Below, piece after piece: positions 1 through 64,000 of a stretch of DNA of 64,000 nt. The first letter of the stretch is position 1. Every line of letters starts with the position of its first letter. Under the pieces are notes generated by a model. It saw only the letters and a program-made list of their open reading frames with translations, made no database searches and had not been told where the DNA came from. A program made the translations under genes and the position numbers. This stretch comes from Phaeocystidibacter luteus (lineage in GTDB: Bacteria > Bacteroidota > Bacteroidia > Flavobacteriales > Schleiferiaceae), in NCBI RefSeq assembly GCF_008933115.1, contig NZ_WBVO01000009.1:1-64000 (forward strand), given 5' to 3'.

Positions 1-91
1 TTTGCGCTACGTATTCGGTCATGCACCCCTGCGTTCTCTGCCCACCAAGGTGATTCTTAATTCTCTCTGCGAGCCAAACTCTACCTAAGCC

Positions 92-1888
92 CTACTCCAA
101 GTCCAAATCCAACTTCCTCCTAAACTCCGCCAACACCGGATTCTTCTCTACCATGTGTTTGTACTTCTCTTCAGGAGTATAAAGCGTTTTCACCTCTTCC
201 TTCTCGGTGATGGTCGTCTTCAAATCGATCTTGAAGTTCTTGAGCTCTGTGCGGAGATAGGCCATGAGGTCGGCTCGCCCGCTTTGTAGGTAACCCTCTT
301 GGGTTTTATTGTCGAGTTGGAGTTCGAGGGTAGTCTTGTCAACCAGCGTTGGGCGGTGGCGCGAGAGCGTATTAAAAATCGACTTCTTATGTTCGATTTT
401 CTTAAGGTAGGAATCCCAAACCTCCTTCAATTCGTGCTCGGAAAAATACTCTTGTGGCAGCCCGGAAGTATCGCGAATCTCGCCAGCTTCTTCAGTTGAT
501 TCAGTTTCTGCTTCTTCCGGTTGATTGTCTAGATCCTTGAGCGAAAAGCCCTTAAGTCGATTACCTCGACGTCCGGATTGGCGAACTTGCCCCTTTTCGG
601 TAATGGGTTCTCTAGACGGTGTTTTTGTTTCTGCCGACTTTTTAAGTTCTTCCTTGAGATTCTCCTTTTGCGTTTCGGGTTGTGACTTGTCGATAGGAGA
701 TGAAACGGGCGCTGATTTCCTCGGCTGAACTTCCACAACTACGTCTTGCTGACGAGCCGAAGCAGTTGCTTGAGGCTGCGGAGGAAGCTTTACGTTGTCT
801 GCACCGTCATTTTTTTTTTCGTCGGCATAAGCGACGAGCTGCACGAGGCGTAATAGGGCGACCTCTACGTGAAGTCTTTGATTGTGTGAAGCCTTGAACT
901 TTTCGTCGGCTTCAGTAACAACTTTCAAAGCTTGAATGAGAAACGGCAGGCTACACTTGGCGGACTGCTCCACGTATTTGGCTCGAATAGACTCACCCAC
1001 TTCTAGGAGTTCAAGCGTTGCAGGATCTTTGCCTACGAGCAGATCTCTGAAGTGAGATGCAAGTCCGGTTAGGAACATATGTCCGTCGAACCCTTTGTCG
1101 AGCACCTCTCTAAAGAGGAGTAACGACTGTTGCACATCGCCGGCCATAACATTATCCACGGCACGGAAGTAATAGTCATAGTCGAGAATATTCAAGTTCT
1201 CGAGAACCGACTCATAGCTAATTTCACCGTCGCTAAACGATGCGATTCTATCGAAGATTGAAAGGCTATCGCGAAGAGCTCCATCGGCCTTTTGGGCGAT
1301 AAGATGGAGGGCATCCGGGTTCGCAGTAATATTCTCTTGCTCGGCTACCCATGCGAGATGCTTAGCGATATCATCAACGGTGATTCGCTTAAAGTCGAAG
1401 ATTTGGCAACGAGAAAGAATCGTTGGGATAATCTTGTGCTTCTCTGTTGTAGCGAGAATGAAAATTGCGTGCTTCGGTGGCTCTTCAAGTGTTTTGAGGA
1501 AGGCGTTGAATGCGGCTTGTGACAGCATGTGAACCTCATCAATAATATACACTTTGAACTTGCCGACTTGGGGCGCGAAGCGAACCTGCTCGATGAGACT
1601 TCGAATATCATCTACCGAGTTATTGGACGCGGCATCGAGTTCGAATATATTGAGTGAGTAATCTTCATTCTCGCCGCCATAATGCTCGTTGATCTTCTTG
1701 GCGAGGATTCGAGCACAAGTGGTTTTACCCACGCCACGCGGACCACAGAAAAGAAGTGCTTGTGCAAGGTGATCTTGCGCAATTGCATTCTCTAAAGTGT
1801 TGGTAACGTGATGCTGACCAACCACAGATTCGAAAGTCTGAGGCCGGTATTTTCGGGCGGAAACGATGTATTGATTCTCTGTACTCAT
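92..1888 (-). CDS. dnaX: DNA polymerase III subunit gamma/tau
   Basis: This is the clamp-loader ATPase subunit that opens the beta clamp and links the replicase to the helicase. The 598-residue protein has an N-terminal AAA+ module with Walker A GPRGVGKTT at residues 49-57, DEVH at 117-120, the DAASNNSVDDIR stretch, and a sensor-1 TTEKH segment. A charged linker at about 370-480 leads to a conserved C-terminal tau-like domain. The segment between Walker A and DAASNN, which in most DnaX proteins carries a four-cysteine zinc module, is short here and has no cysteine. The start is supported by a TATCTTTG promoter element 12-19 bases upstream, which leaves only a few bases of leader. Nothing was recognised between this stop codon and the left window edge. 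Confidence 0.96.
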   Translation of the reverse strand: MSTENQYIVSARKYRPQTFESVVGQHHVTNTLENAIAQDHLAQALLFCGPRGVGKTTCARILAKKINEHYGGENEDYSLNIFELDAASNNSVDDIRSLIEQVRFAPQVGKFKVYIIDEVHMLSQAAFNAFLKTLEEPPKHAIFILATTEKHKIIPTILSRCQIFDFKRITVDDIAKHLAWVAEQENITANPDALHLIAQKADGALRDSLSIFDRIASFSDGEISYESVLENLNILDYDYYFRAVDNVMAGDVQQSLLLFREVLDKGFDGHMFLTGLASHFRDLLVGKDPATLELLEVGESIRAKYVEQSAKCSLPFLIQALKVVTEADEKFKASHNQRLHVEVALLRLVQLVAYADEKKNDGADNVKLPPQPQATASARQQDVVVEVQPRKSAPVSSPIDKSQPETQKENLKEELKKSAETKTPSREPITEKGQVRQSGRRGNRLKGFSLKDLDNQPEEAETESTEEAGEIRDTSGLPQEYFSEHELKEVWDSYLKKIEHKKSIFNTLSRHRPTLVDKTTLELQLDNKTQEGYLQSGRADLMAYLRTELKNFKIDLKTTITEKEEVKTLYTPEEKYKHMVEKNPVLAEFRRKLDLDLE

Positions 1889-1899
1889 GGGCAGGGGAA

Positions 1900-1907
1900 C
1901 AAAGATA
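1900..1907 (-). promoter_or_regulatory. dnaX promoter -7 element (TATCTTTG)
   Basis: On the minus strand the bases read TATCTTTG, an exact match to the Bacteroidota -7 consensus TAnnTTTG. Transcription would begin about 5 bases before the dnaX start codon. No TTG is visible at the usual -33 distance. Confidence 0.6.
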
Positions 1908-1962
1908 GAATTTTGGAGGACTTTTTGGGTGGTGATGGGAGGGTTGGATTATTGGAGTGTTG

Positions 1963-2043
1963 GACTGTTGTGCCGACTGAAAGGAGGCATCCCGAGAGGC
2001 ACAGCCGATTCGGGAGACTGTTGTGCCGACTAAAAGGAGGCAT
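1963..2043. repeat. 53-bp-period direct repeat, 1.5 copies
   Basis: A 28-bp segment starting GACTGTTGTGCCGACT occurs at 1963-1990 and again at 2016-2043 with a single G/A difference. The bases between them contain a small hairpin (CCCGA at 1991-1995, TCGGG at 2010-2014). The repeat lies in the roughly 800-bp spacer between dnaX and the next gene. I do not recognise it as a known element. Confidence 0.75.
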
Positions 2044-2336
2044 ATAGGCCACTTATTCCCTTACAGAGAAAGAAGAGTTTTCAATGAGAGGCGGTCAATC
2101 GAGATGTATGGAGAGTCTATTGGTGGAGACGACGGAGCGACGATGAGGGTGAATGGGCGTGTTATCGCTCATGCTCTTGGCGCACGAAAATAATAATGGC
2201 GATAATGATTTTCGGATTCACTGAATCGAAGGATGAGTCTTTGGATCAATCTGACATGGGCTCGTCAAAGAATGCAGGTCCGCCTCTAAGAAGTAATTAG
2301 ATGCAGATAGGCTTAGGACTACTTCTGCTTCGATTT
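2044..2336. other. Intergenic stretch without recognisable genes
   Basis: Both strands lack a convincing reading frame here. The bases look like ordinary intergenic or long-decayed sequence, and no transposase or RNA signature was seen. Confidence 0.5.
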
Positions 2337-2532
2337 GAAACAGGGGGCTGGTTAACCCCTCCCCGGTTTCAAGTTACGCTTGTTAAAATGAAAGTTCAGA
2401 AACTCAAGGGGACAAAAAGTGGACATCTAGCCATGTTGAAAACTAGCCGATTGTAAACGTTTATCACACGACTATCAGGCTTTGAAATTGTAGCTTGAGA
2501 ACGGGGCGGGGCTTTCCAGCCCCCTCCATTTC
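2337..2532. repeat. Imperfect inverted repeat pair (about 42-bp arms)
   Basis: The arm at 2337-2377 (starting GAAACAGGGGGCTGG) is matched, in reverse complement, by the arm at 2490-2532. Both contain GGGGGCTGG, a CCCC-rich second half, and end in a CAAGYTAC-like motif. Each arm can also fold on itself, because its G-run pairs with its C-run. About 110 bp lie between the arms. The arrangement resembles the termini of a small non-autonomous element or two opposed copies of a dispersed intergenic repeat; no transposase is present. Confidence 0.6.
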
Positions 2533-2695
2533 GGATACTCGAACTAAGCATCAAGACCACAGCTTTTCTGTCGGTCAATTGTGAAAAATGAAACTTACAA
2601 TCTGTAGATCTCCCAGAATGAATCCATACAGGTTAGTTTATCCCATTGTATTTGAGTTTTATACATAACTTTATCCAACCTAAACTCTTTGAAAA

Positions 2696-3118
2696 ATGAA
2701 GCTAAGCAAGATTGTTTCGATTCTACTGTTTGCCATTCTAGCTACCTCATGCGTATCCCATGATTATATGGGGCAAACTTATCCTAGCACGACTGAAGTT
2801 AAAGTATACTACGCCGAGTCTGACATAGTGGGGGAGTATGAAATTATGGGCGTTGATAGAGTTTCGGCTCCGGATGCCTTTGATGCACAATTGATTCTAG
2901 AAAAAATACAAGAGAAGGCTATGGAGGTTGGTGCGGATGCGGTAATCATCGACGACTTTCACGAGCAGACCATAGGATCTTCAACTTGGTCAAACGGTTC
3001 TTCGACACATTCGAGTGACGGAAAAGGCAACTCCAACTCTACCAATTGGGGGTCAGTTTCTTCGACAACTACTGAGAACGAAAAAATCGTTGTTGCTCGA
3101 TTTGTAAAGTTCAAGTAA
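2696..3118 (+). CDS. Small lipoprotein of unknown function
   Basis: The 140-residue product starts with a lipoprotein signal peptide ending in LATSC, so it should be lipid-anchored at residue 19. The middle carries a sequence of the form ILEKIQEKAMEVGADAVIIDDF, like the small bacterial lipoprotein domains in which a helix and a GADAV/I strand alternate. Residues 100-130 are rich in Ser, Gly, Asn and Thr and are probably disordered. No catalytic motif was recognised. It is transcribed alone and is followed by a possible weak hairpin terminator. Confidence 0.8.
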   Translation: MKLSKIVSILLFAILATSCVSHDYMGQTYPSTTEVKVYYAESDIVGEYEIMGVDRVSAPDAFDAQLILEKIQEKAMEVGADAVIIDDFHEQTIGSSTWSNGSSTHSSDGKGNSNSTNWGSVSSTTTENEKIVVARFVKFK

Positions 3119-3121
3119 GAG

Positions 3122-3158
3122 CTTCCTATCTCGACAGATAGAAGTACACCGCTTTTTT
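3122..3158 (+). terminator. Possible weak terminator after the small lipoprotein gene
   Basis: The stem CTTC-CTATCT at 3122-3132 pairs with AGATAG-AAG at 3136-3144 with one bulged base. A run of six T follows at 3153-3158, about 8 bases past the stem, which makes it a weak candidate. Confidence 0.35.
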
Positions 3159-3272
3159 CTGACTCCTAATCCAGGAAAATGGAATGGGTAATGGGCTATT
3201 GGCGTAGGCTAAATTGCTTCGCTACGGCATGTTCACAATTCGCCAGAGTTAAGCCGACATCTCTACTCCCCC

Positions 3273-3280
3273 TACCTTTG
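3273..3280 (+). promoter_or_regulatory. Promoter -7 element (TACCTTTG) in front of the 54-bp array
   Basis: The exact TAnnTTTG match lies 10 bases before an ATG at 3290 and about 40 bases before the tandem array. If active, transcription would start near 3287 and run through the array towards rpsF. No TTG is seen at -33. Confidence 0.45.
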
Positions 3281-3317
3281 CCCATATTAATGAACTTCGA
3301 CAACTTGCGAGCGCAGC

Positions 3318-4206
3318 GAGCCTTGCCGAGGAACGAGGCCTTACTTCCGCAGGAAGTCTTACCTCCACAAGAGGTCTTGTCGAGGCACGAAGCCTTACTT
3401 CCGCAGGAAGTCTTACCTCCATCGGAGGTCTTGCCGAAGCATGAGGCCTTACTTCCGCAGGAAGTCTTACCTCCATCGGAGGTCTTGCCGAAGCATGAGG
3501 CCTTACTTCCGCAGGAAGTCTTACCTCCACCAGAGACCTTGCCGAGGAACGAGGCCTTACTTCCGCAGGAAGTCTTACCTCCATCGGAGGCCTTGCCAAG
3601 GCACGAGGCCTTACTTCCCCAAGAAGTCTTACCTCCACCAGAGACCTTGCCGAGGAACGAGGCCTTACTTCCGCAGGAAGTCTTACCTCCACAAGAGGTC
3701 TTGTCGAGGCACGAGGCCTTACTTCCCCAAGAAGTCTCACCTCCATCGGAGGTCTTGCCGAGGAACGAGGCCTTACTTCCGCAGGAAGTCTTACCTCCAT
3801 CGGAGGTCTTGCCGAAGCATGAGGCCTTACTTCCGCAGGAAGTCTTACCTCCACCGGAGGCCTTGTCGAGGCACGAGGCCTTACTTCCCCAAGAAGTCTT
3901 ACCTCCACCGGAGGTCTTGCCGAGGAACAAGGCCTTACTTCCGCAGGAAGTCTTACCTCCATCGGAGGCCTTGCCAAGGCACGAGGCCTTACTTCCCCAA
4001 GAAGTCTTACCTCCACCGGAGGTCTTGCCGAAGCATGAGGCCTTACTTCCGCAGGAAGTCTTACCTCCACCAGAGACCTTACCAAGGCACGAGGCCTTAC
4101 TTCCGCAGGAAGTCTTACCTCCATCGGAGGTCTTGCCGAGGAACGAGGCCTTACTTCCGCAGGAAGTCTTACCTCCACCGGAGGTCTTGCCGAGGAACGA
4201 GGCCTT
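3318..4206. repeat. Tandem array: 16 units of 54 bp, each made of three 18-bp subunits
   Basis: Sixteen full 54-bp units run from 3335 to 4198, with a partial unit on each side. Each unit splits into three related 18-mers, of the type GAGGCCTTACTTCCGCAG, GAAGTCTTACCTCCATCG and GAGGTCTTGCCGAAGCAT. The 18-mer junctions are palindromic: ACTTCC-GCA-GGAAGT and ACCTCC-ACC-GGAGGT are perfect 6-bp stems, and the third junction is weaker. Because 54 is a multiple of 3 and the units lack stops, four of six frames stay open, including one from ATG 3290 to 4279 with a six-residue E-A/V-L periodicity. Changes between copies fall at all codon positions and often change the residue, so I read this as a structural or non-coding array rather than a gene. 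It ends 23 bases before the rpsF promoter. Confidence 0.95.
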
Positions 4207-4228
4207 AGAGCCCACACTCCTCCACCTA

Positions 4229-4259
4229 TTGCACATCACAACCTTTATTTCTATCTTTG
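4229..4259 (+). promoter_or_regulatory. rpsF operon promoter (TTG, 20 bp, TATCTTTG)
   Basis: TTG at 4229-4231 and TATCTTTG at 4252-4259 are separated by 20 bases, the classical Bacteroidota spacing. Transcription would start about 40 bases before the rpsF ATG at 4308. The position rules out the longer in-frame start at 4257. Confidence 0.7.
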
Positions 4260-4307
4260 CCGCCCGATTTACGAATTAACGTGAATCTCATTCAAATTCA
4301 ATCATTT

Positions 4308-4646
4308 ATGAACCAGTACGAGACCGTTTTCATTTTGAATCCCGTCTTATCTGATGAACAGGTAAGGGAAGCGGCAGACAAGTATCTCGACATTCTTAAG
4401 AAGAATGGTGCAGAGATCATCAACCACGAGAATTGGGGGTTGAAAAAATTGGCTTACGCCATTGAGAAGAAGAAGAGTGGATTTTACCACTTCGTTGAGT
4501 TCCAAGCTCCAGGAGATGCTATCGCTCCAATGGAAGTTGAAATGAAGCGTGACGAGCGTATCATGCGTTTCTTGACCATCAAGATGGACAAGTACGGAGT
4601 TGAGTACGCAGACAAGCGTCGCAAGAAGCAAAAGTCTAACGCCTAA
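4308..4646 (+). CDS. rpsF: 30S ribosomal protein S6
   Basis: S6 binds 16S rRNA together with S18 on the platform of the small subunit. The 112-residue protein begins [10 protein letters not shown], as usual for the family, and continues with the conserved [11 protein letters not shown] and FHxV-type strand followed by a basic C-terminal tail. I use the ATG at 4308 because homologues begin there and the promoter element sits upstream of it. It is the first gene of the rpsF-rpsR-rplI operon; the next gene starts 11 bases downstream. Confidence 0.97.
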
Positions 4647-4657
4647 TTCCAAGTATC

Positions 4658-4951
4658 ATGAACTTAGAGCAAACAGCACAACAGTCTTCTCAAAGCGAGA
4701 TTCGCTATCTACAGCCAATCAGCATTGACACCGGTATCAAGGAGAAGTATTGCCGATTCAAGAAGTACAACATCAAGTACATCGACTACAAGGATCCAGA
4801 ATTCCTCCTCCGCTTTGTAAACGAACAAGGAAAGATTCTTCCACGTCGTATTACCGGAACTTCACTTAAGTATCAACGCAAATTGTCACAGGCTATCAAG
4901 CGTGCTCGTCACCTCGGCCTTATGCCATACGTGGCTGACAACTTGAAATAA
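4658..4951 (+). CDS. rpsR: 30S ribosomal protein S18
   Basis: S18 pairs with S6 on the small-subunit platform. The 97-residue protein carries the family's conserved core: [16 protein letters not shown], then [24 protein letters not shown], then a basic helix. Its N-terminal roughly 25 residues are a Gln/Ser-rich extension. It lies between rpsF and rplI with short gaps, as in most bacteria. Confidence 0.97.
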
Positions 4952-4960
4952 GGGATTACC

Positions 4961-5413
4961 ATGGATATCATTCTAGTTCAAGACGTAGAGAACCTTGGCT
5001 TCAAGGACGAAGTGGTAACAGTGAAGGACGGCTACGGTCGTAACTTCCTTATCCCACAAGGAAAAGCAAAACTAGCTACCGAGAGCGCTAAGAAAGTGTT
5101 GGCCGAAAACCTTCGCCAACGTGCTCACAAAGAAGCTAAGCTTATCGAAGACGCTAAGAAAATGGCCGACCAACTTCAGAAGAATGAAGTTAAGATGAAC
5201 GCCAAAGCAGGTAAAAACGGTAAGCTCTTCGGTGCTATTACTACTGGTCACCTTGCAGACAAACTTTCTGATATGGGCTTCGAAGTGGATCGCCGCTTCA
5301 TCTCTATCATGGGTGGTTCTGTAAAGAACGTAGGTACTCACACTGCTAAACTTCGCCTTCACCGCGACGTTAGCTTCGAAATGGACTTCGAAGTTGTAGG
5401 CACAGAAGCCTAA
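4961..5413 (+). CDS. rplI: 50S ribosomal protein L9
   Basis: L9 binds 23S rRNA near the L1 stalk base through its N-terminal domain and projects from the ribosome. The 150-residue protein has the N-terminal domain with DGYGRNFLIPQGKA at about residues 25-38, a long Lys/Ala-rich linker helix, and the compact C-terminal domain with KLFGAITTGHLADKL. It is the last gene of the operon and is followed by a strong hairpin terminator. Confidence 0.97.
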   Translation: MDIILVQDVENLGFKDEVVTVKDGYGRNFLIPQGKAKLATESAKKVLAENLRQRAHKEAKLIEDAKKMADQLQKNEVKMNAKAGKNGKLFGAITTGHLADKLSDMGFEVDRRFISIMGGSVKNVGTHTAKLRLHRDVSFEMDFEVVGTEA

Positions 5414-5443
5414 GCAGATACAATCAGCTTTGTTTATGCGAGT

Positions 5444-5480
5444 CCCCCTTCTGCAGCAATGTAGAAGGGGTTCGCTTTTT
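5444..5480 (+). terminator. Rho-independent terminator of the rpsF-rpsR-rplI operon
   Basis: CCCCTTCT at 5445-5452 pairs with AGAAGGGG at 5463-5470, followed by TTCGCTTTTT. It lies about 30 bases after the rplI stop codon. Confidence 0.85.
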
Positions 5481-5490
5481 ATAGCCCTCC

Positions 5491-5522
5491 TTGCTTCTTC
5501 ACATCCATAGATTGTACCTTGT
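5491..5522 (+). promoter_or_regulatory. Candidate promoter of the O-antigen ligase-like gene
   Basis: TTG at 5491-5493 and TACCTTGT at 5515-5522 are 21 bases apart; the second element departs from TAnnTTTG at one base. It lies about 22 bases before the ATG at 5545, which supports that start. Confidence 0.4.
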
Positions 5523-5544
5523 GTTCCTCAAGTCAATCTATTTC

Positions 5545-7491
5545 ATGAGCAAGTCTTCTTCCTCCAAACTTCCCATAGGTTTAATCCTAACGCTTCTCAT
5601 CGGCATCACGCCCTTCATCAGCACCGAGGCAAGCGTAGAGCATTATCTTCTCCCCAGAACAATCTTCTGGAGTATCCTCACAGCTATCGGAGGTTTCCTG
5701 CTCTTCACCATAAAGCAGAAGAGCTTCAACATCACTTTCGCAACGCTCATCTGGATTGCATTTACCCTTTGGTCTCTCACCGGCCTAAGCGTCGCCTATA
5801 GCCTCCCTGAATTCTGGTACACCTTTTCCAGATTTAGCCTTTACGGAGCCATCCTAATCATAGGCACCATAGCCTTTAAATCAAATAGAATTTCTTTTGA
5901 TGATGTATCCAAAGGCCTCGCCCTTCTTGCTATCGTGGGCGGACTTCTATCTTGGGCATCTGTCGCCGAAGCACGGGATATCACCGAGGCCTTTAGCCCC
6001 TTCGGACACAAAAACTTTGCGTCAGCCGTCATGCTCGTTGCACTTCTCGGATCTCTTCGCACGGCTCAGCTCAAAGACAAAAAGTGGAGCTACGTAGCCA
6101 TCGCTGGTATCATTGTGGCAACAGTCACCATAATCCTTCTCCGAACACGAGGCATTTGGATTGCGTCAATCGTTTCTTCCATCGCCCTACTACTGGGAAG
6201 CCGTGTGTTTCGTCCAAAAGAATCAACGAGTACCGTCATTCCACTGAAGTACATCGCCCTCGGATTCGGAATTCTAATTACAGGATTCGCGGCCGTAATC
6301 GCGCAACCAAAAGTTGAAGAGGCGGTTTTCGACACCACCAACATCGACATCCGTTTCAAGGAATGGGACCACTCCATTAAAATGTTCAGCGAAAGTCCAA
6401 TTACAGGGGTTGGAGCCGGACAATGGAAAATCCACTTTCCGAAATATGGCCTCGCCGGAACAGACGCAAAAGTATCGGCCGGAAAAACAGCAATTCTTCG
6501 TCCACATAACGACTACTTCTGGATGCTGTCCGAAGGTGGTCTCCCCTCTCTACTCCTCTATGTATCCTTCTTTGGATTCATAATCTTCATCGGCGTTAAA
6601 TCGCTATACAAAACGGATGATTCCGAAGAGCGCATGAAGCTGCTCTCCGCCCTAGCAATGACCATAGCCTTCTTAACCTATGCCCTTGCCGAATTCCCTA
6701 TCGAGCGTGTGGATGTAGCCATCCCCATATTCTTAGCCGCAGCATACATCTCCCGCAACTCAGGTTCAATCGGACTACCAAAACCATTAGTGGCCTTAAT
6801 TGGCATTGGGCTAGCAGCGTTTACGTTGAACAATGGCGTTGGAAGGTTGAGTCAAGAGAAGTACGTGATCAAAATTCTGACGGGTAATGAGAGACAAGAT
6901 CCTGGAATGATCATTCCGAATATCGAGAACATAGATATCAATAAGTATGATCTCGATCCTTTCGCGAATCCATTGAGCTATTTCAACGGGTTGTCATATC
7001 TCGCCATTTCCCAAGCGCCGAATCAAAAGAATCAAGCACAACAGAGGTTGGCTATTTCAAAGCAATCTTTTGACGATGCCCTTGCGCTACACCCATGGCA
7101 CGTGGCAACGTACATCCAATACGGTAACTGGTACAAGATTCAAGGCAAACTGGAAGAAGCGATGGAGATGTACCAGCGAGGTTATGAGATCAGTCCATTT
7201 AGCGAAGAGATCCGCTTAAACCGTGCAGAGATTAAAATGCGCCAAGGTGAATACAATGGAGCGCTTCACTTCCTGATGAATATCACAGGAGTTCAAAACG
7301 AACAGAAGTATGCACGTCTGGTCATTCAATCCCTTCGTGCCCACAATGGCCAAGGCGCAGATGAGAACGTGAACGAATTCTATATCAAGATAGATGTGGA
7401 GAGTATGAACGACAACCAACTCTACAACGCATTCATTCGTCATAGAGACAACGTGCTCAAAGAAACTTTTTCAGATTCTGCTGCACGATAA
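5545..7491 (+). CDS. O-antigen ligase/polymerase-like membrane protein with TPR tail
   Basis: The 648-residue product has about ten to twelve hydrophobic segments in its first 430 residues and a soluble C-terminal part with tetratricopeptide-like helices (around ALALHPWHVATYIQYGNWYK and the following repeat). The membrane part has the layout of the Wzy_C/WaaL family: FGHKNFAS in an early loop, a large periplasmic loop with GVGAGQWKIHFPKYG, and an RPHNDYFWMLSEGG motif. Members join or polymerise lipid-linked sugar chains on the periplasmic side of the inner membrane. I chose the ATG at 5545 over the in-frame ATG at 5491, because the latter overlaps the candidate promoter. Whether it is ligase or polymerase cannot be told from sequence. 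Confidence 0.85.
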   Translation: MSKSSSSKLPIGLILTLLIGITPFISTEASVEHYLLPRTIFWSILTAIGGFLLFTIKQKSFNITFATLIWIAFTLWSLTGLSVAYSLPEFWYTFSRFSLYGAILIIGTIAFKSNRISFDDVSKGLALLAIVGGLLSWASVAEARDITEAFSPFGHKNFASAVMLVALLGSLRTAQLKDKKWSYVAIAGIIVATVTIILLRTRGIWIASIVSSIALLLGSRVFRPKESTSTVIPLKYIALGFGILITGFAAVIAQPKVEEAVFDTTNIDIRFKEWDHSIKMFSESPITGVGAGQWKIHFPKYGLAGTDAKVSAGKTAILRPHNDYFWMLSEGGLPSLLLYVSFFGFIIFIGVKSLYKTDDSEERMKLLSALAMTIAFLTYALAEFPIERVDVAIPIFLAAAYISRNSGSIGLPKPLVALIGIGLAAFTLNNGVGRLSQEKYVIKILTGNERQDPGMIIPNIENIDINKYDLDPFANPLSYFNGLSYLAISQAPNQKNQAQQRLAISKQSFDDALALHPWHVATYIQYGNWYKIQGKLEEAMEMYQRGYEISPFSEEIRLNRAEIKMRQGEYNGALHFLMNITGVQNEQKYARLVIQSLRAHNGQGADENVNEFYIKIDVESMNDNQLYNAFIRHRDNVLKETFSDSAAR

Positions 7492-7519
7492 TAAAATCTT
7501 CTTCGTTACATTCGTACTC

Positions 7520-7621
7520 ATGAGAGCAACTCAAAAGAATATGCATCAAAACAACCGCCGCAATATTATGTGGATGGTCACTTGCGCATATCCGAAAGGG
7601 AAGCACCTCATGACACGTTAA
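7520..7621 (+). CDS. Possible 33-residue leader peptide ORF
   Basis: This short frame begins MRATQKNMHQ and ends GKHLMTR. It lies between the O-antigen ligase-like gene and a strong terminator. Its codons for Gly-Lys-His-Leu overlap one arm (7598-7609) of an alternative hairpin with the terminator. The layout is that of an attenuator leader, but there is no obvious run of regulatory codons, so this is a weak call. Confidence 0.25.
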   Translation: MRATQKNMHQNNRRNIMWMVTCAYPKGKHLMTR

Positions 7622-7680
7622 GTGAACCAAAAGACAATTTTGAAAAGAGGTGTTTCCCAGTGGAAGCACCTCTTTTTTTT
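7598..7680 (+). terminator. Strong terminator with a competing upstream arm
   Basis: Arm B at 7647-7658 (GAGGTGTTTCCC) pairs with arm C at 7662-7672 (GGAAGCACCTC), extended by AAAA/TTTT, followed by eight T: a strong intrinsic terminator. Arm A at 7598-7609 (GGGAAGCACCTC) repeats arm C and can pair with arm B over 12 bases, with one G-U pair. A:B pairing would prevent B:C pairing, so terminator and anti-terminator forms are mutually exclusive. It could equally be a simple terminator of the upstream gene with a chance duplication. Confidence 0.7.
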
Positions 7681-7700
7681 AACCCTAATTCTTCAAAATC

Positions 7701-7817
7701 ATGAATACCATGGTCATTTCAAAACATCAAATGTATCGCTCAATGAATCGCTTCAACTGTACCTATTGGATTGCTACGGAACCCAGTGACCCATCCTTAA
7801 GACCACCGTTATTATGA
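7701..7817 (+). CDS. Possible 38-residue upstream ORF coupled to the next gene
   Basis: The frame begins MNTMVISKHQ and ends in a TGA that overlaps the ATG of the next gene (ATGA at 7814-7817). That is the normal signature of translational coupling. The peptide resembles nothing I know and has no signal or membrane segment, so the overlap may be chance. Confidence 0.3.
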   Translation: MNTMVISKHQMYRSMNRFNCTYWIATEPSDPSLRPPLL

Positions 7818-8212
7818 AAGATTTATTGACTAGCATCAAAGCCCAAACCTCCAACTCATTCAGTAGGCAGTTTACTGTTACTGAACCGAAAGCCGATAAA
7901 ACCGGCAAACTCAAATTGTGGGACCTCCTCACCGAAATAGAGGAAAGCACCAGCGAACCCACGAAACAACTTTGTAGCGTTGCGCCAGAGTACGAGAAGC
8001 ACAGAAGAAATGTAAACCTCGACAAGTTCAGCGATGCTCATCTAGGCGATGAAGTGGAAATTCTTGCCCGCTTCTACCCTTCCGAAAAAAGAACCGTCAA
8101 GCTGCGCCTCTTCGTCCGGGTACTAAAAGGCCCGAAACGCACCAAGAAGGTGGCTCGGGCCGAGTATACATACGAAGCCGTTCACGAGAAACAGCTTTCA
8201 AAGGCGAGCTAA
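7814..8212 (+). CDS. Small protein of unknown function, perhaps hotdog-fold
   Basis: This 132-residue protein is not confidently recognised. Its second half (FSDAHLGDEVEILARFYP, a basic strand-rich stretch, then ARAEYTYEAV) has the rhythm of the C-terminal half of hotdog-fold acyl-CoA thioesterases. The catalytic N-terminal half of such an enzyme is missing, so the resemblance is only suggestive. It has no signal peptide. Its stop codon directly abuts that of the convergent exonuclease III gene with no base between. Confidence 0.65.
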   Translation: MKDLLTSIKAQTSNSFSRQFTVTEPKADKTGKLKLWDLLTEIEESTSEPTKQLCSVAPEYEKHRRNVNLDKFSDAHLGDEVEILARFYPSEKRTVKLRLFVRVLKGPKRTKKVARAEYTYEAVHEKQLSKAS

Positions 8213-8980
8213 TTAGCTGCCAGATAATACCAATCCAACGGGACAGTGGTCGGAGCCTTCGACCTCATTCAGGATGAAGGCCTCCTCCACTTGATCCCTA
8301 AGGGACTTGGAAACCAAGAAATAATCGAGACGCCAGCCGATGTTCTTTTCCCTGGCTTGACCTCGGTAGCTCCACCAACTGTACTTCACTTCTTCAGGAT
8401 GCATTTCCCTGAACGTATCTATCATACCAGATTCCAAAAATCGAGTCATCCCATCAATCTCAACCTGGGTGTAACCAGCAGTCTTGTTGTAATTTGACTT
8501 CGGACGAGCAATGTCGATTTCCTGATGAGCCACATTCAAATCACCACACCAAATCACAGGCTTCTTCTTTTCTAAATTCTGTAGATAAACCAACATAGCT
8601 TTGTCCCACTCCTCACGGTAATCCAATCTTTTCAATCCATTACCCGAGTTTGGCACATACGTAGTCACCAGATAGTGATCCTCAAACTCGGCCGCAATTA
8701 CGCGTCCTTCTTGATCGTGCTCTTCTATACCTAGACCATAGCTCACCGAAATAGGTTCAGTACGTGTGAGAATGGCAGTACCCGAATACCCCTTTCTTTC
8801 TGCTCCGTATCCATATACCTTGTACTCCTCCAAGTCAGCAACTGCCTCAGCCGTTTGCTCTGGAGTAGCCTTGGTCTCTTGAAGACAAATTGCATCGGGA
8901 TTCATCGCTCTAACCGACTCTGCAAATCCCTTTTTTGCCGCCGCTCGCACACCGTTTACGTTCCAGGATATATACTTCAT
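8213..8980 (-). CDS. xth: Exodeoxyribonuclease III
   Basis: This cytoplasmic base-excision-repair enzyme cleaves DNA at abasic sites and removes 3' blocking groups. At 255 residues it has the usual length. The metal and catalytic motifs are present: WNVNGVRA at the N-terminus, QET with the metal-binding Glu at residue 35, GDLNVAH, and SDHCP near the C-terminus, as well as the WRLDYFLVS strand. It is a single gene convergent with the upstream small protein. Confidence 0.95.
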   Translation of the reverse strand: MKYISWNVNGVRAAAKKGFAESVRAMNPDAICLQETKATPEQTAEAVADLEEYKVYGYGAERKGYSGTAILTRTEPISVSYGLGIEEHDQEGRVIAAEFEDHYLVTTYVPNSGNGLKRLDYREEWDKAMLVYLQNLEKKKPVIWCGDLNVAHQEIDIARPKSNYNKTAGYTQVEIDGMTRFLESGMIDTFREMHPEEVKYSWWSYRGQAREKNIGWRLDYFLVSKSLRDQVEEAFILNEVEGSDHCPVGLVLSGS

Positions 8981-9057
8981 ACACTAATTCTTTCTGTTCA
9001 ATCGGCAAGATACAGGGATGCCGTGAAAATGCACAGCGATAACTTACCTTAGTCGGC

Positions 9058-9744
9058 ATGAAATACCTGTTGTTCTTTTTTAGCGCAGTCTTCATGATCT
9101 CTTGTGGGTCCCAGAAAGCTACTTCTGGAATTGCGAAGGCCGAACGCCAAACGTACAAGATGTTCATTCAAGAGGACGGATATTTGAGTCAAACTCCAGC
9201 CATGCAACATGTGGAGTTGATTCCTGAGAAGTATGGGTTCACCTACGTAAGAACACTTGAAGGGCCAGGGGTCTCACTCATCGATTCAATTTACTTCCAC
9301 CCAAACGGCCAACCACGTGAACACGTGATGAAGCACTATGGAAACACTAAGCGAGTAGTGTACAGCAAGCCAAACATTTTCATGATTGAACTCGGAGACA
9401 CGGCTCGCATCATCAACGAGTATGATACCGTGTACGATGCATTGCAACTCGACCTTGTCCTAAGAGGGTATGACACCCTTGGAATCACGAGAGACATCCC
9501 ATTCTTTCTGCCCACTTCTGGCGACTTTACTTTCTATGAAATCCAGGAGATTAGAGAAGACAGCATTCCGGCTCATTGGCTGACACGGGAAGAAATCCCA
9601 GTTGTACATCGATTTGCGGCCGGTTCAGGTACATTGTACGAAGCATGGTATGCCGAAGGAGAGGTCTTACCCGTAAAAATGAGAGTTCGATCTGGCGGTA
9701 CTCAATACGTCTATTTGAGATACATCGTAGAGGAAATGGAATAA
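9058..9744 (+). CDS. Lipoprotein of unknown function
   Basis: The 228-residue product starts with a lipoprotein signal peptide (hydrophobic core, then MISCGS, lipid anchor at Cys16). The mature part is rich in beta-prone segments and acidic residues and has no motif I recognise. A HPNGQPREHVMKHY segment recalls toxin-antidote MORN-like repeats, but only one copy is seen. It meets the convergent ypdA-like gene with one base between stop codons. Confidence 0.75.
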   Translation: MKYLLFFFSAVFMISCGSQKATSGIAKAERQTYKMFIQEDGYLSQTPAMQHVELIPEKYGFTYVRTLEGPGVSLIDSIYFHPNGQPREHVMKHYGNTKRVVYSKPNIFMIELGDTARIINEYDTVYDALQLDLVLRGYDTLGITRDIPFFLPTSGDFTFYEIQEIREDSIPAHWLTREEIPVVHRFAAGSGTLYEAWYAEGEVLPVKMRVRSGGTQYVYLRYIVEEME

Positions 9745-9745
9745 C

Positions 9746-10714
9746 CTATTCGGCTGCCGTGATGTGATCAATTATCACATCTGCATGCACTCTACTGTTC
9801 TCAATAAACCACTTGTTCGTTTCCATACCCCCGCAGATTACCCCAGCAAGGTAAAGGCCAGGTACATTCGTTTCCATGGAATCTGGATTGTAGACTGGCT
9901 TTCTCTTTTCATCATCAGCAATATCAATTCCCATAGCACGTAGAAACTGATAGTTCGGTTCATAGCCGGTTAGCGCAAGTACGAAATCGTTCGGGAGCTC
10001 TGTCGTGCCATCAGGAGTTTGGACCACGATGCTTTCCTCACGGATTTCAGATACACTGGAATTGAATATAGCCCGAATGCTTCCCTCTTTAATTCGATTC
10101 TCGACATCCGGCTTCACCCAATACTTAACGCGCTCTCCTATTTCACTTCCTCTCACAATCATGGTCACATCTGCCCCCTTTCGGTAACACTCTAGCGCGG
10201 CGTCAACAGCCGAATTCATCGCACCAATGATCGCCAGCTTCTGACCGTAATACGGATGTGCTTCGCGGTAATAGTGTGCCACTTTTGGCAGGTGTTCTCC
10301 AGGAATGCCAACCTGATGCGGAATGTCATAGAATCCAGTGGCCAGTATAACCTTAGAGGCTACAAAACTCGACTTGGATGTTTTTACATAGAACAGATCA
10401 TCCTCTCGCTTTTCTACGCTTTTGACCGATTCGTACAAGCGGGTATTCAACTTCCAACTCTGAGCCACTCTACGATAATACTCCAGCGCTTCGCTTCGAG
10501 TTGGTTTGTGATTATGACTGATAAAGGGTACACCCCCGATTTCCAACTTATCCGAAGTGGAAAAGAATGTCATGCCCAATGGGTAATTGTAAAGCGAGTT
10601 CACGAGTGGGCCTTTGTCGATAATGACATATTCAAGCCCCTTCTTCTGAGCCTCAATCCCACATGCCAAGCCAATAGGTCCAGCCCCAACAATCACTAAA
10701 TCCACAGTCTTCAT
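9746..10714 (-). CDS. ypdA: YpdA-family FAD/NADPH oxidoreductase (putative bacillithiol disulfide reductase)
   Basis: The 322-residue flavoprotein has an FAD-binding GAGPIG at residues 10-15, a second dinucleotide site around IIGAMNSAVDAALE, and the closing GLYLAGVICGG/MET segment where the flavin O3' side chain sits. It lacks the CxxC pair of thioredoxin reductases, as expected of YpdA. The known family member reduces bacillithiol disulfide with NADPH in the cytoplasm. It lies 39 bases downstream of a peroxiredoxin-like gene on the same strand, a context fitting thiol redox homeostasis. The thiol substrate here is inferred from family only. Confidence 0.88.
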   Translation of the reverse strand: MKTVDLVIVGAGPIGLACGIEAQKKGLEYVIIDKGPLVNSLYNYPLGMTFFSTSDKLEIGGVPFISHNHKPTRSEALEYYRRVAQSWKLNTRLYESVKSVEKREDDLFYVKTSKSSFVASKVILATGFYDIPHQVGIPGEHLPKVAHYYREAHPYYGQKLAIIGAMNSAVDAALECYRKGADVTMIVRGSEIGERVKYWVKPDVENRIKEGSIRAIFNSSVSEIREESIVVQTPDGTTELPNDFVLALTGYEPNYQFLRAMGIDIADDEKRKPVYNPDSMETNVPGLYLAGVICGGMETNKWFIENSRVHADVIIDHITAAE

Positions 10715-10753
10715 ACTACAAAGAACTGAAACAGTACCGTAGTGTTCAAAGAA

Positions 10754-11362
10754 TCAAAGGTTATCGTAAATCTCCGTTGGAGTAGCTCTTACACGATAGT
10801 TAATATCGAAGTATCTCCATGATATCACTCCGTTAGAATCGATGATGTATGTTGCAGGCACCGGAAGAACAACAACCTCTTGATCGTTCGTTTCACTTAA
10901 ATCGGTTTCCAATACATTCACAATCTTATCCTGATAGGCTTCAGTTACTTCGAAGTCAACATCGAAGTACTTCATCAATTCTCCTGTGTGGTCTACCACA
11001 ATGTGAAGCTGTCCGCCAACTAATTCGTTGACCATCTCCACTTCCTCCTCTTCGGCTTGCGGTGTTATCGCAATAATTGTAGCTCCTTTCGAGGTGAGTT
11101 CGTCAATGCTGTCCGTCAATCTTGCAAGTTGTCTTGTGCAGTAAGGGCACCATGAGCCGCGGTAAAATAACACTACCGTTGGACCATCATTCACAAGAGA
11201 TATAGCTTCACCAAATTGGTCCTCGAGCTCCATATTCACGAGCGAGTCGCCAACTTCAAGTCCCAGCGGCAAATCGTCTTCCTCCATTCCATATGAAGTA
11301 GGTGTTTGAGCATGAATCAATGTGGCAAATAGAAGGGTAACAGCAGTTATCAAGTAGCGCAT
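10754..11362 (-). CDS. Exported peroxiredoxin-like (AhpC/TSA family) protein
   Basis: This 202-residue protein starts with a signal peptide (MRYLITAVTLLFATLIHAQ) and then a thioredoxin-fold peroxiredoxin domain. The active-site segment is FYRGSWCPYCTRQL, with a CPYC pair like that of the AhpC/TSA proteins related to Prx-like2. It probably reduces peroxides or disulfides in the periplasm. I chose the ATG at 11362, because the longer frame adds 17 residues ahead of a perfect signal peptide. The ypdA-like gene follows on the same strand. Confidence 0.85.
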   Translation of the reverse strand: MRYLITAVTLLFATLIHAQTPTSYGMEEDDLPLGLEVGDSLVNMELEDQFGEAISLVNDGPTVVLFYRGSWCPYCTRQLARLTDSIDELTSKGATIIAITPQAEEEEVEMVNELVGGQLHIVVDHTGELMKYFDVDFEVTEAYQDKIVNVLETDLSETNDQEVVVLPVPATYIIDSNGVISWRYFDINYRVRATPTEIYDNL

Positions 11363-11416
11363 AAAATGTATTTTGATGTTGTAACGACAATATTCGACGC
11401 GAAGTTGAGACACTCC

Positions 11417-13660
11417 TTACTTTTTCAACTTAATATGTGCTAAAGCAAGTCGTAATTCTTGATAGCTGAAGGCATTGTCCACATCCTTCCTCCAATCGCT
11501 TAATCCGTCCTGACCTTTATACGATCTAAGTATTTCCTCAGCCTTGGCCGGAGGCAGCAGCTTCATGAAATCCACGCGCTCAATTGAAATGCCTCTGGCC
11601 AGGTGGCCAACAATCGTCGTCTCCGTCAATTCTCGTTTTTCTGCAATTTGTGCGATGGATAATCCTTCTTCATATAAACTGAAGGTCTCTTCAAAAGTTG
11701 AAACTTTTTTACCTCCTCGTGCTTTAGACTTACTTCGAACTCTCTTCCCTGTTCTCAGTGCTTTATCTTCCGCCGCTCTAGCCTTCTGCGCAGTGATTTG
11801 CTCTATGCGCCAATTCGTTATAGCCTTCTCGGATTTGGTATTCTTCTCTATAACTTTTCCCGCAAGCAGCGCTTCGCACCGGTGGATGATCTCATCTATC
11901 CTTCTCCACTTCTGCATGAACTCATGATCTAGTTCGTCGAGTTCATTTATCATTTTCTTAGTCCCGGAAAATGCAGCTAAATCCGCACGAAAACCGAAGA
12001 GGCTAACCAGTATAGTTTTGAGTTCCGATTCAAAATATTCAACGCCTTTGGTCAGTCTTTCAAACAGTTGATCTTCTTCACTTGCATTCAACAGACTGTT
12101 GAGCTGCGACCTAAAACGAGCACCTATCTGAATCAGCTCACCCACCTTACTCACCCACTCATCGGGCCACTTAGCTACGCGTTCGACATCGAACGGAAGC
12201 GGGCGCGGCCACCTCTCAATCGACTTGCCAACCAGCCGTGCAATCGGCATCAAATCAAAGGCCTCGTTCAACAACAACTGCATGTACTGCTTCTGGCCGG
12301 TCTTTAAATCCTGAACGTGGTTGGCCGACTTCCTTTTCTCTTCACTGAAATGAACAATATCTGGATCGCTTTGTACAGCCGATAAGGGCACGGGCGTTCG
12401 TAGGATGAGGCCATCTAGCGAGCGTAAACGACTGAGTGCAACGTATACCTGACCAGGTGCAAAAGCCCGACCTACATCGATGACTGCTCTATCGAAGGTC
12501 AACCCTTGACTCTTGTGAATCGTAACGGCCCATGCGAGTTTAAGCGGAAATTGCTGGAAGGTACCAACGACGTCCAATTGGGGGCTAAGCGAATCGTCCT
12601 CCACCGTGTATTTAGCATTCTCCCAAGTCTCTTTGGGTACGAGGAATTCGTCTTCCTCACCCTCGAGCACAACAGTTATCTCATCCTCTTCTAGTCCTAC
12701 AACTTTTGCAAGTTTGCCGTTGTAGTAGCGTTTATCCTGACTAGAATCGTTGCGGATAAACATGACCTGCGCTCCTATCTTCAGTTCTATTTCTCTCGAG
12801 CACGGATACATGGATTCAGAAAAATCTCCTTCGATTTTAGCGCGATAGAAATGAGATTCCCCTTCGAGTTCCGCAAGTGAGTTTTGGTTGATATCATCGA
12901 CCAAACGATTGTGCGTAGCCAGCGTAATTACCCCCTCCGGATGTTCTTCTTCGGGCAGATAATGGGAGTTTAATATTTCTCTGTCGGCCGCCGTGATTCG
13001 ATTCTGACGCAAATTGTTGAGCACGTCAATAAACACGTCATCGCTCTGGCGATAAATCTTAGTGAGTTCTACATAGATAAGTCCGCTTTGCTTCAGCGCC
13101 AATGAGTTGAAGAAATTCGCATTGGGATAATACCGATGCATCAAGCTTCGCTCGTGGTCCTTTACAATGGGCGGCAACTGAAAAAGGTCACCGATAAAGA
13201 GCAGCTGCACACCACCAAACGGCTGGTCCCAAATATTCTTGGCAGACTTGAGTCGGAGGTCAATTGCATCGAGGATATCCGCGCGAAGCATACTCACTTC
13301 ATCAATAATGAGCAGCTCAAGACTCCGCAAAACGAGCCTCTTCACCTTACTCAAACGGTGATGAGAGATTAGAATATTTCGGGTGTAGAAGCCTTGGTTT
13401 TGATCCGCACTCATCCGAAAGTTCGAATCGGGAATATAGGTGCCGAAAGGAAGTGAAAATTGGGAATGAATAGTCGCTCCACCTGCGTTAAGCGCCGCAA
13501 TACCAGTGGGCGCAACAATCATATAATTCTTGTGGGTATGCTCAGCAAGATCCCTCAGGAAAGTCGTTTTCCCCGTGCCTGCTTTTCCAGTGAGAAAGAT
13601 ATTTCTCGCCGTTCGGTTCACGAAGGCAGCTGCGACTTGTATGGGATCGTTTTTCGACAT
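11417..13660 (-). CDS. PIF1-type DNA helicase with C-terminal helix-turn-helix
   Basis: The 747-residue superfamily 1 helicase has Walker A GKAGTGKTT at residues 25-33, a DEVSM Walker B, GDLFQLPPI, and near residue 400 the TIHKSQGLTFDRA and VYVALSR motifs typical of PIF1/RecD-like helicases. The last 250 residues are specific to Bacteroidota-type members and contain a predicted helix-turn-helix (SLYEEGLSIAQIAEKRELTETTI) preceded by a Lys/Arg-rich stretch. Such proteins unwind DNA 5' to 3'; the role in this organism is unknown. It is transcribed alone. Confidence 0.9.
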   Translation of the reverse strand: MSKNDPIQVAAAFVNRTARNIFLTGKAGTGKTTFLRDLAEHTHKNYMIVAPTGIAALNAGGATIHSQFSLPFGTYIPDSNFRMSADQNQGFYTRNILISHHRLSKVKRLVLRSLELLIIDEVSMLRADILDAIDLRLKSAKNIWDQPFGGVQLLFIGDLFQLPPIVKDHERSLMHRYYPNANFFNSLALKQSGLIYVELTKIYRQSDDVFIDVLNNLRQNRITAADREILNSHYLPEEEHPEGVITLATHNRLVDDINQNSLAELEGESHFYRAKIEGDFSESMYPCSREIELKIGAQVMFIRNDSSQDKRYYNGKLAKVVGLEEDEITVVLEGEEDEFLVPKETWENAKYTVEDDSLSPQLDVVGTFQQFPLKLAWAVTIHKSQGLTFDRAVIDVGRAFAPGQVYVALSRLRSLDGLILRTPVPLSAVQSDPDIVHFSEEKRKSANHVQDLKTGQKQYMQLLLNEAFDLMPIARLVGKSIERWPRPLPFDVERVAKWPDEWVSKVGELIQIGARFRSQLNSLLNASEEDQLFERLTKGVEYFESELKTILVSLFGFRADLAAFSGTKKMINELDELDHEFMQKWRRIDEIIHRCEALLAGKVIEKNTKSEKAITNWRIEQITAQKARAAEDKALRTGKRVRSKSKARGGKKVSTFEETFSLYEEGLSIAQIAEKRELTETTIVGHLARGISIERVDFMKLLPPAKAEEILRSYKGQDGLSDWRKDVDNAFSYQELRLALAHIKLKK

Positions 13661-13738
13661 AAAGTTTCCTGTTCGAGAGGATTATGTCACGAAGATAGGG
13701 AGGGTAAAATTCGCACCCCCTGATTTCAAACCATGAAT

Positions 13739-15457
13739 TTAGGAGATGACCTGTTCTCCCATGAATTTGATGATGATTCTGCGCAGTTCATCCGTGCTCA
13801 CAGGTTTGGTCAAGAAATCATCCATCCCCGCATCTATGGCCTTCTTTCTCGATTCTTCAAAGGCATCGGCTGTAAGGGCAACCACAGCTTGTCGTGACCT
13901 CGAGTTCTCACCTTCAAACTGACGCCATTCTTGAATCGTTTCAATTCCAGATTTAATCGGCATTTGAATATCGAGAAATACGATATCCCAATCCTGTTCT
14001 TTCATCATTCGGATGGCATCTTCCCCATTGCTCGCGGTTTCAATGGTAGGATTCCAGCGTTCAATCATCTTCTTGAAAACAAGCTGATTCATCAGATTAT
14101 CCTCTACGAGCAAAAATCTAGAGTTGTCTAGTGCAAGATCAACTTCCGTTTTGCGCACTTCACTTTGATTCGGACGGTCGTTCCACCACGTGTACGGAAT
14201 GTTGAACTCGAAGCGCGATCCTTTATCAACCTCACTTGTGACATGTATAGATCCACCCATTCCTTCAATGAAACGTTGGGTGATTGTGAGTCCTAACCCC
14301 GTTCCTCCATAGTGACGAGATGTGCTCGATTCGCTCTGCTCGAAGCTGGCAAATACAGAATCCAGTCGCTCAGCAGGAATACCAATCCCTGTATCGCAAA
14401 CGCAGACATTTAGATTCCCCTGCTCACCGTTCCTTTCGAATTTGGCCTTAACGGTTATCGAACCATTCGCGGTAAACTTCACTGCATTCCCAATGAGGTT
14501 GACCATGGCTTGGGATAGCTTCTGTGGGTCGCCTTTGATTGAATCGGGTAAGTCGGTGTAATCGACTTCAAAGGCCAGACCTTTCTCTGAAATTCGATAA
14601 TCAAAGGTTCGTCTAATGCCTTCAAATACCTTGGTTGGTGAAAACGGAATATTCTCATACACCATCTTACCAGCCTCAATTTTCGAAAAGTCTAAGATTT
14701 CATTGATGATACCGAGCAGACTGTCAGCGCTGTATTTTATAGCTTCCAGGTACTCATTCGATTGGGGGTTTTCCTTTAAAAGGACGTCGGTAAGACCTGT
14801 AATAGCATTGAGTGGTGTACGAATCTCATGCGTCATTTTAGAAAGGAAATCCGACTTGGCTTGCGTAGCGGCTTCGGCTTCTTCTTTCGCCTTCTCGAGA
14901 CGCATATTCGCGTGTACATTTTCGGTGACATTCACACCGTATCCGATGTAAAACCTCAACTTCCCTTCTGAATCAAATTGAGGGTGCAAGCGGCTTAAGA
15001 TGTACTTATCCTTACCGTCGATGTGCCATTTCTCAACCCAATCTGCCGTGGTAGGATTCGCCTTCAACTGCTCGAAGACCGCTATTCGTTTCTCAACGAC
15101 ATCTTTGGGCATCTGAATTTTCTCAGCAACTTCTTCATTGGTCTTGCCGTAGCACCACTCCCGCAACTTCGGGTCTGGAATCGTTCGTGAATTGATAAAG
15201 ATGTAGCGGCCATCGGAATCCAGTACTCCCAACCGAGCCGGAAGTACATTGAATATTAACTCGTAAAACTCTTTCTGTCGCTTGATTTCTCGCATCCGCT
15301 CTTCAATCTCCTTCTCCAAGGAATCATTGATTTCAGTCAAGCGTTTGTTCGCCTTGTACAACTCTAACGAGTGTTGTTCAAGGTGCTGCTCAGCCTGTTT
15401 ACGAGCGGCCTTTTCGCGTTCGAGACGACGTCTTAGTATTTCGAGCTCTTCGCTCAT
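13739..15457 (-). CDS. H-NOX-associated hybrid sensor histidine kinase
   Basis: The 572-residue cytoplasmic protein has an N-terminal coiled coil (residues 1-65), a PAS domain (about 66-185), a HisKA dimerisation helix with phospho-acceptor His210 (MTHEIRTPLNAI), an HATPase domain with DTGIGIP and GGTGLGL, and a C-terminal receiver with Asp496 (FLDIQMP). There are no membrane segments. Its start overlaps the stop of the upstream H-NOX gene by four bases (ATGA), the usual arrangement of an H-NOX with its partner kinase. By analogy with such pairs, haem ligation of NO changes kinase activity and phosphate passes to the receiver and on to an unlinked Hpt or regulator. Confidence 0.92.
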   Translation of the reverse strand: MSEELEILRRRLEREKAARKQAEQHLEQHSLELYKANKRLTEINDSLEKEIEERMREIKRQKEFYELIFNVLPARLGVLDSDGRYIFINSRTIPDPKLREWCYGKTNEEVAEKIQMPKDVVEKRIAVFEQLKANPTTADWVEKWHIDGKDKYILSRLHPQFDSEGKLRFYIGYGVNVTENVHANMRLEKAKEEAEAATQAKSDFLSKMTHEIRTPLNAITGLTDVLLKENPQSNEYLEAIKYSADSLLGIINEILDFSKIEAGKMVYENIPFSPTKVFEGIRRTFDYRISEKGLAFEVDYTDLPDSIKGDPQKLSQAMVNLIGNAVKFTANGSITVKAKFERNGEQGNLNVCVCDTGIGIPAERLDSVFASFEQSESSTSRHYGGTGLGLTITQRFIEGMGGSIHVTSEVDKGSRFEFNIPYTWWNDRPNQSEVRKTEVDLALDNSRFLLVEDNLMNQLVFKKMIERWNPTIETASNGEDAIRMMKEQDWDIVFLDIQMPIKSGIETIQEWRQFEGENSRSRQAVVALTADAFEESRKKAIDAGMDDFLTKPVSTDELRRIIIKFMGEQVIS

Positions 15458-15993
15458 TTAGGCGATGTAAGTATAAAGAGTACTCTCGATCCGTCTGAAT
15501 CGAGTGTTCTCATTTGAATGTCCAAGGGCACATTGAAGTGTTTTGCGGAAGCCTCAATCAATCCTTCAGCCAAGGATGACATTTGTCTGGGTGAGATGTA
15601 AGTGAGCCGAAGTACATTGTCCTCACGCTCATGATCAAACCTCGGCAACTGTGCATCCGGATAAAGCTTCAAAACCTCTATATGGATATAGTCATCCACC
15701 TTCTCGAGCAGGTCGAAAGGGTGCGCCATACCTTCGAAGAACGCCGGGTACCCCTTGGCAAACACACCAAATAGATGGTGACCAAATTGATTTAACATAA
15801 CGGGAATCTCTACGCCAGTTACCTTGTTCGCACTGACGAGAATATTGACTGCTTCCTCATGCGGATATGTACCCACAGCGGTGTATGCTCCGCCATGTGG
15901 CAGATTTGCTCCCTGAATGATTTCGTCGGCTTTGGCCATTCCAAACACCTCCTCAACCATCTCCAATATCTCTACAAAAACAACTCCTTTCAT
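15454..15993 (-). CDS. H-NOX haem-based nitric oxide sensor
   Basis: This 179-residue soluble protein begins MKGVVFVEILEMVEEVFG, as usual for the family. It contains the haem-ligand histidine His104 in VDDYIHIEVLKLYPDAQLP, with the conserved YP.A.LP motif following, and the YxSxR haem-propionate motif as YISPR. The family binds NO (and sometimes O2) through ferrous haem b. It is translationally coupled to the downstream hybrid kinase, so it should be that kinase's sensory input. I chose the start at 15993; eight further in-frame residues upstream are not conserved in the family. Confidence 0.95.
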   Translation of the reverse strand: MKGVVFVEILEMVEEVFGMAKADEIIQGANLPHGGAYTAVGTYPHEEAVNILVSANKVTGVEIPVMLNQFGHHLFGVFAKGYPAFFEGMAHPFDLLEKVDDYIHIEVLKLYPDAQLPRFDHEREDNVLRLTYISPRQMSSLAEGLIEASAKHFNVPLDIQMRTLDSDGSRVLFILTSPK

Positions 15994-16090
15994 CTGTACT
16001 TCTTTTAGTAAGAACAAGGTACAGCATCAAGTTACGTAAAAAGAACCGCTCATCGAGCGCACCTACCTTTTGGTCGAAAAGTTTAGGCAC

Positions 16091-16120
16091 AAAAAAAGCC
16101 GCGAATTGGATCGCGGCTTT
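16091..16120 (-). terminator. Terminator between the di-haem peroxidase gene and the H-NOX gene
   Basis: On the minus strand AAAGCCGCGA pairs with TCGCGGCTTT around a six-base loop, and the stem continues into a run of T. It closes the peroxidase transcript, so the H-NOX operon needs its own promoter. Confidence 0.85.
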
Positions 16121-16144
16121 CAACGTTTAATCACTTAGGATTCC

Positions 16145-17299
16145 CTATTTAAATGGGTCGCCATACTTGCTATCTGTCATTAGTGTATTGTCGCCTAATG
16201 TCTCCAAGAACGCTACCAGGGCATTTTTCTCTACTTGAGTGAGATTTAATTGCTGTGGCTGTCCGCCTGGTCTCAAACGATTGTCTAAAGCCGGACCATC
16301 CAACACTCCGTTGTCGTAATGCTCAACTACTTCGAGCAATGTCGAAAAACGACCATCGTGCATGAAGTGCTGACCATCTTCAACCGTCTTCAAGCTCGGC
16401 GATTTGAATACTACGGTTTCTCCTGCGTCGAGTCCATTACTTCTAGATGCGACATCGAGCGTAAACACCGGAGGCACGTGACAACCTGCACAGCCAGCTC
16501 CGCCAGCATTAGGTGGATCTAGGAACAAGCCCTTACCTGTATTCTCCTGAGCCGTAAAGTTGGGGAAGTCAGCTCGAATTCCATTTCCAGGGGCGTTGAG
16601 GTTATATACTTGAGCATATCCCGCATCAAACTTGCTATTTACACTTATCATCGAGCGGATGAACTGCGCCATGGCGAATTGCATGCGTGCTTCCGTAATC
16701 TGATCATCGCCAAAGGCAAGCTCAAAGAGTTCAGGATAGTAATCCAAGTCCTCCATCTTCGCTATCAAGGCAGCAATACCACCGTTAGATGCATCGAACC
16801 CCATCTCAACTTCATTCTGAATTGGCTGCGTAGTTTGCGCTTCCAAAGTGGCTGCTCGCTTATCCCAGAAGAAGGATTCCCCTTCGTAAAAACGAGAGTT
16901 GGCCAAGCGCATACTGTGTACATCTGTCAATCCGCCCTCAAAACCAGTGCTAAATTGATCTGGGTCTGAAAAAGCATCATTCGGTGTATGGCATGAGGCA
17001 CAAGAAACGGTTCCATTGAAGCTGAGTTCCTCGTCATAAAAAAGTACTCTGCCCAAAGTAGCACCTTCATTGGTGATCATGTTGTTCGCTGGGGTGTTGT
17101 CGAACCTTGCAAACACATCGTTGTCATAGAATGCAGGAAACTGCTGATTGACGTAATCTGGCAGGTTTTCTGGGTCGATATTCAATGCCGCCTCTATTCC
17201 GGCATATTGATTCGGGTTCGCATTGTCTACGGGTTGTTCATCTTCTGGCTGACATGCCAAGATAGACAACGCTAGGGGGATGATCAGAACTCTCTTCAT
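16145..17299 (-). CDS. Di-haem cytochrome c peroxidase family lipoprotein
   Basis: This 384-residue protein has a lipoprotein signal ending ILAC (Cys16) and two c-type haem motifs, CASCH at residues 100-104 and CAGCH at 270-274, in the layout of bacterial cytochrome c peroxidase/MauG proteins. An additional GQHFMHDGRFSTLLEVVEHYD segment carries the conserved C-terminal histidine and arginine region. The family uses electrons from small cytochromes to reduce hydrogen peroxide in the periplasm, or oxidises bound substrates. It is separated by a terminator from the H-NOX pair. Confidence 0.92.
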   Translation of the reverse strand: MKRVLIIPLALSILACQPEDEQPVDNANPNQYAGIEAALNIDPENLPDYVNQQFPAFYDNDVFARFDNTPANNMITNEGATLGRVLFYDEELSFNGTVSCASCHTPNDAFSDPDQFSTGFEGGLTDVHSMRLANSRFYEGESFFWDKRAATLEAQTTQPIQNEVEMGFDASNGGIAALIAKMEDLDYYPELFELAFGDDQITEARMQFAMAQFIRSMISVNSKFDAGYAQVYNLNAPGNGIRADFPNFTAQENTGKGLFLDPPNAGGAGCAGCHVPPVFTLDVASRSNGLDAGETVVFKSPSLKTVEDGQHFMHDGRFSTLLEVVEHYDNGVLDGPALDNRLRPGGQPQQLNLTQVEKNALVAFLETLGDNTLMTDSKYGDPFK

Positions 17300-17351
17300 A
17301 TCAATTCGCTTGTAGTAGTTGAGCGTTTGATGCAGAAGATAGCGCTTCGGT

Positions 17352-18350
17352 TTAATTGTCCGTGGAAATTTTTCGAATTCGCGCTGCGTAACTCAAGCTT
17401 TTGAGCAAATTTTGAGGCTTCTCCATATCCACAATAAGCTCCTTCCTTTCTCTCCCTCGCACTACCAAAAACCGCGAATCACGCTGCAATCTTTGATATT
17501 GATCACAGGCTACAAATCCGCGCGCAAGGATTATTGAAATCGATGCAAGCGCTCGCTTCTTACCTCTTCTCGAAGCTGGGATTTCATCAAACAAGTGCAA
17601 AAACTCACGCACTTTTTCATCCAACAACTCACGAATAAAGAAGAAGTCGGGGCGGTTAGTGACAATCGTTTGTTGGCCAGACTGAGTGTCCTTGTAAAAG
17701 TCGAAGATGTCATTCAAAAGTTGATAGACTCCTCCCAGTGCATGAAGCGCACGCTCCTCTTCAGGATAAAGCTCATGCGTGGCGATTGACCGATAAAGCA
17801 AGGTTGAGCTACCGCCTTTCTTTTCCGTAATCTTTACGAGCTCTTCAAAAGTGAGCGGTGTTGATTCATTTTGCGAAACACTTTCATTCTGAGCTACTAT
17901 GGTATCTTGATAAAACCGATGAAAGGTCTCGTTCGTGTCGAGAATCTCTTTTACTGGTCGCCACAAATAAGCGAGCGAAGGATGTAGTTCAGGGCTAGCT
18001 TCAACTTCATCAATGACTTCTCGATAGGTCTTCCTGCCATCGTCCATGGCATCGTCCATGAACGGCGTAAACGCCCCAAAATAAGCCCCATACTTCTGGT
18101 CCCTTTTCAGAACGGGAACGCCATGGAGGAGCCTAGTATGCAGATTTACGATTGAGTTCTGGGCAACATATGCCGCAATCCGCTTTCGCTCCTGGTCCGT
18201 CAATAGATTTGAGCCAACCGATTTCAAATGGGTATTCAGTTCCTCAACGGTACGTCGGTTTGCCTTTCGAGTCCCAAAAACTATTTCACGTGCAAGTCGG
18301 AAGAATTCAATTCCAACTTGAAGGTAACCGGTTTGAATAGGGCTTGACAT
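17352..18350 (-). CDS. Class I isoprenoid-synthase-like protein (paralogue B)
   Basis: The 332-residue, probably all-helical protein has two acidic motifs like those that bind the diphosphate-metal cluster in class I terpenoid synthases: DDAMDD at residues 99-104 and NDIFDFYKD at 213-221, with an ITEKKGGSS segment between. It shares this layout and the ending IVDMEKPQNLLKSL with the upstream neighbour, so the two are tandem paralogues. Substrate and product are unknown. It is the third gene of the icmF operon, starting 13 bases after the previous stop codon. A signal peptide or membrane segment is absent. Confidence 0.7.
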   Translation of the reverse strand: MSSPIQTGYLQVGIEFFRLAREIVFGTRKANRRTVEELNTHLKSVGSNLLTDQERKRIAAYVAQNSIVNLHTRLLHGVPVLKRDQKYGAYFGAFTPFMDDAMDDGRKTYREVIDEVEASPELHPSLAYLWRPVKEILDTNETFHRFYQDTIVAQNESVSQNESTPLTFEELVKITEKKGGSSTLLYRSIATHELYPEEERALHALGGVYQLLNDIFDFYKDTQSGQQTIVTNRPDFFFIRELLDEKVREFLHLFDEIPASRRGKKRALASISIILARGFVACDQYQRLQRDSRFLVVRGRERKELIVDMEKPQNLLKSLSYAARIRKISTDN

Positions 18351-18363
18351 GTCTTCCTTTCGA

Positions 18364-19335
18364 CTATCGAAGATTCTGAGTTTTGCGTGCCACCAAGATA
18401 AAGTTCTTCAACAAGTTCAGCGGCAATTCCATATCTACAATGAGTGATTTGCGATCGAACTCACCAACATCAATTCGATCCTTTTGCCCTTGAACATCCT
18501 TATAGAAATCAACGGCAATGCGGCTTCGAGTCATGATGAGCTGTGCCGACAAGTAGAATCTATTTCGTCGTTTGACGGGATAGTCCACCACTTGAAGGCG
18601 GCGAAAAAACTCTTCCTCAAGCGTTTCAAACTCCCGCTCCATAAAGTAAATGTCGCACGTTGACGTCATGAGCGTCTTAACCCCTTCGTGACTGTCTTTG
18701 TAGAGATCAACCGTATCGTTGAGAAGCTGCATGTGGCAACCCAAAGGATGAATCGCCTCAAATTCTCCTGCCACCGGTTCTTCTAAAATAATGGACCGAT
18801 ACAACGTGGTGTAATGCCCCCCTTTCTTGAAGCTGATTGCACGTATCTCATCCACGGAGAGTTCTGCATCCTCAAGTTGCTTTAAGCTCTCGTTTTGAGC
18901 CTCATGTGCAACCTTAAATTCACGAGCAAAAGTTGGACTCTTAGCAATGAGAACCTGGAGGTTTTCATAGAGGTATCGAATACAAATGCTCTCCGCTGTT
19001 GAGCCTGAAGTATCTTCAACAACGGACTCAAAACTTCGCCCCGTGCTGTCCATAGTGTCATCTGCGAGAGGAGTAAACGCCCCTAACCAAAGGGCATAGT
19101 TCTCTTCCTCCCTCGTCAGTTTTCTCCCGTGGAGCTGGTTGAACCACTCGCTGGTAACCGAAATGCCGATGATGTAATTACGAATCCTCTTCCGATGGTC
19201 GGTGGATAAGCTTTGGTCATGCTTCGCGAGCAAGTCATCTAATTCAGCCAAGATTCTGCGAGTCCGCCTTGGACCTCGAATCACAACTGCATAGAACATT
19301 CCCCAACAAGCGTGGAGCAAATCGAGGTACCGCAT
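18364..19335 (-). CDS. Class I isoprenoid-synthase-like protein (paralogue A)
   Basis: The 323-residue protein matches its downstream neighbour in layout: an acidic motif ADDTMD at residues 91-96, a SFKKGGHYTTLYRS segment, a second metal-binding-type motif NDTVDLYKD at 206-214, and IVDMELPLNLLKN near the C-terminus. The first aspartate motif is shorter than in paralogue B. It starts one base after the stop codon of icmF, so translation is probably coupled. The fold assignment rests on the two spaced Asp motifs and helical character, not on a recognised enzyme. Confidence 0.7.
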   Translation of the reverse strand: MRYLDLLHACWGMFYAVVIRGPRRTRRILAELDDLLAKHDQSLSTDHRKRIRNYIIGISVTSEWFNQLHGRKLTREEENYALWLGAFTPLADDTMDSTGRSFESVVEDTSGSTAESICIRYLYENLQVLIAKSPTFAREFKVAHEAQNESLKQLEDAELSVDEIRAISFKKGGHYTTLYRSIILEEPVAGEFEAIHPLGCHMQLLNDTVDLYKDSHEGVKTLMTSTCDIYFMEREFETLEEEFFRRLQVVDYPVKRRNRFYLSAQLIMTRSRIAVDFYKDVQGQKDRIDVGEFDRKSLIVDMELPLNLLKNFILVARKTQNLR

Positions 19336-19336
19336 G

Positions 19337-22300
19337 TTACATATTCCTGCGGTACTGACCTCCTACCTCGAACATCGATTGTGTGAGTTCACCCAGCGAG
19401 CAGAACTTAGCCGCCTTCATGATGACCTCAAAGATGTTTTCGTTGTTGACAGCTGCCGACTGAATTTCGCGAAGGGATTCTGCCGCATTCTTTTCATTCG
19501 CTTTGTGAAGGCTTTCGAGCATCTCAATCTGATATTCTTTCTCATCCTTCGTCGCACGAATAACTTCCTTTGGCAATACCGTTGGTGAACCTTTGGAGCT
19601 CAGGAAGGTGTTCACGCCAATGATTGGGTAATCACCGTTGTGCTTCAAGGTCTCATAGTGAAGTGATTCTTCCTGGATTTTCCCGCGCTGGTACATGGTT
19701 TCCATCGCACCGAGAACACCACCACGCTCTGTAATTCGGTCGAACTCTGTCAACACTGCTTCCTCCACCAAATCTGTCAACTCTTCGATGATGAACGAGC
19801 CTTGAATCGGATTTTCGTTTTTCGCCAATCCCAACTCGCGGTTGATGATGAGCTGAATAGCCATGGCACGACGAACGCTCTCCTCTGTTGGAGTGGTAAT
19901 TGCCTCGTCATATGCATTGGTATGAAGCGAGTTACAGTTATCGTAAATCGCGTACAACGCCTGTAGCGTAGTTCTAATATCGTTGAAGTCGATTTCCTGA
20001 GCGTGAAGCGATCTACCCGAAGTTTGGATGTGATACTTCAACATTTGTGCTCTAGGATCTGCACCGTACTTGTTCTTGAGCGCTTTGGCCCATACTCTTC
20101 TCGCAACGCGACCAATAACCGCGTATTCTGGATCTACTCCATTACTGAAGAAGAAGCTCAAGTTTGGTCCGAACTTGTTGATGTCCATTCCACGGCTCAA
20201 GTAGTACTCTACATACGTAAAGCCATTTGCCAAGGTAAAGGCTAACTGCGTAATAGGGTTTGCTCCAGCTTCTGCAATATGATATCCCGAAATTGAAACG
20301 GAATAGAAGTTTCTTACTCTGTTCTGAATGAAGTAACTCTGAACATCCCCCATCAATCTAAGGGCAAATTCCGTAGAGAAAATACATGTGTTCTGAGCCT
20401 GGTCTTCCTTGAGGATGTCCGCCTGAACTGTACCTCTAACCACTGAAATCGTCTCTGCCTTGATCTTGTTATAAACATCGGCCGGCAACACTTCATCACC
20501 AGTCACGCCCAAGAGCATCAAGCCGAGTCCGTCGTTACCTTCTGGAATGTCGCCGTTGTACTTCGGACGATCAATTCCTCGGTCGTCGTACTTGGCTTTC
20601 TTCACCTTTTCAACCTCAGCCTCTAGGCCATTCTCTTTGATATACTTCTCACATTGCTGATCTACAGCAGCATTGAGGAAGAAACCTAAGAGCATCGGCG
20701 CTGGACCATTGATAGTCATCGATACGGACGTCTTCGGATCGGCTAAATCAAACCCAGAGTAGAGTTTCTTGGCATCGTCTAAGCAGCAGATACTCACACC
20801 TGAGTTACCGATTTTGCCATAAATATCAGGGCGACGAGCCGGATCGTGTCCGTAAAGCGTTACTGAGTCGAAAGCCGTAGACAATCGCTTTGCTGGCATG
20901 TCCAAGCTCACGTAGTGGAAACGTTTGTTGGTACGCTCTGGACCGCCCTCTCCGGCGAACATACGCGTTGGATCTTCACCTTCTCTCTTGAACGGATAAA
21001 TACCTGAAGTATAAGGGAATTCTCCTGGGACATTCTCTTGGAGTACCCAGCGCAAGATGTCTCCCCAGCCTTTGTACTTCGGAGTTACCACCTTAGGAAT
21101 CTGCGAATGCGAAAGCGACTCTGAATGCGTCTTCACATTGATTTCCTTATCGCGAACTTTAAACGTGTACACGTCGGCCTTGTAGCGCTCGCGCTTTGTA
21201 TCCCAACCTTGAATAACTTCCCAATTGTGTGGGTCAAGATCGAGTTTAGTCTTTTCCATTTGCTCAGTTAAACCTTTGAGCAATCGGTCTTTATCTTCTA
21301 AATCTGATTCGCCAATGGTTTCCAAGCTGCGCTGAAGTCCGTAGAGCTTATCTGCAACCTCAACCTGCTTGTTTACCCAGTCGTCATAGCTTCTGTTATT
21401 CTCAGAAATCTCACTTAGATAGCGCGTTCTATTTGGCGGAATCACATACACCTTCTCGCTCATCTCCTTGCTCATGGTGAACTCAGTTTTGAGCGATTCA
21501 GCGCCTGTCTTCTCTACAATCGTATCCATAATGGTGCGGTAGAGCTGGTTCATTCCAGGATCGTTGAACTGGGAAGCGATTGTGCCGAATACCGGCATAT
21601 CATCAGCCTTTTTATCCCACAAATTGTGGTTGCGCTGATACTGTTTCTTCACATCGCGAAGGGCATCGAGTGCACCGCGCTTATCAAATTTGTTCAATGA
21701 AATAAGGTCGGCAAAATCGAGCATGTCGATTTTCTCGAGCTGTGTAGCCGCACCGTATTCTGGAGTCATCACATAGAGTGAAACATCGCTGTGGTCGAGG
21801 ATTTCGGTATCACTCTGACCAATACCAGAAGTTTCAAGAATGATGAGGTCAAACTTCGCAGCCTTCATCACCTGCACTGCTTCAGCTACGTGCTTGGAGA
21901 GCGCAAGGTTACTCTGACGAGTAGCCAAAGAGCGCATGTACACACGCTCGTGGTTGATGGCATTCATTCGGATGCGGTCACCCAACAATGCGCCACCCGT
22001 CTTGCGTTTACTCGGGTCTACAGAAATAACCGCAATGTTCTTGTCCTCGAAATCGAGCACGAAACGACGAACGAGTTCATCCACCAAAGAAGACTTACCT
22101 GCTCCACCCGTACCGGTGATGCCCAGAACGGGAATATCAGTCTTGGCTGCTCTTTCGTGAATTTCATCAAAGGCAGATTTACTTTCCTCTGGGAAGTTCT
22201 CTGCCGCGCTAATCAAGCGGGCAAGTGCGAGTGGCTCTTTGCTTTCGATACGGTCGAGCTCGTTCTCGAGCTTCTCACCAATGGCGTAATCCGACTTCTC

Positions 22301-22720
22301 AATGAGGTCGTTAATCATCCCTTGAAGGCCCATTGAGCGACCATCGTCTGGGTGATAAATTCGCGTAATTCCGTACTGATGAAGTTCGTCAATTTCTTCT
22401 GGAAGAATAGTTCCTCCACCCCCACCGAAAATGCGGATATGTCCAGCTCCCTTCTCTTGGAGCAGATCGTACATATACTTGAAGTATTCGGTATGACCAC
22501 CTTGGTAAGAAGTCATCGCAATGGCGTTGGCATCTTCCTGAATAGCGGTATTTACAACCTCTTCAACACTGCGGTCGTGACCAAGGTGAATTACCTCACA
22601 GCCAGATGACTGCATGATACGTCGCATGATATTGATAGCCGCATCGTGACCGTCGAACAACGAGGCTGCGGTGACGATACGAACTTTATGTTTTGGCTTG
22701 TAGGGCTTAATTGATTCCAT
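19337..22720 (-). CDS. icmF: Fused isobutyryl-CoA mutase (B12 domain, G-protein chaperone, mutase)
   Basis: The 1127-residue protein has, in order: a cobalamin-binding domain with DGHD at residues 23-26 and the GGGGG stretch near 100; a MeaB-type GTPase with GTGGAGKSS at 203-211; and a large mutase barrel. The barrel carries the IcmF signature [19 protein letters not shown] in place of the methylmalonyl-CoA mutase equivalent. Known IcmFs interconvert isobutyryl-CoA and n-butyryl-CoA, and some also isovaleryl/pivalyl-CoA, with adenosylcobalamin. I place the start at 22720: a TATCTTTG promoter element lies just upstream and an in-frame ATG at 22783 is upstream of that element. Two isoprenoid-synthase-like genes follow in the same operon. 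Confidence 0.95.
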
Positions 22721-22743
22721 CTGTCGGATTTTCTGTAGCTGCG

Positions 22744-22751
22744 CAAAGATA
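22744..22751 (-). promoter_or_regulatory. icmF promoter -7 element (TATCTTTG)
   Basis: The minus strand reads TATCTTTG, 23-31 bases before the icmF start codon at 22720. It would drive the three-gene operon. Confidence 0.6.
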
Positions 22752-22880
22752 GGGCTTCGGCAGGCGAGTAAAAAACGGAACAACTTCTACTCAGTTCAGA
22801 ACATCTCAGATTTTTCTAACTTACCGAAATGGAACTGTTTGAAGTCAATCAGAATCCAACAACCCTAACTCATCATCACT

Positions 22881-23279
22881 ATGGAAATCAACTGGATAGC
22901 GGTTATTGTCGCCGCACTTTCAACCTTCGTTCTGGGATTCATTTGGTATAACCCCAAGGTATTTGGAACCATGTGGCAGAAGGCTGCGGGCTTGTCCGAC
23001 GAGCAAATGAAGGATATGTCGGGAATGGGCAAAATCTTCGGTGTGAGCTTCATTCTAGCACTAGCCATGGCTATTATGACAACCTATTTCGTTCATGGTA
23101 CAGACGATATCGCGGTAGCGGCTCGCATGGGCTTGTATCTCGGACTGGGAATTATTCTCCCCGCAATGGGAACCACCGCGATGTACGAGCGACGAGGCTT
23201 TGCCTACATCTTCGTAAATGGCGCCTATTGGATAATCGGCATTATTATTATCTCAATGATTCTGGCAGCTTTTAACTAA
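22881..23279 (+). CDS. DUF1761 family membrane protein
   Basis: The 132-residue protein has four hydrophobic segments: residues 5-22, 52-70, 80-98 and 108-130. An early FIWYNPKVFGTMWQK motif is typical of DUF1761. The function of the family is unknown. Its stop codon shares four bases (CTAA) with the convergent gene's stop. Confidence 0.88.
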   Translation: MEINWIAVIVAALSTFVLGFIWYNPKVFGTMWQKAAGLSDEQMKDMSGMGKIFGVSFILALAMAIMTTYFVHGTDDIAVAARMGLYLGLGIILPAMGTTAMYERRGFAYIFVNGAYWIIGIIIISMILAAFN

Positions 23280-23710
23280 GGCTGAACAACAGTAATGGGG
23301 CCGGCAGTGAGGGTATTACTCTTGTTGCCGGCTCTGTCTTTTACCCAAATGGAATAGGTCACTTCCTCTTGCGTGGATCCATTGGTGATCACCGTGTTGG
23401 GGAGAATCAAAATTAGCTTGCCCTTAATAGGCACATCGCTCCCCGATGGTGCGAGTTCCGATATTCTGTACAGATACGTGAGGTCAATCCGCTCATCTCG
23501 CAAAAAGAAGTTCTTCGCATCTGGTGCATTTTCTCCCAAGTCTCCGTCGCCATCTTCGTAGGAGATTTCTATGTAGATGCTGTCTTGCAATTCAACAACC
23601 GTACTCGGACCAATCTTCACTAAATCAATCGTTGGCGATTCTTCGAACGCAACATCCTCTCCGCAGCCCCAAACAACCGCTAGTATCAGTATGGACAACA
23701 GTTTTCTCAT
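23276..23710 (-). CDS. Small lipoprotein with a beta-sandwich-like domain
   Basis: The 144-residue product has a lipoprotein signal ending VVWGC (Cys16) and a single domain with the acidic YEDGDGDLGE motif common in exported Bacteroidota proteins, closing with YSIWVKDRAGNKSNTL as in immunoglobulin-like domains. It is the last of five minus-strand genes; its start overlaps the stop of the cytochrome-like gene by four bases. A function cannot be named. Confidence 0.78.
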   Translation of the reverse strand: MRKLLSILILAVVWGCGEDVAFEESPTIDLVKIGPSTVVELQDSIYIEISYEDGDGDLGENAPDAKNFFLRDERIDLTYLYRISELAPSGSDVPIKGKLILILPNTVITNGSTQEEVTYSIWVKDRAGNKSNTLTAGPITVVQP

Positions 23711-24594
23711 TGCACAACAAAGGATGAAATGATTCTGAAATAGAACGGCGATTGATCATTTGGAAATTCCACCACCGGATTCTCCGGATCCTTCACGTAG
23801 TACCTAAACCACACGGTATCACCTGGAGTAAATTCATTGGTATTGAAGGTCAAGCCATGCGCAATCCCCGCGAAGGGCTGAGCCTGCTTCACGATAGCAT
23901 TCGAAAAGTCATATTCATCACCGGAAAACTTCCCTTCGCGCACAAGTAGATTTTGGATCGAAGTAGAGTCATCTTCCACCAACACATACATGGTAACAGC
24001 TTCATTGTTGGGCAGAATCAAAGGTGAAATCTGTCCGTTCATGCGGGCAGTATCAATTCGTTGACTTTGAGAATTGAATAAGGCAAAACCCGTGACCGTA
24101 GGAGGCTGGTTCGGAAAAACTGCGACATTGCCATCCGCATCCTTCGCCCCATCATTAATCCAATCACGCACCCAACTCAACTCTGTTTCCGTAAGCGGCT
24201 GCGCATAAAGAGGCATTCGGCCTATAACATCATCCGTCGTTATCAAACGCTCATATAACCAAGAAGCACCATGGTCATTCGGCACAACACGATACGTGTA
24301 CGCTTCATCATTTGTATTCTTGATTACAGGATGATACACCAGCGTCTGATAGGTCGATTCAACCGTTCGAAAATCGGGTTCAAAAGAACCGTCATGACAA
24401 GTAGGGTTGGCACATTTAACCGCGAAGATGTTCTTATGTAATCCTTGAATGGTTCGAGGATCCGGCTCTCCTGGAGGCGTTTCTGTGTCATCGTTGTTCG
24501 AGAAAGGATTCTCGGTAGGGTCCTCAACAGTCGTACACATCACAAAAGTGAAGAGCGCTCCAAAAATGACGGTATATCGCATCAACTTCATCAT
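23707..24594 (-). CDS. Lipoprotein with a cytochrome c-like domain (CX4CH haem motif)
   Basis: This 295-residue protein starts with a lipoprotein signal (Cys20) and a Pro/Glu-rich linker. A cytochrome-like domain follows with CANPTCH at residues 61-67 (two cysteines separated by four residues rather than two) and a GRMPLYA segment suited to the distal Met ligand. The layout recalls the cytochrome domains attached to planctomycete-type DUF1549/DUF1553 proteins. The C-terminal half is a beta-rich domain. Its start overlaps the DUF1501 stop by four bases, so the two should be made together and meet outside the cytoplasm. Confidence 0.78.
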   Translation of the reverse strand: MMKLMRYTVIFGALFTFVMCTTVEDPTENPFSNNDDTETPPGEPDPRTIQGLHKNIFAVKCANPTCHDGSFEPDFRTVESTYQTLVYHPVIKNTNDEAYTYRVVPNDHGASWLYERLITTDDVIGRMPLYAQPLTETELSWVRDWINDGAKDADGNVAVFPNQPPTVTGFALFNSQSQRIDTARMNGQISPLILPNNEAVTMYVLVEDDSTSIQNLLVREGKFSGDEYDFSNAIVKQAQPFAGIAHGLTFNTNEFTPGDTVWFRYYVKDPENPVVEFPNDQSPFYFRIISSFVVQ

Positions 24595-25892
24595 ACAAAT
24601 GCCTCTTGAAGCACACGCCCCGGAAGTATTCCATTGGTTTCTGGAAGGAACCCTAGTGCGTCTGCGATAGTTGGAACGATATCAATGCTCTGTCCTGTTA
24701 CTTGATTGACCACGTTGCCGGTATTCACAACACCTGATGGGCCGAGCATTAAGCAGAAGATTTCCCTGCTCACGGCATCATCCGTGGTATGGTCGAGTGC
24801 CGGTCTGCCGTTTGCATCGAGAATGGTGTTCGGATTGGCGTTTCGTCCAATTTCTGGTGCGACGATAAGTAGTGTATCATTCGCCAATCCCGGCGTATTC
24901 TGTATGGTATCCCATAGGTGGGCAACGGCCCAGTCGGCTCTGCGTAGGTTGTTGCAGTATTCCGTAAAGTTGGTGTGGGCTACATCCACTCCGAACATGT
25001 TCACAACGAGGAGCTCTGGCTTGAACTCTTCCAACACTTGTTCGGCGTAGAAGATATTTCGCATGTCGCCATTCATTCCACTCGGAATGTTCCATGGATT
25101 GTTGTGCTGGCCACCTTGGGCCTCTTGAACCATGCGATTTATGAATGCTTGAATTTGATCTCTCCCCTCTTTCGAATTCTCCAAACCTGCTGCTGCGCTG
25201 AATGGAACGTCAAACTGCGCATTGGTAAAGTGACGAAGTCGGTCGAGCTCCTCGGCCACATCTGGGTCAATGGCATAGCTGTTCCCCAATGCGTTCAAGC
25301 CACTGTTCGAGAAGAGCTGGTTGGGCGATATTTGATTCGCGCCGTATTGTGGACCATAACTCGGGTGTGAGCTGTAGTTCAACAATGGGTACAGGTTGTT
25401 GGTGTGCGACACCCACCACGCATTCGTTGCTGAGGCTGCTGGGTTGCTGTGTTTTCTGTAAAGCTCAAATACCGTTGGCCATTCGGGCGCAGCTCTTAGA
25501 TTGAGTGCGGTATTTGTATGCTGACCTGTAATTGCCGTGGTGTGACCGTTGTAATGACCGGTTGGTCCATCTGAAAATCTGAACTCACGGAACAACGTAC
25601 CCATGGTTTGCATGGGAGCTGATAACGGTGAACTTGGTAGAGCCGACATGCTGCTGGCGATGTCGTTCGTAATGGCCTCATTTCCTGAAAGGATGTTTGG
25701 CATCAGGTTACCTTCTGCCTTTTGAACACTCTCCCAGTTTCGGACGCCACCTGCGAACAAACAGAATACCACGTGGTTCACTTTTCTGGCACCTGTTGCT
25801 GCAAACAGTCTACCCGAGGGTAGAATGTATGGAGCGGCCAACATTCCAACGCTACCGAGTGCAGTCTTCTTTAAAAAGTTCCTTCTTTCCAT
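24591..25892 (-). CDS. Tat-exported DUF1501 family protein
   Basis: The 433-residue protein begins MERRNFLKKTALGSVGMLAAPYIL, a twin-arginine signal of the type that exports folded proteins. The rest has the layout of DUF1501, a distant branch of the alkaline phosphatase/sulfatase superfamily: FCLFAGGVRNW near the start, TGQHTN, APEIGRNANPN and ALDHTTDD towards the C-terminus, which correspond to the conserved EFGR and DH motifs. The Asp that usually follows the first GG motif is not present. It lies inside a five-gene set of exported proteins. The substrate is unknown. Confidence 0.88.
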   Translation of the reverse strand: MERRNFLKKTALGSVGMLAAPYILPSGRLFAATGARKVNHVVFCLFAGGVRNWESVQKAEGNLMPNILSGNEAITNDIASSMSALPSSPLSAPMQTMGTLFREFRFSDGPTGHYNGHTTAITGQHTNTALNLRAAPEWPTVFELYRKHSNPAASATNAWWVSHTNNLYPLLNYSSHPSYGPQYGANQISPNQLFSNSGLNALGNSYAIDPDVAEELDRLRHFTNAQFDVPFSAAAGLENSKEGRDQIQAFINRMVQEAQGGQHNNPWNIPSGMNGDMRNIFYAEQVLEEFKPELLVVNMFGVDVAHTNFTEYCNNLRRADWAVAHLWDTIQNTPGLANDTLLIVAPEIGRNANPNTILDANGRPALDHTTDDAVSREIFCLMLGPSGVVNTGNVVNQVTGQSIDIVPTIADALGFLPETNGILPGRVLQEAFV

Positions 25893-25894
25893 GC

Positions 25895-26377
25895 TCAGTA
25901 GTATTTGTATTCATCGGCTGTAAGCAGAACAAAGGCCAGGTGCAAAACACCTAAATCCGGGTTGTCGCTCAACCAATTTTGATAATACCATACCTCCATC
26001 TCGCCCGGTGTGCGCGAATAGTATCTTTCATACAGGGACGTTATCACGCCAGCCGGATCCGTCTGCAACTCGGTGTCGGTAGGCAATTGCGCCGAAGCGT
26101 CGTTTAAAAAACGCCATGTCAAGCGATCGATAATCACCTGCTTATCTCCAAATGAATTGTAGGTATCGGCGAGGTCTTGAAGTTCAGACTGTGAAATTGC
26201 GCGTCCGAACACATCGCTGAACATGATGCTCAAAAGCTGCAAATCTGACTTCAATTGCGATTTATCCGCGCCTCCTGAAGTGACCCCTACTGGATTTACC
26301 TCATATTGATTCACCTCAACTTCCTTGCAGGAAATCAGGACGAAAATTGACAGTAGGGAAACGACTAGCACTCTCAT
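25895..26377 (-). CDS. Lipoprotein with two LGRxP-type motifs
   Basis: This 160-residue protein has a lipoprotein signal ending LISC (Cys17). It has two segments of the type GR-(x)-E, VFGRAISQSELQDL and YYSRTPGEMEVWYY, and ends TADEYKYY. The neighbour at 26374 ends TDEYFFL and has the same kind of motif. The two therefore look like pieces related to DUF1549/DUF1553 or DUF1800 proteins, which commonly sit beside DUF1501 genes. It ends two bases before the DUF1501 start. Confidence 0.7.
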   Translation of the reverse strand: MRVLVVSLLSIFVLISCKEVEVNQYEVNPVGVTSGGADKSQLKSDLQLLSIMFSDVFGRAISQSELQDLADTYNSFGDKQVIIDRLTWRFLNDASAQLPTDTELQTDPAGVITSLYERYYSRTPGEMEVWYYQNWLSDNPDLGVLHLAFVLLTADEYKYY

Positions 26378-27246
26378 AGGAAGAAGTATTCATCGGTTGA
26401 CAATATGCGCATTTGCATCTCCTCAAAGTCGTAATCAGCACTGAACCTAGCTCGCTCTGTGGTAACTTCGTATGACGTCGGTTCACGGAACAAATAATTC
26501 AGGTAGACGTATCTAATTTGACCTTCCACGTACCCGTCTGAGTTGTAAAATATCTCGAGGAAATCTTGCTTGCCTTCGCCTCCTTGAAGAAAGAGTACAT
26601 CGCGAAATCCCTCTACCATTCTTTTCGAAGATTCTAGCTCAAATTGAGTGGGATAGCGGTACAGGAAATGATCGAAAACAGAAACTACAAAGTTCTCTGC
26701 GCCCATATTAATGTCGTCGTAAATGGCATTATCAACCGCGTAGCGATGCGCATCACGAGTGGAGTACACTCCTGCAAATAGACTGTCTGGCACGTATTGG
26801 ATTCGCTGGAGTCGATCTATTTCAGCTTGATAAATGAACTGTTGCTCTGGAGGGGCTCCCTGCATTAAGATTTGAAGAGAAAATATAAGGTTGCTTATCT
26901 CTGTGGTGTCTACACTCTCGAGGAGCTCGGATCGGATATCGTCCCAACGCTTGACGGCTACAGAGCGGTTAGACATGATACTTGAAAGCCATGTGAACCT
27001 CTGCGCGCTATCCCGAGGGTTTTCATCGATGATGGTTCGTGCCGCGCTGTGCTCCGCTGTATCAGGCTTTCTACCTAGTAGGGTAATGTATACGCGCTCA
27101 ATGTATCGATCGCGTTGTTGAAACGAAACGGTAGGATCTTCGGGAGGATTATTTCCACCGACTACATTCACAACCTCCTGCTCACAAGAGAGCAAGACGA
27201 GCGACGTCAAGGCCGTAAAAAACAATACTTTAAAACTCCTCTTCAT
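26374..27246 (-). CDS. Lipoprotein with DUF1549-like N-terminus
   Basis: The 290-residue protein carries a lipoprotein signal ending LLSC (Cys21). It has YIERVYITLLGRKPDTAEH, close to the opening of DUF1549 (PSCyt2) domains, and later FLYRYPTQFELES and YLFREPTSYEVTT, repeats of the same hydrophobic-xR-x-P-x-E pattern. It ends STDEYFFL. It is the first gene of the five-gene exported cassette and overlaps the next start by four bases. A promoter-like TACCTTTC lies about 20 bases upstream. Enzyme activity is not known. Confidence 0.75.
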   Translation of the reverse strand: MKRSFKVLFFTALTSLVLLSCEQEVVNVVGGNNPPEDPTVSFQQRDRYIERVYITLLGRKPDTAEHSAARTIIDENPRDSAQRFTWLSSIMSNRSVAVKRWDDIRSELLESVDTTEISNLIFSLQILMQGAPPEQQFIYQAEIDRLQRIQYVPDSLFAGVYSTRDAHRYAVDNAIYDDINMGAENFVVSVFDHFLYRYPTQFELESSKRMVEGFRDVLFLQGGEGKQDFLEIFYNSDGYVEGQIRYVYLNYLFREPTSYEVTTERARFSADYDFEEMQMRILSTDEYFFL

Positions 27247-27308
27247 CTAGCGCATGTTGAAAACGAAAGGTACAAAAAGGGTCCTTTCATTCTGTCAGAC
27301 ACATCCTA

Positions 27309-28004
27309 CTAGAACAATTCTAGCAGTTGAGGCATAGAGTGGATTTCTGCTGAGATTTTATCTGCGTGACTCTGGCCTTCTGGATTGAAGAACACCTGAT
27401 GCATTCCAACGCGTCGCGCTCCTCGAATATCCGCTTCCAAATTATCGCCAATCATAACCGATCTGTTGCGTTTTGCATTGGCACTATCCAGAGCGTGAAG
27501 GAAAATCTTCGGGTCGGGCTTATTCACTCCTACCATCTCAGATGAGATTACGGATTTAAAGAAAGGTTTAAGGCCAGACTTCGACATTTTTATATCCTGC
27601 ACCTCCGAAAACCCATTCGTAATGATGTGCATCTCGTACTTTTCCTGAAGTTGTCCCAATACCTCTAAAGTGCCAGGGAATAGTCGGGTCTTGTGTGGAG
27701 AGCGCTTGATGTACTCTACCTCCATGTGTTGCGACATTTCCGGATGCTCCACCTCAAAGCGTTTGAGTGTTGAGCTAAAGCGCGTCTTTCTCAGCGTCTC
27801 CTTATCGATAGTACCGGCCCGATAAGCGGCCCACTTTTCGTCGTTCACCTCTTCATAGGTTTCAATGAAAGCTTCCACGTCGCGAACGCCATGTTCTTGT
27901 AGACGCAATTCATGGAAGAGCTCCGAAAGCGTTTCGCGGCTATTTAACTTGAAATCCCAAAGGGTGTGGTCTAGATCGAAAAACAGGTGTGAGATGTCGT
28001 GCAT
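27309..28004 (-). CDS. YjjG-family HAD phosphatase (pyrimidine nucleotidase)
   Basis: The 231-residue haloacid dehalogenase has motif I FFDLDHTLWDF (catalytic Asp10, Asp12), motif II at IITNG, and motif III MIGDNLEADIRGA. The N-terminal cap with LWDFKLNSRETLSELF matches the YjjG/TIGR02254 group, which dephosphorylates pyrimidine nucleoside monophosphates including damaged ones. It lies 15 bases downstream of the RecD-like helicase gene and may be cotranscribed with it. Confidence 0.85.
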   Translation of the reverse strand: MHDISHLFFDLDHTLWDFKLNSRETLSELFHELRLQEHGVRDVEAFIETYEEVNDEKWAAYRAGTIDKETLRKTRFSSTLKRFEVEHPEMSQHMEVEYIKRSPHKTRLFPGTLEVLGQLQEKYEMHIITNGFSEVQDIKMSKSGLKPFFKSVISSEMVGVNKPDPKIFLHALDSANAKRNRSVMIGDNLEADIRGARRVGMHQVFFNPEGQSHADKISAEIHSMPQLLELF

Positions 28005-28019
28005 TTCACAAAGGTCGGA

Positions 28020-29444
28020 TTATGGATTCTGAGTTGGAAAGAATTCATTCGGAAATCCCAAAAGATAAACTTGACTCTTCGATCGTGTAAAGGCAGTGTA
28101 GAGCCATCGCAAGTATTCCAAATCAATGGTTCCATCCGGCGTCCAAGGATGCTCGATAAACACGTGGTTCCATTGTCCACCTTGCGCCTTGTGCCCCGTT
28201 ACCGCATAGCTGAACTTTACCTGTAATGCATTCAAGAAGGGGTCGTTCTTCACTTGCTCCATTCTTTTTGATTTCGACGGGATGTCGCTGTAATCTGCTT
28301 GCACGCCTTCGTACAGCTGATTACTCATTTCTCGATCGAGGGAAGGTCCCTCCAGATCGAGTACATCTAGCATCAACTTCGACTCAAAAGGTTCTTCATC
28401 GGGATAATCGGGAAGCCTGAGCGTAACATCAACAAAGGTGAAGCCATGTATGCTCATTTCGTTTCTGATTTGAAGGACCTCCACCACATCACCATTGGCT
28501 AGAAATCCCGCCTTGTGAGAATTGGGCAACCAGAAATAATTGTTCTTGACAATCATCAGGTAATCACCGGTTGCGACTCTATCCTCCCGCCAATGCACGC
28601 GCGATCGTATCTGTCGATTGTACAAATTTGCCCGCTTATTCGAACGCGTTACCACTACCACTTCATCCACTCCTTCATCATTCGCTTTGTTGAGAGCTTC
28701 TTCAATCATATATCCGTCATACAAGCGATGTACATCCGCATTCTCTTGGAGTAGCACTTTGGGATTGTGCTCCTTCTGCAATTCTCTCAGATAGGTAGCG
28801 TTGCGAAGCACGCCCGATTCTTCCGACTGACGCATGACCTGCCTGAGTTCTGTGAAGTAAACATCTCTTCCATATCCAGCGAGAACGGTCGGATTGAGGG
28901 CAGGAGATGTGTCGTAATGAACGGGCGGAAGCTGCGCCGTATCGCCAATAAACATGAGCTTGTTTCCCTTCCCCATGCTCACAAATCGAAGCAAGTCTTC
29001 CAGCAATGAGCCACCCGTCATTCGTGCATCGAGGGTGCTATCGGATATCATTGAGGCTTCATCGACCACAAACAAGGTGTTCGAGGCGCGATTGGGCCGA
29101 ATGGTAAAGGCCATTCCACCTCCTGGTAAACGCTGCGGAATGTAGATGGCTTTGTGAATAGTGAAGGCTCTCGTTTGGGCGTAATGCGCCATCACCTTGG
29201 CCGCTCTACCTGTTGGGGCGAGCAGTACAACTTGAATATCCAATGAAGGAAGCGTTTTTACGAAAGACCGGATGAGGGAAGTCTTCCCCGTACCGGCATA
29301 CCCCTGAAGAATCATGGCGGTATCGGTCCGGTTGTCGGACAAAAACTCGGCAACTTTACCCAACGCAACGTTCTGATCCTGCGTTGGTGTAAATGGAAAG
29401 TTGCTGCTGAGCTGAGCTCTTATTTCATCGGAAGTTATAGCCAT
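28020..29444 (-). CDS. RecD-like/UvrD-like ATP-dependent DNA helicase
   Basis: The 474-residue superfamily 1 helicase has Walker A GYAGTGKTS (residues 48-56), DEASM, GDTAQLPPV, and near the C-terminus SYAVTGHKAQGGQWNHV and YTAFTRSKSQV. This is the short RecD-like ATPase common in Bacteroidota, which lacks the full RecBCD partner set nearby. It precedes yjjG-like on the same strand. Confidence 0.88.
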   Translation of the reverse strand: MAITSDEIRAQLSSNFPFTPTQDQNVALGKVAEFLSDNRTDTAMILQGYAGTGKTSLIRSFVKTLPSLDIQVVLLAPTGRAAKVMAHYAQTRAFTIHKAIYIPQRLPGGGMAFTIRPNRASNTLFVVDEASMISDSTLDARMTGGSLLEDLLRFVSMGKGNKLMFIGDTAQLPPVHYDTSPALNPTVLAGYGRDVYFTELRQVMRQSEESGVLRNATYLRELQKEHNPKVLLQENADVHRLYDGYMIEEALNKANDEGVDEVVVVTRSNKRANLYNRQIRSRVHWREDRVATGDYLMIVKNNYFWLPNSHKAGFLANGDVVEVLQIRNEMSIHGFTFVDVTLRLPDYPDEEPFESKLMLDVLDLEGPSLDREMSNQLYEGVQADYSDIPSKSKRMEQVKNDPFLNALQVKFSYAVTGHKAQGGQWNHVFIEHPWTPDGTIDLEYLRWLYTAFTRSKSQVYLLGFPNEFFPTQNP

Positions 29445-29551
29445 ATCGGAATAGTGGCAATTTAACGGTCAGAACACAGCTTTTACAACTTTCAGCGTTG
29501 AAAAAAAATCGTAGTTTTGTCTGCGTTCATAACCCACTCTTATCTGAGAAT

Positions 29552-30166
29552 ATGAAGAATGTCATTTATGCTATTCGTGCCGCTTTGTTGGTATTAGCTG
29601 GCTTCCTAGCCTACAAGACGTACCGTGTTGTAATGGAACCGATTGAATTTGAGAGAATTGAGAAGCGTCGCTTTGCCGATGTAATCACAAGCCTCGAAGA
29701 CATCCGCGAAGCTCAAAAACTTTACAAGCAAGAGAATGGTCAGTATACTGGTGACCTCGACGTACTCATTGGTTACGTTGACACGGGTATGGTTGACATC
29801 CGCACAAGAAAGGATTCTTCATTCATGCGTTACAACGAAGTGTACCGTACAGATATGAATGTGGACACCGTAATCTACCGCACAATCGGTACTGAAAGCG
29901 TAAAAGAGCGCCTATTTACATCAGAATACAACGCCGAAGCGCGCATGCGATACATACCTTACTCTGATAATGTGGAGTTTGAAATGGACGCATCTGTAAT
30001 CGACAGAAATGGGGTTGAAGTTCCTGTTTTCGAAGTGAAAGCTGGGTACGACAAAATCTACCACGATTTAATCGCTAAAGGCCAGTACGCTTACTTCATC
30101 GATGAAAATGCTGAATTGATCATCGGATCACTTACAGAACCAACTTTGAGTGGTAACTGGAAGTAA
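29552..30166 (+). CDS. Membrane-anchored pilin-like protein
   Basis: The 204-residue protein has one N-terminal membrane segment (about residues 5-25) and a following helix with ITSLEDIREAQKLYKQENGQYTGDLDVLI. This is the kind of helix and NGxYT loop seen in type IV/II pseudopilins. No prepilin peptidase signal is present. The rest is an extracytoplasmic beta-rich region. It overlaps the downstream DUF3822 gene by 17 bases. The start at 29552 was chosen because the preceding in-frame stretch is not protein-like and overlaps a TAGTTTTG promoter element at 29512-29519. Confidence 0.65.
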   Translation: MKNVIYAIRAALLVLAGFLAYKTYRVVMEPIEFERIEKRRFADVITSLEDIREAQKLYKQENGQYTGDLDVLIGYVDTGMVDIRTRKDSSFMRYNEVYRTDMNVDTVIYRTIGTESVKERLFTSEYNAEARMRYIPYSDNVEFEMDASVIDRNGVEVPVFEVKAGYDKIYHDLIAKGQYAYFIDENAELIIGSLTEPTLSGNWK

Positions 30167-30989
30167 GAGTATTTCCACGCGCGCCGAGTTTATCGACGAC
30201 GCCATAGAACAATTATCCGCCGTTGAAGGCGTGTTGTCCATCTTCCATACGGAGGGTGGACTTTCTTTTTCATTGGCCCATGCCTCCTCCGGCAGGGTTA
30301 TGCTCTTAGTGGACTATGAACTGGACAATCGTCCCGAATCTGGACTAGAACTACTCAACCAGTTCAACGAGACGTTCAAGTCGTACCAACTAGGCTGGGA
30401 TGTGGAGCGCTTCACTTGGATTCCTCAAGAGCTCTTCCTCGAGTCTGAAACCACTCAACTCGGCTCCAAGCTACTTGGGATCAACAATGCGATTGCAACA
30501 CCTGTCCCCGAATTGGAAGCCGTACTCATCCATTCTCCCATTCCTCCCGTACTAGAGAGAATCGCCGAAGCACTCGAAGCACCCATCCTACTTCCAAAGC
30601 CAGCTTCGGATGCATTGTCGCTGGGAAGGCATTGGAAAACCAGACCAGGAGAACACGTTTACTTACACCTCGAAAAGGAGTACGTAGATATCTTGGCCTT
30701 TTCTAATGGCAAGCTTCAGCTTCACAATAGATTCGTGGCGAAAACCAAAGAAGATAAACTCTACTTTGTACTATACGCCTACGAGCAATTGAAATTTCAT
30801 CCCGACGAAGTTCCGTTGAAACTCACGGGAGGGATATTAGAAAACGACGACTTGTGGAAGAGCTTTGACAAGTACGTTCGCAACGTAGAATGGCTTGAGA
30901 ACCTGAACCAGATTCACAGTACCGCAGCCATTCCACAATCACAACTGCGTCAATACGCGCCACTCATTCACCTGCACTCATGCGTATAA
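30150..30989 (+). CDS. DUF3822 family protein
   Basis: This 279-residue cytoplasmic protein belongs to DUF3822, a Bacteroidota family placed in the actin-like ATPase (ASKHA) fold. PilM of type IV pilus and type II secretion systems has the same fold. It begins with a GTG codon inside the pilin-like gene (17-base overlap) and overlaps rsmD by 10 bases. Conserved features are a strand-rich N-terminus and VYLHLEKEYVDILAFSNGKLQLHN. Its function is unknown; a role beside the pilin-like neighbour is inferred from coupling and fold only. Confidence 0.82.
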   Translation: MVTGSKSISTRAEFIDDAIEQLSAVEGVLSIFHTEGGLSFSLAHASSGRVMLLVDYELDNRPESGLELLNQFNETFKSYQLGWDVERFTWIPQELFLESETTQLGSKLLGINNAIATPVPELEAVLIHSPIPPVLERIAEALEAPILLPKPASDALSLGRHWKTRPGEHVYLHLEKEYVDILAFSNGKLQLHNRFVAKTKEDKLYFVLYAYEQLKFHPDEVPLKLTGGILENDDLWKSFDKYVRNVEWLENLNQIHSTAAIPQSQLRQYAPLIHLHSCV

Positions 30990-31519
30990 TTAGCGGCAAA
31001 CATCGCGGCAAACATATCACTGCACCCACCAAACTTCCAGTTCGCCCAACCACCGATTTCGGCAAGGAGAGCCTGTTCAATATCCTCATGAACTGGTACA
31101 ACCTCTCTGAAGTTACTGTTCTAGACCTATTCGCTGGCACGGGTAACCTCAGCTACGAATTCGGTTCACGCGATGCGGAGAAAATTACCGCGGTAGATAT
31201 ACACAACGGTTGTGTGCGCTTCATCGAAAAGACGGCAGCTGAATTGGGATATGATCAGTTGAAAGTACTCAAGGGTGATGCCCTGAAGTTTGCGCAAAGA
31301 ACACTCGATAAGTATGATATTATTGTGGCCGATCCTCCGTATGATTGGGACGGTCATGACGCGCTCATTGAAGCGGTGTTATCAAAGGGCTTGCTAAAAG
31401 AGCACGGGGTATTCGTATTGGAGCATGGCGAAAACCTAGATTTTAGCGAACATCCCGATTTATTGGACAAACGCAAATACGGCAGCGTGCACTTTGCCAT
31501 TTTCGGCGAAGAAGACTAA
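30980..31519 (+). CDS. rsmD: 16S rRNA (guanine(966)-N2)-methyltransferase
   Basis: The enzyme methylates G966 of 16S rRNA with S-adenosylmethionine. The 179-residue protein has MRIISGKHRGKHI at the N-terminus, the SAM motif LDLFAGTGNLSYEF near residues 48-60, and ADPPYDW, the catalytic (D/N)PPY motif. It overlaps DUF3822 and its stop codon shares four bases with the convergent rdgB gene. Confidence 0.93.
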   Translation: MRIISGKHRGKHITAPTKLPVRPTTDFGKESLFNILMNWYNLSEVTVLDLFAGTGNLSYEFGSRDAEKITAVDIHNGCVRFIEKTAAELGYDQLKVLKGDALKFAQRTLDKYDIIVADPPYDWDGHDALIEAVLSKGLLKEHGVFVLEHGENLDFSEHPDLLDKRKYGSVHFAIFGEED

Positions 31520-32094
31520 GCGTTTTCGGCAAGCCAATCCACTAGCTTGGCAATAGCTCTGCCTCGGTGGCTTCTTTCATTCTTTTCTTTCGAAGACATC
31601 TCGGCAAAACTACGCGTCTCGTCTTCTGGCGTAAAAATCGGGTCATACCCAAAGCCTTCTTCTCCAATCGGATTTTCAAGGATTGATCCGCGTACCACAC
31701 CATCAAACGTGTGCATCTTATCTTGCCAGAATAGGCAAATTGCTGTTCTAAACTGAGCGCCACGATTCGGATTCCCGGAAAGTTCGTGAAGCACCTTCAT
31801 CATGTTTGCCGTAGCATCCTTCGCGGCACCAGCATATCTGGCTGAGTAAACTCCTGGAGCTCCGTCTAAAGCGTCAATCTCCAAGCCTGTATCATCCGCA
31901 AAGCAATTCATGTTGTACTTGCGGTAAATGAATTCAGCCTTTTGTCGGGCATTCCCATCTAGTGATATTGCTGTCTCTTCAAGCTCCTCCTCGTGACCAA
32001 TATCCGTAAGCGATACGAGTTCAATCCCTTCGGGCATGAGCTCTTGGACTTCCTTGAGTTTGTTCTGATTCTGGGTAGCAAATACTAGTTTCAT
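31516..32094 (-). CDS. rdgB: RdgB/HAM1 non-canonical purine NTP pyrophosphatase
   Basis: The enzyme removes ITP, dITP and XTP from the nucleotide pool. The 192-residue protein has LVFATQNQNKLKEV at the N-terminus, FADDTGLEIDALDGAPGVYSARY in the middle, and the FGYDPIF and SHRGRA motifs near the end, all family hallmarks. The start at 32094 gives the usual N-terminus; a TAATTTTG promoter element lies at 32144-32151. Confidence 0.95.
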   Translation of the reverse strand: MKLVFATQNQNKLKEVQELMPEGIELVSLTDIGHEEELEETAISLDGNARQKAEFIYRKYNMNCFADDTGLEIDALDGAPGVYSARYAGAAKDATANMMKVLHELSGNPNRGAQFRTAICLFWQDKMHTFDGVVRGSILENPIGEEGFGYDPIFTPEDETRSFAEMSSKEKNERSHRGRAIAKLVDWLAENA

Positions 32095-32149
32095 ATTCAA
32101 TATTGATATCTACTTATACCAACGCGGAGAAGCACGTTCGGTTCAAAAT

Positions 32150-32182
32150 TACCATTCACCGGTCGAATAATACCACTCACCG
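32150..32182 (+). promoter_or_regulatory. Direct repeat, likely LytTR-type operator
   Basis: TACCATTCACCG at 32150-32161 recurs as TACCACTCACCG at 32171-32182. The repeats start 21 bases apart, two helical turns, which is the spacing of LytTR response regulator sites, and the core resembles the (A)CCRTTC-type LytTR half site. They lie about 75-107 bases upstream of the secreted-protein gene, whose operon contains a LytTR regulator. An imperfect -7 element (CACTTTTG, 32215-32222) follows at a distance suited to activation. Confidence 0.5.
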
Positions 32183-32256
32183 ACATTCATAATAGGAATG
32201 ATAGCCGGTCGCCGCACTTTTGGAGTGTTCATTACAGAAACCCAAAGATGCCAATC

Positions 32257-32616
32257 ATGAAAAAGTTCTTAACCGCAACACTAATCGCCCTAGCCTCTTC
32301 ATTCTCTTTTGCACATGCACAGGCTCCAGTTGGCGCACCAAACAATCCAACCGCTCCAAAGTCAGTTCAAATGATTCAGTGGGACATTGAATATGTCGAG
32401 CACCTTGTGATGTTTGAATATATCAACCCCCTGAACGCAGAGCTCCACCTCAAAATCTATGGACCACAAGGTTACCTCGTACACGTTGAGGACCTCAGCG
32501 ATGCCGATAGAAGCAAGCTCGGTTTTGATTTGGAGGGCATGGCAGACGGAGAATACGAAGTGGTATTGGAGAGCGGCGAATACGTTCTTGCCATAGAAAA
32601 GGTAACCCTCTACTGA
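32257..32616 (+). CDS. Small secreted protein of the LytTR operon
   Basis: The 119-residue protein starts with a signal peptide (MKKFLTATLIALASSFSFAHAQ). The mature part is a small beta-rich domain with ADGEYEVVLESGEYVLAIEKVTLY, like the DUF3244-type or sorting domain folds of exported Bacteroidota proteins. The kinase gene starts 18 bases after the stop codon, so it is the first gene of a four-gene operon. It is a candidate target of its own regulator through the upstream direct repeats. Confidence 0.75.
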   Translation: MKKFLTATLIALASSFSFAHAQAPVGAPNNPTAPKSVQMIQWDIEYVEHLVMFEYINPLNAELHLKIYGPQGYLVHVEDLSDADRSKLGFDLEGMADGEYEVVLESGEYVLAIEKVTLY

Positions 32617-32634
32617 TAAACGTATATTGTCGTT

Positions 32635-33660
32635 GTGAAACAACGCGTTCGACCGATACTCATCAAGCTTATGTCAGCCACCGTGCTGGCTTTGCTTTAT
32701 AACATAGCTGCTGGCATTATCACTTCGGTGACCCGCGACTGGCTCACGTTGGAGCTGAGTGGCTTGTACATAGATATCGCGTTCTTTCTCATTTTGATTT
32801 ACCTGATTGAATACCTGCGCCGAATGTTTCCAGCCTATCGCAATAGTTTAGGCCCCGTAGGCGTCCTCGTTCAGCGTATGTTCATTCTATTAATCCCCAT
32901 CCTTATCCTGGTCCGACTATCCATTCAGGCCAAGGTATGGCTAGGGTCTTGGTACACCTTCATCTCCTTCGGAACCATCGCCTCCTATCAAGCTATAGCC
33001 TTCTTTGTGTTCCTTATTTACGTTGGTTTAGATATGGGGTACGAGTTACTCGATAAGTGGAGAAGTAGCGAGGCCGAGAAAGAAAAACTGCATCGTTTAC
33101 ACACCCAAGCACAACTAGAAAACCTCAAAGCTCAGGTAAATCCACACTTCCTTTTCAATAGTTTGAATACACTGTCGTCACTGATTGTTGAAGATGAAGC
33201 CAGAGCCCGACAGTTCGTTCGACAGCTTAGTTCGGTATACCGATACATCCTGGAAAATCGCGAGAAGGACATGGTTACGCTCGATAATGAGATCAAGCTG
33301 TTTGACTCATATATCTACCTATGTGAAACTAGATTTGAAGACAATTTGAAGGTTGAAACACAATGGCCAGATCGTCCGACAGAATGGAGAATCCCGCCTA
33401 TGACCCTTCAAATTCTAGTGGAGAACGCCATCAAACACAATGCGATCTCAACCAAAAAACCACTCAAACTTTGGGTGGAAACAAAGGGGAATCAGCTCAT
33501 CGTTGGCAACAGCGATCAACCCCGGAGGCAATTGGAATCGGGCACGGGCTTCGGACTTTCGAATATTCGCGAACGCTTCGCCCAGTTGTCGAACCAAAAA
33601 ATACAAATCGATAAAGTTGAAGGTAACTTTGTTGTGACCTTACCTTTGATAAAGGCATGA
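32635..33660 (+). CDS. LytS-type membrane sensor histidine kinase
   Basis: The 341-residue protein starts with GTG and has four membrane segments (about residues 10-30, 45-62, 75-97, 107-134). A coiled coil leads to a His_kinase (PF06580) domain with NPHFLFNSLNTLSSLI (His171) and an HATPase domain with GFGLSNIRERF. No sensor domain is present beyond the membrane helices. Such kinases phosphorylate a LytTR regulator, here the gene whose start overlaps by four bases. Confidence 0.92.
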   Translation: MKQRVRPILIKLMSATVLALLYNIAAGIITSVTRDWLTLELSGLYIDIAFFLILIYLIEYLRRMFPAYRNSLGPVGVLVQRMFILLIPILILVRLSIQAKVWLGSWYTFISFGTIASYQAIAFFVFLIYVGLDMGYELLDKWRSSEAEKEKLHRLHTQAQLENLKAQVNPHFLFNSLNTLSSLIVEDEARARQFVRQLSSVYRYILENREKDMVTLDNEIKLFDSYIYLCETRFEDNLKVETQWPDRPTEWRIPPMTLQILVENAIKHNAISTKKPLKLWVETKGNQLIVGNSDQPRRQLESGTGFGLSNIRERFAQLSNQKIQIDKVEGNFVVTLPLIKA

Positions 33661-34415
33661 TACGAGCGCTCATCATAGAAGACGAACCACACGCACAGCG
33701 AGAATTAAAACGCTTGCTGGACGACCTGCATGTTGATGTGAAGGTCGATGGCTACGCCGATAGCGTAGATGAAGCCATTGAACTGATCGATAACCACAGG
33801 GTGGATCTCATTTTTATGGACATTCAACTGTCGGACGGGTTGAGCTTTGACATCTTCCAAGAGATTGAGGTAGACACTCCCGTGATTTTCACAACCGCGT
33901 TTGATGAATACGCCATTCGCGCTTTCAAAGTAAACAGCGTTGATTACCTCCTGAAGCCAGTTGAGCCCGAAGCGCTAGAAGCGGCGTTGAAAAAGTTTGA
34001 AAAGAACCAGGTCCCATCCCTTCAAATGGAAGCGCTGATGAAAGCCTTTCAACCGCCACCTGCGGCTGAGAAGAAATTCAAGTCGAGATGGGCCGTGAAG
34101 GTTGGAGACAAGATCAAAACCTTCACTTCAGAGGATATTGCCTATTTCTATGCAGACGATGACTCTCTATACCTCGTTCCGAAAAACGGATCTGCCGTCA
34201 TTATAGATGGCTCACTCTCTCAACTTGTAGAGGAAACAAATCCGAATGACTTCTTTCAAATAAGCAGGAAGCTAGTGGTGTCGTACCCCTCCATTCAAAA
34301 AGTTGAACGTTATGGCACTTCTCAATATGCGTTGGAATTGCTCCCTTCGTTTACAGAAAGAGTATTGGTAAGTCGAGCACGTACCAAGGCATTCATGAAA
34401 TGGTTGAATCAATGA
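33657..34415 (+). CDS. LytTR family DNA-binding response regulator
   Basis: The 252-residue protein has a receiver domain (IEDEP, phospho-acceptor Asp55 in FMDIQLSDG, Lys near LLKPVEP) followed by a LytTR DNA-binding domain from about residue 150 (AVKVGDKIKTF, YPSIQKVERYGTSQY, VSRARTKAFMKWL). It overlaps the kinase gene and the following lipoprotein gene by four bases each. The direct repeats at 32150-32182 are its likely binding site. Confidence 0.93.
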   Translation: MIRALIIEDEPHAQRELKRLLDDLHVDVKVDGYADSVDEAIELIDNHRVDLIFMDIQLSDGLSFDIFQEIEVDTPVIFTTAFDEYAIRAFKVNSVDYLLKPVEPEALEAALKKFEKNQVPSLQMEALMKAFQPPPAAEKKFKSRWAVKVGDKIKTFTSEDIAYFYADDDSLYLVPKNGSAVIIDGSLSQLVEETNPNDFFQISRKLVVSYPSIQKVERYGTSQYALELLPSFTERVLVSRARTKAFMKWLNQ

Positions 34416-35437
34416 AGCGCTTTCTTTCACATATCGTCCTCTTGATTCTAGCCGTAGGCTGCAGCAAACCGCTTATCATTCAAATTGATGATTTGCCGGA
34501 CAACACACCTGGAAGCGAGCCTATCTACATCACCGGTAATTTTAACCATTGGAACCCGGGCGACCCTACCTATCAAATAAGTCGAGATTCTACTGGAGGT
34601 GGATACATCGAAATCCCTAGAGGTATTGGCCATTTGGAGTATAAATTCACGCGTGGTTCATGGGAATCGGAAGAACTCGACAGTTGTGGGAACACTATCC
34701 CAAACCGTGTGATTTCCAACCTCCAAATCAACGAGGTAAATGTTGAAATTGAACAATGGAAAGATCGCCCAGAACGATTCTGTGACGGGATTGTAGTACT
34801 CATCAAAGTTCCAGATGAAACGCCTTTCCCCAACGAAATCTACCTAACCGGAGAATTCAACGGATGGCAAGCGGGCGGTAGTCAGTATCGCGCTGAATAT
34901 GCGGGGGATAACATCTACCGATTAGAACTTCCAAAATCATACTCAGGCAAGGAGTTTAAGGTTACAAGAGGCACCTGGACAACCGTGGAAGTATCGGAAA
35001 ACGGAAGAGATATCGTGAACCGCAGATTGACCAATGGACGTAGACAACGCATAGAGGTAAGCCTTTGGAAAGACTTCTGTCTACAGGAACATCCGTACCG
35101 CTATCTGCGAATAACAGACTTGCCGGAATCTACTCCACTCGGATCGAGCTTGCATTTTGCGTCTAACATTAACGGATGGAATCCGAGCTCAAGCGAGTAC
35201 AAGTTTGAGAAAATGGCCGATGGCGATTACATCATTCGGATACCAAACTCACCCGACCCTATCGAATTCAAGATTACGAGAGGGGGCAACTGGCATACGG
35301 TGGAAACGGGTAAGAACGGATACGAAATTTCAAACCGCAAGCTGAGTTTCGGAATTCAGGACACCATCGACTTGGTGGTGCACAACTGGAAGGATCAGCC
35401 AGTACAAGGGCCAAATGAATCTGATGAAGACTACTAG
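34412..35437 (+). CDS. Lipoprotein with three E-set (CBM-like) repeats
   Basis: The 341-residue lipoprotein (LAVGC, Cys17) has three tandem domains of about 105 residues. Each opens with a GNFNHWNPGD / GEFNGWQAGG / NINGWNPSSS segment and contains a KFTRGSW / KVTRGTW / KITRGGNW strand. This is the pattern of glycogen-binding-like E-set modules of the AMPK/CBM20-48 type, as also found attached to Bacteroidota esterases. It has no catalytic domain. Its ATG overlaps the regulator stop (ATGA), so it is part of the LytTR operon. A carbohydrate ligand is inferred. Confidence 0.8.
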   Translation: MKRFLSHIVLLILAVGCSKPLIIQIDDLPDNTPGSEPIYITGNFNHWNPGDPTYQISRDSTGGGYIEIPRGIGHLEYKFTRGSWESEELDSCGNTIPNRVISNLQINEVNVEIEQWKDRPERFCDGIVVLIKVPDETPFPNEIYLTGEFNGWQAGGSQYRAEYAGDNIYRLELPKSYSGKEFKVTRGTWTTVEVSENGRDIVNRRLTNGRRQRIEVSLWKDFCLQEHPYRYLRITDLPESTPLGSSLHFASNINGWNPSSSEYKFEKMADGDYIIRIPNSPDPIEFKITRGGNWHTVETGKNGYEISNRKLSFGIQDTIDLVVHNWKDQPVQGPNESDEDY

Positions 35438-36297
35438 CTGAGGCCTTTTTCGGCTCGACGTACAGCCCAACGATCTTTGTATTCAATCCAAGACTGCCCC
35501 CCTACTTTTCTAGCGAGATTATCGAGCTGGCGCATCACCGTTACGTTGTACAAACCTTGAAGCTTTCTCACTGGCGATGGGTCTAAAGCCCGAAGTGAAA
35601 GCGAAAAACTCCCAGACAAGTACTTCATATAATGCCACCATCCACCAGGCATAAAGAGGGTGTCTCCATGGTGCAGTTCAGCCTCCATACCGCTGACATT
35701 CTTCAGTGCTGGCCAACGGTCAAAATCAGGATTGTCGATATCGATGTCCTCTACATTGTGTACACCGAATGGAATTCGATAAAGGTCCTTCTTGTACTTC
35801 GGATCGAAAAGTATAGCGCGTTTCTCTCCCACAAAATTGGTGTGAAACACATGACTCATGTCGATATCATAGTGTAGAAAAACATTCGATCCCTCTCCCC
35901 CAAAGAACATCATTGGAAACTGCTTGAGTACGCGCGGCGCCCAATCTGGCACCTCAAAATCGTTACACAACTCAGGAATGTGTTTGAAAATATTGTAGAG
36001 GAAAATGCGCAGCTCGGTCGGACCAGATTCGAGAAGGTCAAGATATTCGGCCATTCTCATTTCCGCGATGGGCTCGTTCACCTTTTTGGAATAATCGACC
36101 TTGGAATTGTCGTAAAGCGGCACAATGTGATCTCCTGCAATCTGACGAATGAAATCCATGTCCCACTTTTCTGTGGCCACCCATTTATCTGCAAAATCTT
36201 CTAGAACTACTGGTCGACGAGGTTTGAGAAATTCACGTTCAAAAGTAGCTCTATCTAGTCCGCTCACACGAGGGATTGGTTCTAGCTTAAAGCCCAT
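35434..36297 (-). CDS. JmjC/cupin-like domain protein
   Basis: The 287-residue protein belongs to the cupin_8/JmjC-like 2-oxoglutarate/Fe(II) oxygenase family. The metal site is visible as HYDIDMSH in the first part of the core and GGWWHYMKYL later; ILFDP follows the first. The family hydroxylates proteins or small molecules; the substrate here is unknown. Its stop codon overlaps that of the convergent lipoprotein gene by four bases (CTAG). Confidence 0.82.
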   Translation of the reverse strand: MGFKLEPIPRVSGLDRATFEREFLKPRRPVVLEDFADKWVATEKWDMDFIRQIAGDHIVPLYDNSKVDYSKKVNEPIAEMRMAEYLDLLESGPTELRIFLYNIFKHIPELCNDFEVPDWAPRVLKQFPMMFFGGEGSNVFLHYDIDMSHVFHTNFVGEKRAILFDPKYKKDLYRIPFGVHNVEDIDIDNPDFDRWPALKNVSGMEAELHHGDTLFMPGGWWHYMKYLSGSFSLSLRALDPSPVRKLQGLYNVTVMRQLDNLARKVGGQSWIEYKDRWAVRRAEKGLS

Positions 36298-36349
36298 GGA
36301 AGGAGGTTTGGTTGAACTAACTTACTTTAGAGGGGTCTAAACTCTTGCT

Positions 36350-37759
36350 ATGAATATACGGCAAATTCCATATTTCCTTGGGCCACTCCTTTTCATAGGC
36401 GCTCTACTCTGGCCTTCGGAAACTCTAACACATTCAGAACTAGCCGTTTTAGGCATACTTGGTTGGATGCTCACTTGGTGGATTACCGAAATTGTCAATT
36501 TGGCTGTGACCGCCCTACTCCCCATTCTACTTCTGCCCGTAACTGGGGTTATGGCTATTGGCGACGTAACCGCGCTTTATGGTCATCACCTTATTTTCCT
36601 CTTCTTTGGAGGATTCATCTTGGCTTTGGCTATTGAGAAGTGGAAGCTTCACCGGCGCATAGCATTGCTCATCATACGAAGGGTTGGGAGTTCACCCCGG
36701 CGCATACTCCTCGGCTTCATGATTGCCACAGCATTCCTAAGCGCATGGATTTCCAATACGGCAACCACAGTAATGATGCTACCTATGGCCATGAGCGTTC
36801 TCAAGCTCTTGCGCAAAGCAGGGTTTCAAGACAGAAAAGTTAGCGTCGCCATACTCATGGGCGTGGCATGGTCGGCAAACATCGGAGGAATGACAACTCT
36901 AATTGGAACGCCTCCAAATTTAGTTTTTACCGGTTTCTACAGTCAGAACTATGCAACGGAAATCACCTTTGCGCAATGGTTGAAAATCGGATTACCCGTA
37001 GCAATTTCACTCTTCTTTGCGGCGTACATATTATTGAGCTTGATGGTGCGAAAGGTTGAGGCCGACGTTGCATCGATCAAAACCTATTTTGCAAACGAAT
37101 ACCGTAAACTAGGGCCTCTAAAAGGAGCCGAATTGCGCGTGGCCATTGTGTTTGGCTTCACCGCGCTCTTATGGATTGTTCGTCCACAAATTGTTCAGCT
37201 CTTCGGATTGCAGGGCTTTACCGACACCTCAGTTGCAATCCTCGCCTCACTCGTATTGTTCGTTACACCGGCCACAACGGGCACTCCATTGCTTGTGTGG
37301 AAAGACACGAAGAAACTAGCGTGGGGAATTCTTGTACTCTTTGGAGGAGGACTTGCCCTTGCTTCTGGCATGAATGAAAGCGGATTGCTTCACCACATCA
37401 CAGACCTGTTCTCTGCTCAATCGTCTTTGGGGTTGATGACCTGGATTTTCTTCATGGCTGTACTCGGTATTTGGGCGACCGAAATAATGAGCAACATGGC
37501 ACTTGTAGCGGCCATGATGCCAATTGTAGCAGCCATCTCCGGAGCAACTGGCGAGAGCTTCTTCCTACTCGCCCTTCCACTCACACTGGGTTCTAGCTGC
37601 GCGTTCATGCTGCCCATGGCTACGCCTCCGAATGCTATTGTATTTAGCAGTGGTGAATTGAAAATAGTGGACATGGTTAGACGTGGCTTCTTCATGAACC
37701 TCATCGCAACCATTCTAATAACCTTGATTGTGTTCGCGCTTAGCGACTACCTTCCTTAA
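36350..37759 (+). CDS. SLC13/DASS-family sodium-anion symporter
   Basis: This 469-residue inner-membrane protein has about 11-12 hydrophobic segments and the two pseudosymmetric helix-hairpin regions of the family: SNTATTVMMLPMAMSVL in the first half and SCAFMLPMATPPNAIVFSSGE in the second. Members import di- or tricarboxylates or sulfate with sodium. Substrate specificity cannot be given from sequence. It converges with the oxyR-like gene, sharing four bases at the stops. Confidence 0.9.
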   Translation: MNIRQIPYFLGPLLFIGALLWPSETLTHSELAVLGILGWMLTWWITEIVNLAVTALLPILLLPVTGVMAIGDVTALYGHHLIFLFFGGFILALAIEKWKLHRRIALLIIRRVGSSPRRILLGFMIATAFLSAWISNTATTVMMLPMAMSVLKLLRKAGFQDRKVSVAILMGVAWSANIGGMTTLIGTPPNLVFTGFYSQNYATEITFAQWLKIGLPVAISLFFAAYILLSLMVRKVEADVASIKTYFANEYRKLGPLKGAELRVAIVFGFTALLWIVRPQIVQLFGLQGFTDTSVAILASLVLFVTPATTGTPLLVWKDTKKLAWGILVLFGGGLALASGMNESGLLHHITDLFSAQSSLGLMTWIFFMAVLGIWATEIMSNMALVAAMMPIVAAISGATGESFFLLALPLTLGSSCAFMLPMATPPNAIVFSSGELKIVDMVRRGFFMNLIATILITLIVFALSDYLP

Positions 37760-38688
37760 ACTGGAGCAATTACATGATGCTTCTCTTCGGTCATTTTCTT
37801 AGGAACCGAAGCAATTACCGAGGCAATCATTTTTTCGATGACGCCAATCTTGAGCTGTGTGCGACTGTATACCACGCTTATTTCACGCGTTGGACGAGGT
37901 TCTGCAATAGGCTTGACAAATCCTTGTAGCTCATCAGATAAGTCCACCGCGGTTAGGTAAGGAATGAGAGTCATTCCGTAACCTTGGCGAGCAAGCCCGA
38001 TTAAGGTATCGAAATTCCCACTTTCTAAGCGGAGTGGTTTTTCTTCTCTCTCCTCCGTTTTGTTGCACAGGTTGAGTACGCTATTTCTGAAACAATGTCC
38101 CTCGTTAAGCAGAAGCATATCGTTGATATCCAACTCGGAATTCGTGATGAACTTCTCCTTACCCAAGCGATGTGATTCAGGAATGAAAGCCATGAAGGGC
38201 TCGTAATACATCGGATGTTCGATGATACCTCTTTCATCCAATGGAGTTGCTAGAATGCCAGCATCTAACTGATCTTTTCGAAGCTTCTCAATGATAACCT
38301 CTGTCTGAAGTTCCTCAACCACAAATCTCACACTTGGCAGCGCTGTTCTAAGTTTTGGGATGATTCTGTGCAAGAGAGCTGGCGCTACCGTTGGAATAAT
38401 CCCAAGGTAAAACTCGCCTTCAAAATTGCCCATAGCTTCCTGGGTAATCTGATCGATTCGCCCCATTTCATGCAGTACCACGCGAGCCTGCTCTATGATG
38501 CGTTTACCAATATCTGTGGGCGTTACCGGCTGCTTAGATCGGTCGAAAATCAACACCCCAAGCTCGTCCTCTAGCTTGTGAACCTGCATGCTTAGCGTGG
38601 GTTGTGTAACGTGACACGCCTCTGCCGCTCGTGCAAAATGCCGATGGTTATCAAGCTCTACGATGTAGTGTAGCTGTACAGTTGTCAT
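37756..38688 (-). CDS. oxyR: OxyR-type LysR regulator
   Basis: The 310-residue regulator has an N-terminal winged helix-turn-helix (residues 1-60) and a LysR substrate domain. The redox pair Cys199 and Cys208 sits in NEGHCFRNSVLNLC, with exactly the spacing known for OxyR. Oxidation by peroxide to a disulfide would switch its DNA binding. An inverted repeat lies immediately upstream. Target genes such as katG, dps or ahpC are not in this window. Confidence 0.93.
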   Translation of the reverse strand: MTTVQLHYIVELDNHRHFARAAEACHVTQPTLSMQVHKLEDELGVLIFDRSKQPVTPTDIGKRIIEQARVVLHEMGRIDQITQEAMGNFEGEFYLGIIPTVAPALLHRIIPKLRTALPSVRFVVEELQTEVIIEKLRKDQLDAGILATPLDERGIIEHPMYYEPFMAFIPESHRLGKEKFITNSELDINDMLLLNEGHCFRNSVLNLCNKTEEREEKPLRLESGNFDTLIGLARQGYGMTLIPYLTAVDLSDELQGFVKPIAEPRPTREISVVYSRTQLKIGVIEKMIASVIASVPKKMTEEKHHVIAPV

Positions 38689-38694
38689 GGTTGC

Positions 38695-38732
38695 GAGATT
38701 GAATCAATCAAAAACATAAAGTTATCAATCTC
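38695..38732. promoter_or_regulatory. Inverted repeat upstream of oxyR
   Basis: GAGATTGA at 38695-38702 is repeated in reverse complement as TCAATCTC at 38725-38732, and GATTGAATCAATC at 38697-38709 is itself palindromic. It begins 6 bases before the oxyR start codon, where a LysR regulator would autoregulate. The assignment is inference. Confidence 0.4.
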
Positions 38733-38744
38733 ATCAATAACCAC

Positions 38745-39665
38745 CTACTTAAACCAGCGAAAAGGGATAGGGAGGTTGTTCTTTTTCAGAAGGGCATAAT
38801 TTCGCTCAACTGCTCCAAACCCGCCATAGAACCTTTGAAGACCAGGCTCATTACTCCCCTCGAAATCGAAGACGTCGATATGCCCACAAGCGAGCAACAA
38901 ATACTCGTTAATCAGATGAAACATGGCCTGATTCTCTCGGCCAAAATCATCCATGGCTGAGAATAATAGCGTAGCCCTCCCTTGATACGTCATCACAAAA
39001 ATCCCTGCAACGGTGCTATTGCGCTCGTCTTGAAGGGTCCACACCTGTCCAATTCTCTTGTGGATAAGCACGTGCATCAGGTGTCGCATAGCCGGATAGA
39101 ACGCATCGTCTACCGGATACTTCTTCCCTTGGTTATCCTTGAATAATCGCAAGAGTACTTCGGGAGGATCGTGCTCAAAGATGTTCCAATTCTGCTTCGC
39201 CGCCTTTTTTATGTTGCGCTTGGTATTAGAAGAGAAGTTGGAATAGAGGTTCTCATAAGACCCCGCTACTCGGAGTATGAGGTTGACGTTCTCTTTTGTC
39301 TGCCATGCGCTCGGAACTTTGGAAATGTCATTTCGCGCATTCGTGTAAAACTCGATGTACTTGAGCTCTGCAGGAATAGCTTCCAGGAACCGATTGAGCA
39401 CTTCTGGTCTATCTGCATCTTTTCCAGTTATGCCTTGTTGCTGAATTCCAAAGGGACGAAATACATAATGCTGCCTGAACTTCTCTCTTCGGCTAAGGGG
39501 CATGACGGTTTCATAATCGCCGAGTACAAGGGCATCCCAATCGACACCGAGCGTGTCGAGATACCAACTCGTGTTATAAATCAGCCCTTCCGGGTCAGCC
39601 TTAATGCAGGCATCCCATTTATCTGTATCAAGTTCAGCAGCAGGAACGAATCGGATTTCACTCAT
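38745..39665 (-). CDS. FemAB/GNAT-like acyltransferase
   Basis: The 306-residue protein resembles the GNAT-type Acetyltransf_6/FemAB group, with FSSNTKRNIKKAAKQNW and a double acyltransferase-like core with TLLFSAMDDFGRENQAMFHLI. Such proteins attach acyl or aminoacyl groups to envelope sugars or peptides; the substrate is unknown. It overlaps the upstream deacetylase gene by four bases and is the last gene of the surface polysaccharide set. Confidence 0.75.
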   Translation of the reverse strand: MSEIRFVPAAELDTDKWDACIKADPEGLIYNTSWYLDTLGVDWDALVLGDYETVMPLSRREKFRQHYVFRPFGIQQQGITGKDADRPEVLNRFLEAIPAELKYIEFYTNARNDISKVPSAWQTKENVNLILRVAGSYENLYSNFSSNTKRNIKKAAKQNWNIFEHDPPEVLLRLFKDNQGKKYPVDDAFYPAMRHLMHVLIHKRIGQVWTLQDERNSTVAGIFVMTYQGRATLLFSAMDDFGRENQAMFHLINEYLLLACGHIDVFDFEGSNEPGLQRFYGGFGAVERNYALLKKNNLPIPFRWFK

Positions 39666-40972
39666 TTCGTGATGTACTTGAGAAGTTTCACGTATACATC
39701 ATTCCATCCGCGCCATTCAGACGCCGCTTCAGAAAAGATTCGATTGTGCCAGACGGTTATCAAGTGACCATTCACAGCCTTTACTTCATCCACTAGTGGT
39801 TGAATATATTCGAAGGCATCTTTTGCGTCGACATTCTTGTAATAAATGAGTGTTCCATCCATAGCTGCAAAAGGAAACATCTTTAAACCTAATTCAGTTT
39901 CCATTTCCAGATCATAAAGGCGATAGGGCGTACAGATACTCGCTCTAAATCCAAGCTCGCCGGCATACCCCATGGTATAGTCTTCCTCGATTCCAAAATC
40001 GAGAAGCTGGCGAAAAGTCTCAGGCATCTTCATTTTTAAGAAGTGCTGGCGACTTCTTTTCACGGGCATTCTGAGGGCATCTTCCAGCCCCTTAATTTCT
40101 CTTTCTAGCACTTTAGGAGAGGCATGGCTGCCATAGCTCGGGTGGATACCTACAGGAAAGAAGTCATTGATTGCCCTTACCGCTTCGTGAAGTCTACGAC
40201 TGTACATTGGAACGTTGCGATCGTACTCTCCAAACTCTGAGAACAGCATAAAATAAATAGCCGATACTCCGTATTGTTGTGCGAGGTCACGCTGAAACTC
40301 AAAGGTATCGTACGGATCTCTCTTCAGACCGAAGAGGACGCGGGCCCTGCGGAAGGCATTCTTAAAATCGAGCTGACTGATGTCCTTTGCGAATCCACCA
40401 AGCGTTCTAAAACCACCTTTGCCTTTGTAGGCGTATAAGTTATCTACGTCAACTGTAGACGTATACTTGAATGTTCGTTCTTCAAACTCCCATCTCGGAT
40501 CGGCTTCCAAAAGCTTGCGCTTGAGCTGAAGTGCCCAATGATTCACGACCGGCTTCTGTAAAAATCCGTGTTGGTGCGCGAGACTTTCTTCGTGGGGATA
40601 TCTATCGTGTACGTCGCTGATGTTCGGCAAATACTCCTCGTATCTACTCACCAGGTAAAAAGAGGCCGCGAAGATGTCGAACGGCACGAAACTCTGATTG
40701 CTGGTAGCAAAAAAATACGGCAAACCGTCTTCCTCAAAATGCACGTTCAAGTCCTGTTCTGAGATATCTTTCTCAAACAATAGCTCAACGTTGAAAATCG
40801 AAGGTACTCCCTCGAGCTTCTTTCTTCCGTAAATCAGCCTTGGACCTTCAAACTCGGAGAAAGCCTCCCACTTGTCGGTAATTCGGATTCCCTCCACCAA
40901 GAGAGTATCTCTCAAAACGAGATTGATGGCATAGGCCACTCTTGGAGTTAGCTTGTCGACATAAACACGCAT
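39662..40972 (-). CDS. Polysaccharide deacetylase family protein
   Basis: This 436-residue cytoplasmic protein has a C-terminal NodB-type catalytic part with YTSTVDVDNLYAYKG (metal Asp motif) and VGIHPSYGSHASPK (the histidine motif). A long N-terminal domain of roughly 190 residues precedes it, as in the DUF7033-plus-deacetylase proteins encoded in capsule or exopolysaccharide loci. No signal peptide is seen. It sits between a small unknown gene and the FemAB-like gene. Confidence 0.82.
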   Translation of the reverse strand: MRVYVDKLTPRVAYAINLVLRDTLLVEGIRITDKWEAFSEFEGPRLIYGRKKLEGVPSIFNVELLFEKDISEQDLNVHFEEDGLPYFFATSNQSFVPFDIFAASFYLVSRYEEYLPNISDVHDRYPHEESLAHQHGFLQKPVVNHWALQLKRKLLEADPRWEFEERTFKYTSTVDVDNLYAYKGKGGFRTLGGFAKDISQLDFKNAFRRARVLFGLKRDPYDTFEFQRDLAQQYGVSAIYFMLFSEFGEYDRNVPMYSRRLHEAVRAINDFFPVGIHPSYGSHASPKVLEREIKGLEDALRMPVKRSRQHFLKMKMPETFRQLLDFGIEEDYTMGYAGELGFRASICTPYRLYDLEMETELGLKMFPFAAMDGTLIYYKNVDAKDAFEYIQPLVDEVKAVNGHLITVWHNRIFSEAASEWRGWNDVYVKLLKYITK

Positions 40973-40984
40973 TATGCGAAGATG

Positions 40985-41386
40985 CTAAATTCCATCGACG
41001 AAAGATTTGAGTCGCTCGTAAAAAAGCTTGGTCAGTTTGTAGTCGGGTCTTTGATCTCCTTTCCGAATGGCAGGAAAGGCACGTAGTAAGGACCCTCTCA
41101 TTTCATCTGGTAGGAACAAATGCTTTTGATGAACGGCTATCCACCATTTCATTTCGTGAAGTGATTTTGGCGGATTGGCATTCCACCTTTTCTGGAGGTC
41201 CGATTCTTCGTCACTTTCCGATGAGTTCGTCTGCAAGAATGTCTTCGCCTCCATGAGTGCTCTCCGAATGGCAACATCATCAATGCGATTGAGATAAGCC
41301 GAAAAGAAAATACGTTTATTCAGCTCCGCCCATCGCAGGCTCCAAACTCCGTTGGGCCGGGTGTGCAATTGATTTTGAAAGCTCAC
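40985..41386 (-). CDS. Protein of unknown function in the polysaccharide gene set
   Basis: The 133-residue product starts with GTG and overlaps the stop of the epimerase gene by one base. It is mostly helical and basic, with a KWWIAVHQKHLF segment, and has no signal or membrane segment. I do not recognise a family. The tight coupling on both sides suggests it acts with the neighbouring sugar genes. Confidence 0.65.
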   Translation of the reverse strand: MSFQNQLHTRPNGVWSLRWAELNKRIFFSAYLNRIDDVAIRRALMEAKTFLQTNSSESDEESDLQKRWNANPPKSLHEMKWWIAVHQKHLFLPDEMRGSLLRAFPAIRKGDQRPDYKLTKLFYERLKSFVDGI

Positions 41387-42480
41387 TAGGCTCTAAAATG
41401 AGTGTAGATAGATTCTATGATTTGTGCGGCCGCCATGCCATCACCATAGAGCGAAGGGAAATCTGATGGTGGATTGTCTAACCACTCCTCCCCTTTCCGC
41501 AGTATTTCATCGGCATCATCATTCACGAGCACAGCATTTCCCGTTTTCAGCATCTCCGTCCATTCTGTCTCTGCTCGGGTAATCATTACCGGTTTCTTTA
41601 CGAAGTAGGCCTCTTTCTGAAGACCTCCAGAATCCGTGATTACAAAATTCGAATGCGAAAGAAGATTGATCATAGCAGGATACGCCACCGGCTCGATGAC
41701 CCAAACGTTGGATTCATCGAGATCTTGGCGAAGCTTCTTGGTCAGATTTTTCGCCGTGCGCGGATGAATGGGAAATACGACCTCCACAATTTCGGACAGA
41801 TCCATCACGGCATGAAGTATGGTCTCTAGCCTTTGCGGGTTATCTGTATTAAAGTTTCTATGCAGCGTAAACACCGCATATTCACCAGCCTCCCACAACC
41901 TCGTTTTCTGTTTCTTCATGGACCATTGCGCCACGTCGAGCATGATATCTCCGGTGCGCTCTACATAGCGAACGCCAGGGGAGTTATTCAATCCTTCAGT
42001 TTCTAGATTGGCGATGGCAGAATCGGTTGGACAAAACAACCAAGTGGACAGCTTGTCCGTCTGCACACGATTGAACTCCTCCGGCATCTCAGGATTGTAA
42101 GATCGAAGTCCGGCCTCTACATGTGCCACCGGAATGTTCATCGCTCTAGCTGCTAAGGCGCCTCCTAGGGTCGTATAGGTATCTCCATAAAGAATGACTG
42201 CATCGGGAGATTCAGCTTTTAATACCCGTTCAAACGACTTTCTAATGGCGTCCACCACATGCTCGGCCGATTCATTACGGATTCCGAGGTTGTGCTTCGG
42301 TTTTGGTATTCCGAGATCTTTGAAGAACACATCCGACATGTTCTTGTCATAGTGCTGGCCGCTATGTACCAGGATTTCTTCGAAACGTTTATCGCCTTGC
42401 AGGATTCTCGAAATAGCTGACGCTTTGATGAACTGGGGTCGAGCTCCAACGAGGTTGATAATTCTGTGCGGTTTTGTCAT
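41386..42480 (-). CDS. wecB: UDP-N-acetylglucosamine 2-epimerase (non-hydrolysing)
   Basis: This 364-residue enzyme interconverts UDP-GlcNAc and UDP-ManNAc in the cytoplasm for surface glycan synthesis. It has GARPQFIKASAI, HSGQHYDKNMS, VEAGLRSYNPEMPEEFNR, and near the C-terminus ITDSGGLQKEAYFVKKPV, all family hallmarks. It follows radC by 12 bases and leads the polysaccharide set. Confidence 0.92.
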   Translation of the reverse strand: MTKPHRIINLVGARPQFIKASAISRILQGDKRFEEILVHSGQHYDKNMSDVFFKDLGIPKPKHNLGIRNESAEHVVDAIRKSFERVLKAESPDAVILYGDTYTTLGGALAARAMNIPVAHVEAGLRSYNPEMPEEFNRVQTDKLSTWLFCPTDSAIANLETEGLNNSPGVRYVERTGDIMLDVAQWSMKKQKTRLWEAGEYAVFTLHRNFNTDNPQRLETILHAVMDLSEIVEVVFPIHPRTAKNLTKKLRQDLDESNVWVIEPVAYPAMINLLSHSNFVITDSGGLQKEAYFVKKPVMITRAETEWTEMLKTGNAVLVNDDADEILRKGEEWLDNPPSDFPSLYGDGMAAAQIIESIYTHFRA

Positions 42481-42492
42481 AAGGAGAGTGCG

Positions 42493-43191
42493 CTAGGACG
42501 TGGTTAGCCAGCCTTCATCGGCAAAGCTAACATAATCTGTTGGGCTGAGAATAAGGTGATCCAGTATAGTAATGTCCATAATCTTCCCTGCTTCAACGGT
42601 CTTTCTGGTTAAGTTATGGTCTGACGAACTAGGTTGAAGGTTCCCACTGGGGTGATTGTGAGCAAGAATGACACCCGTAGCATGTACGCTCAACGCTTTC
42701 CTGAAGAGTAACCTGAGATCGGTCACCGTACCGGTCATTCCGCCCTGAGAGAGCTTCTCTCGAGCAAGTACTCGATTGGCATTGCTCAGGTAAATCACCC
42801 AAAACTCTTCATGCCTGAGGTCGGAAAGAACAGGTTGAAACAAATCGTATGCTTCCGCGCTGCTCTTCACGTGAATTGCGGCTTTCTGGTTATCGACTGG
42901 AAATCGCCTTCCCAACTCGAAGGCGGACATGAGTCGAACCGCCTTGGCTTGCCCGATACCGGGAACGGCAGTATAATCGTCGACGGTCCAGCGGGCCAAG
43001 TTTCTGAGGCCTCCGGCAACGACCAATATTTCTCGGGCTAGACTGAGTGCTGATTTGTGTTTGAGTCCCGACCCGATGAGAATGGCGAGAATTTCGGCGT
43101 CGGATAGAACGGTGCGACCGAGTTTGGCCATACGTTCTCGTGGACGGTCATCGACTTGCAGGGATGAGATGGGATGATCTTTTTCCTTCAT
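42493..43191 (-). CDS. radC: RadC family (JAMM domain) protein
   Basis: The 232-residue protein has an N-terminal helix-hairpin-helix with DYTAVPGIGQAKAVRL and a C-terminal JAB/MPN domain with the zinc motif AHNHPSGNLQPSSSD. The name suggests repair, but the biochemical role is unsettled. I start at 43191 with MKEKDHPISSLQ, because homologues begin near there and the upstream 26-residue extension is not conserved-looking. It shares the strand and 12-base gap with the epimerase gene. Confidence 0.9.
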   Translation of the reverse strand: MKEKDHPISSLQVDDRPRERMAKLGRTVLSDAEILAILIGSGLKHKSALSLAREILVVAGGLRNLARWTVDDYTAVPGIGQAKAVRLMSAFELGRRFPVDNQKAAIHVKSSAEAYDLFQPVLSDLRHEEFWVIYLSNANRVLAREKLSQGGMTGTVTDLRLLFRKALSVHATGVILAHNHPSGNLQPSSSDHNLTRKTVEAGKIMDITILDHLILSPTDYVSFADEGWLTTS

Positions 43192-43261
43192 GGCATGGTG
43201 TTTCTGCGAAGATGGAAAGACCGATTGGTACAAGTCGTGTGTTAAACGTTTACAAACGGAT

Positions 43262-43298
43262 AAAAACAAAAAAGCCGCCTACCTTTCGATAGACGGCT
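43262..43298 (-). terminator. Terminator of rpsT
   Basis: On the minus strand AGCCGTCT (43298-43291) pairs with AGGCGGCT (43280-43273) with one G-U pair, and a run of T follows (43272-43262, interrupted by one G). Confidence 0.8.
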
Positions 43299-43319
43299 CT
43301 CGTTTTTGTTCGAAACGAT

Positions 43320-43571
43320 TTACAATGCGTTGACGTGCTTCATCAAGCTCGACTTCAAGTTCGCAGCCTTGTTAGAGTGAATGATGTTACGCTTTGCCAA
43401 CTTGTCAATCATAGACATTACAGTAGGCAACTTTTCAGTAGCATCTTTCTTGTCGGTATTAGCACGAAGACGACGGATAGCGTTTCTCGTAGTCTTGTGG
43501 TAATAGGCATTGTGTACACGACGCTTTGCCGTCTGACGTACACGCTTTAAAGCCGATTTGTGATTTGCCAT
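43320..43571 (-). CDS. rpsT: 30S ribosomal protein S20
   Basis: The 83-residue basic protein binds 16S rRNA near the bottom of the small subunit. It begins MANHKSALKRVRQTAKRRVHN and ends NKAANLKSSLMKHV, typical of S20. It is a single gene followed by a terminator. Confidence 0.97.
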   Translation of the reverse strand: MANHKSALKRVRQTAKRRVHNAYYHKTTRNAIRRLRANTDKKDATEKLPTVMSMIDKLAKRNIIHSNKAANLKSSLMKHVNAL

Positions 43572-43602
43572 AATTAATTACTTCAGTTTAAAATAAACTT
43601 CG

Positions 43603-43676
43603 TGACCCGTACGGGATTCGAACCCGTGATCTTCGCCGTGAAAGGGCGATGTCCTGGACCGCTAGACGAACGGGCC
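43603..43676 (-). tRNA. tRNA-Glu (anticodon TTC)
   Basis: On the minus strand the 74-base cloverleaf starts GGCCCGTTCGTCTAGC, has CCTTTCACGG with anticodon TTC, and a TTCGAATCC T-arm. The acceptor stem GGCCCGT pairs with ACGGGTC with one G-U. The CCA end is not encoded. Confidence 0.96.
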
Positions 43677-43713
43677 AAAATGTTAAAGAACACTTTTGTG
43701 TCGTTTGCGGGTG

Positions 43714-43743
43714 CAAAGGTAACACCGAATTTGAATCCCGCAA
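43714..43743 (-). promoter_or_regulatory. tRNA-Glu promoter (TTG, 19 bp, TACCTTTG)
   Basis: On the minus strand TTG (43743-43741) and TACCTTTG (43721-43714) lie 19 bases apart, in Bacteroidota spacing, about 38 bases before the tRNA 5' end. Confidence 0.65.
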
Positions 43744-43751
43744 GACCTTTG

Positions 43752-44456
43752 CTAAGATTTTTTCTCTCCTTTTGTATCAATATTCGCTTTGAACTTGAAA
43801 CCTAGCTTCTTAGAAGTTGAGTTTCTTAAGTCGCTACTGAGCATCTGAATCTGCTGAACCGTGATATATCGATGACTATTGAAGTCTGGCGTCGTCAAAT
43901 CAAAGTCCAAAGCATAGATAACTGACATCTCAACTATCTCGCGAATTTTGGCCGGATCGAGCACATCTCCAGCCACATTATTGAATTGATATCCGAACTG
44001 TCGCTTCCCTTCCACAAAGAAATGCTGATCGCGGTTCACGAATATCCTTCCTATAAGGTGCCCCACATCGCCGAGGCGATTAAATTTCAAACTATCCGTA
44101 AGGAAGTTGTACATATTAATCATACCGAAGTATGCTCGCATGCTGTCTTCCCTTACATAGCTGTTCTTCCATATGCCATGTGTCTTCTCAAAAGTGAAGA
44201 CGTTCGTATGCATTTGAAAGATGATGATATCTCCACTGAAGCGAATTTCAGCTTCATAAGCCCCCCGATCCACAAAATCGACCACAACACTTGCATCTAC
44301 ATTGCAAATGTTATCGTTCAACTCTTCCGCAATTTTCTTCAACTGGTTTTTGAATTCCTTGAAGATCTCAACGGTTTGTCGGTATACATACTGCTTGGTA
44401 CTCGACTTGGTACTCAGCAGTTGAATGATTTGTGGATTACAAGAGGAGTCAGCCAT
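43752..44456 (-). CDS. Conserved-looking cytoplasmic protein of unknown function
   Basis: The 234-residue protein has no signal peptide or membrane segment. It begins with a helical region (KEFKNQLKKIAEELNDN) and continues with a beta-rich domain and a VNRDQHFFVEGKRQFGYQF segment. It is three bases downstream of proS on the same strand, so probably cotranscribed. I do not recognise a family. Confidence 0.72.
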   Translation of the reverse strand: MADSSCNPQIIQLLSTKSSTKQYVYRQTVEIFKEFKNQLKKIAEELNDNICNVDASVVVDFVDRGAYEAEIRFSGDIIIFQMHTNVFTFEKTHGIWKNSYVREDSMRAYFGMINMYNFLTDSLKFNRLGDVGHLIGRIFVNRDQHFFVEGKRQFGYQFNNVAGDVLDPAKIREIVEMSVIYALDFDLTTPDFNSHRYITVQQIQMLSSDLRNSTSKKLGFKFKANIDTKGEKKS

Positions 44457-44459
44457 GGA

Positions 44460-45935
44460 TTAGTATGCTTTAGCGAAGAGCACCCTTCTCTTTGAAGGAG
44501 CCCCACTAAAGATACACTTTCCATCTTCTTCTACTGCATCCAAAGGAATACAGCGAATAGTGGCTTTTGTAGCCTCTTTGATTTTGTCTTCCGTTTCAGG
44601 TGTTCCATCCCAGTGTGCACTCACAAAACCACCCTCGCCTTCAATGCGAGCTACGAAGTCATCCCAAGTGTCCACCTCAACAGTATTCTCTTCGCGATGA
44701 GCTAGCGCCTTGTTGTAGAGGGATTCTTGGATCTCCACCATCAGGCTTTCAATCTTGCTAACCACGTTGTCCATTTCCACGAACTCCTTCGTTAGTGTGT
44801 CACGACGCGCCAACTCAACCGTACCTTTCTCAAGGTCTTTTGGTCCGATACCCAAACGAACAGGAACTCCCTTGAGCTCATACTCGTTGAATTTCCATCC
44901 TGGCTTATGGGTATCGCGGTTGTCATACTTAACACTGATTCCCTTGGCCTGGAGCTCAGCCTTGAGTTTGTTCGCAACTTCACTAATCTGGTCAAGCTGC
45001 TCATCATTCCTATAAATAGGTACAATAACCACTTGGATAGGAGCCAGATTTGGAGGAAGTACCAATCCTTGGTCATCTGAGTGGGTCATCACCAATGCCC
45101 CCATCAATCTTGTAGAAACACCCCAGCTGGTCGCCCAAACATGCTCGAGCTTTCCAGACTTATCCTGGAACTTTACGTCGAACGCCTTGGCAAAGTTTTG
45201 TCCTAAGAAGTGACTCGTACCCGCCTGAAGCGCCTTACCATCTTGCATCAAAGCTTCAATACAATAGGTCTCAAGTGCACCTGCGAATCTTTCATTCTCG
45301 CTCTTTATACCTCGGATAACAGGAATAGCCATAAACTTCTCGGCGAAGTCACCATAGAGATGCAGGATCATTTCGGCCTCATCCACTGCTTCCTGACGTG
45401 TAGCGTGAGCGGTATGCCCTTCTTGCCACAGGAATTCGGCTGTTCTGAGGAAGAGTCGAGTTCTCATCTCCCAACGAACAACGTTTGCCCACTGGTTTAC
45501 CAAGATTGGCAAATCGCGGTAACTCTGGATCCAGTTTTTATAAGTATCCCAAATGATGGTTTCGGAAGTCGGACGAACGATAAGCTCTTCTTCAAGCTTG
45601 GCATCTTCATCCACAACTACACCTTTCCCATTCGGGTCGTTCTTCAAACGGTAATGCGTTACAACTGCACATTCCTTGGCAAATCCTTCTACGTGATCGG
45701 CCTCTCTACTCAAGTGAGATTTTGGAATGAATAGTGGGAAATAAGCGTTTTCGTGACCAGTTTCCTTGAACTTCTTGTCAAGCTCCCCTTGAATTTTCTC
45801 CCAAATGGCGTAACCATAAGGCTTGATAACCATAGATCCGCGAACTGCTGAGTTCTCGGCTAGGTCAGCCTTGATTACCAATTCGTTGTACCATTTAGCG
45901 TAATCCTCGCTTCTCGAGGTTAAGTCCTTCGCCAT
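44460..45935 (-). CDS. proS: Prolyl-tRNA synthetase (short, archaeal/eukaryotic type)
   Basis: The enzyme attaches proline to tRNA-Pro. The 491-residue class II synthetase has motif 2 [31 protein letters not shown], motif 3 [11 protein letters not shown]-like segment, an anticodon-binding domain, and a C-terminal zinc-like domain. It lacks the editing insertion of the E. coli-type enzyme and begins [20 protein letters not shown]. Confidence 0.96.
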
Positions 45936-46006
45936 ACTATTTCCCTTTGGTATGAAGTTTGTAACTTTAAGAGTGCGAAGTTATGAAAGAAAAAGCATCA
46001 ATAGTC

Positions 46007-47425
46007 ATGAGAATTAGAGTAGCACCCCCCGTATTTTTAAGCCTTTCTGTAACGGCCATGCTTGCACTTACAAGCTGCTCTAGCTCCAATGAAATCGTGT
46101 CGAATTATTACGACGATGGAATCTACTACGATTCTGAATACGGTGGTAATTGGATGGCCGCAGACCTCGGGCTCACCGAAAATGGCGAAACTCCAGGTGT
46201 CGCCGATGCTGAAACTCCGCAATCTGACCAAGCTGCTTACGACTATTACGACCCGAACAATACCGACCAACCTTTCGAAGACGAGTATTACGACAATGGT
46301 TCCGGTTTCGGCAACCAAGGATACTACGGGTCTCCCAACATTACTTTCAACTTTGGATTTGGAATGGGCTACGGATATAACCCGTGGTACAATCCATATA
46401 TGATGTATTACGATCCTTTCTTCCCAAATTACGGATGGGGAATGGGATTTGGATATAACCCATGGTTCGGCTACGGATACAATCCTTATAATCCTTGGGG
46501 ATTCGGCGGAGGCTACGGCTTTGGGCGTCCATATGGTGGATACGGCAGCGGATATTGCCCCGTAGGTGCTGGTCGAGGTTGGGCTTCCGACCCAGCTCCA
46601 AGAACTGGCACAGGCGGTCGTACTTACTACGGTCCAACACCAAACCGATTCAATATCCCTGGAGGTGGTAAATCTATCGGAGGTAGCGGAAAAGTTGACT
46701 TAGCTGACATGCCAACGACGGTTAGACCCGACAGAACGACATCCGACCGTGTGCTTACGCCTAAGCCACGAACAGTAGATGCTCCCGTACGCTCTACGCG
46801 ACTTCGTGAGGTAAATGGCGCAAGACCTGTTAGCGCAGGAACCCCTACCGTAGGTTCTACTCCACGTTCAACTACAATTAGTGATACTCGCACGCCATCG
46901 CGCAACACTACTTCTGGAGATAGAGGTACGCTTAGCGTTCCAGCCTCACGTCCAGTGGAAGACCGTTCTACTTCTACTCCTACTCGACGCCCATCTCGAA
47001 TGGGAACACCATCTTATACGCCGAGCTCACGAGATTCTGAACCCGCTTCTCGACCAAGCCGTTCGTCAAGTTCAAACGATCGTTGGGATCGCTCACGTCC
47101 ATCTGAATACGATAGAGGTGGCTCTAGCAGCAGACCTTCTAGAAGCGCGACACCTAGTAGAAGCGCTACGCCATCACGTAGTGCAACACCTAGCAGAAGT
47201 ACGCCTAGTAGAAGTTCAACGCCGAGCAGATCGGCTCGTCCGAGCAGGTCATACGAGCCTGCTAGCACTCCATCGCGAAGCTCAACGCCTTCAAGAAGTG
47301 CAACACCTTCACGTTCGGTGACTCCTTCTAGAAGCACAACTAGACCATCTTCTCCTACAAGAAGTAGAAGTTCATCTGGCGGTGGAGGTTCTTCTCGCAG
47401 CAGCAATACAATCAGAAGACGCTAA
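46007..47425 (+). CDS. Low-complexity lipoprotein: Tyr/Gly-rich core and Ser/Arg/Pro repeats
   Basis: This 472-residue protein has a lipoprotein signal ending ALTSC (Cys24). Then come an acidic Tyr/Asp-rich segment, an aromatic Gly/Tyr/Asn/Pro-rich block (about residues 100-195), and a C-terminal region full of PSRSATPSRS-type repeats ending in NTIRRR. The repeats use many synonymous codons, so selection is on the protein. No fold is expected in the repeat region. It may be a surface-exposed matrix-like protein; the function is unknown. It is 34 bases upstream of the porin gene. Confidence 0.82.
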   Translation: MRIRVAPPVFLSLSVTAMLALTSCSSSNEIVSNYYDDGIYYDSEYGGNWMAADLGLTENGETPGVADAETPQSDQAAYDYYDPNNTDQPFEDEYYDNGSGFGNQGYYGSPNITFNFGFGMGYGYNPWYNPYMMYYDPFFPNYGWGMGFGYNPWFGYGYNPYNPWGFGGGYGFGRPYGGYGSGYCPVGAGRGWASDPAPRTGTGGRTYYGPTPNRFNIPGGGKSIGGSGKVDLADMPTTVRPDRTTSDRVLTPKPRTVDAPVRSTRLREVNGARPVSAGTPTVGSTPRSTTISDTRTPSRNTTSGDRGTLSVPASRPVEDRSTSTPTRRPSRMGTPSYTPSSRDSEPASRPSRSSSSNDRWDRSRPSEYDRGGSSSRPSRSATPSRSATPSRSATPSRSTPSRSSTPSRSARPSRSYEPASTPSRSSTPSRSATPSRSVTPSRSTTRPSSPTRSRSSSGGGGSSRSSNTIRRR

Positions 47426-47459
47426 GAAACATCACTCAATAACCTAAGAACTCTCTATC

Positions 47460-48893
47460 ATGCGAAGACTCGCACTAGTATTGTCATGCCTTGCCTTGTC
47501 CATTTCAAGCTGCACTTATGCGCAGAATTATGTGGATGTGATCCGATACACACGTCCGGATGACCTTGGCAGCGCCAGATACATGGGCATGGCTGGCGCC
47601 TTCTCCGCACTTGGCAACGACTTTGGAGCAGCGAGTATCAACCCAGCGGGTATCGCCGTTTACCGCCACAGCGAGGTGGGCATGACCTTGTACAACCGTA
47701 GCACAAGGACATCTAGCGAGTACTTTATGCAATCGGCCGACCAAGGCGACAACCAATTCAGGTTTTCCCAAATAGGTCTCGTTTCACATGCCAACTTGAG
47801 TGATAAATCGCACTTTAACTTTGGACTTCGATACCACCGTTCGAACGATTATGGTTTCGACCAGCGTGTAACCGCACGCAACCTGAACACAAGTATTCTA
47901 GATCAATGGGAAATACTTGCCAATGCCTTTGCTCCCAACGGAGAAGATTTAGCGAGTGTTGGATTGCTCTATGAAGACATGGCAGATGATGTTGGACTCA
48001 TCGAATACCAAAACAACCAGTGGGTAAAAGGTGCAGGCACTACTTCTCTCACCCAAGATCAAACCTATTCATCGAGAGGTGGTAAAGGAGTTTTTGGAAT
48101 CGATTTCGGTTATCAAACTGAGAACAGATGGAATATTGGTGGCTCCATTGAAATCCCAACATTGAGTTACGAAACCACGGAAACATATACCGAAAGCGAT
48201 TACGACGCTGGCAGCAATTACTCCCGTATGGAATGGGTGAACCGCTATCAACTTCAAGGCGTTGGTGTTCAAATTAAATTCGGAGTGTTATTTACTCCTG
48301 AAGACTACGGTAGATTCGCGGCCTACATCCACACCCCTACCTGGTGGTCAATGACCCAAGAGGGAGACAGCGAAATGAGGTCGTTTGCCAATGGCGGAGG
48401 GACTCAAACGAGTTACCAACCGTTCAATCAATTCCAATGGGAACTTCAAACCCCACTGAGAGTCGGCGCTGGCTATGCCTATGTCTTTGAAAAGAAGGGT
48501 CTCCTTTCTATTGATTACTCGTACCAAGCCATGCAAAATGCCGAGGCGAGTTCAAACGAATTCCCTGGGTCTGTCGACTATATCAATGACGATCTCGAAG
48601 CAGAAGTACAAGGATGGCATGATGTGAGAATTGGTGCCGAAATGCGCGTTGACAAATGGTTCTTCAGAGGAGGGGTTCATTTCACCACTACTCCATTCCA
48701 GAATTCTGATGAAGTTGCACGACAGTATGCAGGAGGCTTCGGCTTTAAAGAAAACCTGTGGGGTATCGACTTTGCATATTCCCTACGAACTCGCCAGAAT
48801 TCGTTCTATTTGTATGCACCGGAGTTGACCGACCCTGTGGATAGAACCAGTTTCGGCCACTTTATTACCGGCACTGTGTATTTCCGCATCTAG
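47460..48893 (+). CDS. OmpP1/FadL/TodX-family outer membrane protein
   Basis: The 477-residue protein has a signal peptide ending TYAQN, then SARYMGMAGAFSALGNDFGAASINPAGIAVYR, typical of this outer-membrane transporter family. A long series of amphipathic strands follows and the protein ends with HFITGTVYFRI, an outer-membrane beta-barrel end. Members move hydrophobic compounds across the outer membrane; the substrate here is unknown. Confidence 0.88.
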   Translation: MRRLALVLSCLALSISSCTYAQNYVDVIRYTRPDDLGSARYMGMAGAFSALGNDFGAASINPAGIAVYRHSEVGMTLYNRSTRTSSEYFMQSADQGDNQFRFSQIGLVSHANLSDKSHFNFGLRYHRSNDYGFDQRVTARNLNTSILDQWEILANAFAPNGEDLASVGLLYEDMADDVGLIEYQNNQWVKGAGTTSLTQDQTYSSRGGKGVFGIDFGYQTENRWNIGGSIEIPTLSYETTETYTESDYDAGSNYSRMEWVNRYQLQGVGVQIKFGVLFTPEDYGRFAAYIHTPTWWSMTQEGDSEMRSFANGGGTQTSYQPFNQFQWELQTPLRVGAGYAYVFEKKGLLSIDYSYQAMQNAEASSNEFPGSVDYINDDLEAEVQGWHDVRIGAEMRVDKWFFRGGVHFTTTPFQNSDEVARQYAGGFGFKENLWGIDFAYSLRTRQNSFYLYAPELTDPVDRTSFGHFITGTVYFRI

Positions 48894-48957
48894 GACCCCG
48901 CCACATTCCTGTTTTTTGAAAGTTTTCGTGTAATTTGGTCTGCAGGGAAAGCAATCT

Positions 48958-51507
48958 ATGCACTGGACCAAATCACGTTTACTCCACTTATTCGTTCTGT
49001 TCATTTCCGTAAGCTCACTTGCGGTAGGACAAGTACGTGTCAACACCAGTTTAGATTCATTACGCAAAGCCATTGAGGCCAAGCAAATTGACTCCAACAC
49101 CTTCGAATATTTCGAGAAGAACATCTACTCGTTTGCCAATTACGACCCTGGTGCTACCATCGATGTTGCCGAGTTGTTGTTGAAGCATGCCGACAGTATT
49201 GGTTATGTGAAAGGTCAAGCAGACATCCACAATCACCTCGGAAATATTTATCGCGGAGCGGGTTTTTCTGACCGCGCCATAGAGCACTACCTCATCGCCA
49301 TGGATGCGTTCCGTCGGGAAGGACTTACCGGGTCATTAGCCTACGAACTCATTAGCATTGGCAATATTTTTTACGACCTCGGCTCTTACGAAGATGCCGA
49401 ATCGTATTACCGAGCTGTTCTCGACCTGAATGATCCTGAATACGATATCCGTGTAGCGAAGTCGGTTTCTTGGAACAACATAGGTCTGATATACGAGGAG
49501 CTCAAAGACAAGCGAAAAGCGGAAGAGGCCTACCGTTCCGCTCTTCAGCTCAGAATGGAGCTCAAGCGTCCACAGGTGAGAAACCAACTGGTTGTCCACA
49601 GTTACCAGCATTTCGGACTCATGCACGAATCCTTTGAGGAATATGAGAAATCCCTCGAGTATTTGGTCAAAGCACGGCAATTGTTGGATAAAACGGACAT
49701 CGATTCCTCAACTTGGCACGAACGTAAATGGGACCTACTCAATGCCTTCAGCCGAGTAAACTACAAGAGGGAAGAATTCAGTCTGGCGCTTGCCTATGCA
49801 GATTCAGCCAACGCAGTTGCATCCAGACTTCAATGGAAGAATCACCAATCTCTTGCCCTGATTAACAAGAGCAAAGCAGCACGTGCGATGAGCAATTTTG
49901 CCATAGCTGAATCCAGCATTCGCGAAGCTTTTGAAATCACCACCGAGAATAACATCCTGCCAACTCGTCGAGATGCTCTCGAGGAATGGATCGCATTAGA
50001 TATACAAAGAGGCAACTACAAGCGTGCAGTTGAGCATCAAGAATTACTCGTAGAAACGATAGACAAACTGACGGATGCAACCTCGAGCCTCGAGATAACA
50101 AGTAAAACCTATCAACAAGAGCTGAGAAACCTACGCGAAAACGCTCGCCGGAACGAGCAGTACCGCTTCATGCAGGAATCGACACTACAATCGCAGAAGC
50201 GCACCAACACCCTACTCTACATACTTGTTGGCACCCTTTTCATCTTCGGACTTACACTTAGTTTCCTCTTCTTCCAACTTTATAAGAGAAACAAACGAAG
50301 TCAAGCCGACACCGATATCATCACCAAACAGAATATCGAAATTGAAAAGGCGAACGCCAAGCTTCAAAACACCAACAACCTTCTTGAGGAATCGCTGCAG
50401 CAGAAGTCCACTTTCATGAGCAAGATGAGCCATGAGATTCGGACACCGATGAATGCTATTGCAGGACTGACGGAAGTACTCCTCGAACAAAAGCTTACCT
50501 CCGACCAAGAACAGTTGGTTCGGAACATTAACCACAGCTCTCTCAGACTTACATCTTTAGTGGACGACATCCTTGACTACTCTAGGTTGGAGGCCGGACG
50601 TGTTAAGCTTCAAGAACGAAACTTCAACATTTCTGAACTCGTAACCGAAATCAGCGAACTGAACACCCAGCGCGCGAAGACCAACAATTCGATTATACAC
50701 CTCAGAATTGATTCAACCATCCCCGAACTCGTTTTTGGCGATGCGGATAGGCTTGGTCAAATCTTGAATAATCTCGTTTCAAATGCAGTGAAATTCACCG
50801 AGAATGGTCACGTTCACTTGCGTGTTTTTGAAGATGAAAAAAACGAGAAAAGATGTCGAATTGGCTTTGAGGTTGAGGACAATGGAATAGGAATACCAGC
50901 CGAACAGATCAACCACATCTTTGAAGAATTTCAACAAGGATCTACTGACATACACGCCCGATTTGGCGGCACAGGACTTGGTTTAGCCATCTGCAAGCAG
51001 CTCGTCGAATTGATGAATGGTGCCATCAAGGTAACGAGCGAAGAAGGCAAGGGATCGACTTTCTCTTTCTCCATTCCTTTCGAAATTGGTCATACTCAGG
51101 AGGTGCGCGAGCAGCGAGACAGAGCAAATCTGAATGGTCGGAAGCTACTTCTTGTAGAAGATGATAAGATGAATCAGTTCGTCGCTGAGAGGCTCTTGAA
51201 ACCTACAGGCGTGGTGGTGACCATTGTGGATAACGGTCAAGAAGCTGTTGATATATGTGCGAAGGAAGAATTCGACATCATATTAATGGACATCCAAATG
51301 CCAATTATGGGCGGCATGGAGGCTGCAACGAGGATACGAAGCGAAAGCATGAACACTTCTACACCAATTCTTGCACTCACGGCTGACGTCCAGACAGAAA
51401 CAAAAGAAAAGGCAATTGCCTCAGGAATGAACGAAGTGGTTACTAAACCGTTTCAATCTCACGAACTCATTAACGCCATTTCGGAGCTCATTTCAGCAAC
51501 ATCGTAA
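48958..51507 (+). CDS. Periplasmic-TPR hybrid sensor histidine kinase
   Basis: The 849-residue protein has a signal peptide, several tetratricopeptide repeats (about residues 60-370) outside the cytoplasmic membrane, one membrane segment near 420-440, a coiled coil, HisKA with His492 (MSHEIRTPMNAI), HATPase (DNGIGIP, GGTGLGLAIC) and a receiver with Asp778 (LMDIQMP). The topology is of a one-component-like hybrid common in Bacteroidota. The next gene starts 52 bases downstream. Confidence 0.92.
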   Translation: MHWTKSRLLHLFVLFISVSSLAVGQVRVNTSLDSLRKAIEAKQIDSNTFEYFEKNIYSFANYDPGATIDVAELLLKHADSIGYVKGQADIHNHLGNIYRGAGFSDRAIEHYLIAMDAFRREGLTGSLAYELISIGNIFYDLGSYEDAESYYRAVLDLNDPEYDIRVAKSVSWNNIGLIYEELKDKRKAEEAYRSALQLRMELKRPQVRNQLVVHSYQHFGLMHESFEEYEKSLEYLVKARQLLDKTDIDSSTWHERKWDLLNAFSRVNYKREEFSLALAYADSANAVASRLQWKNHQSLALINKSKAARAMSNFAIAESSIREAFEITTENNILPTRRDALEEWIALDIQRGNYKRAVEHQELLVETIDKLTDATSSLEITSKTYQQELRNLRENARRNEQYRFMQESTLQSQKRTNTLLYILVGTLFIFGLTLSFLFFQLYKRNKRSQADTDIITKQNIEIEKANAKLQNTNNLLEESLQQKSTFMSKMSHEIRTPMNAIAGLTEVLLEQKLTSDQEQLVRNINHSSLRLTSLVDDILDYSRLEAGRVKLQERNFNISELVTEISELNTQRAKTNNSIIHLRIDSTIPELVFGDADRLGQILNNLVSNAVKFTENGHVHLRVFEDEKNEKRCRIGFEVEDNGIGIPAEQINHIFEEFQQGSTDIHARFGGTGLGLAICKQLVELMNGAIKVTSEEGKGSTFSFSIPFEIGHTQEVREQRDRANLNGRKLLLVEDDKMNQFVAERLLKPTGVVVTIVDNGQEAVDICAKEEFDIILMDIQMPIMGGMEAATRIRSESMNTSTPILALTADVQTETKEKAIASGMNEVVTKPFQSHELINAISELISATS

Positions 51508-51559
51508 AAGCGTTAATCTATTCGATTGCTTAACTTCAACGAAATCATAAAGTTGACTT

Positions 51560-54500
51560 ATGAAGAAATCCCTACTCCTCCTCACATCACTTTGCATAGC
51601 CACAGCAGGTTATTCGCAGAGTGAAGAAGATTGGTACATGGATGATGTCCGCCTAAGCGGAATGTCCTTCAGAAATATTGGTCCAGCAACCACTTCTGGC
51701 CGTATCGCCGATCTCGCCGTAAATCCCTACAACCCGAGTGAATACTACGTTGCCGCAGCTAGCGGCGGCGTGTGGAAAACATCAAACCACGGCGTTTCAT
51801 TCAGCCCAATTTTCGACGGACAAGGTTCCTACTCTATTGGCTGTATCACCATCGACCCAAACAACACAAATGTACTTTGGGTAGGGACTGGTGAAAACAA
51901 CAACCAACGTTCTGTTGCCTACGGCGACGGCCTCTACAAGAGTGAGGATGGCGGACGTTCTTGGAATAAAGTTGGACTCGAGAATTCCGAGCACATTGGC
52001 ATGATTGCCGTTGACCCTACAAATTCCGACGTAGTATATGTTGCGGCTTATGGTCCGCTTTGGAGCGCCGGTGGCGACAGAGGGTTGTACAAGACAACAG
52101 ACGGTGGCGAAACGTGGGATAAGGTCCTCGAAATATCCGAGCACACCGGCATCAATGAAGTACACCTCGACCCAAGAAACCCCAATGTGATTTACGCTAC
52201 CGCGCACCAGCGTCGACGTCACGTTTGGACTTATATATCTGGCGGACCAGAATCTGCCATCTACAAGAGTACAGATGGTGGCGAGAGCTTCGATAAACTT
52301 GCAGGCGGTTTGCCCAGTGGCGATGTCGGTCGCATCGGTATGGACATCTCACCGGTGAATCCTGATGTACTCTACGCATGCATTGAGGGTCACGGTTTTT
52401 ACCGCTCAAACAACCGCGGTGCGAGCTGGAGCAAGATGAGTGGTCACGAAACCAGCGGAAACTATTACGTTGAAATATTCGCCAGTCCACACGACTTGAA
52501 CACCGTTTATTCCATGGACACCTACGCCGCTTTTACAACAGATGGCGGTAAGACGTTCAACCGCGTTCCTGAAAGAGGAAAGCACGTGGATAACCATGCA
52601 ATGTGGATTGACCCGAGTGATGCACACCACTTCCTTATGGGATGCGATGGTGGCCTATATGAAACTTGGGACAATGCCTCTACTTGGCACTTCAAGCCCA
52701 ACTTGCCTATCACGCAATTCTACCGAGTGGCTGTAGACAACGCCGAGCCATTCTACTTTGTATACGGTGGAACACAGGACAATTTCAGTTTGGGTGGTCC
52801 GTCTCGCACAACACACGACCGAGGTATTGTAAATAGCGATTGGTTTGTGACGAACACCGGCGACGGCTTTGAGAGTCAAGTTGACCCTATGGATCCTAAC
52901 ATCGTTTATGCACAGGCGCAATACGGTTGGTTGGTACGATATGACAAACTTAACGGCGAAACGGTGCCGATTAAACCGGATGTTCCAAGAGGCGAAGCTC
53001 CTCTACGCTGGAACTGGGACGCCCCGCTTTTGATTAGTCCGCACGATAACAAAACCCTGTACTTTGCAGCAAACCGTGTGTTTAAGTCAACCGACCGAGG
53101 TAACTCTTGGTCTCTGATTTCCCCAGATCTATCTCAGCAAATTGACCGCAACGAACTACCTGTAATGGGTCAGGTTTGGTCAATTGACGCCATAGCCAAG
53201 AACAAGTCAACCACCATCTACGGAAACATTGTTTCTCTATCTGAAAGCCCAGTAACTCAAGGATTGATTTATGTTGGAACTGACGATGGATTGATTCAGG
53301 TTACAGACAATGACGGTCAGAACTGGACGCGTTACAACACCTTCCCAGGCGTGCCGGCCAACACGTATGTAAATGACCTAGATGCTTCGCAGCACGACGA
53401 TAATGTAGTGTATGCCGTGTTCAACAATCACAAGAACGGCGACTTCAAACCTTACGTAATGAAGTCGACAAACCGTGGGAAGAATTGGACGAACATCACG
53501 GCAAATCTTCCCGAGAGAGGCAGCGTGTATGCGCTTGCGGAAGACCATGAAGATCCGAACCTTCTGTTCGTAGGAACTGAATTTGGCGTGTACTTCACAA
53601 ATGATGGAGGAGCACATTGGAAGAAACTTGGAGCAGGCCTGCCAACGGTTGCAATACGCGACATCGACATTCAAAAGCGAGAGAACGATTTGGTTCTCGC
53701 ATCTTTCGGTAGAGGATTTTACGTACTCGATGATTACTCACCGCTTCGTCACATGAGCGAAGATGCTTTTGATGGAGATGCAACTATTTTCCCGATCAAA
53801 GATGGATTGGCGTTTATGACGTCGAATCCAATTGGATATGGAGCACCAGGCTTCTTGGGAGCATCCTATTATATGGCCGAAAACCCGCCTGTTGGTGCAA
53901 CGTTTACCTATTACATTGCCGAATCAGCAAAGTCACTTACGCAAGAAAGACAGGAAGCTGAGAAGGACATGGAGGTAATCAGCTATCCATCTGCGGAGGA
54001 CATTCGTGCAGAAGACCGTTTCCAGTCACCGTACATCACTTTTGTGATTAGAGATATGGAAGGAAACGAGATTCGCAGAATGAATACTTCTGATGGTTCT
54101 GGCGTTCGTCGTTTCACTTGGGATGGGCGCATTGCTAGCAACGGATACTTGTCAACAGGAGGCGCTCCTATGACTAATTCCGGCACAGTTGGCTTGGCAC
54201 CGGAAGGCACCTACTCAGTTCAGATTTACAGAACGGTGAATGGCGAAACGGTTCAACTTTCAGACGCTGTTCAGTTTGAATTAACGCATTTGTCGAATGG
54301 TTCCATCCAGGGAGATGCAGTTGAAATTGCGATGTTCCAGCGTGAGGTTGACAAAGCTTATCGCGATTTGAACGCCATCAGCAACGAACTCGATCGTCAG
54401 ATGGAAGTTGTAGAACAGCTCGAAGCAGCTATCCGCAATACGCCGGGTGCTCCAATGGAACTTCTTGCCCAGCTTAGAACGTTGAGCAACTCGCTGGCTG

Positions 54501-54781
54501 ATATGAACATTGACATCAATGGCGATGCAAGTTTGACGAGAAAAGAATTCGAAACTCCAACTTCGTTGGGCGACATCCTTGGCATTACAGCTTGGGGTAG
54601 TTACTCAACTACAAGCGGTGTTACACAAACACAGCGCGACGGACTTTCTACCGTTCAGGCTGAATTGTCACAACTCGTTGATGGTTTACAAACCACGGGA
54701 GATCAACTCTTGATTATCAAGCAGCAAGCTTATGATGCGGGCGCGCCTTATCTCGAAGGTGACTTACCACAGCAGGATTAA
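51560..54781 (+). CDS. Large secreted VPS10/BNR-repeat protein
   Basis: This 1073-residue protein starts with a signal peptide (ends AGYSQ). It has many BNR-like repeats of the form S-T-D-G-G-x-S/T-F/W (for example GLYKSEDGGRSWNK and TDRGNSWSLI) in a beta-propeller over about residues 30-720. This is the sortilin-like glycosyl-hydrolase-like fold of Bacteroidota. The C-terminal 330 residues end with a coiled helical region (QREVDKAYRDLNAISNELDRQ). Catalytic activity is not evident. It is followed by a bidirectional terminator. Confidence 0.88.
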   Translation: MKKSLLLLTSLCIATAGYSQSEEDWYMDDVRLSGMSFRNIGPATTSGRIADLAVNPYNPSEYYVAAASGGVWKTSNHGVSFSPIFDGQGSYSIGCITIDPNNTNVLWVGTGENNNQRSVAYGDGLYKSEDGGRSWNKVGLENSEHIGMIAVDPTNSDVVYVAAYGPLWSAGGDRGLYKTTDGGETWDKVLEISEHTGINEVHLDPRNPNVIYATAHQRRRHVWTYISGGPESAIYKSTDGGESFDKLAGGLPSGDVGRIGMDISPVNPDVLYACIEGHGFYRSNNRGASWSKMSGHETSGNYYVEIFASPHDLNTVYSMDTYAAFTTDGGKTFNRVPERGKHVDNHAMWIDPSDAHHFLMGCDGGLYETWDNASTWHFKPNLPITQFYRVAVDNAEPFYFVYGGTQDNFSLGGPSRTTHDRGIVNSDWFVTNTGDGFESQVDPMDPNIVYAQAQYGWLVRYDKLNGETVPIKPDVPRGEAPLRWNWDAPLLISPHDNKTLYFAANRVFKSTDRGNSWSLISPDLSQQIDRNELPVMGQVWSIDAIAKNKSTTIYGNIVSLSESPVTQGLIYVGTDDGLIQVTDNDGQNWTRYNTFPGVPANTYVNDLDASQHDDNVVYAVFNNHKNGDFKPYVMKSTNRGKNWTNITANLPERGSVYALAEDHEDPNLLFVGTEFGVYFTNDGGAHWKKLGAGLPTVAIRDIDIQKRENDLVLASFGRGFYVLDDYSPLRHMSEDAFDGDATIFPIKDGLAFMTSNPIGYGAPGFLGASYYMAENPPVGATFTYYIAESAKSLTQERQEAEKDMEVISYPSAEDIRAEDRFQSPYITFVIRDMEGNEIRRMNTSDGSGVRRFTWDGRIASNGYLSTGGAPMTNSGTVGLAPEGTYSVQIYRTVNGETVQLSDAVQFELTHLSNGSIQGDAVEIAMFQREVDKAYRDLNAISNELDRQMEVVEQLEAAIRNTPGAPMELLAQLRTLSNSLADMNIDINGDASLTRKEFETPTSLGDILGITAWGSYSTTSGVTQTQRDGLSTVQAELSQLVDGLQTTGDQLLIIKQQAYDAGAPYLEGDLPQQD

Positions 54782-54800
54782 GACTGATTCATCACAATGA

Positions 54801-54839
54801 AAAAACCCCGTCGAGGCACATAGCAACGACGGGGGTTTT
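54801..54839. terminator. Bidirectional terminator between the VPS10-like and FabH-like genes
   Basis: AAACCCCGTCG and CGACGGGGGTTT pair around a 13-base loop, with A-run before and T-run after, so it works in both directions for the converging genes. Confidence 0.85.
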
Positions 54840-54859
54840 CTTTCGTTGAAATATCTAAA

Positions 54860-55918
54860 TCAATACGTATAAACGAAGGCATTCACATTCATTCCTGCGC
54901 CTACGGAAGCAAAGAGTAGGGTGTCGCCCTTCTTCAGGGTGTGTCCGTTGTAATCCGTTTTTCTAACGAGGTCGAATAATGTTGGTACCGTAGCAACGGA
55001 ACTATTCCCAAGCCAGTTGACTGACATTGGCAATACATTCTCTGGAATCTCTCGTATACCGTAAAGTCGATAGAAGCGATCTACCACTGCGTGATCTAGT
55101 TTCGCATTGGCTTGATGCATGAAAATCATGTCGAGGTCTTTGGCCTCTACGCCTGCGTCATCCATAGCCATCTTCATGGCCTTTGGAACTTCTTTAAGTG
55201 CAAACTCGTAAATCTTTCTCCCTTTCATTTTGATGAAGCGCTCATCTGGGTCTGCCCCTGGCTTCTCGCCTGGACCTGCGAACAAGTAATATGCCTCTTC
55301 CGCAGCTTTATTCATCACGGCAGATCCAATAATACCTGGCTTGTCGGAAGCCTCAAGGATGCATGCTCCTGCGCCATCGGCGAAGATCATCCCGTTTCGA
55401 TCGTGCGGATCCAGCGCTCTTGACAGCATCTCACACCCCACTACAAGGGCACGCTTAGCCTTACCAGCTTTGATATACATCTCCGCCAACAGAACGCCCT
55501 GAATCCAACCGGGACATCCGAAAAGGATATCAAATGGAACGCAGGCATCATTCTCAATTTCTAAGATATGCTTGATACGCGAAGCTAAGCTGGGCAGAAT
55601 ATCGCTGCGGCCAGTGCCTTTGTCCATATCTCCAAAGTTGTGCGCTGCAATAATGAGATCGATTGAGTTTGGATCGATTCCAGCTTCTTCAATGGCCACC
55701 TTTCCCGCAGCAGCCCCAAGGTCGGAAGCTCGCTCCTGGTCACTCGCATATCGACGCTCTCCAATGCCGGTAATCTCTTCGAACTTCCTCAGAAGATCTG
55801 GCATCGGCATAGGATACAATTCACCCTTTTCGTCGTAAAACTCGTGATTGGTAAAGTCCTCATTTGTTACCCTTTGGCTGGGAAGGACATGCCCTGTGCC
55901 TGTAAATTTGACGTACAT
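54860..55918 (-). CDS. 3-oxoacyl-ACP synthase III-like protein
   Basis: The 352-residue thiolase-fold enzyme has a complete Cys-His-Asn triad: FGCPGWIQG (Cys135), FMHQANAKLD, and NWLGNSSVATVPT. It is a ketoacyl-ACP synthase III relative; whether it starts fatty acid synthesis or condenses a special acyl chain cannot be decided. It is transcribed alone. Confidence 0.9.
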   Translation of the reverse strand: MYVKFTGTGHVLPSQRVTNEDFTNHEFYDEKGELYPMPMPDLLRKFEEITGIGERRYASDQERASDLGAAAGKVAIEEAGIDPNSIDLIIAAHNFGDMDKGTGRSDILPSLASRIKHILEIENDACVPFDILFGCPGWIQGVLLAEMYIKAGKAKRALVVGCEMLSRALDPHDRNGMIFADGAGACILEASDKPGIIGSAVMNKAAEEAYYLFAGPGEKPGADPDERFIKMKGRKIYEFALKEVPKAMKMAMDDAGVEAKDLDMIFMHQANAKLDHAVVDRFYRLYGIREIPENVLPMSVNWLGNSSVATVPTLFDLVRKTDYNGHTLKKGDTLLFASVGAGMNVNAFVYTY

Positions 55919-56085
55919 ACTCTCGTTTCAGGTTAGAAGTACCTATTCTATGTTGTAGTTAAGCTTGTCTCTTGGCGTTGGGAACAGCAAGTTTCAATTT
56001 TTATTTTGAACAACAAGAGAATATTGCAAAAATATTACGCATGCATAACCAATTTATGAAGTAAGTATACCTGCAACAAAACGAC

Positions 56086-56093
56086 TACCTTTG
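56086..56093 (+). promoter_or_regulatory. folE promoter -7 element (TACCTTTG)
   Basis: An exact TAnnTTTG lies 47 bases before the folE ATG. No TTG is at -33. Confidence 0.5.
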
Positions 56094-56139
56094 CAAACTC
56101 AATACGAAGTACTGCGTTAAGTACAGAAAGAATAAGGGC

Positions 56140-56838
56140 ATGAGCCAAGACAACAATAAAACTTCCGTAATGGATGAGCTCTATGAAAATGTAGGTGATG
56201 CACACCTAAGCTCATCGACGGATACACCGATGCTTCCGGGCGCATTTGATAAGTCGGATGACGATAAAATGCAGGCCATTGAGGAGCATGTAAAAGGTAT
56301 TATGGAAACGTTGGGACTCGATCTTGAAGATGACAGTCTCCGAGGCACTCCTCGACGCGTTGCCAAGATGTTTGTGAAGGAGACATTCGGCGGATTGGAT
56401 CCGAAGCGAATGCCAAATCTTTCCACTTTTGACAACAGCTATCAGTACGGCGAGATGTTAATCGAAAAGAACATCACCGTTTACAGTACATGTGAACACC
56501 ACCTCCTCCCTATCGTAGGTCGTGCTCACGTAGGCTACATCTCCAACGGAAAGGTTGTCGGCCTTAGCAAGATGAACCGAATCGTGGATTACTATGCCAA
56601 GCGACCACAAGTTCAAGAGCGCATGACACGTCAGGTTGTAAAAGCCCTGCAAGCTGCGCTCGGCACAGAAGACGTTGCTTGTGTTATAGATGCCAAGCAC
56701 CTATGCGTGAATTCGCGAGGTATCCGCGATATCGAAAGCAGTACGATCACTGCCGAATACGGTGGTAAATTCAAAGATGAAAAAGTAAGAAGAGAGTTCC
56801 TCGACTTCATTCGAATGGAAACTTCCTTCGGAGCCTAA
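56140..56838 (+). CDS. folE: GTP cyclohydrolase I
   Basis: The enzyme converts GTP to dihydroneopterin triphosphate, the first step of folate synthesis. The 232-residue protein has TCEHHLLPIVGRAHVGYI (Cys118, His120-121; zinc site) and KHLCVNSRGI (Cys189), and a conserved N-terminal GLDLEDDSLRGTPRRVAKM. The N-terminal 40 residues are variable. cysS starts 18 bases downstream. Confidence 0.96.
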   Translation: MSQDNNKTSVMDELYENVGDAHLSSSTDTPMLPGAFDKSDDDKMQAIEEHVKGIMETLGLDLEDDSLRGTPRRVAKMFVKETFGGLDPKRMPNLSTFDNSYQYGEMLIEKNITVYSTCEHHLLPIVGRAHVGYISNGKVVGLSKMNRIVDYYAKRPQVQERMTRQVVKALQAALGTEDVACVIDAKHLCVNSRGIRDIESSTITAEYGGKFKDEKVRREFLDFIRMETSFGA

Positions 56839-56856
56839 TATCAACCTCATTTTTCC

Positions 56857-58341
56857 ATGGCCTTATACGAGACCAACGAGCTGAAAATCTACAACAGCGT
56901 TTCAGCCAGCAAAGAGAACTTCGTTCCGATTAAGTCACCTTTGGTAGGTATGTATGTGTGCGGTCCAACCGTATACAGCGACGTACACCTCGGGAACTGT
57001 CGCACGTTCATCTCTTTCGACATGGTCTTTCGTTACCTTCAACATCTCGGTTACAAAGTGCGTTACGTCCGCAATATCACGGATGCTGGTCACCTTGAAA
57101 ACGATGCCGACGAAGGAGAGGACAAGATTGCTAAAAAGGCACGCCTCGAGCAGCTTGAGCCCATGGAAATTGTTCAGCAGTACACCGTTGGTTTCCACGA
57201 TGTGATGGAGCGCTTCAATGCCTTCCCTCCTAGTATTGAGCCTACTGCCACTGGACATATCGTTGAGCAAATCGAAATGATCAAAGAAATCCTCGAGGCC
57301 GGATTGGCTTACGAGGTGAATGGTTCGGTTTACTTCGACGTTGAGAAATACAACAAAGAGAAGCACTACGGAAAGATCTCAGGTCGGAAGATTGAAGAGC
57401 TTTTCGAAGGTACGCGTGACCTTGACGGACAATCCGATAAGCGCAGTTCACTCGATTTTGCCCTCTGGAAGAAAGCGAGCCCTGCACACATCATGCGCTG
57501 GCCTTCTCCGTGGAGCGTCGGCTTTCCTGGATGGCACCTAGAGTGCTCGGTGATGTCAACCAAATACCTCGGTGAGTCATTCGACATTCACGGTGGTGGT
57601 ATGGACTTGAAGTTCCCGCACCACGAATGTGAGGTGGCTCAAAACCAAGCGGCTCATGGTCACGACGGGGCCCAAACGTGGATGCACGCCAACATGCTTA
57701 CGCTGAACGGGAAGCGCATGTCGAAATCTACCGGCAACACGCTACTGCCATACGAACTCTTTACGGGCGATACGCCAATCTTGGAGAAAGGCTTCCACCC
57801 TTCCGTAGTTCGGTTCTTCATTCACCAAGCGCACTACAGAAGTGTGCTGGACTTCTCTAATGACGCACTTGTGGCGGCAGAGAAAGGCTACCTCCGTCTC
57901 ATGGAGGCCATCGACAGCTTGGAAAGAATTGAGCCAGGCTCGAGTTCTTCGTGGGATGTGAAAACGTGGAGGCAGGAGTGCTACGACGCGATGAACGACG
58001 ACTTTAACAGTCCGATTTTGATCGCAAAATTGTTCGATGCGGTGCGCCAAATCAACAGCATGGTAGACGGCAAAGCGTCACTCACAGCTGAAGATCTCAA
58101 AGTCGTTTCAGACACTATCCACGGATTCGTATTCGACGTTCTTGGTCTACAAAAAGTAGCGGGCGCCAGCGATTCAGAAAGTGGAATAGACTCTGTGATG
58201 AACGTATTGATCGACCTTCGTCAACAAGCTCGCGCTGACAAAGACTTCGCGCTTTCCGATAAAATCAGAGATGAGCTAGCGGCGAAAGGCATCATTCTAA
58301 AGGACGGAAAAGACGGCACCACTTACACGATGAAATCGTGA
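56857..58341 (+). CDS. cysS: Cysteinyl-tRNA synthetase
   Basis: The 494-residue class I synthetase has the HIGH-type motif [11 protein letters not shown] near residue 45, a zinc site with MYVCGPTVY and a later CEV segment, and GKRMSKS (285-291). It lies between folE and yidD; yidD overlaps its stop by four bases. Confidence 0.97.
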
Positions 58342-58583
58342 TAAAAGCCATTACATGGGTATTGAGCTTGCCTTTGTTGGCGCTAGTATTCTTGTATAGA
58401 TATGTGGTAAGTCCGCTGACGCCTCCAAGTTGCAGACACACTCCCACCTGTTCACAATATATGGGCGAGGCCATTGTAGAATGGGGACCGTTAAAAGGCT
58501 CTTGGTTGGGATTGAAAAGACTTTCTAAATGTCACCCTTGGGGAACTTGGGGATACGATCCAGTACCCAAGAAGCCCAAATAG
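58338..58583 (+). CDS. yidD: YidD membrane insertion efficiency factor
   Basis: The 81-residue protein starts with GTG overlapping the cysS stop. It has a hydrophobic N-terminus and the conserved [15 protein letters not shown] and [14 protein letters not shown] motifs. The family helps YidC insert membrane proteins. Confidence 0.93.
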
Positions 58584-58652
58584 AAAGCGGCTACGGAAGG
58601 CGGCAGGGCCGAATTCGTTGATTATCTTGCACGTTCAATTATTTCTAGATTG

Positions 58653-59747
58653 ATGAAGCGACTATTTCTATTCCTCTCATCTGCCGCACTAGTTGCCTGT
58701 AATGGCGGAGGAGATTCTTCTACCGATGGTGCATCTGGCGCCACATGGGTAAGTAAGGTTCAATATCCAGAAGAGGTTCATCTGCAAAATGTGAAGCAGC
58801 TCACCTGGGGAGGCGATAATGCCGAGGCGTACTTCAGCTTCGATGGCAAAATGCTCACCTTCCAGAGCAACAACCCAGCTTGGGGATTGCAATGCGATCA
58901 GATTTATGCTTTTGCATGGGGAGCCGACAGTGCAGAACTAGCTAAGCCTACTCCCATCAGCAATGGTTTGGGTAGAACTACGTGCGCCTACTTCATGCCT
59001 GGTGACTCAACCATACTGTATGCGAGCACCTTCGCCGGTGGAGATAGCTGCCCTGAAGTTCCCGAAAGAGACGGTGCTTACGTATGGCCGATTTACGAAA
59101 CGTTCGACATTTATGTCAGCAATTTGAACGGCCAAGTAATCGACACCCTAGTAAGTGGTCCTGGTTACGACGCTGAAGCCACGCTCTCACCTCAAGGTGA
59201 CAAGATTGTCTTCACAAGCACGCGCTCCGGCGATCTAGAGCTCTACACGTGCGACATCGATGGCTCGAATGTTCAACAAGTAACCAGTGATTTGGGATAC
59301 GATGGAGGTGCATTCTTTTCGCCTGACGGAAAGAAATTGATCTTCCGCGCTTCACGACCAAAAACAGAGGAGGAAGTTGAGAAATACACGTCACTCCTAG
59401 CTGAAGGTCTCGTTGAGCCCACCAACATGGAGCTCTATGTTTGCAATGTGGATGGAAGCGAATTGAAGAAGATCACGGATTTAGGCAATGCCAATTGGGC
59501 GCCTTACTTCCACCCTTCTGGAGAGCGTGTTTTATTCTCTTCAAACCATATGAGCGAACGCGGATTTCCGTTTAACATCTTCATGTTAGATTTGAATACC
59601 CAGGAGATTGAGCAAATTACATTCGACAATGCATTCGACTCATTCCCTATGTTCTCGCCAGATGGCAAGAAACTCGTATTTGCTTCGAACAGAAACAACG
59701 GGGGTACAAGAAATACCAACTTGTTTATTGCCGACTGGGTAGACTAA
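58653..59747 (+). CDS. PD40/WD40-like beta-propeller lipoprotein (TolB-like)
   Basis: The 364-residue protein has a lipoprotein signal ending ALVAC. Repeats of the TolB/WD40-like PD40 type follow: GYDAEATLSPQGDKIVFTST, GYDGGAFFSPDGKKLIFRAS, WAPYFHPSGERVLFSSN, and SFPMFSPDGKKLVFASN. It probably folds as a propeller in the periplasm or on the outer membrane. I use the ATG at 58653; TTG at 58650 is also in frame. Confidence 0.85.
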   Translation: MKRLFLFLSSAALVACNGGGDSSTDGASGATWVSKVQYPEEVHLQNVKQLTWGGDNAEAYFSFDGKMLTFQSNNPAWGLQCDQIYAFAWGADSAELAKPTPISNGLGRTTCAYFMPGDSTILYASTFAGGDSCPEVPERDGAYVWPIYETFDIYVSNLNGQVIDTLVSGPGYDAEATLSPQGDKIVFTSTRSGDLELYTCDIDGSNVQQVTSDLGYDGGAFFSPDGKKLIFRASRPKTEEEVEKYTSLLAEGLVEPTNMELYVCNVDGSELKKITDLGNANWAPYFHPSGERVLFSSNHMSERGFPFNIFMLDLNTQEIEQITFDNAFDSFPMFSPDGKKLVFASNRNNGGTRNTNLFIADWVD

Positions 59748-59763
59748 CCAACCAAACGCACAC

Positions 59764-60873
59764 ATGGAGTACTTGACCATTACTTGGGGGCTCGAGAAAG
59801 GGCTTGAATTAGGACCAATAACCATTCGTTGGTACAGTGTCCTATTCGCTATGGGGTTCATTCTTGGATTCCGCATTATGCTGCGCTACTTCAAGCAAGA
59901 AGGAATAAGCGAGAAGATGCTCGACAAGATGTTGGTATACTCCGTGATTGCCACAGTAGTTGGTGCGCGCCTCGGGCACGTCTTCTTTTACGACTGGGAC
60001 AGTTACAAGGACAATCTTTGGGAAATAGTAAAAGTCTGGAAAGGCGGGTTAGCTAGTCACGGTGCTGCTGTTGCGCTCATCATTGCCATGTGGTTATTCG
60101 GTAAGAAGCTCGTTGAATACTTCGACTCTGCATCGGTTTATCAAAGAAGCCTTTGGGCGCTGGATCGCCTCGTCATTACTGTTGCCTTGGCGGGATGCTT
60201 CATTCGCCTAGGAAACTTTGCGAACTCCGAGATCTATGGAAACATTTCGAATTCTGCCATTGAAACTGTGTTCGTCACCAATGTGCAGGATGGCCTTGAA
60301 GCCGTTTTTCGTGACTACTTCGAAAGTGTGGATATGAGTCCGACTGGAGAAGTTTACGAAACGGATTCCATCAAGTACCCGGTTTATACGCTCTCAGTGA
60401 CCCCGGCCATTGGTACGGGTCGTACTGACCAAGAAATTACGAGCGTATTTGGCACTAGCGTACCTCGTTATCTAGAAAATTTAGAGCAAAACAGGAAGAA
60501 TGCGCTTCCTATGCCAGGGGAAGACATTTCATACAATCAAGATACAGGACAACTTGAAATGAAGGTTCTGGGAGTGCCTCGTCTGCCTACGCAGCTCATT
60601 GAAAGCTTAGGCTACCTCCTCATATACCTCATTTTACGATTCCTCTTTACCAAAGAGGGTTTGCGCTATCGAAACGGCTTTATGTTTGGCGCCTTCTTGG
60701 TATTGATTTTCGGATTCCGCTTTGTGATAGAGTACTGGAAAGACTACCAATCTGCATTTGAGGCGGAGATGACCCTAAACAGAGGACAGCAATTGAGCAT
60801 TCCACTCGTGATTATTGGATTGTACTTCCTTTTCAGAAATGTACAAGTGAAACCTAAAAAGGTGGCAGAATAA
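59764..60873 (+). CDS. lgt: Prolipoprotein diacylglyceryl transferase
   Basis: Lgt transfers diacylglyceryl from phosphatidylglycerol to the cysteine of prolipoproteins in the inner membrane. The 369-residue protein has seven hydrophobic segments, KGGLASHGAAVAL, RLGNFANSEIYG and PRLPTQLIESLGYL. Between the last two motifs there are about 125 residues, clearly more than in E. coli Lgt (291 residues). It overlaps the next gene by one base and fits the many lipoproteins in this window. Confidence 0.95.
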   Translation: MEYLTITWGLEKGLELGPITIRWYSVLFAMGFILGFRIMLRYFKQEGISEKMLDKMLVYSVIATVVGARLGHVFFYDWDSYKDNLWEIVKVWKGGLASHGAAVALIIAMWLFGKKLVEYFDSASVYQRSLWALDRLVITVALAGCFIRLGNFANSEIYGNISNSAIETVFVTNVQDGLEAVFRDYFESVDMSPTGEVYETDSIKYPVYTLSVTPAIGTGRTDQEITSVFGTSVPRYLENLEQNRKNALPMPGEDISYNQDTGQLEMKVLGVPRLPTQLIESLGYLLIYLILRFLFTKEGLRYRNGFMFGAFLVLIFGFRFVIEYWKDYQSAFEAEMTLNRGQQLSIPLVIIGLYFLFRNVQVKPKKVAE

Positions 60874-61406
60874 TGCAAGCAGCAAGGAAAATTGGAGTTG
60901 TAGTCATCCTATTGGCGATGGTAGCCTTTGTGGTCCTTCAAGCCGGGATCTTTAAAGACACTCCAAAAAAGGAACGTCCCGTTCAACAACCTATAACCAA
61001 GGATTATGAACCGAGCTTCACCCATGAAGGGGAAGTGTGGTTCCTTGGGACAGATGGCGATACGCTTGCCACACTACCGATGGAGGTTGCTGAAACCAGC
61101 GAGGAGATTCAGTATGGGATGATGTACAGAAAGAGCTTCAAGCCAACGATGTACGCCATGCTCTTCCTAATGCCGGGCGGTGATCAACCAAGAAGCTTTT
61201 GGATGAGAAATACCATCGTTCCATTGGACATCATCTACATCAATTCAAATCGCGAAGTAGTTTCGATTGTTGAAAATGCACGCCCGATGGACGATACATC
61301 GCTACCTTCTGAAGGTCCAGCTAGCTTCGTTATAGAAGTCCCTTCCGGATACACACGAAGTCGCGGAATCGCAGCAGGAACCAAGGTAGCCTGGATGCGC
61401 TTTTAG
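60873..61406 (+). CDS. DUF192 family exported protein
   Basis: The 177-residue protein has an N-terminal hydrophobic anchor (about residues 7-27) and the DUF192 core with EIQYGMMYRKSF, SFWMRNTIVPLDIIYI and SFVIEVPSGYTRSRGI. The function of the family is unknown. It starts at the last base of lgt and precedes a lipocalin-like gene by one base. Confidence 0.88.
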   Translation: MQAARKIGVVVILLAMVAFVVLQAGIFKDTPKKERPVQQPITKDYEPSFTHEGEVWFLGTDGDTLATLPMEVAETSEEIQYGMMYRKSFKPTMYAMLFLMPGGDQPRSFWMRNTIVPLDIIYINSNREVVSIVENARPMDDTSLPSEGPASFVIEVPSGYTRSRGIAAGTKVAWMRF

Positions 61407-61407
61407 G

Positions 61408-61926
61408 ATGCGGTTTTACCTTTCAATTTTAGCCTTTGCGCTGCTAACGTCAAGCTGTTCTGAAGAAAAAACGGATTCCTCCTTCCCGCTTGTCGGAATG
61501 TGGGAACTGGTTGAAATGAACTTACTAGACAGTACGGCACATGAAACGCCATTCAAAGGTGGAATGCAAGGCGTTTTGCTGTACAGCCAAGATGGGCACG
61601 TGGCTCTGCACCTCAGCTACGCGGACTATCAAATCACAGACTTATCCATTCGCAACTTTACGGATACGTTGTCGCGAGAAAAGCTCGAATATCTGACCGG
61701 AACCTACCACTACATTGGGGATTATGAGCTCTTGGAAATGGAGGCTGACAGGGAGAAAACGACGGGGACAATCCAGCATACACGCAGAGTTCATTCAAAT
61801 CCAAACGACTGGGGGAAAGTAGTGGAGAGATCCTTCGAATACCGAAATGACACCTTACGTATGCGTCCAGTTGAGGCAGTGAATTCGGGGATACGATTGG
61901 CGTGGGTACGAAGCAGGGATAATTAA
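61408..61926 (+). CDS. Lipocalin-like lipoprotein
   Basis: The 172-residue protein has a lipoprotein signal (LLTSSCS, Cys17) and a domain opening PLVGMWELVEMNLLD with a GVLLYSQDGHVALHL strand. This is the pattern of the lipocalin-like domain (PF13924 type). Ligand and role are unknown. It follows the DUF192 gene by one base. Confidence 0.78.
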   Translation: MRFYLSILAFALLTSSCSEEKTDSSFPLVGMWELVEMNLLDSTAHETPFKGGMQGVLLYSQDGHVALHLSYADYQITDLSIRNFTDTLSREKLEYLTGTYHYIGDYELLEMEADREKTTGTIQHTRRVHSNPNDWGKVVERSFEYRNDTLRMRPVEAVNSGIRLAWVRSRDN

Positions 61927-61978
61927 CTTTCATGTTAAACCGTCTGAATCGTATTTTCGCTCAAACGAATACGCATCT

Positions 61979-62251
61979 ATGAAAAAGTACGGCCTACTCA
62001 TCACCTTCCTCGCAATCTTACTCATCGATGTGGCCTGGCTTACAGCGTATCATCAAGATCTTTTCGATAAGAACGGTCCGTTTTTATTTCTGTTTATCAG
62101 CACTCGCGTTGCGCTTATCGCCATTGGTTATGTGATGATGAAGCGCACTCAAAATTGGCTGTACTTCATCATGATGATGTCTTACCTCTTCTTCTCTTTC
62201 GTGGTAAGCTCCCTCTATTATATCAGCACAAACTCTGGTTCTGCTTTTTAA
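61979..62251 (+). CDS. Small membrane protein of unknown function
   Basis: The 90-residue protein has three hydrophobic segments (about residues 5-22, 36-55 and 60-85). No family was recognised. It stands 52 bases after the lipocalin-like gene. Confidence 0.65.
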   Translation: MKKYGLLITFLAILLIDVAWLTAYHQDLFDKNGPFLFLFISTRVALIAIGYVMMKRTQNWLYFIMMMSYLFFSFVVSSLYYISTNSGSAF

Positions 62252-62323
62252 TTTTGAAAGGCAAGGCGAACTATTTCGTCCATCCAGCGTATTGAAATAG
62301 ACTCACAAACACTTTTATCACTT

Positions 62324-62854
62324 ATGAAAAAGCTACTACTCCTCGCCGCACTTACACTTGGGTTTGGGTTTTCAGCACTCGCACAAGACGGAACCGAAAC
62401 GCTCGAGCCGAAGCCTAGTCCAACCGATATTGCCAAAACTTGGGTTGGTGATAGCTACGTAAAGATCACATACAACCGTCCACATAAGCGCGGCCGCGCC
62501 ATTTTCGGTGACCTCGTACCGTACGGTGAAGTTTGGAGAACCGGCGCAAACGCCGCTACCGAAATCACAACTACAGGTGACATCACCATCGGCGGAAAAG
62601 AGCTTCCTGCGGGAACATACAGCATCTTCACTATACCGAATGAAGATTCATGGACAATCATTATCAATAGCGACCTCGGACAATGGGGAGCGTATCGCTA
62701 CAAAGAAGAAAACGACGTGGTTCGTTTCAATGTGGATACGCAAGAAGCACCTTCTACCTACGAGGCCTTTACCATCGCGTTCGAAGGCGAAGGCAACAGC
62801 AAAATGCTCGTAATGATGTGGGACGATGTGAAAGTATCGATCTCTATCAAATAA
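62324..62854 (+). CDS. DUF2911 family exported protein
   Basis: The 176-residue protein has a signal peptide ending FSALAQD and the DUF2911 core with VKITYNRPHKRGRAIFGDLVPYGEVWRTGANAATEI and LPAGTYSIFTIP. The function is unknown. A bidirectional terminator follows. Confidence 0.9.
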   Translation: MKKLLLLAALTLGFGFSALAQDGTETLEPKPSPTDIAKTWVGDSYVKITYNRPHKRGRAIFGDLVPYGEVWRTGANAATEITTTGDITIGGKELPAGTYSIFTIPNEDSWTIIINSDLGQWGAYRYKEENDVVRFNVDTQEAPSTYEAFTIAFEGEGNSKMLVMMWDDVKVSISIK

Positions 62855-62875
62855 AGACTGACTGTCATTTATTGA

Positions 62876-62909
62876 AAAAGGCCATCTGTGTGGAAGCAGA
62901 TGGCCTTTT
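62876..62909. terminator. Bidirectional terminator between the DUF2911 and M1 peptidase genes
   Basis: AAAAGGCCATCTG and CAGATGGCCTTTT form a 13-base-pair stem, symmetric for the converging genes. Confidence 0.88.
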
Positions 62910-62939
62910 CTATTTGTAGTCTAAAGTCTCGAATCGCAA

Positions 62940-64000
62940 CTATTGCTGCTCCTCTTGCATTGGGTTCGGTCGTGATTGACGCTCCGAACGTTTGAACAAT
63001 TGGAATCTCGAAGGCTCTGCTCTCGCTGGCCAGTAGTTGTCGTTTCTGTCGGTATCCGCAGTTTCCAAGAATGGATCTAGCTCGATGGCCACAACCTCTT
63101 TCTCGAAAGGAAACACCTTGGTAAACTCGTCTTCATTCTTCAACCATACCTCAGCCGGAACGCGAACAATGTCGTTGGTTCCATCAGCGAAGGTCACTTT
63201 TAAGATTACCGGCATAATCAGTCCTCCTTCATTTTCAAAAGTGATTTGCACGAAGGTGTATCCGGCTTGCAAAAGCTCTTGCTGACGTGGACTCAAGTTT
63301 GCCACATAGTTCGCATATGCCTCCGCGTATCCTCTTTCACGTTGATACGGGTTATACGAATTGTAGAAGTCTCTGGCGTCTTCATCTGTCTCCACAACGG
63401 TCTGCTCGATGTCTTCCTCGTTTCGCGTGTAGCCAATGTGTACACGCTCCTGGCGGTCGCGGATGCTATCTAAGCTCGACTCTACCATTGGATCAAGCGT
63501 ATTCAATTGGAATACCTCTACCTGCTTCATTGCGATGTCCACGTGGTTGGTCGTATAGAACCACCCTCTCCAGAACCAATCGAGGTCCGTTGCTGAGGCA
63601 TCTTCCATCGTACGGAAGAAGTCTGCCGGAGTAGGATGCTTGAATGCCCAGCGCTCCGAGTACACCTTGAAAGCGTAGTCGAACTGTTCTCTTCCCAAAA
63701 CAGTTTCTCGAAGAATATTGAGTGCTGTTGCAGGCTTGCCATAGGCGTTGTTGCCAAATTGAATGATGCTCTCCGAATTCGTCATTATCGGCATCTGACG
63801 ATCCTTGTCGTCGGCCATGTAAGGCACGATCTTGTATGCTGGACCTCGGCGCGACGGATATTCACGGTCCCACTCCTGCTCCGCGAGATACTGCACGAAC
63901 GTATTTAAACCTTCGTCCATCCATGTCCATTGGCGCTCGTCGCTGTTCACAATCATCGGGAAGAAGTTGTGTCCCACTTCGTGAATAATTACGCTGATGA
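62940..64000 (-). CDS. M1 family metallopeptidase, C-terminal part
   Basis: The gene runs off the right edge, so only its last 353 codons are seen. The zinc motif HEVGH is encoded at 63969-63983, and WMDEGLNTFVQYLAE follows with the third ligand Glu, as in M1 aminopeptidases. The C-terminal half has YGKPATALNILRETVLG and WFWRGWFYTTNHVDIA, as in Bacteroidota M1 proteins. It ends Gln-rich. Confidence 0.9.
   Translation of the reverse strand, partial: ISVIIHEVGHNFFPMIVNSDERQWTWMDEGLNTFVQYLAEQEWDREYPSRRGPAYKIVPYMADDKDRQMPIMTNSESIIQFGNNAYGKPATALNILRETVLGREQFDYAFKVYSERWAFKHPTPADFFRTMEDASATDLDWFWRGWFYTTNHVDIAMKQVEVFQLNTLDPMVESSLDSIRDRQERVHIGYTRNEEDIEQTVVETDEDARDFYNSYNPYQRERGYAEAYANYVANLSPRQQELLQAGYTFVQITFENEGGLIMPVILKVTFADGTNDIVRVPAEVWLKNEDEFTKVFPFEKEVVAIELDPFLETADTDRNDNYWPARAEPSRFQLFKRSERQSRPNPMQEEQQ

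Follow-up and report, generated by a model that had tools for sequence, protein, structure and literature searches.

In the window, the 64,000-nucleotide stretch of Phaeocystidibacter luteus DNA analyzed here, five closely spaced genes on the minus strand encode four lipoproteins and one protein with a Tat signal, raising the question of whether the arrangement is a fixed unit and, if so, which known system it resembles. We consider it reasonably probable that these genes constitute a vertically co-inherited operon encoding one extracytoplasmic module, with a modified metal center and a heme partner.

Conservation and inheritance of the cassette

The features of the cassette, in transcription order, are:

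26374..27246, minus strand: LipA, a 290-aa lipoprotein (ORF and lipobox)
25895..26377, minus strand: LipB, a 160-aa lipoprotein (ORF and lipobox)
24591..25892, minus strand: central protein, 433 aa, with a Tat signal (ORF and RRxFLK motif)
23707..24594, minus strand: heme lipoprotein, 295 aa (ORF and lipobox)
23276..23710, minus strand: Ig-like lipoprotein, 144 aa, so called from its sequence (ORF and lipobox)
23276..27246, minus strand: whole five-gene cassette (order and strand as in 34 other loci)

The ORF coordinates of the window (23276–27246, minus strand) give junctions of −4, +2, −4, and −4 nt from LipA onward, in exact agreement with the three 4-bp overlaps and one 2-bp gap of the initial annotation (the coordinates in its heading, 24591–27246, span the first three genes only, and its text spans five). 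Its description of the products as an exported set also holds, with lipoboxes in the four flanking ORFs and the Tat motif in the central ORF. No match to the Bacteroidota promoter consensus was found near the cassette; the window contains one match, at chance level.

Gene order and strand are kept in the 34 other loci, which represent many genera, and the five-gene arrangement is therefore not the product of chance; breaks in order among these loci are limited to contig ends, failed ORF calling, and one decayed copy. In the order sample, LipA and the cytochrome were both present in 32 of 32 genomes with the central gene, and LipA without the central gene was found in only two genomes, as partial or contig-end matches. 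Relatives lacking the same neighbors were looked for and not found, and the earlier proposal of a fixed five-gene cassette is thereby upheld. With the first iterative HMM of the central protein, matches spread to AlkP-superfamily proteins in general (505-aa proteins, the size of iPGM, and proteins of 300–360 aa), and only central-protein matches below 1e-100 were therefore counted as cassette members.

Two genomes each carry two paralogous cassettes. In one of these (G011), all five genes split by type, with 27–40% identity within the genome and 68–81% identity to genes of the same type in G053 for all five genes. The distance matrices of the five families are correlated (r 0.88–0.96), as shared species history would also produce. 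In some flavobacteria and their relatives, the cassette is a set of genes that are always co-inherited.

The central protein and its active site

The initial annotation called the central product a DUF1501 protein, an assignment that fails as stated. No Pfam family matched the window protein, which falls short of the PF07394 (DUF1501) cut-off of 27 bits, and the PF07394 profile had no match in the P. luteus genome; within the family, DUF1501 was matched by 2 of 27 members (best E 2.2e-4), whereas Phosphodiest was matched by 13 and Sulfatase by 10. On these grounds, direct Pfam-based membership in DUF1501 was dropped. An AF2 model of the protein (pLDDT 82.7) returned sulfatases and alkaline phosphatases as top Foldseek matches (E 1.6e-12; 449 PDB matches at E ≤ 0.001), and the central profile aligns with ordinary ~300-aa AlkP-like proteins at 99.9% (E 2.6e-31). 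Full-length homology of the family to DUF1501 is possible: hhalign gave 71% over 365 columns with DUF1501 proteins paired with PSD1 (reversed control 0.4%) and 79% over 110 columns with those paired with DUF1800 (reversed control 0.1%). The active-site signature of DUF1501 (a GG closing strand 1, a His at the nucleophile position, DxH, E-F-G-R, and D-H) is found in the family with the variations DxxH and E-x-G-R-N (27/27 columns); among 28 DUF1501 proteins with EFGR, the His occurs in 26, DxH in 26, and DH in 27. The central protein is a member of the alkaline phosphatase superfamily with the altered active-site signature of DUF1501.

The key residues are GG48-49, H113, D303, H306, E347, and D367-H368. 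At the nucleophile position, which in the superfamily holds Thr, Ser, or Cys, the 27-sequence alignment has an invariant His (H113). The first metal-2 Asp is replaced by Gly or Ala (G48/A47) and the second by Glu (E347) with a variable neighbor (I/H/Q/C), D-H-G becoming E-x-G-R; the metal-site-1 ligands D303, H306, and H368 are invariant. The protein lacks the catalytic nucleophile and full two-metal ligand set of the superfamily, as well as the Cys/Ser of the CxPSR motif of Sulfatase (PF00884), where an invariant GHYxG stands instead; sulfatases require Cys or Ser at this place.

These residues bear on an alternative in which the protein would be an active surface phosphodiesterase or sulfatase acting on glycans with sulfate or phosphate groups, the lipoproteins would bind glycan, and the heme domain would be only structural. 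Such a hydrolase is suggested by the Phosphodiest, Sulfatase, and AlkP-like profiles being closest, by the sulfatases among the top PDB folds, and by the retained metal-site-1 ligands, but the invariant His, the Gly/Ala and Glu replacements at metal site 2, and the absence of SusCD transport or glycan-binding genes beside the cassette in the loci examined make it unlikely. The protein carries a signal for export by Tat: the RRxFLK motif of the window protein scores 16.6 bits against a TIGR01409 cut-off of 16.7, R3, R4, and F6 are invariant in 27 sequences, and TatC is encoded in the same genome.

The lipoprotein partners

The LGRxP-type repeats recorded earlier are real and correspond to DUF4214/phycobilisome (PBS) linker motifs. 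LipA has two such regions (LLGRKP ... YRYPT ... FREPT), and LipB has a single DUF4214-like domain that shares homology with LipA's C-terminal half (87%, E 4e-6, 104 columns for profiles without signal peptides). At E ≤ 1, DUF4214 was matched by 20 of 25 members in both the LipA (best 1.4e-7) and LipB (best 1.7e-5) families, and 7 LipA members each matched PBS_linker and PSD1 (best for PSD1, 0.001); one LipA member among the matches listed exceeds the curated DUF4214 cut-off, and the window copies lie below it. PBS-linker chains were also the best hits in a PDB profile search with LipA (2e-4), and PBS-linker domains were the top Foldseek matches of its AF2 model (pLDDT 91.5; prob ≤ 0.98, E ~1). 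Raw hhalign links among the lipoproteins (70–90%) were discarded because shared signal peptides produced them; only the LipA–LipB link survived trimming.

Mature LipA aligned with PSCyt2/DUF1549 at 60% (E 8.9e-5, 56 columns; reversed control 0.6%), suggesting that the two are weakly related; hhalign recovered no relationship between LipB and DUF1549/DUF1553 (4%). A DUF1800-type partner was rejected for both proteins, LipB giving no signal and LipA only 16% (reversed control 0.1%).

Linker-like partners could also point to a structural or adhesive surface assembly, in which a dead enzyme of AlkP fold would serve as a building block. The degenerate active site would be in keeping with this, as would the PBS-linker-like fold, which serves assembly in phycobilisomes, and a T9SS type-B protein of ~1350 aa with CUB, MAM, and PKD domains, a possible further component that begins a few bases after type-II cassettes. 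However, the T9SS protein is absent from the window-type cassette, and pure structure does not predict that six polar active-site residues (H113, D303, H306, E347, D367, H368) should be invariant or nearly so across 35 loci together with a heme motif and its Met; we regard an assembly of this kind as quite improbable.

The N-terminal domain of the heme lipoprotein resembles a monoheme cytochrome c (C61-X4-C66-H67, M127-P128), and its C-terminal part appears rich in predicted beta motifs. Of the 35 family members, 34 have CX4CH, a motif seen in none of the other four cassette families, and C61, C66, H67, and M127 are invariant in a 27-row alignment. The predicted heme site is CX4CH and not the CX2CH of PSCyt1, and the Pfam PSCyt1 profile matched 1 of 27 members only (E 0.07). 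When mature parts alone were compared by hhalign, PSCyt1 aligned with the heme domain at 95% (E 4.7e-8; reversed control 0.1%); judged from these sequences, the heme lipoprotein is related to this planctomycete cytochrome. Together with the weak LipA–DUF1549 likeness, this supports the earlier suggestion that the usual large partner is split into smaller proteins. The same genome encodes PF01578 cytochrome c assembly proteins, whereas a search for ResB (PF05140) gave no match.

Among solved structures, the cytochrome profile has its best relative in the FoxE iron oxidase (E 0.0098), which would be in line with redox-metal handling, such as a surface Fe(II) or metal oxidation relay via the cytochrome. 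Yet this match is marginal and covers only the axial-Met region ('RMP...WI..GA', common to many cytochromes), so that kinship with FoxE is motif-level only; with a single heme and no adjacent porin-cytochrome genes, a relay of this sort is very improbable.

The small lipoprotein is Ig-like in appearance and matched no Pfam family above cut-off; G56, G59, D72, R74, D125, S131, and N132 are invariant in its family alignment. The cassette lipoproteins have K at +3 in 58–86% of cases and C-x-K-(D/E)2 in 31 of 121; for the remaining lipoproteins of these loci, the figures are 17% and 0 of 40. This pattern matches a described LES (PMC5080379). If the criterion is either a C-x-K-(D/E)2-like sequence or acidic residues between +2 and +6, an LES-type, surface-export-like motif appears family-wide, the window copies being acidic after Cys without the K+3 form (CEQEV, CKEVE, CTTVE, CGEDV); a surface location in P. 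luteus is plausible. Since Tat substrates are expected in the periplasm, the central protein might have to be moved on before it could encounter lipoproteins at the surface.

Relation to known systems and proposed module

The cassette resembles a split PSCyt1-PSCyt2-PSD1/DUF1501 module made of lipoproteins, given its DUF1501-like active site, the LipA–DUF1549 likeness, and the PSCyt1-related heme lipoprotein. That system, PSCyt1-PSCyt2(DUF1549)-PSD1(DUF1553) with an adjacent DUF1501 gene, is of planctomycete/PVC type and also occurs in Bacteroidota (e.g., L152, L153). Besides the PSCyt1 and weak PSCyt2 similarities and the few LipA members that match PSD1, the two share one or more helical partner genes immediately preceding the AlkP-fold gene, a Tat-type N-terminus, and active-site substitutions identical in kind. 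Whereas the PSCyt/PSD system is one protein of ~1080 aa with an inserted Laminin_G, the cassette has four separate small lipoproteins with surface-export-like signals, a cytochrome downstream of the AlkP-fold gene with CX4CH instead of CX2CH, and a central protein under Pfam DUF1501 thresholds. The DUF1800-DUF1501 pair of proteobacteria and Flavobacteriaceae likewise combines, in two parts, an upstream helical partner with an AlkP-fold protein exported by Tat and has a SEFGRR, GFDTH, H-F-R signature, but it includes neither heme protein nor lipoproteins, and LipA–DUF1800 similarity is only suggestive. Type I phosphodiesterases and sulfatases share the fold and overall profile of the central protein but not its nucleophile-position His, lost metal Asp, or E-x-G-R; DUF4214 and phycobilisome linkers (PF13946, PF00427) share sequence motif and predicted fold with LipA and LipB, which in contrast are lipoproteins outside photosynthesis, most members falling below curated cut-offs.

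In the co-inherited module that we favor, the AlkP-superfamily protein would be folded and then exported by Tat, and LipA, LipB, the cytochrome, and the small beta-rich/Ig-like lipoprotein would go to the outer membrane, most family members having a surface-type export signal. The parts would be those of the planctomycete PSCyt/PSD system and its DUF1501 neighbor, divided into separate lipoproteins. The linker-like helical domains of LipA and LipB, with the Ig-like protein, may provide a scaffold and a grip on substrate or surface; the modified metal center, comprising the six polar residues of the DUF1501-like protein, may bind an anionic polymer or conjugate outside the cell, or act on it, and the heme lipoprotein beside it would move single electrons. 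The five products may form a physical complex, and the metal content, substrate, and redox chemistry of the module are putative. Bolder, and doubtful as a whole, is the idea that DUF1501 and the central family make up one AlkP-fold branch, with an invariant His for the nucleophile and a metal site rebuilt with GG and Glu, which with its obligate heme c partner would be an extracellular metal–heme enzyme; to our knowledge, such chemistry is not known for the alkaline phosphatase superfamily.

PSCyt/PSD/DUF1501 genes reach dozens of copies in some planctomycetes (Rhodopirellula baltica has 41 copies of DUF1549 and as many of DUF1553; PMC2754498) and have been described as functionally uncharacterized (PMC5615132, PMC4452313). 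What is new here is the split lipoprotein version of this uncharacterized kind. Single-copy and made of small proteins, the Flavobacteriales version makes reconstitution and single-gene knockouts feasible, and the common His/Glu active-site signature offers a concrete point-mutant handle on whether DUF1501 proteins are enzymes. If the metal–heme reading is true, the flavobacterial cassette would be the simplest, separable form of such an enzyme.

Layout and distribution of the cassette

The five tightly spaced minus-strand genes reported in the initial annotation are borne out by ORFs at 23276-27246, with junctions, in gene order, of −4, +2, −4, and −4 nt:

26374-27246, minus strand, LipA (cassette gene 1)
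25895-26377, minus strand, LipB (gene 2)
24591-25892, minus strand, central protein with Tat signal (gene 3)
23707-24594, minus strand, haem-motif lipoprotein, the cytochrome (gene 4)
23276-23710, minus strand, small lipoprotein ("Ig-like" by sequence appearance; gene 5)
22881-23279, plus strand, DUF1761 membrane protein (DUF1761 match, E 4.5e-28)

The DUF1761 gene converges on the cassette and ends 4 nt inside its last gene, with overlapping stop codons (4 nt). On the other side of the cassette, 62 bp upstream of LipA, a HAD-type hydrolase gene begins on the same strand. By eye only, a 1148-aa ORF at 19337-22783 resembles a fused, IcmF-like acyl-CoA mutase with apparent B12-binding, GTPase chaperone, and mutase parts, and neighbouring look-alike ORFs at 17352-19335 (332 and 323 aa) appear to be tandem paralogues.

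Relatives were gathered from 248 genomes of the order and a genome collection using the central protein as query; family-level counts cover 27-35 members. Gene calling around the matches recovered the LipA-LipB-central-cytochrome-Ig order on one strand at every cassette locus, including one in another family of the class (G288, locus L171), confirming the conserved gene order previously proposed. Departures from the full cassette comprise contig ends, two ORF-calling failures (LipB in locus L053; LipA in L061, the latter recovered by profile search), and one apparently decayed copy. In that copy (L063, G026:C25), both LipA and the central gene contain in-frame stops, and the cytochrome has lost its first haem Cys (TRANSGCHD at the haem site); this reads as a cassette in decay, though assembly error could also account for it. 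Genes flanking the cassette vary from genus to genus, and the five genes thus form a conserved unit.

The 32 genomes that have the central protein were also the ones in which the LipA and cytochrome profiles scored strongly. Two further genomes gave LipA matches: G060, at the end of a contig, and G099, where partial LipA and cytochrome matches lie on separate contigs. No strong stray copies of either gene were seen in profile searches of the 248-genome order sample. A 396-genome phylum sample yielded just one further cassette, so the cassette has a patchy distribution, mainly within this order and neighbouring groups. The genome-collection matches come from Bacteroidia MAGs, of which one carries the label Cyclobacteriaceae.

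A second, diverged cassette type was found in the small-genome family f11. Two genomes, G011 and G053, carry both; types I and II within G011 share 27-40% identity across all five genes, whereas copies of the same type share 68-81% between the two genomes. The five genes were thus duplicated or transferred together. Three recurrent genes flank four type-I cassettes in families f8 and f11 (L043, L044, L045, L046), encoding a 505-aa AlkP-superfamily protein (matching phosphoglycerate mutase in size), an M20-like peptidase, and a DUF255 thioredoxin-fold protein. Within a few bases 3′ of type-II cassettes lies a T9SS type-B sorted protein of 1150-1360 aa (~1350 typical) with PKD, mostly also CUB/MAM, and type-B sorting domains (spans L048:8936-13009, L171:9882-13358, and L052:1535-5017); a T9SS type-A protein with a Kazal-like domain is often found 5′. 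These T9SS-sorted neighbours link at least the type-II subtype to the cell surface.

Active site of the central protein

The initial annotation called the central protein a DUF1501 protein. It has no match in Pfam, and the main matches across 27 relatives were to Phosphodiest (13) and Sulfatase (10), with only 2 to DUF1501. Its AF2 model (pLDDT 82.7) matches sulfatases and alkaline phosphatases; the family profile scores a decisive 99.9% (E 2.6e-31) against ordinary AlkP-like proteins (~300 aa) and a moderate 71-79% against DUF1501 (reversed controls <1%).

The AlkP superfamily nucleophile is Cys in sulfatases and Thr/Ser elsewhere. Located by counting back ten residues from the conserved T-G (starting at its Gly), this place is occupied by His113 in 27/27 cassette central proteins; 26 of 28 examined DUF1501 proteins also have His there. 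Canonical relatives carry the first metal Asp within DGxR and have DHGR as the second pair (16/16); cassette proteins have AGGVR and PE(H/I/Q/C)GRN instead, and DUF1501 proteins SGG/NGG and EFGR, while D303, H306, D367, and H368 are invariant in the central-protein family. DUF1501 proteins paired with PSD1 or DUF1800 (loci L121-L150) show a seemingly invariant His at the nucleophile place, and GG and E-F-G-R where metal Asp residues stood. An hhalign comparison aligns the DUF1501 His with H117, not H113; the fixed ten-residue spacing and the invariance of H113 (not H117) argue for H113 as the nucleophile-position residue. Together, His113 and the AGGVR and PExGRN changes indicate a protein that is DUF1501-like by predicted active site, the part of the earlier assignment that stands, rather than a PF07394 member.

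Partner lipoproteins and export signals

Profile searches identify LipA and LipB as DUF4214/PBS-linker-like, and the top specific matches of the LipA AF2 model (pLDDT 91.5) are phycobilisome linker domains (probability up to 0.98, yet E about 1). LipB aligns with the C-terminal half of LipA (87%) in profile comparisons made without signal peptides (reversed-sequence controls ≤0.6%). The large partner previously proposed to be split among the lipoproteins is recovered in part: in these comparisons, with the controls just given, the haem domain aligns with PSCyt1 (95%), and LipA only weakly with the start of PSCyt2/DUF1549 (60%). The CX4CH haem motif is present in 34/35 cytochromes, the exception being L063, and Met127-Pro128 is invariant across the alignment; scanned family members of the other four proteins contain no CXnCH motif. 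Genes for PF01578 cytochrome c assembly proteins and for TatC are present in the Phaeocystidibacter luteus genome.

A published Capnocytophaga surface signal is C-X-K-(D/E)2-X (PMC5080379). K occurs at +3 after the lipid-anchored Cys in 58-86% of cassette lipoproteins versus 17% of background, and C-x-K-(D/E)2 in 31/121 versus 0/40, the background being a small regex-based set of 40 other lipoproteins from the same loci. The window's own lipoproteins are acidic at +2 to +6, without K+3.

Relation to PVC-type modules

The cassette holds counterparts of PSCyt1, DUF1501, and, weakly, PSCyt2 of the PVC-type module, whose domain order was verified on two Bacteroidota loci (L152 and L153); unlike in that module, the parts are separate small proteins. 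A helical partner directly upstream of an AlkP-fold gene is common to the cassette, the PVC-type module, and DUF1800-DUF1501 pairs. PSCyt, PSD, and DUF1501 proteins are described in the literature as of unknown function, with carbohydrate or redox roles suggested; we found no published description of this five-gene cassette. Our preferred reading, which goes beyond the architecture, is that the cassette may encode a surface-anchored module in which a haem and a modified metal centre would act on an extracellular polymer.
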